Positions 1 through 23,710 of a stretch of 23,710 nucleotides of DNA are shown here, one piece after another. The position numbers and the translations under genes are program-made. How positions within the stretch are numbered: position 1 is the stretch's first letter; every line of letters starts with the position of its first letter. The notes beneath the pieces are model-generated. The model was not told where the DNA came from. It did no database searches and saw nothing but the letters and a program-made list of their open reading frames with translations. Source of the stretch: a virus; the IMG/VR virus record IMGVR_UViG_3300021960_000515, positions 1-23,710 of that record; one strand, written 5' to 3'.

Positions 1-57
1 GGGATTTCGCCAGCACTTTGTTCGCCTAGCGACAGAATAAAGTGAATCCAATTCATG

Positions 58-85
58 ATGACAACAGAAAGAGTTACTGTATAAT
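58..85 (+). promoter_or_regulatory. Sigma70-like promoter upstream of the terminase genes
   Basis: A perfect -10 hexamer TATAAT lies at 80-85. A five-of-six -35 match, ATGACA, lies at 58-63, with a 16-nt spacer. Transcription would start near 92, leaving a leader of about 17 nt before the small-terminase ATG at 109. This is the only good promoter-like pair I saw ahead of the structural operon, and its position at the head of a wholly co-directional gene block fits a late or structural promoter. It could also be chance in an AT-rich leader. No operator repeats were seen around it. Confidence 0.5.
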
Positions 86-108
86 CAAATTCATTGACAG
101 GAGGATAT

Positions 109-540
109 ATGGCATCAACTGGCGGCGTTAAGCTGGGATCAACCTATGATGAGGCCAGAACAAGAAAGCTGAACGCAGAAGCGGAGATTGCGGAGCTTGA
201 GTTGGCTAAAGTCAGGAATCAACTGGTATTGGTGGAGGACGTAGTAAAAGCGTGGACCGATACCCTATCTAATCTTAAATCTAAAATGACTAGCATTCCG
301 TCTAAGGCTGCGCCTATAGTGGCGAGCGAAACGGAGATAGGAGTAGTCCAAGAGATTTTGACTGATTCAATCAACGAAGCACTGGAAGAGTTATCAAATT
401 ATGACCCAAAAGTTTCAGCGGCGAGGACTAGCAAGCCTAAAGGACCATCTGCGGGAGGTGATGAAGACACTGAAGCCGCCACCCCGCCTAAGCGTAAGCG
501 AGTGGGCAGACCGTCAAAGGCGACTAGACTCTCAGACTAG
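109..540 (+). CDS. Terminase small subunit (Nu1-like)
   Basis: A 143-residue DNA-packaging protein that would recognise the packaging site and recruit the large subunit. The N-terminal half, around residues 8-60 (YDEARTRKLNAEAEIAELEL onward), is the long charged helix typical of the phage Nu1/DNA-packaging small-terminase family. The C-terminus is strongly basic, and KRKRVGRPSK near residue 130 looks like an AT-hook, a minor-groove binding motif. The ATG at 109 is chosen over an upstream TTG at 94 because AGGAGG at 99-104 sits just before it. The gene lies first in the operon, next to the large terminase, and its last 140 bases overlap that gene in another reading frame. Lambda Nu1 is somewhat longer (181 aa), so part of the usual winged-helix DNA-binding region may be absent and the basic tail may compensate (inference). 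Confidence 0.85.
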   Translation: MASTGGVKLGSTYDEARTRKLNAEAEIAELELAKVRNQLVLVEDVVKAWTDTLSNLKSKMTSIPSKAAPIVASETEIGVVQEILTDSINEALEELSNYDPKVSAARTSKPKGPSAGGDEDTEAATPPKRKRVGRPSKATRLSD

Positions 541-2263
541 CGCAGAGGCTGGAACGTGGCGAACGTCTCGCGCTGAGTACCAGAGGGGCATTATGGATGC
601 CTGTTCTGATTACAATATAAAAGAAGTCGTTGTTATGGCTGGCGCTCAGTTGGGTAAGTCAGAGGCATTGCTCAATATCATTGGCTATCACATTGACCAT
701 GACCCCTGCCCGATTCTGATGCTACAGCCTACAGAGTCTATGGCTCAGTCGTTCTCAAAGGATCGTATTGCTAACGGGCTACTTAGGGCAACGCCTTGTC
801 TGTTTGGCAAGGTAAAGGACCCAAGGGCGAGAGACTCTAACAATACCACCTTGCACAAGATCTATCCTGGCGGCAGTTTGTCTCTGGTTGGCGCTAACTC
901 TCCGGCGGGACTTGCTAGTAGGCCGATCAGAATAATCCTCGCAGATGAGGTTGACCGATTTCCAGCCTCAGCAGGAAGTGAGGGTGATCCACTTTCGCTG
1001 GCTCGCAAGAGAACCTCTACCTTCCACAACTCTAAGGTCATTGCGGTCAGTACTCCGACAATAAAAGACGTTTCTAGGATTGAGGACGCTTACGAGAAGT
1101 CAGACAAGAGGCAGTATTACGTCCCGTGTAAGCATTGTGACCATTATCAGACTTTGGTATGGGCCAACGTGAGATGGGTTGATAGCAATCCTGACACTGC
1201 TGGTTATATGTGCGAAGAGTGCGGTGGCTTATGGTCTGATGCTGATAGGCGATGGTCTGTCCGCAACGGACAATGGGAAGCGTCAGAAGAGTTCAAGGGC
1301 ATCGCTGGGTTCAAGATATCTGGACTGTATTCTCCTTGGACAGCACTTGCTGACGGTGTTCGTGAGTTCCTGTCGGTCAAGAAGAATCCTGAGCAGCTTA
1401 AAGTATGGACCAATACTTACCTAGCCGAGCCTTGGGCGGACGCTGGTGTCACTATTGATGAGATGAACTTATTCCAACGTAGAGAATCATACGACAAGGT
1501 TCCTAACGAAGTGGTCATCATTACTGTCGGAGCAGACGTACAGGATGACAGATTAGAGCTGACCTTTGTTGGATGGGGCCGTGATGAGGAATCTTTTGTG
1601 TTAGGGCATGAAGTCTTGCCTGGAGATCCGTCAACGCCTCAACTGTGGTCAGCCCTAGACTCTCAGTTAGCTAGGACGTTTGAGACAGAAGACGGAAGGA
1701 TGCTTGGCGTTAGAGCTACGGCAGTAGATTCTGGTGGTCACTTTACAAACAGTGTTTATCAGTACTGCCACAGAAACTTTGCTCGCAGAGTCTTTGCGAT
1801 AAAGGGTGTTGGCGGAGAAGGCAGGGCTATTGCCGGTAAGCCATCAAGGAATAATGTGGTAAAGTGTCGCCTATTTCCTATCGGTGTTGATACCATTAAA
1901 GATCTTGTCTTTGCGCGCCTTAGGATTGACGAGCCTGGAGCAGGATACATAAATTTCTCTGATACGTTGAACGAAGAATACTTCCGGCAGCTTACGGCTG
2001 AGAAGATAATAACCAAGCTTGTCAGAGGGTTTAAAAAGAGAGTCTTCCAGAAGATAAGAAATCGTAATGAGGCTTTAGATTGTTATGTTTACTCTCTAGC
2101 CGCTTATAGTATAATCAACGTATCTGTCAATAGCATTGCGGATAAAATTCAGGCAAGATCTGAAAGACCAGAGGTTCCTGAAGAGCCAGAGGTCCAGCCT
2201 GTAACTAGAAGAAGGCCAGTGCAACGAAGGCCTAGACAAAACTATACCAACGCATGGCGGTGA
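401..2263 (+). CDS. Terminase large subunit (lambda gpA family)
   Basis: The ATPase/nuclease motor that cuts concatemeric DNA and pumps it into the prohead. Numbering from the ATG at 401 (620 aa), the Walker A segment GAQLGKSE is at residues 81-88 and Walker B ILADEVD at 179-185 (D182, E183). A CxxC...CxxC zinc-like region follows (PCKHCDH and CEECGG). The RNase H-like nuclease has likely metal-binding aspartates D379 (GADVQDD), D443 (AVDSGG) and D560 (EALDCY). The segment PPPRLSVSEWADRQRRL is characteristic of the gpA family N-terminus. The start is uncertain: ATG 401 gives a 140-nt overlap with the small terminase, while ATG 461 would begin MKTLKPPP, closer to where homologues usually begin, but its GGGAGG is only 2 nt upstream. 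The C-terminus is rich in Pro and Arg. Confidence 0.96.
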   Translation: MTQKFQRRGLASLKDHLREVMKTLKPPPRLSVSEWADRQRRLDSQTSAEAGTWRTSRAEYQRGIMDACSDYNIKEVVVMAGAQLGKSEALLNIIGYHIDHDPCPILMLQPTESMAQSFSKDRIANGLLRATPCLFGKVKDPRARDSNNTTLHKIYPGGSLSLVGANSPAGLASRPIRIILADEVDRFPASAGSEGDPLSLARKRTSTFHNSKVIAVSTPTIKDVSRIEDAYEKSDKRQYYVPCKHCDHYQTLVWANVRWVDSNPDTAGYMCEECGGLWSDADRRWSVRNGQWEASEEFKGIAGFKISGLYSPWTALADGVREFLSVKKNPEQLKVWTNTYLAEPWADAGVTIDEMNLFQRRESYDKVPNEVVIITVGADVQDDRLELTFVGWGRDEESFVLGHEVLPGDPSTPQLWSALDSQLARTFETEDGRMLGVRATAVDSGGHFTNSVYQYCHRNFARRVFAIKGVGGEGRAIAGKPSRNNVVKCRLFPIGVDTIKDLVFARLRIDEPGAGYINFSDTLNEEYFRQLTAEKIITKLVRGFKKRVFQKIRNRNEALDCYVYSLAAYSIINVSVNSIADKIQARSERPEVPEEPEVQPVTRRRPVQRRPRQNYTNAWR

Positions 2264-2264
2264 A

Positions 2265-2855
2265 ATGGCAAACCTATTTGATGCTAGTAATTACCCAAGC
2301 CAAGAACCAGAAACCTTGGTGGTCGGTGATAGGTGGGTTTGGCAACGTCCTGACCTTGTTACGGACTACCCTACAGATGAGTACGCTTTAACGTACGAAT
2401 TTCATTGCGACTCTGGCGGCGGCGGTAGTCATAAGTTTACCGTTACAGCTTCAGAGACTACTACGGCGTATGTAATAGAGGTTAGTTCGTCAACGACAGC
2501 CGGTTATACTGCCCATCAATACAAGTGGTACGCTTTCATAACCAGAACTGCTGATTCACAACGAGTTGCTGTAGATAATGGCATAACCACTCTTGTGGTG
2601 AACTATGCCGACAGCAATGCGGATGTAAGAACCCACGCTAAGAAAGTCTTAGACTCTATTCAAGCTGTTATAGAGAACAGAGCAACGGTGGATCAAAGCT
2701 CATTCACAATCGCTGGCAGAAGCCTATCTAGAATGACCATAGACGAATTGTTCATGGTTAGAGACAGATACCGAGCCGAATACAACGAAGAAGTCAAAAA
2801 GGCTAGAATCAGAAACAAGAAGCCGTCTGGCAATTTAATTGGAGTAAGATTTTAA
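2265..2855 (+). CDS. Head-tail connector with gpW-like C-terminal domain
   Basis: A 196-aa protein sitting exactly where lambda places gpW, between gpA-like terminase and gpB-like portal. Residues about 120-196 (AKKVLDSIQAVIENRAT... ending RIRNKKPSGNLIGVRF) resemble the whole of gpW, the 68-aa head-completion protein that plugs the portal and receives the tail: a helix, a short beta element around SSFTIAGRSLSRM, and a second helix. The first roughly 110 residues (VVGDRWVWQRPDL, GSHKFTVTAS, YKWYAFITR) are predicted beta-rich and are not part of gpW. The start is ATG 2265, one base after the large-terminase stop, and the end overlaps the portal start as TAATG. The gpW assignment rests on position and pattern resemblance and the role of the extra domain is unknown. 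Confidence 0.72.
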   Translation: MANLFDASNYPSQEPETLVVGDRWVWQRPDLVTDYPTDEYALTYEFHCDSGGGGSHKFTVTASETTTAYVIEVSSSTTAGYTAHQYKWYAFITRTADSQRVAVDNGITTLVVNYADSNADVRTHAKKVLDSIQAVIENRATVDQSSFTIAGRSLSRMTIDELFMVRDRYRAEYNEEVKKARIRNKKPSGNLIGVRF

Positions 2856-4330
2856 TGGCTTGGAACCCTTTTAAACGAAAAGAGATCCGCAAACAGATCA
2901 AGATGCAAAGATCGTTTAAAGGTGCTCAGGGTGGTCGGTTATTCTCCGACTTTTTTAGTTCTTCAGCTTCCGCAGATCAGGAACTAAGGCAAGCACTGGT
3001 CACTTTACGGAACAGAAGCCGTGAGCTATCACGAAATGATGCTTATGTAGCTAGATACCTAAACCTACTAACGTCTAACGTGGTTGGACATAACGGTATT
3101 AGGGTTAATGCTAAGTCCAGAGACTCTGACGGAACCTTGGATTCTGTCGCAAACTCAACGATTGAGGCGGCGTGGAAGAAGTGGTCTAAGAAAGGTAACT
3201 GCACTGTGGACGGTCAGATGTCCATGATTGACTGTCAAAGGATGTTTATTGAGGCTCTAGCCCGTGATGGTGAGGTCCTAATCCGACAGATCACGGACCC
3301 TACAAGCGAATTTGGCTATAAGATTGAATTTCTGGAAGCAGATCACCTTAACGACACTAAAAACGAGATCTACACTAACGGCAACAAGGTTGTCATGGGT
3401 GTTGAGATCAACGAAAAGCGTAAACCTGTCGCGTATCACTTATATAAGAACCATCCAAACGATTTAGGGCTTAATCAGAGCAATGAGACGATTAGAGTCC
3501 CAGCAGAAGAGATAATTCACGCCTTTGTACGCCAAAGACCTGAACAGACTCGCGGATACCCGTTTGTGGCGCCTGTGATGGGCAATATTAAGATGCTGAA
3601 TGGGTATTATGAGGCTGAGATCACTGCGGCTAGGGTGTCTAGCGCCAAAATGGGTTTCTTTACCAGTCCAGCGGGAGATGGTTACGTTGGCGATGAGATG
3701 CAGGACGAATACACTCCGATCATGTCCGCGGAACCGGCTACGTTTGAGCAGCTCCCTGCCGGAATGGACTTTAAGGCATTTGATCCCGCTCATCCTACGA
3801 CAGCGTTTGAGAGCTTTTCTACTGCTATCCTGAGAAGTATTGCGTCAGGTTTAAACATTAGTTATCACTCAATCTCAAATGACTTGTCTAGCGTGAACTA
3901 TTCGTCTCTACGAGCTGGTAGCTTAGAGGATAGGGATCAATACAGGATACTTCAGAAGTTCATGGTTGAGCATTTTATTGAGCCGGTATTTAGAAGCTGG
4001 TTGAAGAACGCCATGACCCGTTCAATAAATCTTCCTATTACAAAGTACGATAAGTTTGCCGAAGGCGTGTCTTACATTCCTCGCAGTTGGGGTTGGGTAG
4101 ATCCGCAGAAGGAAATGCAAGCTAATATTGCTGGACTTCAGAACGGGATTGTGACTTATCAGGATATTGAGGCTAACTACGGGCGTGACGTTGAAGAGTT
4201 ATTTGAACAGCACGAACGAGAACAGAAGCTTGCTGAACAGTATGGAATAAAGACAGCCTTCCAGCCTTTTGGCATTAAGCTCCCAACAGAAGCCGAAGTT
4301 GAAGGAAGAGAAAATGCCGACACCGAATAG
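2855..4330 (+). CDS. Portal protein (lambda gpB family)
   Basis: A 491-aa portal subunit. The ring of portal copies forms the DNA entry vertex, nucleates prohead assembly, docks the terminase and later joins the tail. Family hallmarks are visible: RNRSRELSRNDAYVARYLNL near residue 50, followed by NVVGHNGIRVNA, the FIEALARDGEVLIRQI segment near 130-145, IIHAFVRQRPEQTRGYPFV near 215, and the conserved stretch ISNDLSSVNYSSLRAGSLED near 340-360. The length is close to lambda gpB (533 aa). No ClpP-type protease domain follows, unlike lambda gpC. Instead, an HK97-type protease is fused to the capsid in the next gene. The start overlaps the previous stop (TAATG), implying translational coupling. The end overlaps the next gene by 17 nt. 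Confidence 0.95.
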   Translation: MAWNPFKRKEIRKQIKMQRSFKGAQGGRLFSDFFSSSASADQELRQALVTLRNRSRELSRNDAYVARYLNLLTSNVVGHNGIRVNAKSRDSDGTLDSVANSTIEAAWKKWSKKGNCTVDGQMSMIDCQRMFIEALARDGEVLIRQITDPTSEFGYKIEFLEADHLNDTKNEIYTNGNKVVMGVEINEKRKPVAYHLYKNHPNDLGLNQSNETIRVPAEEIIHAFVRQRPEQTRGYPFVAPVMGNIKMLNGYYEAEITAARVSSAKMGFFTSPAGDGYVGDEMQDEYTPIMSAEPATFEQLPAGMDFKAFDPAHPTTAFESFSTAILRSIASGLNISYHSISNDLSSVNYSSLRAGSLEDRDQYRILQKFMVEHFIEPVFRSWLKNAMTRSINLPITKYDKFAEGVSYIPRSWGWVDPQKEMQANIAGLQNGIVTYQDIEANYGRDVEELFEQHEREQKLAEQYGIKTAFQPFGIKLPTEAEVEGRENADTE

Positions 4331-6656
4331 CGGAATGAAGTCAGAGGCCCGAAAAGGTCTTGATTGGCGTAGTGAGTTCGGTCGCGGTGGCACTGAGGTC
4401 GGTATTGCTAGAGCTAGGGACATTGTTAACGCCAAAGATCTGTCAGATTCTACAGTAAAAAGGATGTATTCGTTCTTTTCACGGCATGAAGTAGACAAGA
4501 AGGCACAAGGCTTTAGGCCTGGAGAGAAAGGATACCCGTCAAACGGAAGAATCGCTTGGGCGTTATGGGGCGGTGATGCTGGGTTTTCATGGTCTAAGAA
4601 GCTGGTAAATCAGATGAAAAAAGAAGAAAGATGGTCTGAATCTATTGACAAAGATGATACTATTGAGCCTGAACAAGAGGTGACACAAATGGAAAGACAC
4701 GTTATAGGTGTTGAAGAAACCGAAGACAGCTTTATCGTTGAGTTTAGAAAAGGCGATATGGAAGCTGCCGAAGAAACTGTTGAAGATGCTGTAGAAGAAA
4801 AGGCAGCAGAATCAGATGACGAAGAATATCAGGCTATGGCCCGTGATATGGTTTCTGACAAAGTAATTTACAGGACAATTGACCTTTCTCGCGGAGCTAT
4901 TGACGAAGAAAAGCGTATTGTCCGAATTGGTGTTTCATCAGAGACTCCAGTTGAACGAGATTTTGGCTTAGAGGTTTTAGGCCATAATAAAGAAGACATA
5001 GATATGGAATTTATGTCTTCTGGTCGCGCACCCTTACTGAACAACCATAAAATGGATGAACAGATAGGTGTGGTGCGGTCGTTTTACCTTGATGAGGCGC
5101 AGCGGCGTACCGTTGCGTTGGTTGAATTTGGCAATTCAGCCTTGGCTCAAGAGGTTTTTGAGGATGTTAGAACAGGCATTAAGCAAAACATTAGTGTCGG
5201 TTACAGCATTAACAGAATGGTTCGTTCTAAAGACGGCGAAGGAAAGGAGTACTACAGGGCTAGTTGGACACCGATGGAAGCATCAATTGTCGCTGTCCCT
5301 GCTGACCCCTCTAAGTTCGTTGGAGTTGGACGATCCACCGAAAAAACTTTAAACACTAATAAGGTGACTACTATGACTGAAGAAGTAAAAGTAGATGTTC
5401 GCCAAGTAAGTGATTCAGCCAAGGCAGAAGCGTTAGCCAATGTCGGTGAAATCATTTCTTTGGGTAAGCATCATAATCAGCGTGATTTAGCCGACAAAGC
5501 TATTGAACGTGGTGTATCCGTTGATCAATTCAAAGGCGAGCTTCTTGAAGCTGTCCGAAATGATCGTCCGTTAGAAACTCCTGCTGCTGTCGTTGACGTA
5601 GCCAAGAGCGAACAGCGTGAGTATAGCTTAATCCGAGCTATCAAAGCTGCTTCATCTGGCGACTGGCGCGAAGCTGGTTACGAGCGTGAAATCTCTGATG
5701 AGATCGCAAACCGTTCTGGCAAAGAAGCTCGCGGTTTCTACGTTCCTGCTAACATCAACTGGGGTCAGCGCGACCAGACTAAATCACCAACTTCTGCTGG
5801 TGGTTTCTTGGTCGGTACTGATCATCTTGCTGATCAATTCATTGAGGCACTTTATGGTCGTTTGACTGTAGCTTCTTTGGGTGCTCGCATCATGCAAGGC
5901 CTGAAAGGCGATGTTGCCATTCCTAAGCTCAGTGCTTCTGTAACCAACTCAGCATTCGTTGCTGAAGGTGCAGCGCCTAGCGAAGGTGCAGCTACGTTCG
6001 CACAGGTCACGATGTCGCCAAAAACGCTCGCAGCTTATGTTGACGTATCGCGGCGACTCATGCAGCAGTCAGACCCATCCGTAGAACAGGTTCTTCGTAA
6101 CGACATTATCAACACCTTCGCACGAAGGATTGATGATGCTGCTATTGAAGGCGGTGCTACTAATGGACCTTCTGGGATCATTGCTAACTCTGGTACTAAC
6201 GTAGTTGCTATGGGGACCAATGGTGCTGCAATCACCTACGCTAAAGTAGTTGAGATGATGAAAGCTGTAGAAGAAGATAATGCTCTCATCAACAGCTCTG
6301 CTTTCTTGACCAACCCTAAAGTCATCGCGGCTTTACGGACTACAGCAAGACAAGCAAACGGCGTTGAAGGCAACTTCATCATGGATGCCAACCAGTCAAT
6401 CTTGGGTACTAATGTTGCTTCTAGCACCGTTGTTCCTTCTGACTTGGCAAAAGGCACTGGCTCTAACCTGTCAGCAATGGTCTACGGCGATTTCAGCCAG
6501 ATCATGATCGGTTTCTGGTCAGGTGTTGACGTTGTTGTTGACCAATCAAGCTTGTCTACTTCTGGCGGTACGCGACTCGCGTTCTTCCAAGATCTAGATG
6601 TTGCTCTTAGATATCCTGAGTCTTTCTCAGTAATCAAAGACATCGTTGCAAGCTAA
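4314..6656 (+). CDS. Fused prohead protease and HK97-fold major capsid protein
   Basis: A single 780-aa ORF with three parts. Residues 1-125 (MPTPNSGMKSEARKGLDWRS, later YPSNGRIAWALWGGDAGFSW) form a small domain of unknown role. Residues about 126-353 are an HK97-type (peptidase S78) prohead protease with candidate catalytic H245 (LLNNH) and S294 (NISVGYS), plus the conserved EASIVAVPAD segment (E322). Residues about 354-780 are the HK97-fold capsid: a charged scaffold-like delta region to about 460, then GGFLVGTDHLADQFIEAL, AFVAEGAAPSEG, ARRIDDAAIEGG and a C-terminus ending ALRYPESFSVIKDIVAS. ATG 4314 is chosen because AAGGAAGAG precedes it; the ORF is open back to a TTG at 4269. In-frame ATGs at 4689 and 5373, each with a Shine-Dalgarno-like sequence, fall at the domain joints, so separate protease and capsid products may also be made. 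The fused protease would be expected to cut itself off and trim the delta region during maturation. Confidence 0.93.
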   Translation: MPTPNSGMKSEARKGLDWRSEFGRGGTEVGIARARDIVNAKDLSDSTVKRMYSFFSRHEVDKKAQGFRPGEKGYPSNGRIAWALWGGDAGFSWSKKLVNQMKKEERWSESIDKDDTIEPEQEVTQMERHVIGVEETEDSFIVEFRKGDMEAAEETVEDAVEEKAAESDDEEYQAMARDMVSDKVIYRTIDLSRGAIDEEKRIVRIGVSSETPVERDFGLEVLGHNKEDIDMEFMSSGRAPLLNNHKMDEQIGVVRSFYLDEAQRRTVALVEFGNSALAQEVFEDVRTGIKQNISVGYSINRMVRSKDGEGKEYYRASWTPMEASIVAVPADPSKFVGVGRSTEKTLNTNKVTTMTEEVKVDVRQVSDSAKAEALANVGEIISLGKHHNQRDLADKAIERGVSVDQFKGELLEAVRNDRPLETPAAVVDVAKSEQREYSLIRAIKAASSGDWREAGYEREISDEIANRSGKEARGFYVPANINWGQRDQTKSPTSAGGFLVGTDHLADQFIEALYGRLTVASLGARIMQGLKGDVAIPKLSASVTNSAFVAEGAAPSEGAATFAQVTMSPKTLAAYVDVSRRLMQQSDPSVEQVLRNDIINTFARRIDDAAIEGGATNGPSGIIANSGTNVVAMGTNGAAITYAKVVEMMKAVEEDNALINSSAFLTNPKVIAALRTTARQANGVEGNFIMDANQSILGTNVASSTVVPSDLAKGTGSNLSAMVYGDFSQIMIGFWSGVDVVVDQSSLSTSGGTRLAFFQDLDVALRYPESFSVIKDIVAS

Positions 6657-6663
6657 TGAGAAA

Positions 6664-6681
6664 GGGGGGCTTCGGTCCCCC
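6664..6681 (+). terminator. GC-rich UUCG hairpin after the capsid gene (attenuator-like)
   Basis: A 7-bp stem (GGGGGGC paired with GTCCCCC, including one G-U pair) closes a UUCG tetraloop with the very stable C(UUCG)G arrangement. It sits 7 nt after the capsid stop codon. The bases after it (GATCTTATGG) lack a U-tract, so full intrinsic termination is unlikely. A role as a partial attenuator or an mRNA 3'-end stabiliser, giving more capsid message than downstream tail message, is more plausible (inference). The next start codon (6700) follows 18 nt later, with its GGGAG outside the stem. Confidence 0.7.
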
Positions 6682-6699
6682 GATCTTATGGGAGTTATT

Positions 6700-6879
6700 A
6701 TGGAATTAGTAATTAAGATGCCTTGCCACGTTCGCGGTGTACCGAGAAATGCAGGTGATATAGTTGTTTTATCTACAGCAGAAGCCCGACAGTTCATCAG
6801 TTCAGGCCATGCAGAAGAAATTAAGATGGACCCAAAGCCTTTATCTAAGAAGGCAGTTGAGAAAGTCGCCAAGCGATGA
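6700..6879 (+). CDS. Small conserved phage protein after the capsid gene
   Basis: A 59-aa protein, MELVIKMPCHVRG at the N-terminus, then VPRNAGDIVVLSTAEARQFI and a lysine-rich C-terminus. The pattern (short beta segments, a G-D-x-V turn, then a helix with SSGHAEE) resembles small proteins often encoded just after phage capsid genes, in the position of lambda gpFI. I cannot assign a function; a head-decoration or head-completion accessory is possible from position only. ATG 6700 is preferred to upstream in-frame starts because GGGAG at 6690-6694 lies 5 nt before it, whereas an upstream start would have to run through the hairpin at 6664-6681. The stop overlaps the next gene as ATGA. Confidence 0.75.
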   Translation: MELVIKMPCHVRGVPRNAGDIVVLSTAEARQFISSGHAEEIKMDPKPLSKKAVEKVAKR

Positions 6880-7220
6880 GCTTAGAATTTGATTCAGACT
6901 TTGATGGTTATCTGGACGTAATAGGTCATGGGGTTTCATGCACCTATACGCCGGCTGGTGGTTCGGCAGTTATCATCAAAGTTATTTTAGATCAAGAGTA
7001 TTATGAGATTCCTGGCGATACTGTTTCGTTCAATGGCAGTCAGCCAATCGTACAAGGTAAAGCCAAGGATTTAAGGAATGGGGCATTTGGCGATCAACTA
7101 GCCTTTGCCGCAATTACAGACCTAAGCGGCAACACAATCAAGAATGCCGCAACGTATAAAATAGTAAGCCTTCAGCCGGATAACACTGGAATGGTCACAG
7201 TAGTTCTTGAGGAACAGTAA
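6876..7220 (+). CDS. Head-tail joining protein (gpFII-like)
   Basis: A 114-aa protein in the position of lambda gpFII, the adaptor on the filled head that provides the attachment site for the tail. As in gpFII (117 aa), there is a short helical start (MSLEFDSDFDGYLDVIG), then a beta-barrel pattern: VSCTYTPAGG, VIIKVILDQEYYEI, an extended loop with SQPIVQGKAKDL, and a closing pair of strands YKIVSLQPDNTGMVTVVLEE. The latter matches the family ending in which a V-x-x-hydrophobic-x-P-D segment is followed by a last strand. The assignment rests on length, order and pattern. The start overlaps the previous stop (ATGA) and the end overlaps the next start (TAATG). Confidence 0.75.
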   Translation: MSLEFDSDFDGYLDVIGHGVSCTYTPAGGSAVIIKVILDQEYYEIPGDTVSFNGSQPIVQGKAKDLRNGAFGDQLAFAAITDLSGNTIKNAATYKIVSLQPDNTGMVTVVLEEQ

Positions 7221-7666
7221 TGGCTGATCATGTAAGGCAGAGAATAAGAGAGCAAGTAGCAACTACGGTAACAGGACTAGCAACTACTGGTAGCAATGTA
7301 TTTCAGTCAAGAGTCTATTCTCTGAGCGATGATGTACTGCCAGCCCTGTTGGTCTACAGCGTCTCTGAAAGCTCTGACATTGACTCTATGGGATCAATAG
7401 GTTCTCTAACCAGAAACCTTAGCCTGTCAATAGAAGGGTATGTGAAGAACGTCTCTGATTACGACGATGTGATTGATGACGTTTGCAAGGAAGTTGAAAT
7501 TGCTATGGCCGGCGACAAGACCTTAAATGGCTTGGCTCAAAATAGCTATTTAGCTGGCACTGATATAAATTATAACGGTGAAGGCGAGCAGCCTGTTGGT
7601 ATTGTTACGATGAATTATGTTATACAATATCGCACAGCAACTAATGCTCCTGAAACCGCATTATAG
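7220..7666 (+). CDS. Tail terminator protein (gpU-like)
   Basis: A 148-aa protein that by position and pattern matches lambda gpU, the hexameric ring that stops tail-tube growth and joins tail to head. Visible features are an N-terminal helix (VRQRIREQVATTVTGL), an SRVYSLSDDVLPALLVYSV segment typical of gpU-type terminators (a V-y-x-l-x-x-x-x-L-P-a-l-x-V-y pattern), a central strand RNLSLSIEGYVK, a helix with DDVCKEVEIAM, and a final strand VGIVTMNYVIQYRTA in which many family members end. The start is coupled to the previous gene (TAATG). The stop TAG is embedded in a Shine-Dalgarno sequence AGGTGA that serves the next small gene. Confidence 0.82.
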   Translation: MADHVRQRIREQVATTVTGLATTGSNVFQSRVYSLSDDVLPALLVYSVSESSDIDSMGSIGSLTRNLSLSIEGYVKNVSDYDDVIDDVCKEVEIAMAGDKTLNGLAQNSYLAGTDINYNGEGEQPVGIVTMNYVIQYRTATNAPETAL

Positions 7667-7676
7667 GTGATATACT

Positions 7677-7853
7677 ATGAAGCTATATAGTCCAGACGGC
7701 TCATCTGAAGTAGATGCTCATCCGTCAAAAGTAGAATCTATGATCAACCTCGGTTGGACACAGGAAAAGAAAGGCAAGGCAAAACCCAAGAAGGCTTTAG
7801 AGTCTACAGAAGTTGTTGAGTCTCAAACTAAATCAGATAAGGAGTCTGAATAA
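7677..7853 (+). CDS. Small tail-region protein, 58 aa
   Basis: A short gene between tail terminator and tail tube, encoding MKLYSPDGSSEVDAHPSKVE and on through SMINLGWTQEKK to a Lys/Glu-rich tail ending DKESE. The N-terminal pattern (a short strand with a D-G turn, a V-D-A-H-P-S-x-V element, and a helix ending in G-W) recurs in small phage proteins found beside tail genes, but I know of no assigned function. The reading frame is well supported: AGGTGA lies 6 nt before the ATG, the spacing is tight, and the stop overlaps the tube gene start as TAATG (7851-7855). The acidic/lysine tail is likely disordered. Confidence 0.75.
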   Translation: MKLYSPDGSSEVDAHPSKVESMINLGWTQEKKGKAKPKKALESTEVVESQTKSDKESE

Positions 7854-8242
7854 TGGCAAGTCATATCGGACGCGATGGGATTGTTAAAGTCGGTAGCGCT
7901 ACAGTAGCCGAAGTTAAATCATTTTCTATAGAAGAATCAGCGGATACCGTTGAAACAACTAAAATGACGGATACGTCACGAACTCATGCAATCACTTTGT
8001 CCAGTTTCTCTGGCTCATTAGATTGTTTTTGGGACGAAACGGATTCTTCAGGACAAGGAGCTTTGACAATCGGGGCGAGTGTAACGCTTGGCTTATACCC
8101 AGAAGGCGGGGCTAGTGGTGCTACTTATTACTCTGGCACAGCCTTAGTGACAGGCGTTTCTAGAACTGCAAGCTTTGACGGAATGGTAGAAGCTTCTATC
8201 TCTGTTCAAGGTACTGGCGCTCTAACAGCCGATACGGTATAA
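7853..8242 (+). CDS. Major tail tube protein
   Basis: A 129-aa protein in the place of lambda gpV. Hexameric rings of it stack to build the tail tube. The segment SFSIEESADTVETTKMTDTS near residues 22-41 is typical of phage tail-tube proteins, where a strand with E-x-x-D-x-x-E is followed by a T-x-M-x-D/T loop. Later segments FSGSLDCFWDETD and ALVTGVSRTASFDGMVEASI match the paired strands of the tube fold, and the last strand is followed by GTGALTADTV. It lacks the C-terminal Ig-like domain of lambda gpV (246 aa), so it corresponds to the gpV core. The start overlaps the 58-aa gene (TAATG). The chaperone gene starts one base after its stop. Confidence 0.85.
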   Translation: MASHIGRDGIVKVGSATVAEVKSFSIEESADTVETTKMTDTSRTHAITLSSFSGSLDCFWDETDSSGQGALTIGASVTLGLYPEGGASGATYYSGTALVTGVSRTASFDGMVEASISVQGTGALTADTV

Positions 8243-8243
8243 C

Positions 8244-8576
8244 ATGCCGAGGCTAATTGAGAACGCATTAGCACACTTTAACAGCAAGGATTTGCGGAAG
8301 ATTGAGGTCCCAGAATGGGAAGTTAGTCTTTTCGCAAAGAACCTTACCCTTGACGATAAGGCCAAGATGCTTCGTCGCGCAGATAGTGATAACACTGATT
8401 ATCTTATCTATGCGGTGATCTTTGGCCTTGTTGATGAGAACGGAGATCCTGTCTTCGGGCTTGAGGATAAGGTCTCGCTGAGAAAGAAGGTTGATCCAGA
8501 CATAGTGACTAGACTTGCTACGTTTGCGCTAACCGCTGGTTCTGAATCGGAGGAAGACCGAGAAAAAAACTTATAA
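8244..8576 (+). CDS. Tail assembly chaperone, short form (gpG-like)
   Basis: The 110-aa unshifted product, equivalent to lambda gpG, which with gpGT coats the tape measure and recruits tube protein. The N-terminus (ENALAHFNSKDLRKIEVPEWEVSLFAKNLTLDDKAKM) shows the family pattern of an I-x-V-P-E-W-x segment followed by a helix, and YLIYAVIFGLVDENGDPVF carries the usual phrase for a domain end. It terminates at TAA 8574-8576, four bases after a slippery A AAA AAC in the same frame. Position immediately after the tube gene and before the tape measure is the invariant location of this pair in long-tailed phages. No separate ribosome-binding site is obvious; translation is probably coupled. Confidence 0.88.
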   Translation: MPRLIENALAHFNSKDLRKIEVPEWEVSLFAKNLTLDDKAKMLRRADSDNTDYLIYAVIFGLVDENGDPVFGLEDKVSLRKKVDPDIVTRLATFALTAGSESEEDREKNL

Positions 8577-8767
8577 CTGACCAAGGCAACCCAACTCAGC
8601 TATACTACATGTATGAGTTAGCCGAGCGACTTGGTCAGCCCCTAGCGACAATCTTAGACATGACTGTGGCAGAGTTTGATCATTGGTGGACTTTCTTTAA
8701 AGTGAAAAGAGAGAAGATGGATGGCGACAACAAAAGAAACAGTCCTAGCAAAAATATCAATAGATGA
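8244..8767 (+). CDS. Tail assembly chaperone, -1 frameshift form (gpGT-like)
   Basis: The predicted product of a -1 ribosomal frameshift, joining 8244-8570 to 8570-8767 (174 aa). After the shift the reading is ...KN|LITDQGNPTQLYYMYELA, continuing with ERLGQPLATILDMTVAEFDH, then WWTFFKVKREKMDGDNKRNS and ending PSKNINR before TGA 8765-8767. The shifted extension has the hallmarks of a T domain: a helix with L-A-x-x-L-G-x-x, then a M-T-V-A-E-F-x-x-W segment. The slip site (8564-8570) and downstream stem-loop (8577-8638) are listed separately. The extension lacks its own start with a ribosome-binding site and would otherwise leave a 140-nt hole in a tightly packed operon. It overlaps the tape-measure start by 47 nt, another common feature of this locus. 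Confidence 0.87.
8564..8570 (+). promoter_or_regulatory. -1 ribosomal slippery heptamer A AAA AAC
   Basis: The heptamer AAAAAAC is phased as A AAA AAC in the frame of the gpG-like gene (codons AAA at 8565-8567 and AAC at 8568-8570), an exact match to the X XXY YYZ rule for tandem -1 slippage. Shifting back one base moves translation into the T-like frame at 8570. The 0-frame stop follows after one more codon. Lambda uses GGGAAAG at the same place. AAAAAAC is a known slippery type, though in E. coli usually weaker than AAAAAAG. Confidence 0.88.
8577..8638 (+). promoter_or_regulatory. Stem-loop stimulating the -1 frameshift (predicted)
   Basis: A perfect 9-bp inverted repeat, CTGACCAAG (8577-8585) with CTTGGTCAG (8630-8638), begins 6 nt after the slippery heptamer, in the usual range for a -1 stimulator. 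Within its loop a second perfect pairing, AACTCA (8593-8598) with TGAGTT (8614-8619), gives a stacked two-stem hairpin with an internal loop. The sequence also encodes the T-like domain, so base pairing and coding are both constrained. Structure was judged by eye, with no folding energy computed. Confidence 0.72.
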
Positions 8768-11270
8768 TAATACGAAGGTAGGATTTCAGTCCTACGCTCG
8801 TAATGCTGAACGCGCTAAGAAAACCACAGAAGCCTTCCGTGCTCACGCTGTTGACAAGCTTGTAGAGAGCTTAGACAAGCAGGTCATGGCTATAGGTAAA
8901 AGCGCCAGAGAACTTGACCTTCTCAAGGCAGCAAGTCTTAATGCTGCCGATGGTGAGCTTGCGCTTATCAACAAACTTCATGATGATATTGATGCTCACA
9001 ATCAAGCCACAGAAGCTGCGATACGCTTAAACAAAGAGCGTGATCAAGAAGCTGCTGCGGCACAGAAGATTGCTGACGCAGTAAACCGCACTAACAACGC
9101 CTACAGAGATGAAGCCGCCACGGTTGATATGACCTCTGACGAGCTTGAGATCTATCGTCTAAAGATGATGGGTGCTACTCAAGAACAGTTAGATTCTGTA
9201 ACGGCTACTCAGCAAGCTACTCAAGCGTTCAGAAAACAAGGTTCTGCTGCTGCCAACACTGCGAAAGGCGGATTGCGCTTGATGCGTGGCGGTATGGGCC
9301 AGTTAGGCCATCAGGTACAGGACGTTGCGGTCCAGCTTCAGATGGGGCAGAACGCGCTTCTCATCTTCGGTCAGCAGGGTTCCCAGGTTGCATCTTTATT
9401 CGGTCAGAACGGCGCTATGATTGGTGCTGTATTAGCCGTAGGTGCCGCGCTTGGTACTTACTTCATGCCTAAAGTGTTTAGCTCTAAGGACGCCTTAGAA
9501 GAAATGAAGAAATCAGCAGAGGCTACTGCGGAATTCTTAAAGATAGATTTTGTTTCTGGAGTTGCCTTACTTACTGATAAGTTTGATGAACTAACTAAGA
9601 AAAGCGAGAGTTTAGCAAAAGCTACATTGCAGATTGAGCTTGTTAATGCAATGAAAAACGCTAAAGGCGCGGTTACCGGATTCAAAGATGAGTTAAGCAA
9701 CTTAATACCACCTACTCTTGGCACTGACACAAACGTAATGATAGACGAGCTTACTGTCTTGTCTAACAAGTATGGTGTGGCAAGAGAAGATCTTGAGAAA
9801 GTAGTAGAAGCTCAGAAGAGTTATAACAAGGGAACCGGCGCAACAATAGATAGCATTGCAGAATTGATGCAAAGCATATCAGACTCCAGCATGCAAACTG
9901 CCGAGCAATCAGAAGAGTTCTTAAAAGCTAATTTAAGAATACAACAATTTAAAGTTGCGTCTGAAGAAGCCGGAATAGTTTTAGAAACTTTAAGAGAAGT
10001 GTTATTTGGCAACGCAACGGCAACAGAGGCTAAAGCTAAAGCTGATACCGAGGCAAAAGATAAAGCAGACGAGTTAAAGCAAACTGTAGATGAGCATGTT
10101 CAATCTTTAACGGACGAGAATACCCAGCTAGTCTTCGGTTTGAAGACTCTGCAAGCACTACAACTTGCTCGCAAGGGTTACAGCGCTGAACAAATAAAAG
10201 AAATTTTCCGTTTACAAGAAGTTAACCAAGGCTTGCGTGATGGAAAGGCATTGCGAGATGAAGATGCGGCGGCTCTTAGAGAGCAAGCGGTGTCTGCTGA
10301 AAACTACGTCAATGGCGTAGTCGCACAAGCGGATGCTCTTGGAAAAAGCAACATAGAGCTGTTGTTAGCTAACGATTTGGTGAAAGGGTTAGATACGGAG
10401 CAGAAAAAAGCATTTGATAATGCAATACAAAGGCTTAAAGATTTTCAAGCCGCACAAGAAGAGTCGCAAAAGGTAGAGAGTGCTAAGGGTAAATTAGAGA
10501 GCTTGCGGCAATCTTTGTTGACTGAAGAGCAAGCACTAGAACAGTCTATGGTTAATCAAAACCTGATTCTTGTAGAAAATCTAGCACTGGGCGTTATTAA
10601 TGAACAGACGTTCAGAGATATGCAGTTGCAAGTCATTGAGGACTTCAATGAGAAGAAGAAAGCTTTATTAGATCAAGGTGTAACAGACGAATTAGAAGGC
10701 ATGTCTTTCTTGCAAAAAGCTTCTATTGAAGGCGCTAAGAGACTAGAGTCATTTAACAAGCTGTCTGCTACAGAACAGACCGAGCATGTTTTGGGCGAAC
10801 TTGGTAATCAATTCAACGGTATAGCAAAGAACAACAAAAAACTGTTTGAGCTTAGTAAAAAGTTGAATATTGCCAGTGCCATAATGAATACTGCTAACGC
10901 TGCAACCTTGGCGTACAAGAGTTATCCGCCGCCTCTCAACTACGTTATGGCTGGTGGTGTTATTGCTGCCGGCATGGGGCAAGTCGCTCAGATCAAGGCT
11001 CAGAGCTTTGATGGTGGTGGTTTCACCGGCACAGGCGGAAGGTCCGGCGGCATGGATGGCAAGGGCGGCTTCCCAGCTATTCTTCATCCTAATGAAACGG
11101 TTATTGATCACACTAAAGGCCAAGGTGGCGGGATCACCGTGGTAAATAACATAGACGCTACTGGCGCTGATGCTAACGTAGATATGAAGATTAGAGCAGC
11201 AGTTCAGCAGAGTTCACAGCAGACGATCATGAGCATACAGGATCTTATTAGACGCAGAAGGTTCGGCTAA
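8721..11270 (+). CDS. Tail tape measure protein (lambda gpH-like)
   Basis: An 849-aa, mainly helical protein whose length sets tail length and which is later ejected ahead of the DNA. Most of it is charged, Ala/Gln/Glu-rich coiled-coil sequence (for example residues 30-180 and 290-680). A hydrophobic patch at about 210-250 (NALLIFGQQGSQVASLFGQN, then GAMIGAVLAVGAALGTYF) would insert in the membrane, as in gpH. The C-terminal 100 residues show the lambda-type tape-measure ending: NTANAATLAYKSYPPPLNYV, GGGFTGTGGRSGG, then ILHPNETVIDHTKGQGGG. In lambda gpH this end is removed by proteolysis during assembly. By the usual rule of roughly 0.15 nm per residue, the tail would be about 125 nm (inference). 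AAGAGAGAAG precedes ATG 8721. It overlaps the frameshifted chaperone and ends with TAATG at the next gene. Confidence 0.94.
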   Translation: MATTKETVLAKISIDDNTKVGFQSYARNAERAKKTTEAFRAHAVDKLVESLDKQVMAIGKSARELDLLKAASLNAADGELALINKLHDDIDAHNQATEAAIRLNKERDQEAAAAQKIADAVNRTNNAYRDEAATVDMTSDELEIYRLKMMGATQEQLDSVTATQQATQAFRKQGSAAANTAKGGLRLMRGGMGQLGHQVQDVAVQLQMGQNALLIFGQQGSQVASLFGQNGAMIGAVLAVGAALGTYFMPKVFSSKDALEEMKKSAEATAEFLKIDFVSGVALLTDKFDELTKKSESLAKATLQIELVNAMKNAKGAVTGFKDELSNLIPPTLGTDTNVMIDELTVLSNKYGVAREDLEKVVEAQKSYNKGTGATIDSIAELMQSISDSSMQTAEQSEEFLKANLRIQQFKVASEEAGIVLETLREVLFGNATATEAKAKADTEAKDKADELKQTVDEHVQSLTDENTQLVFGLKTLQALQLARKGYSAEQIKEIFRLQEVNQGLRDGKALRDEDAAALREQAVSAENYVNGVVAQADALGKSNIELLLANDLVKGLDTEQKKAFDNAIQRLKDFQAAQEESQKVESAKGKLESLRQSLLTEEQALEQSMVNQNLILVENLALGVINEQTFRDMQLQVIEDFNEKKKALLDQGVTDELEGMSFLQKASIEGAKRLESFNKLSATEQTEHVLGELGNQFNGIAKNNKKLFELSKKLNIASAIMNTANAATLAYKSYPPPLNYVMAGGVIAAGMGQVAQIKAQSFDGGGFTGTGGRSGGMDGKGGFPAILHPNETVIDHTKGQGGGITVVNNIDATGADANVDMKIRAAVQQSSQQTIMSIQDLIRRRRFG

Positions 11271-12037
11271 TGACAACTTACACATTCCCAAGCATAACCC
11301 CATCCTCAAACACTTTTGAGCTTGTGACGAACACTAGGACGTTTCAAAGCCCATTGACAAACTCAGTCCAGACGGTAGTCAGGAAAGGTTCGTTGTGGAA
11401 GGTCTCAATGAGGTTCAATAACCTGACAGGCGATGATCGGGCAGAAATGCAAGCGTTCTTAGCAAAGCTGAATGGTCAGCAGCATAGGTTCTATGTTCAA
11501 GATCACGGCTTTGTTCGTCGAGGTTCCGCTCCATCATTAGCACAGCAGATAACTACCGCTGGCAATTTCACGACTGGCGCGACTTATGTAATTACGACAA
11601 TCGGCACTACAAATTTCACGACAATTGGAGCAGCAAGCAATACGGTTGGCCTTTTGTTTGTGGCAACTGGTTCTGGCTCTGGTACTGGGACGGCAACAAG
11701 TAACAACCTATTGATAGAAAGCGCAGGGCAAACAGGTTCCACCCTTGATGTCAGAAATGCATTGCTTTCTAGAACGGATTATTTTAAGGCTGGTGATTAC
11801 ATTGCATTTAATAACGAGCTTCACATGGTCACTGCTTCTTGCAGTTCAGACTCTAGTGGTGAGATTGAAATACCAATTGCCCCGCCAATTAGAAAGCCGA
11901 CGATAAGCTCGGGATTGGTTGACTACAATGTTCCAGTCTTAGGCGTTTTCATGCTGGCAAGCTCTACGTCTTGGGATACACAAGCAGGGTTGGTCTCTAA
12001 CTTTACGATTGAGGGTGTAGAGGACGTTCTAGCATGA
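11270..12037 (+). CDS. Distal tail protein with a small inserted domain
   Basis: A 255-aa tail-tip protein in the position of lambda gpM, which links the tube to the baseplate hub. The framework is clear: MTTYTFPSITPSSNTFELVT, the RKGSLWKVSMRFNNLTGDDR strand-turn, AEMQAFLAKLNGQQHRFYVQ near residues 60-80, then after an interruption LLSRTDYFKAGDYIAFNNEL and a C-terminus GLVSNFTIEGVEDVLA. Residues about 93-142 (start NFTTGATYVITTIGTTNFTT, end GSGSGTGTA) do not belong to the framework. They match a short threonine/glycine-rich beta motif that appears as a mobile module in many phage tail proteins. Homologues I know in outline run directly from the first part to AGQTG, so this looks like an insertion. 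Its start is coupled (TAATG) and the end overlaps by ATGA. Confidence 0.78.
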   Translation: MTTYTFPSITPSSNTFELVTNTRTFQSPLTNSVQTVVRKGSLWKVSMRFNNLTGDDRAEMQAFLAKLNGQQHRFYVQDHGFVRRGSAPSLAQQITTAGNFTTGATYVITTIGTTNFTTIGAASNTVGLLFVATGSGSGTGTATSNNLLIESAGQTGSTLDVRNALLSRTDYFKAGDYIAFNNELHMVTASCSSDSSGEIEIPIAPPIRKPTISSGLVDYNVPVLGVFMLASSTSWDTQAGLVSNFTIEGVEDVLA

Positions 12038-12654
12038 GCCGAGGATTTCCAGGTAATGTAGCAACAGCACTAGCACAGCAGCACGTTGCGATTGTCACTT
12101 TTGCAAAGTTAGAGTTCCCATCTGGGACTGTTTACGTTCATAACTCGCTAGGAACTTATACTTGGGGCGGTCAAGATTGGCTTGGCGTTGGTGATATGGG
12201 TTCTATATCACAGGTTGAAGAAGGATTAGACGTTAGTCCTTATGCTATAACTTTGACGCTGAGTGGATTAGACGCAACAATATCAGGCGCGGCTTTAACC
12301 GAAGATTACTATCTGCATCCTGTTACGGTTTACCTCGGTGTTCTCAACGACGAAGATGTTTTGATTGCCAACCCTACTCAGATTTGGGCAGGGTTTATGG
12401 ATCAGATGAATATGTCAGTAGGCGCAGATGGCGGTGATGCCATTCAGTTAATCGCCGAGTCTGAGCTTTCACGGTTCAACAAGTCTTTAAACCTGATGTA
12501 TACCAACGTTGCTCAACAAGCGAAATCTTCAGGTGATCTGTTCTTCAGCCATTTGCACAAAATTGAAGGCGCTAAGATTAACTGGGGCGTTGCGACACTT
12601 GGAGGAAGTAAAGGTAAAAACCCAGCAGCAACGAGCCCCACAGATAGAGAATGA
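12034..12654 (+). CDS. Tail tip/hub-associated protein (gpL-like, DUF2163-like)
   Basis: A 206-aa protein between the distal tail protein and the NlpC-like gene, the place of lambda gpL. The N-terminal region (HVAIVTFAKLEFPSGTVYVH, then WGGQDWLGVGDMGSISQVEE) and DVSPYAITLTLSGLD look like the ring-forming domain of DUF2163-type baseplate hub proteins found in siphoviruses and gene-transfer agents. The middle (VTVYLGVLNDEDVLIANPTQ, then WAGFMDQMNMSVG) and AIQLIAESELSRFNK continue that fold. There are no cysteines, so the iron-sulfur cluster of lambda gpL is absent. The C-terminus is Gly/Lys-rich (GGSKGKNPAATSPTDRE). Assignment is by context and pattern. ATGA overlaps link it to both neighbours. 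Confidence 0.65.
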   Translation: MSRGFPGNVATALAQQHVAIVTFAKLEFPSGTVYVHNSLGTYTWGGQDWLGVGDMGSISQVEEGLDVSPYAITLTLSGLDATISGAALTEDYYLHPVTVYLGVLNDEDVLIANPTQIWAGFMDQMNMSVGADGGDAIQLIAESELSRFNKSLNLMYTNVAQQAKSSGDLFFSHLHKIEGAKINWGVATLGGSKGKNPAATSPTDRE

Positions 12655-13046
12655 TGCAGCTTCAAGTCCATCAAGCATTAAATAAGTGGGAAAAGAAAGA
12701 CTTTGATTATGGCTCTGTGGACTGTTGTCAGTTCGCTGGGTTCATCGTAAAAGAGCTAACAGGAAAAGACTATCTTGCCGATTTCCACTATAATTCTGAG
12801 GAAGACGCTGAATCTATTATTAAGGATTTTGGCGACTTGGAAGAAACTGCCGCAAGCGTTTTGGGCGAGCCTACGGAAGACATTAGATCTTTAGCGGACG
12901 GTTCGCCAGTAATTGTTAAAACGCCTACAACCCAGCTTATGGGTATCAAGCTGGGAAACACAGCAGTTTGTCTAGTTAAGACGGGGCTCGCAAGAGTCCC
13001 TGAACAACATATCTTATCGGGTTGGGATTTATGCCACAAGCAATAG
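12651..13046 (+). CDS. NlpC/P60-fold tail protein (DUF6950, gpK-like)
   Basis: A 131-aa protein in the position of lambda gpK, a tail protein with a peptidoglycan-peptidase fold. WEKKDFDYGSVDCCQFAGFI near residues 13-32 matches the NlpC/P60 nucleophile motif (usual form D-C-S-G-F), giving D24-C25-C26-Q27-F28 with C25 as the candidate nucleophile. The second motif, normally containing histidine, corresponds to MGIKLGNTAVCLVKTGLARV and has no histidine there; the only late histidines are in EQHILSGW and LCHKQ. The family may thus be structural rather than enzymatic, or use a different base. It starts with tandem ATGs (12651, 12654), the first overlapping the previous stop. Its last 16 bases overlap the gpJ-like gene. 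Confidence 0.75.
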   Translation: MMQLQVHQALNKWEKKDFDYGSVDCCQFAGFIVKELTGKDYLADFHYNSEEDAESIIKDFGDLEETAASVLGEPTEDIRSLADGSPVIVKTPTTQLMGIKLGNTAVCLVKTGLARVPEQHILSGWDLCHKQ

Positions 13047-16000
13047 GTATAGCGTTACTAAAAGTTGGGTTTTTTGCTTTTGAGTTTTTAGCTGGAGCGG
13101 CTGCTGCCGCAACGCTTGGGGGTGGCGCTGCTGTAGCGATTGGTGCTGCTGTTGTCGTTGGCGGCGCTTTAGTTGCAAAACAAGCAATGTCGCTTTTTGA
13201 AGTAGAAATTCCTACTGTTGACTCAGATTCGTCCAGACAGAGAACAGTTAAGTCAACGACAGAGCCACAGAAGATAATTTATGGCGAGGCATTAGTGTCT
13301 GGCCCGATTTCATTTATCGGGTTATCAGGAACCGATAACTCTGACCTTTACCAAACCATTGTTCTTGCAGGGCATGAACTGACAGACATTACCGACATCC
13401 ACATGGATGACATTGTAATTTCTAACGCAGATGTAAACGGCGGTGCTGCTGCTGGCGGCGCTGTTGGTTCTGGCTCTGTTGAGTTTGGCCCCAAGAACGG
13501 CACAATATGCGTAATCAATAAGTATAAAGGCGAAACGTCTCAAACAGCAGATCCTTTATTCACTGCTGCTTTCAGTACAGGCCCAGCAAGCAATCGATAC
13601 ACATCCGCTCATCGTGGTGATGGTATTGCTTATCTAGCGATGAAGTGGACGCTTAACGAAGACTCAGCGGAAACTTGGGAGAAGTTTGCACCGTCTAATG
13701 TTAAAGCATTGGTAAAAGGCAAGCCTGTTTATGACCCACGGTTAGACACTGGTGCGCCAAACTACAACCCTCTAAACCAGCTTTTCATTACATACAACGC
13801 AACCGCTGGCAGTTATGTCGGTCAAGGCCAGAACCCTGCGCTAGTTTTAGCTGACTACCTAATTAATTCTACCCTTGGTATGGGAATAAGCCCGTCCAAG
13901 ATTGATTGGAGTTCGTTTATAACCGCTGCTAACGGGTGTGATGTATCTGTAGTTGTTCCTAACAGCGGAACAGAAAAGCGTTTTACCTGTAACGGCGTAT
14001 TATTTGCGACTGACTCTCATCAGAAAAATATAAACAAGATCCTGTCTTCAATGAACGGTAACCTTGTTTACTCAAACGGTAAGTACATTGTTCACGCTGG
14101 AATCTATGAGGCTCCGACCGAGACTTTGACCGAAGATGATTTGATAGGTGCTATTTCAATCAAGACTTCTTTGGAACGATCAGACCGATTTAATACAATC
14201 AAAGGTCTGTTTATTGACCCTGCACAGAATCACAAGTCTACCGAGTTTCCAAAGGTTCAGTTATCTGACGCTGTTACTAGGGATAACAATGAGATTCTGG
14301 AGAAAGAAGTCCAGTATCCCATGACAAACTCAAGCTATATGGCTCAGAGATTGTCAAATAAGCTGATTCAGTTGAGCGATCAACAGAAGGTCGTTACGTT
14401 CCCTGCAAATCTATCTGCGTTGAGAATCACGGCGGGTGATCGGGTTCAAGTCTCTGTTGAGGAATTAAGCTGGTCAAATAAGGTATTTCAGTGCGTAGGT
14501 TGGACTTTCTCGGAAGAAGGTGGGGTTAATCTAACTTTACGGGAAGACTCAAGCACTTCTTACGCTGATCCAGCAGCTAACGAGTATTCCACGGTTACGG
14601 CTACAGGAGATATCACAGACGCATTCAGGGGCGTGCCAAGTCCTAGCGGTTTAAGTGCAACGGCTGGATTAAAAAGCAATGAACTTAACTGGGTCAATCC
14701 TGCCAAGAATAATGACTTCGGAACTATTTACGTCTACGCATCTCCAAACGGCAACTTTTCATCCGCAGTCAAGATTGGTGAAACTAACGGAACGCAATTT
14801 GTACACGATGCAAGTAATTCAGCCGACTCAGTTGTATCAGGAGATGTCCGTTATTACTGGGTTAGAGCCGTTAGAAATGTTGGAACAGACGCGGCAAGTC
14901 AGTCTAACTTAGAGCCGAATGCTGATCCGAATACCACGGTTTTTGCTACAGTCGGGCGTGTGGAATGGACAGACGTAGCGGGATCAACTGGCGCGCCAGC
15001 AAATAACGCAACCGCTGGTGCTCAAATATCTGTTGATTTGTTTGACGCTGACGGAACAACTGTCATGAGTCAAGCTGACGTTAAGAACTCAGTATTAGCC
15101 CAAGAGATCCTTGAAGTAGAAGTTGAAGCTGGTCAAGTATTATCACTAGAGACAGGCCAAGACGTTGACATACAGAACTTAGGTGATGTGGCCATCTTCG
15201 TTAGCGATAGCAACGTCACGCTTAACACTTCAATCAATACGGTCGCAAATAATTTAAGCGCACTGGAAACGGTTGTTGTTGATTTAACTTCAGGCGTTTC
15301 TGAAGTCTTTGTTCAAGCTACAGAACCTGTTGCGGGCGTTGGTGGTATCCCAAATCCTATACCTGACTTTTCGCGCTGGTATGACAGTTCGGAAAACAAC
15401 CAGCCTTATTATTGGAGTGGAACCGATTGGGAAGATCTGCGGGACGGTCAAACTACACAGAATACAGCTGCAATAACAAATCTACAAACGTCTTTGACAA
15501 CGACTAACGGGAACGTCACAAGCAACGCTAGTGCTATATCTGTATTAGATGCGACTACGGTTACACAGGGTAATTCTATAACGTCAATCACTTCTGATGT
15601 GACTGCGTTAGAAACCACGGTTAACGATGCGACCACAGGCGTTGCTGCAACATCTACAGCCTTGGGAAATTTGACAACCCGAGTAACGACTGCCGAAGGA
15701 TCTATAACAACCAACGCTTCAGATATTACTACTTTGCAGACAGATGTAACGACGGCTGAAGGAAACATCACAACTAACGCTGGTGCTATCAGCGGATTAG
15801 ATACGCGGGTTACAACTGCCGAAGGTTCTATTGTTTCTCAGGCATCTGATATTACTGCTCTTGAAACTACAGTAAATAATGGGACTACAGGCGTTGCGGC
15901 GAATGCGTCTGGATTGACGGCGCTTACAACAAGGGTAACAAATACTGAGGACGCCACTACTGTAAACTCGGGAGCTGTAACGACCCTAAACGCCACTTAT

Positions 16001-19000
16001 GTTGAAGACCTTCATTTTAGAACTGAAGCCGAAGACGAAAACGACAACCTTATTGATTTAGAGACTTCAGGAACCGTTCAGCTTCAAGATCTGTCTGACT
16101 TGGCAGGAGGTACATCAGCAGCGATTGATTCGCTGACAGTGCAAACCTTCGCCAACGAAAACGGCATACAGACTCAGGCGATCCAATTGACCGCACTTGA
16201 ATCTACCGTTAACGATCCTGCAAACGGGGTTGTGGCGACTGCTGGCGCTCTGTCAACGCTATCCAGTTCAGTAACGGTCATTGACGGACAAGTTACTTCC
16301 ACGGCACAAGATCTGACCACACTAAGCACGACAGTCGGCGACAATACGTCAAGCATCACGACACAATCCAATTCTATAAACGGAGTCGAGGCGAACTACG
16401 GGGTCAAGATTGACAACAATAACCGCATCACTGGGTTTGGTTTACTATCTACAACGGCAGGTTCAACTCCGTTTTCAGAGTTTGCAGTGGTCGCTGATCA
16501 GTTCTCAATCGTAAGTCCTGATTCAACCTCTGACACTCCGATCCAACCTTTCACGGTGACATCAGACAAGATCTTCTTCGGGGCTGATGTTGTTATCTCA
16601 GGTGATTTGATTTCAACAGGCACAATCTCAGCAGACAGGCTTCAGATTGATGGCGTAATGTTTGATACCGAGACGGTCGGCGGTGTGACCAGCTTGGTCA
16701 TAAAAGAAAGCGGTGTTAACACTTCCCAAATTGCAGAGTCAGCGATCACAACCGCAAGGCTCTCAAACGATGCGGTGACTGTTGATAAGTTTGCGAACAC
16801 TTTGCAGAGCACGAACTACGTTGCCGATACGAGCGGATGGCAGATCCTAACTTCAGGGGATGTTGAGTTTCAGAATGCAACGATCAACGGGACTGTAACA
16901 TCAGCAGTCGGAAACATTGGAGGCTTTACTTTAGGCTCAACAAGTTTTACCGCTGGCGACGGAACAACCAAGGTTTCTCTTTCAACTGCCGATGGCATTC
17001 ATTTGGGAGACAACACGTTTTCATCTGCGCCTTTCCGTGTTAGCCCAGCGGGTGCGTTGACAGCCACTAGCGCAACGATCACTGGTGAGATCAACGCAAC
17101 CAGTGGAACATTAAGTTCATCAATTGCTATAGGAGCTGGCAACAGCATTTTTAAGGCTGACAGCAATGGCATATACCTCGGCAACGCAACGTTTGCTTCA
17201 GCGCCGTTTAGGGTAACGCCAGCAGGCGATGTAACTGCTACGTCAGTAAACCTAACAGGGACGATTGACGCTTCTACGAACTTCACCTTCAGTGGCGACA
17301 ACGTCACTGGGACAATGGATGCTGATAATTTAGACGTTGCGGGAATTATAACGGCTGGAGCATTGATCACAGACTCAGCAACGATTAACAACGATATTAA
17401 AATAGGTTCTGGCGAAAGTGTCTTTAAGGCAGATTCAAACGGCATTTATCTTGGAAATGAAACCTTCGCCAATGCGGAATTTAGAGTCACACCGGCAGGT
17501 GTTTTAACAGCAACTGGCGCAAACATTTCGGGCGCTTTAACCGCAACCAGTGGGACGTTTGATGGAGCTGTTAACGTTGGCACAGCCGGCGCTTTTTACG
17601 GCGGCACATCAACCGCATTCAACACGGGCAAAGGATTTTTCTTAGGTTATGACACTGCTGCCTACAAGTTAAGCATCGGCGATGCGTCTACTGGCAAGTC
17701 TTTGACGTGGGATGGTGACAAACTAAATGTCGCAGCAAACGCTGTAAGTTTTACTACCGGCGGCGAACCATCGTATGACTCAACCTCAAAGGTTCCTGTA
17801 TCGGTTAGAAGCTCAGTTTTAGATCTGACAAGCAATACTGATTATGTGTTCTTCGCCAACGACTTTGATCAGAATCTTACGTTGTACGCTTCATTCTATG
17901 CTGGCCCATTAACGTCGGGCGTTGTTGCTGGATTGACCAACGCGCAGAATGCGATTATGGCCCAGTTATCGTTGCAGATTCAGTATGCGCCTAACAGTGG
18001 CGGATCGCCTGGAACTTGGGTCAATTTTGGCTCGGCTGCATTGTCTAGCAAAAAGTTCAGTGCTGGTCAGTTAAGCAGTAACTACTATGTTAAGACTACC
18101 GACTTAGGCAGCGGCAACTATCGCGCAGACTTGGCAACAGCTTCGCAAGCGGCGGCAGATTTCACTGGATTGGGTCATTCTGATTACGCCTATGGAATCA
18201 CAGACGAAGACTATTACATGACCGAGCAAGTGACGGTCTACAACTTCCCTAAAGGAGAATATTTCGTCAGGGTGGTTGCGGCGGTTACTGATGGAACTTA
18301 CAGCCCATATCCCGCAACGGGTAGTCCAGCTTTGACTAACCCTAGAAGGCTGTCGATCAACAACTCATTGACTTATACCGATTCTGACCACGGTCTTTCG
18401 GCAGTAGCAAAAGGCAATCCACAGACATATTTTACTGGATTGTTTAACAACACTTTGGTTGACGGCGGCAGTCTGACGATAGCGGTGAACGAAGAAAACG
18501 CAACCAGTAACAGATACGGCGGTATCTTTATAGCTGGTCGAGGTGAAACGACAGATCCAAATTCAATCCAGCCTTTGGGTGGTATATATTTCTACAACGG
18601 CGTCGATGACTTAGGTTCAGGTGCTGGTGATATTGGTAGTCCGAATCATGGTCTGTTCGTACCAAAAACAGGCGATAGTTTAAACATTGAGGCGGGTGGT
18701 AACGGCATCAAGTTTAACGGCGGCTATGGAAGCACTGGCGCGACGATCGACACGAATGGCAACTACTTTGCAGATGGGAACATCACCATTTCAGGAACGG
18801 TTAGCCAAGGCTCTGATGCCCGATTGAAGACTGACGTTGAGACCATTGACGGTAGTAAGGTTTTTGATATGCGTGGTGTTAGCTTTATCAAGAATGGTAG
18901 AAAGGGTGCTGGTGTAATAGCTCAAGAGCTAAGGGAAGTCGCACCTGAATTAGTCAAAGAAGGTTCGGACGGGATGTTGTCCGTAACGTATGGGGATTTG

Positions 19001-19072
19001 ATCGGGTATCTAATTGAATCCGTTAAGACTTTGAAGGACGAGATTGAGCAGATTAAGGCTGACCAATCATAG
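13031..19072 (+). CDS. gpJ-like hub and central fibre with S74 chaperone end
   Basis: A 2013-aa tail-tip protein. Residues about 1-55 are very hydrophobic and Gly/Ala-rich (VGFFAFEFLAGAAAAATLGG onward), reminiscent of lambda gpI-type or membrane-inserting N-termini. Residues about 60-520 are the gpJ/Phage-tail hub region (EPQKIIYGEALVSGPISFIG, VLADYLINSTLGMGI, ITAGDRVQVSVEEL). A fibronectin-III-like domain follows at about 535-640 (GVPSPSGLSATAGLKSNELN). Residues about 740-1120 form a Thr-rich coiled coil with repeats such as LTTRVTTAEGSITTNASDIT. Three related beta modules lie at 1320-1494, then a beta-rich fibre shaft. The last 86 residues are an S74 intramolecular chaperone with the S-D-x-R-L-K motif (S1928, K1933), predicted to trimerise the fibre and cut itself off before S1928. 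ATG 13031 is chosen over TTG 13022. This is the likely host-recognition protein. Confidence 0.92.
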   Translation: MPQAIGIALLKVGFFAFEFLAGAAAAATLGGGAAVAIGAAVVVGGALVAKQAMSLFEVEIPTVDSDSSRQRTVKSTTEPQKIIYGEALVSGPISFIGLSGTDNSDLYQTIVLAGHELTDITDIHMDDIVISNADVNGGAAAGGAVGSGSVEFGPKNGTICVINKYKGETSQTADPLFTAAFSTGPASNRYTSAHRGDGIAYLAMKWTLNEDSAETWEKFAPSNVKALVKGKPVYDPRLDTGAPNYNPLNQLFITYNATAGSYVGQGQNPALVLADYLINSTLGMGISPSKIDWSSFITAANGCDVSVVVPNSGTEKRFTCNGVLFATDSHQKNINKILSSMNGNLVYSNGKYIVHAGIYEAPTETLTEDDLIGAISIKTSLERSDRFNTIKGLFIDPAQNHKSTEFPKVQLSDAVTRDNNEILEKEVQYPMTNSSYMAQRLSNKLIQLSDQQKVVTFPANLSALRITAGDRVQVSVEELSWSNKVFQCVGWTFSEEGGVNLTLREDSSTSYADPAANEYSTVTATGDITDAFRGVPSPSGLSATAGLKSNELNWVNPAKNNDFGTIYVYASPNGNFSSAVKIGETNGTQFVHDASNSADSVVSGDVRYYWVRAVRNVGTDAASQSNLEPNADPNTTVFATVGRVEWTDVAGSTGAPANNATAGAQISVDLFDADGTTVMSQADVKNSVLAQEILEVEVEAGQVLSLETGQDVDIQNLGDVAIFVSDSNVTLNTSINTVANNLSALETVVVDLTSGVSEVFVQATEPVAGVGGIPNPIPDFSRWYDSSENNQPYYWSGTDWEDLRDGQTTQNTAAITNLQTSLTTTNGNVTSNASAISVLDATTVTQGNSITSITSDVTALETTVNDATTGVAATSTALGNLTTRVTTAEGSITTNASDITTLQTDVTTAEGNITTNAGAISGLDTRVTTAEGSIVSQASDITALETTVNNGTTGVAANASGLTALTTRVTNTEDATTVNSGAVTTLNATYVEDLHFRTEAEDENDNLIDLETSGTVQLQDLSDLAGGTSAAIDSLTVQTFANENGIQTQAIQLTALESTVNDPANGVVATAGALSTLSSSVTVIDGQVTSTAQDLTTLSTTVGDNTSSITTQSNSINGVEANYGVKIDNNNRITGFGLLSTTAGSTPFSEFAVVADQFSIVSPDSTSDTPIQPFTVTSDKIFFGADVVISGDLISTGTISADRLQIDGVMFDTETVGGVTSLVIKESGVNTSQIAESAITTARLSNDAVTVDKFANTLQSTNYVADTSGWQILTSGDVEFQNATINGTVTSAVGNIGGFTLGSTSFTAGDGTTKVSLSTADGIHLGDNTFSSAPFRVSPAGALTATSATITGEINATSGTLSSSIAIGAGNSIFKADSNGIYLGNATFASAPFRVTPAGDVTATSVNLTGTIDASTNFTFSGDNVTGTMDADNLDVAGIITAGALITDSATINNDIKIGSGESVFKADSNGIYLGNETFANAEFRVTPAGVLTATGANISGALTATSGTFDGAVNVGTAGAFYGGTSTAFNTGKGFFLGYDTAAYKLSIGDASTGKSLTWDGDKLNVAANAVSFTTGGEPSYDSTSKVPVSVRSSVLDLTSNTDYVFFANDFDQNLTLYASFYAGPLTSGVVAGLTNAQNAIMAQLSLQIQYAPNSGGSPGTWVNFGSAALSSKKFSAGQLSSNYYVKTTDLGSGNYRADLATASQAAADFTGLGHSDYAYGITDEDYYMTEQVTVYNFPKGEYFVRVVAAVTDGTYSPYPATGSPALTNPRRLSINNSLTYTDSDHGLSAVAKGNPQTYFTGLFNNTLVDGGSLTIAVNEENATSNRYGGIFIAGRGETTDPNSIQPLGGIYFYNGVDDLGSGAGDIGSPNHGLFVPKTGDSLNIEAGGNGIKFNGGYGSTGATIDTNGNYFADGNITISGTVSQGSDARLKTDVETIDGSKVFDMRGVSFIKNGRKGAGVIAQELREVAPELVKEGSDGMLSVTYGDLIGYLIESVKTLKDEIEQIKADQS
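16988..17512 (+). repeat. Three related beta modules inside the gpJ-like gene
   Basis: A module of about 26-28 residues with the pattern aD-x-x-G-I-y-L-G-x-x-t-F-a-x-A-x-F-R-V-x-P-A-G-x-l-T-A occurs three times: 16988-17065, 17156-17239 and 17429-17512. The spacing between starts is about 168 and 273 nt, the second interval containing an extra TIDAST/TMDADN segment. The intervening sequence (ATSGTLSSSIAIGAGNSIFK and IKIGSGESVFK) is also related between copies 2 and 3. The arrangement indicates in-frame duplication of fibre-shaft units. Confidence 0.8.
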
Positions 19073-19107
19073 AATTTGCCGTAAAATAGCAGCATAGGAG
19101 ATTTATA

Positions 19108-21936
19108 ATGTCAAAGATTTCAGAACTATCCGATGGCGGTAGCCTAGTCAGCACAGATTTCTTGATTGCTGTTCGTAGCGGCGGCAACGTCAAGGTGCAA
19201 ATGGACACGATAAACGTCGATCAAGTAGACCTTGGCGACAACGAATTTATCCGTCTTGGAAACTCGCAGGATTTAACGCTTGTCCATACCTCCACCCAGT
19301 CAATTATCAATCAGGCTGGCGTTGGTGATCTGCTAATCCAAAAAGGCGGGGCGACCAAATTAACGGTAAATAGTAGCGGGATTGATGTCGCGGGCAGCGT
19401 CACGGCAAGCGGCGAAGTTTTCATTGCGGAGAAATTAACCCACACAGGCGATACAGATACTCACTTCAGATTTGCTGGTCCTAATGACATTCGCATCGTT
19501 GCAGGGGGCGTGGATCATGCTGCTTTCGACGGTACGATTGTATTCAACCAAAGCGGCAGTTCAACTATGGATTTCCGTGTGGAAAGCGACACAAATGAAT
19601 ATATGCTGTATGTTGACGCGTCCTCTAATCGGATTGGGGTTGGAAACAATGTGCCCAATTCAACGTTAGACGTCACGGGCAACGTCACGGCATTGTCTGC
19701 ACAAGACTACCAGTTTACAGCAGCTTACAATGAAACTAATAGCACATCTTACGGCTACTACGGTATTAAAAATAACAATGTTGGTAATCCGTTTTATTTC
19801 CACGTAGGTGGGCAGGAACGCATGCGTATCGATTCCAGTGGACACGTGGGAATCGGAACTGCATCACTTACAACGCTAGGAACTCTTGTTGTACAGCAGT
19901 CGGCAGACTCTAAAGGCATTGCATTAGTTGATAGTGCGGCGGCAAATACTTTCTTTATTGAAAACGAAGGTGATGAAGTAAAGTTTAGATTAAATGCGAC
20001 CAGTCCTTTTACTTTTACGCATAACACTACAGAACGCATGCGCATCGATTCCTCAGGCAACGTCGGCATCGGGACGACTAGTCCTACTTCAAAACTAGAT
20101 ATAAATATCAGCACCAATGCCCGTGGATATTTTAGTTCAAGTATCGGAGAAGTAGGGACAGGAAACTTTGCTTTACAAGTTGTTGACGCTACTGGCGCAA
20201 GTTTAAAACCTCTTGGGCTTAGAGCAGAAGACATAAGGTTTGCGACTCTCGGCGGCGAACGCATGCGCATCGATGCCAGTGGGAACCTACTGGTGGGTAA
20301 AACTGCTGCTGGTTTAGCTAATTCAGGATTTGAAGTCGGTCAATCAGGACAAATGAACGTAACCCAAGCTGGTGCGACTGTTGGTCGATTTAATCGTAAA
20401 ACTTCAGACGGATCAATTTTAGAGCTTGCAAAAGACGGCACAACCGTAGGTAGTATTGACGCAAGAGGTGGCGATTTAGTAATTAGAACTGGTGACACAG
20501 GTATACGCTTTAACGATGCTTCTAATGCAATTATGCCTCATGACGCAACTGATGTAATCGACAATCAAATTGATATTGGTAATTCAAGTTATCGCTTCAG
20601 AGACCTTCACCTATCACGCAGAGTACACACTGGCGACGGTATCCAAGACGCAGGTTCAGCGGGTTCTGAGTCTGTATTTAATAACGGACAAACCACTGCT
20701 AATTTTAGAGTAGCGGGTGTTGGTAGCGCGAATACGCTGTTCGTTGACGGTGGTACTAATAACGTCGGCATCGGGACGAGTTCGCCTAATGCAAAAATTC
20801 ATGCAACCACATCTGCATCGGGCTACGCGGCTAAACTAATAAATACCAACGGCGCATCTGATGCAAATGGTCTTTTAATACAAGCAGGAACAGTACAGAG
20901 TGAGTACTCTCTAAGTGTTACCAATACCGCTGGCACTGAGCATTTTATGGTTGTCAAGGGTGACGGCAACGTCGGCATCGGGACGGCTTCGCCTGCTACC
21001 ACGCTTGACGTATCTGCTTCAACAACTCGTGCCGCTTACCTCAGAAGTTCGGCAACGGGTTCTCGCCTGCATTTCCTAGACGCTACTACTGCCTCTATAA
21101 CAACGGTTGGGCTAGGTGCCGAAGGGAACAACATGGTCCTGTATTCTGGCGGTGCTGAAACAATGCGCATCGATTCCAGTGGGAACCTACTGGTGGGGAC
21201 TACTGATTCTGCTCCGGGCGCTGGAGATACTAATACTGGTGTCAGTTTTAGATCTGGAGGTGACGCATTCTTTTCAAAAGCCTCAAGCTATGCCGCTCGT
21301 TTCAACAGAAATACAAATGACGGAGACCTAGTAACCTTTGCAAAGGACGGCGCATCCGTAGGTCTTATTGGTACGGGCAACAGCGGCAACCTTCACATAG
21401 GTTCTGGTGATACTGGCATAAACTTTAATGCTGATATTAATTCTGTTTATCCAATTAACCCAACTAGTGGAGCCTCTAGTAACGGCGCTATTGATTTAGG
21501 TTATGGTGGCATAGCTTTCAAAGACCTCTACCTATCAGGCGGTGCCTACCTCGGCGGTACAGGCGCGGCTAATAAGCTTGATGACTATGAGGAAGGTTCT
21601 TGGACTCCTACTGAAAACAATTTAACTTTTACTGTAGCTACAGGTAGATATACAAAGATAGGGAATCTTGTACACGCTGCTGGGTATGTTGAAGTTCCTA
21701 CAAACACAAATGGTAATGCTTTTGACATCTCACTACCTTTTGGGTCTGGTGACTCGTCTACTTTTTATTTTACCTGCTCAGTAACTTCTACAGCCTTAGC
21801 AGATACTGCGGGATTATTAGGACCATCAGGTAGTGGATACATAGCTGTAATAAATAAAGACACAGAGGCACGAACTTTATTAAGCGCCGCTAGTAATAAA
21901 GCATTTAGATTTAACATAACTTACAGAACAGCATAA
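19108..21936 (+). CDS. Repeat-built tail fibre protein
   Basis: A 942-aa second fibre. The N-terminus MSKISELSDGGSLVSTDFLI and VRSGGNVKVQM is a typical phage fibre attachment region. The shaft is made of beta units carrying the recurring phrase ERMRIDSSGNVGIGT or its variant MRIDSSGNLLVG (near residues 237, 309, 385 and 686), with half-units GIGTSSP at about 552 and 620. A larger module, R-F-N-R-x-T-x-D-G through A-K-D-G-x-x-V-G to F-x-D-L-x-L-S, occurs twice (20386-20619 and 21298-21534). The C-terminus starts KLDDYEEGSWTPT and contains GRYTKIGNLVHAAGYVEV, a beta-rich ending common in marine phage fibres. It has no S74 domain, unlike the preceding gene. ATAGGAG precedes ATG 19108. Probably a side or distal fibre contributing to receptor choice. 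Confidence 0.85.
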   Translation: MSKISELSDGGSLVSTDFLIAVRSGGNVKVQMDTINVDQVDLGDNEFIRLGNSQDLTLVHTSTQSIINQAGVGDLLIQKGGATKLTVNSSGIDVAGSVTASGEVFIAEKLTHTGDTDTHFRFAGPNDIRIVAGGVDHAAFDGTIVFNQSGSSTMDFRVESDTNEYMLYVDASSNRIGVGNNVPNSTLDVTGNVTALSAQDYQFTAAYNETNSTSYGYYGIKNNNVGNPFYFHVGGQERMRIDSSGHVGIGTASLTTLGTLVVQQSADSKGIALVDSAAANTFFIENEGDEVKFRLNATSPFTFTHNTTERMRIDSSGNVGIGTTSPTSKLDINISTNARGYFSSSIGEVGTGNFALQVVDATGASLKPLGLRAEDIRFATLGGERMRIDASGNLLVGKTAAGLANSGFEVGQSGQMNVTQAGATVGRFNRKTSDGSILELAKDGTTVGSIDARGGDLVIRTGDTGIRFNDASNAIMPHDATDVIDNQIDIGNSSYRFRDLHLSRRVHTGDGIQDAGSAGSESVFNNGQTTANFRVAGVGSANTLFVDGGTNNVGIGTSSPNAKIHATTSASGYAAKLINTNGASDANGLLIQAGTVQSEYSLSVTNTAGTEHFMVVKGDGNVGIGTASPATTLDVSASTTRAAYLRSSATGSRLHFLDATTASITTVGLGAEGNNMVLYSGGAETMRIDSSGNLLVGTTDSAPGAGDTNTGVSFRSGGDAFFSKASSYAARFNRNTNDGDLVTFAKDGASVGLIGTGNSGNLHIGSGDTGINFNADINSVYPINPTSGASSNGAIDLGYGGIAFKDLYLSGGAYLGGTGAANKLDDYEEGSWTPTENNLTFTVATGRYTKIGNLVHAAGYVEVPTNTNGNAFDISLPFGSGDSSTFYFTCSVTSTALADTAGLLGPSGSGYIAVINKDTEARTLLSAASNKAFRFNITYRTA
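20059..20076 (+). repeat. 18-bp direct repeat family in the fibre gene (three copies)
   Basis: AACGTCGGCATCGGGACG is found here and again, unchanged, at 20761-20778 and 20968-20985. All three are in the same reading frame and encode N-V-G-I-G-T. They are noticeably GC-richer than the fibre sequence between them. A fourth, diverged copy of the phrase lies around 19843-19860. Confidence 0.85.
20263..20297 (+). repeat. 35-bp direct repeat in the fibre gene, copy A
   Basis: This 35-bp stretch, starting ATGCGCATCGATG and ending CTACTGGTGGG, recurs at 21163-21197 with a single mismatch (GATGCC here, GATTCC there), 900 bp downstream and in the same reading frame. It encodes M-R-I-D-x-S-G-N-L-L-V-G. 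Identity at wobble positions suggests recent copying or gene conversion rather than only protein-level selection. Confidence 0.85.
21163..21197 (+). repeat. 35-bp direct repeat in the fibre gene, copy B
   Basis: The partner of the repeat at 20263-20297, identical at 34 of 35 positions. The copies are exactly 900 bp apart, so recombination between them would delete or duplicate 300 codons without breaking the frame. Each copy also contains a small inverted repeat, CCAGT...ACTGG. Confidence 0.85.
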
Positions 21937-21980
21937 CAACCATACGCTTACCAGAGGTAGGCACAGACAGGAGCAACACA

Positions 21981-22232
21981 ATGGCTTTAGAAAAAGTAGT
22001 ATCACAAGACAAGATAGAAATCGTAGGCGAGTACAAGGTAGTACAAGTGCGAACCTGCACCAAAGTAATGGAGGACGGCGTCGAGCTATCCTCTGGCTAC
22101 CACCGCCACGTCGTACAGGCTGGTGACGACTACAGCAACGAATCAGCAGAGGTCCAAGCGATCTGTGCAGCGGTTCACACGGCAGAAGTCATCGCAGCTT
22201 TTGAAGCATCACAAGAAGGAGACGCACCATGA
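21981..22232 (+). CDS. Conserved hypothetical protein downstream of fibres
   Basis: An 83-aa protein: MALEKVVSQDKIEIVGEYKV, then QVRTCTKVMEDGVELSSGYH, a RHVVQAGDD turn and a helix with AEVQAICAAVHTAEVIAAFE. I recognise it as a type of small protein frequently encoded after fibre genes in marine phages, including cyanophages, but know no experimentally assigned function. The N-terminal half looks like a beta hairpin with repeated valines and the C-terminal half is helical. CAGGAG lies 8 nt before the ATG. The final ATGA overlaps the next gene, so the two are probably translated together. Confidence 0.75.
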   Translation: MALEKVVSQDKIEIVGEYKVVQVRTCTKVMEDGVELSSGYHRHVVQAGDDYSNESAEVQAICAAVHTAEVIAAFEASQEGDAP

Positions 22233-22570
22233 GCGCAACATTTAACTGGGTAATCTCTACCCTTGAGCGTGACTTACAACCAGCCGAGATGGATGGGGCA
22301 ATCATTGTCGCCCATTGGCGCTGCAATGCAGAACAAGCCGAAGGAACTGGCGATGACGCTGTGACCTATAGCGCGACCAATTATGGCACTGCTGGCTTCT
22401 CGCCTGATCCTTCGTCACCCGATTACACGCCCTATTCAGACGTTACTGAGCAGCAATGCTTGGATTGGGTATGGGCTGACGGTGTTGACAAGGACGCTAT
22501 TGAAGCAAGCCTACAGGCTAACATTGACGGGCAAATTAACCCGACCCAAGCCTCGGGGGTTCCGTGGTAA
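22229..22570 (+). CDS. Conserved hypothetical protein (DUF7936-like)
   Basis: A 113-aa protein beginning MSATFNWVISTLERDL, with a strand IIVAHWRCNAEQAEG, a central YSATNYGTAGFSPDP segment, then a helix region EQQCLDWVWADGVDKDAIEA and the ending GQINPTQASGVPW. This layout (a T-F-x-W-x-I start, an A-H-W-R strand, Y-G-T-x-G-F, a V-D-K-D-A-x-E-A-S-L-Q helix and a G-x-P-W end) is that of a small family common in marine T4-like and other phages, which I believe corresponds to DUF7936. The function is unknown and a fibre-associated role is only suggested by position. AAGGAGA precedes the start, which overlaps the upstream stop. Confidence 0.72.
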   Translation: MSATFNWVISTLERDLQPAEMDGAIIVAHWRCNAEQAEGTGDDAVTYSATNYGTAGFSPDPSSPDYTPYSDVTEQQCLDWVWADGVDKDAIEASLQANIDGQINPTQASGVPW

Positions 22571-22591
22571 ATTAAAAACAGGAGAAGTAAA

Positions 22592-22816
22592 ATGGCTGAG
22601 AAAAAAACAACGCCAATTTCAGTAGATGGGGTAGAGTACACTCTGGAAGATATGAGTCCAGAGCAACAGACTATGGTTAATCATATCAGCGATTTAGATC
22701 GTAAGGTGAGATCAACCCAGTTCAATTTAGACCAACTCAATGTGGGCAGACAAGCGTTTGTAGAAATGCTCAGTAAGTCACTCAAAGAGCCCGTCTTTGA
22801 AGAAGTTCAAGAATAG
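22592..22816 (+). CDS. Small helical protein (DUF6447-like)
   Basis: A 74-aa protein: MAEKKTTPISVDGVEYTLED, then MSPEQQTMVNHISDLDRKVR, STQFNLDQLNVGRQAFVEML and a short acidic tail. A beta hairpin (ISVDGVEYTLEDM) is followed by a long amphipathic helix. The pattern I-x-V-D-G-x-E-Y followed by N-H-x-x-D-L-D-R-K and F-N-L-D-Q-L matches a small family frequently seen in marine phages and cyanophages (probably DUF6447). No function is established to my knowledge. AGGAGAAG sits 6-7 nt ahead of the ATG. Its TAG stop is embedded in the AGGTGA used by the next gene. Confidence 0.75.
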   Translation: MAEKKTTPISVDGVEYTLEDMSPEQQTMVNHISDLDRKVRSTQFNLDQLNVGRQAFVEMLSKSLKEPVFEEVQE

Positions 22817-22823
22817 GTGATAT

Positions 22824-22994
22824 ATGCAACAGGAAGTCAAATCAATTGCAGATGCAGTCGCCGTTAGCGGTGGCGTTGCCAGTCTAGCTGGCTGGCTTCC
22901 TGAAGCAGCAGCCGGAGTCACAATAATATGGCTGTCCATTCGGATCTGGGAGTCTGATACCGTAAAAGGTATTTTTGGCAGAAAGGACGAGTAA
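22824..22994 (+). CDS. Single-span membrane protein, holin candidate
   Basis: A 56-aa protein, MQQEVKSIADAVAVSGGVAS then LAGWLPEAAAGVTIIWLSIR and IWESDTVKGIFGRKDE. There is a moderately hydrophobic first segment (residues 8-23) and a clear membrane span (about 24-42), followed by a charged cytoplasmic tail. Small proteins with this I-R-I-W-E-x-D-T-V ending are widespread in marine phages and are usually proposed to be holins. The size, charged C-terminus and place in a run of three membrane proteins fit, but no lysin gene lies in the window to confirm it. AGGTGA overlaps the previous stop, 3 nt from the ATG. The stop overlaps the next start (TAATG). Confidence 0.7.
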   Translation: MQQEVKSIADAVAVSGGVASLAGWLPEAAAGVTIIWLSIRIWESDTVKGIFGRKDE

Positions 22995-23149
22995 TGGAAG
23001 CATGGAACTTGGTTGTCTCGGGCTGGCCGATAGCTGCTGGGATATTTATCTTAGTGCTCACAATAGGCAAGATTCTAAACCGGCTGGAAGTGCTGGAATC
23101 TAAAATGATTGAGGCTTGGAAGGCCATAAACGAGCTGATTCGCAAGTAA
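22994..23149 (+). CDS. Small membrane protein with one span and a short coiled coil
   Basis: A 51-aa protein, MEAWNLVVSGWPIAAGIFIL then VLTIGKILNRLEVLESKMIE and AWKAINELIRK. A membrane span (about residues 10-26) is followed by a short heptad-like amphipathic helix. Both ends are tied to the neighbours by TAATG overlaps, so it is translated as part of a three-gene membrane block. It may be a second holin component, an antiholin or a lysis accessory protein. There is no signal peptidase site, no lipobox and no enzymatic motif, so the function is not assignable from sequence alone. Confidence 0.7.
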   Translation: MEAWNLVVSGWPIAAGIFILVLTIGKILNRLEVLESKMIEAWKAINELIRK

Positions 23150-23544
23150 TGCCTGAAATAAACGACAACACGACCATAGAGATTCCGATTCGGAACCTAG
23201 TGGCCATTATTGCTGGCGTAGTAGTCGCCGTTTTTGCGTATACCGAAGTGACTAACCGTATCAGCGTCCTAGAGCGCCAGATAACGATCCTTGAAGTAGA
23301 TCTGAAGATGAACTCAGAGTTCCGTGTAAAGTGGCCTAGAGGTGAGTTAGGAGCGTTACCTGATGACCTATTGCAGAACAGCCAGATTTCTGCGCTGGAG
23401 AAGGTTGTAGACCTAAACACTGAGTTTAGGAACAACTGGGCACCTCCCGAAGAAGTACAAGAGTCAATAAGAACCAACCACGCACAAGAAATTAGGCTGG
23501 AATACCTAGAGAACGAAGTAGAGGAAATAAAAACAAACAAATGA
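23149..23544 (+). CDS. Membrane-anchored coiled-coil protein
   Basis: A 131-aa protein. After MPEINDNTTIEIPIRNLVAI comes a membrane span (about residues 16-33, LVAIIAGVVVAVFAYTEV), then coiled-coil sequence (RISVLERQITILEVDLKMNS), a conserved loop FRVKWPRGELGALPDDL, and a second helical section with its echo FRNNWAPPEE, ending in a charged helix EIRLEYLENEVEEIKTNK. The loop pattern E-F-R-x-x-W-x-x-x-E occurs twice, suggesting an internal duplication. Similar proteins, with the same N-D-N-T-T start and W-P-R-G-E-L-G loop, are common in marine phages without a known role; a spanin-like or holin-associated job is a guess. ATG 23149 is preferred to upstream TTG 23116 because it overlaps the previous stop as TAATG. 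Confidence 0.75.
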   Translation: MPEINDNTTIEIPIRNLVAIIAGVVVAVFAYTEVTNRISVLERQITILEVDLKMNSEFRVKWPRGELGALPDDLLQNSQISALEKVVDLNTEFRNNWAPPEEVQESIRTNHAQEIRLEYLENEVEEIKTNK

Positions 23545-23710
23545 AGGTTATTTTAATTATCATGATCGGGAGCTGGGTGTCTCCTGATCGGATAGAGTTT
23601 GACACCCTAGAACAGTGTGAAGTGGCGGCGGAAAAACTAAACTACGGCAAGATAGTAACGGCTTGCGAAATTGGAGAACAATATGCTGGAATACTTAGAG
23701 ATAGCGACAA
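23541..23710 (+). CDS. Small possibly exported protein, cut by the window end
   Basis: The start overlaps the previous stop (ATGA). The 56 visible residues are MKVILIIMIGSWVSPDRIEF, DTLEQCEVAAEKLNYGKIVT and ACEIGEQYAGILRDSD, and the frame is still open at the window edge. The first ten residues are hydrophobic, like a short membrane or signal segment. Two cysteines (residues 26 and 42) flank a helix (F-D-T-L-E-Q-C-x-x-A-x-x-L), a pattern seen in small exported phage proteins that form one disulfide. There is no lipobox. No close Shine-Dalgarno is visible, so translation is probably coupled to the upstream gene. Confidence 0.55.
   Translation, partial: MKVILIIMIGSWVSPDRIEFDTLEQCEVAAEKLNYGKIVTACEIGEQYAGILRDSD
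23683..23710 (+). CDS. Possible start of a further gene at the window edge
   Basis: An ATG at 23683 has GGAG at 23673-23676, six bases upstream, the best ribosome-binding site in the last 500 bases. It opens a frame different from the preceding small gene, reading MLEYLEIAT before the window ends. If real, it would overlap that gene by at least 28 nt, which is in keeping with the compact layout. Too short to identify. Confidence 0.35.

Follow-up and report, generated by a model that had tools for sequence, protein, structure and literature searches.

In an uncultivated phage, probably of marine origin, the tail assembly chaperone gene can with high confidence be read as a lambda-type G/GT module, in which -1 programmed ribosomal frameshifting would be stimulated by a downstream hairpin under selection. 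The DNA analyzed, here called the window, is a 23,710-base IMG/VR virus record. Tail-chaperone frameshifting is among nature's commonest recoding events, and both this process and hairpin stimulators are already known separately. Directly supported in the present case were the sequence layout, the selection acting on the stem and the constancy of its location, and the conservation of the slip site and of the T frame.

The + strand of the window carries a lambda-like head and tail module. Gene calls and matches to Pfam and PHROG profiles assigned the terminase to positions 401–2263 and the portal to 2855–4330, and Pfam/PHROG matches placed the capsid at about 4299–6656. The 785-aa product of 4299–6656 contains a capsid domain in its C-terminal part (Pfam Phage_capsid, residues 501–780), its N-terminal part matched other PHROGs, and judging from these matches it is probably a protease-capsid fusion. 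The head-tail joining (6876–7220), tail terminator (7220–7666), and major tail protein genes (7853–8242) follow. A 58-aa ORF (7677–7853) overlaps the 5' end of the gene for the major tail protein, a place where pelagiphages also have small ORFs. The tape measure gene (8721–11270; PHROG 1538, E = 1e-22; Pfam TMP_2, E = 7e-6) shares 47 nt with the end of T, and tail tip and fibre genes lie on its 3' side, including a gene (13022–19072) for a tail tip protein of about 2000 aa with a C-terminal Peptidase_S74 chaperone domain. The gene calls and PHROG matches thus gave the order major tail protein, G, tape measure.

The G gene for the tail assembly chaperone (8244–8576, + strand) is a 0-frame ORF of 110 aa that ends with TAA at 8574–8576. 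Its product matched PHROG 344 (tail assembly chaperone, E = 9e-10) and PHROG 16513 (E = 3e-5); in the Pfam search, no TAC model scored above its cut-off for the window chaperone. The slippery heptamer A_AAA_AAC is located at 8564–8570 in X_XXY_YYZ phase with G, and it was the sole such site among the 24 in-phase heptamers present in 19 frames of the window. It is followed by the 6-nt spacer TTATAA (8571–8576), which holds the 0-frame stop codon. A T-like domain, predicted to be reached via the slip, is encoded in the -1 frame (8567–8767, 66 open codons, TGA at 8765–8767), and an in silico slip at 8570 gave a predicted GT fusion of 174 aa (8244–8767). G ends with EKNL-stop, and a slip would result in the junction EKNLITDQ, with NLITDQGNPTQLYYMYELAER as the predicted tryptic junction peptide. 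The correctly phased heptamer, the spacer up to the 0-frame stop, and the shifted frame open to 8767 with its 174-aa product had all been described in a first-pass annotation of the window, and a base-by-base check of the coordinates agreed with this description. PHROG 16513 (tail assembly chaperone) aligned to GT residues 4–152, spanning the junction, with an E value of 8e-8 versus 3e-5 for G alone. The T half alone gave weak matches (PHROG 25875, E = 0.005; PHROG 337, E = 0.03), despite which the T-like domain is conserved among relatives.

Downstream of the stop codon, a 5' arm (CTGACCAAG, 8577–8585, core 8578–8585) and a 3' arm (CTTGGTCAG, 8630–8638, core 8630–8637), both read on the + strand, are perfect complements of each other. 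Folding of 8570–8645 yielded -21.0 kcal/mol (z = -3.2 versus dinucleotide shuffles; 1 of 200 shuffles was as good), and the window helix had p = 0.003 versus synonymous codon shuffles. An alignment of 41 close relatives contained no indels bar one, and unguided RNAalifold analysis of it returned exactly one helix, corresponding to window positions 8578–8585 with 8630–8637. The perfect 9-bp stem proposed in the first-pass annotation was exact in its complementarity, and its conserved part is this 8-bp core; the outermost pair C8577–G8638 was found in only 13 of the 41 relatives. Across the eight core pairs of the 41 homologues, 327 of 328 cells were paired, and compensated double changes occurred at four of the eight pairs. 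The covariation score was 0.311 versus 0.135 in shuffles (reached by 0 of 500), and pairing amounted to only 17–56% when the partner arm was shifted by 1–3 columns as a control. On a tree inferred from G only, the most parsimonious history has about 7 double and 8 single changes that preserve pairing versus 1 that breaks it. The distance from the heptamer to the core stem was 7 nt in all 41 relatives. In L160, GAC-GAT has been swapped in together with CTT-CGT-CAG, and the pair is kept though both sides change amino acids (Gln to Asp, Gly to Arg). In L204, from a metagenome bin whose label, Euryarchaeota, may be wrong, GGGAAAC replaces AAAAAAC in front of the same stem. The compensatory changes that the first-pass annotation had suggested looking for were thus found for the outer stem, the homologues keeping slip site and stem together with compensated pairs. 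On this comparative sequence evidence, the outer stem is real and under selection.

The same annotation had drawn a second, nested stem of 6 bp in the loop. The segments concerned, AACTCA (8593–8598) and TGAGTT (8614–8619, both + strand), are complementary, but this complementarity is all that stood: only 64.7% of the cells were paired among relatives, and most central pairs were broken in 10–18 of 41 sequences. RNA folding returned the outer stem and not the inner one as drawn, the minimum-energy fold using CUC/GAG, GCUA/UAGC, and UAC/GUA pairs in the loop instead (-21.0 versus -17.7 kcal/mol for the two-stem form). The 65% pairing and the alternative predicted fold spoke against the inner stem as drawn being a conserved element. 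Inner segments of the relatives folded slightly better than their codon shuffles (median p = 0.11, p < 0.05 in 9 of 40), and the pairings varied. The inner region is perhaps a compact loop with no defined helix, and the full fold is uncertain because the inner stem lacks conservation. A search for a pseudoknot between the loop and downstream sequence (helix scan to +140) identified only the main stem as clearly covarying; the candidate pairing 8614–8619 with 8673–8678 (6 bp, G-U-rich, 87% paired) was too weak to adopt.

Homologues were sought with the 174-aa protein, with two alignments of proteins, and with three more members of the family as queries, and 312 loci were recovered, nearly all on viral contigs and with some contigs represented more than once; a scan of genomes yielded the relatives L203 and L204, both in metagenome bins, plus two unrelated matches. 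An in-phase heptamer with a -1 frame open for 35 codons or more was present at 287 of the 312 loci, equivalent to 135 distinct sites, which formed 44 clusters at 75% amino-acid identity. The heptamer was AAAAAAC at 103 of the 135 distinct sites and GGGAAAC at 7, with AAAAAAG, GGGAAAG, or A8–A10 tracts at the remaining ones; A runs of ≤7 were found at 120 sites, and A6C at 50. In 42 of 44 clusters, 0 or 3 nt separate the heptamer from the 0-frame stop. A canonical heptamer was lacking at 24 loci, the majority of which retain T in the -1 frame, following A_AAG or another site, or are truncated by the end of the contig. L222–L232, L164, and L198 have T in the -1 frame and no X_XXY_YYZ heptamer, and the site resembles A_AAG at or just 5' of the stop; in L198, CCGAGCC/GGCTCGG lies downstream of the A_AAG-like site. 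L055 (1998–2403), in which G is joined in frame to the end of T and the slip site is gone, looks like an in-frame deletion fusion or an assembly artefact. In L186, the slip site is an A9 tract and T lies in the +1 frame; comparison of L186 with L197 and L199 showed that A9 versus A10 places T in the +1 or the -1 frame, and the tract difference in this sub-clade suggests polymerase slippage or sequencing error.

For each of the 44 clusters, the best helix starting 4–10 nt past the heptamer was evaluated against synonymous codon shuffles, with the search restricted to perfect helices with approximate G-U energies. Helices at this offset reached p < 0.05 in 31 and p < 0.01 in 18 of the 44 phylogenetically non-independent clusters, whereas other start offsets gave p < 0.05 in only 2–7 of 44. 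The significant helices start 5–8 nt, mostly 5–7 nt, past the heptamer and are 6–13 bp long. The stem sequences are unrelated between clades: TGACCAAG in the window clade, ACGGCGGGGATG in L176, GGACACTGAGTT in L063, CAGATAAGG in L049, and GGATAGGGAGT in L169. While the 5' arm is fixed 5–8 nt from the slip site, the location of its partner varies by clade, with the 3' arm ending about 36–40, 52–67, or 85–92 nt past the heptamer in different regions of T. Two other clades have compensated pairs of their own. The layout is also present in the isolate phages Pelagibacter HTVC111P (7 bp), Sinorhizobium phi3LM21 (7 bp), and Phage DSL-LC06 (13 bp); in the same test, the helix was not significant for HTVC026P, HTVC202P, and RcRhea. 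The chaperone of the Rhodobacter phage RcRhea is annotated as joined. For simple hairpin stimulators, the loops are large: 44 nt in the window and as much as about 70 nt in other cases.

These data bear on the possibility that the frameshift is real while the stem serves another purpose, such as stabilizing or processing the mRNA or shielding the site where the tape measure gene starts, or merely results from the coding sequence. The tape measure gene starts only 83 nt beyond the stem, and the search of Rfam revealed no family matching the element (Pfam likewise none), both of which would suit such a role. Against it stand the loss of the stem under codon-preserving shuffles, the restriction of the signal to starts 4–10 nt past the heptamer, and a 5' arm locked to the slip site with a 3' arm that shifts between clades. 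We consider this explanation improbable and retain the selected hairpin as the putative stimulator of ribosomal frameshifting.

The presence of a stem varied with the heptamer. A significant stem was found in 28 of 34 clusters with AAC heptamers versus 3 of 10 with other slip sites (Fisher p = 0.003), and the excess helix energy differed likewise (Mann-Whitney p = 2e-4). This association is to be taken as a trend only because outside the close clade the corresponding numbers were 12 of 17 and 3 of 9 (p = 0.10). None of the four clusters with A tracts of at least 8 had a significant helix. The L120 clade, which sits within a group of stem-bearing relatives, retains the T frame with an A8 tract and has no helix at the usual place. 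In L120, L131, L133, L144, and L154 the tract is A8G, and a strong fold begins further downstream. As the L120 clade and the phages HTVC026P, HTVC202P, and RcRhea have no significant helix, the stem appears dispensable in some relatives. The pattern fits a trade-off between the strength of the slip site and that of the stimulator, which is unproven since the clusters share ancestry. A more far-reaching reading, which we put forward tentatively and regard as possible though somewhat doubtful, is that the stimulator has been rebuilt repeatedly. Its 5' arm would stay fixed while the 3' arm is recruited from at least three non-corresponding parts of T, and stems would be gained or lost with the intrinsic slipperiness of the heptamer (stems at weak AAC sites, and often none at AAG or long A tracts), holding the G:GT ratio amid sequence turnover.

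Slippage of the polymerase on the A tract, yielding mRNAs that gain or lose an A, would leave the stem without a role as ribosomal stimulator. Seven consecutive A residues in the window and A8–A10 in some relatives are compatible with it, and the different tract lengths and T frames of L186 and L197 fit polymerase slippage in that sub-clade. However, 120 of the 135 sites have A runs of ≤7, and the 50 A6C sites and the 7 GGGAAAC sites, with only three A residues, still keep the T frame; the close relative L204 combines GGGAAAC with the same stem, and a fixed, ribosome-like stem spacing is not expected from a slipping polymerase. The A6 and GGGAAAC sites ruled out transcriptional slippage as the general mechanism, and as an account of the window signal it is very improbable. 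It is unlikely at A6, A7, and GGGAAAC sites, may operate in A8–A10 sub-clades, and is plausible in those with A9–A10. The least credible alternative, an independent start of T past the G stop with the stem governing reinitiation or ribosome access, could draw on the position of this stop immediately 5' of the stem and on an in-frame T ATG at 8609, but this ATG lies inside the loop, a start there loses the first part of T, the Met is not conserved in the wider alignment, reinitiation gives no reason for in-phase heptamer conservation, and the PHROG 16513 alignment spans the junction. Among the examined relatives with an identifiable T domain, there was no clear case of an independently started T gene, the arrangement that the first-pass annotation had set against its own reading.

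A candidate upstream stimulator of ribosomal slippage is the Shine-Dalgarno (SD)-like GGAGG (8549–8553, + strand), which ends 10 nt 5' of the heptamer. This element goes beyond the first-pass annotation, as does the recurrence of the layout with unrelated stems in the wider chaperone family. SD-like motifs 6–17 nt upstream were present in 33 of 44 clusters versus 22.0 expected from synonymous shuffles (P = 3e-5 assuming independent clusters), and several clades lack them. In the window itself the motif is unremarkable (null 0.87) because Glu-Glu-Asp codons yield it anyway; a function as upstream stimulator is possible.

From this arrangement we infer slippage, its rate, and its stimulation by the stem, with roles of G and GT proposed by homology to lambda. 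Most ribosomes would read G up to the stop at 8574 and release the 110-aa protein. A minority would have tRNA-Lys in the P site (codon AAA) and tRNA-Asn in the A site (codon AAC) when reaching the hairpin, whose first pair lies 6–7 nt past the heptamer and which may stall the ribosome or put it under tension; pairing of the upstream GGAGG with 16S rRNA could help. A backward slip by one base onto AAA AAA would then lead to the 174-aa GT. The stem would boost the AAC heptamer, which is weak on its own, and would set the ratio of G to GT required for tail assembly. Evolution has apparently kept a hairpin 5–8 bases past the slip site to set the slip frequency.

Selection on such a stem is directly visible in many uncultivated phages through covariation and codon-preserving controls. 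Naturally compensated variants and the natural loss in the L120 clade provide a test set for the contributions of heptamer and hairpin strength to a protein ratio, and spacing combined with covariation can find recoding signals outside every Rfam family in viral metagenomes.

The lambda G/GT frameshift and its conserved relatives (Levin 1993 and Xu 2004, as summarized in PMC5009743) operate at a G:GT ratio of about 30:1 in lambda, which is crucial for tail assembly (PMC5009743). As in lambda, the chaperone gene of the window is flanked by those for the major tail protein and the tape measure, and its small 0-frame product is predicted to gain a T extension in the -1 frame via an X_XXY_YYZ heptamer close to the 3' end of G. 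It differs from lambda in the heptamer (A_AAA_AAC versus G_GGA_AAG), the distance of the stop past the heptamer (3 versus 15 nt), the length of the extension (about 65 versus 144 aa), and the strongly covarying stem 6–7 nt downstream. Subjected to the same helix test, lambda was marginal (8-bp helix, p = 0.036 in a single test), and TP901-1 had no helix (p = 0.84); for HK97 and Bxb1, no in-phase canonical heptamer passed the filter, so that both are uninformative comparators. The g-t frameshifts of the haloarchaeal virus HCTV differ by their archaeal hosts. In a survey of clusters sharing heptamers, hairpins were considered relevant for just one cluster from phages (PMC4066793), and in PRFect varied structure windows gave no clear accuracy peak (PMC10885494). 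In the papers covered, a stem that is under selection and covaries did not figure as a standard component of chaperone sites, and we make no claim of priority. Stimulatory hairpins in bacteria have been sought 4–10 nt past the motif (PMC4066793). Signals of IS3-family transposases share hairpin starts in this range (PMC4066793) and differ in belonging to mobile-element genes and in the occurrence of pseudoknots, none of which was demonstrated in the window. In E. coli dnaX, the SD is located 10 nt 5' of the site, and the stem has about 11 bp (PMC5009743). With the candidate element GGAGG 10 nt upstream, an A_AAA_AAN heptamer, and a stem of similar length a few nucleotides downstream, the window has a dnaX-like three-part layout (PMC5009743). 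The dnaX heptamer ends with AAG and that of the window with AAC, frameshifting gives a shorter product in dnaX and a longer one in the window, the window loop is much larger, and the proteins are unrelated; the resemblance would thus be one of analogous working, not of membership. The window signal fits the published 4–10 nt hairpin range and the SD and stem layout of dnaX, in line with its reading as ribosomal frameshifting.
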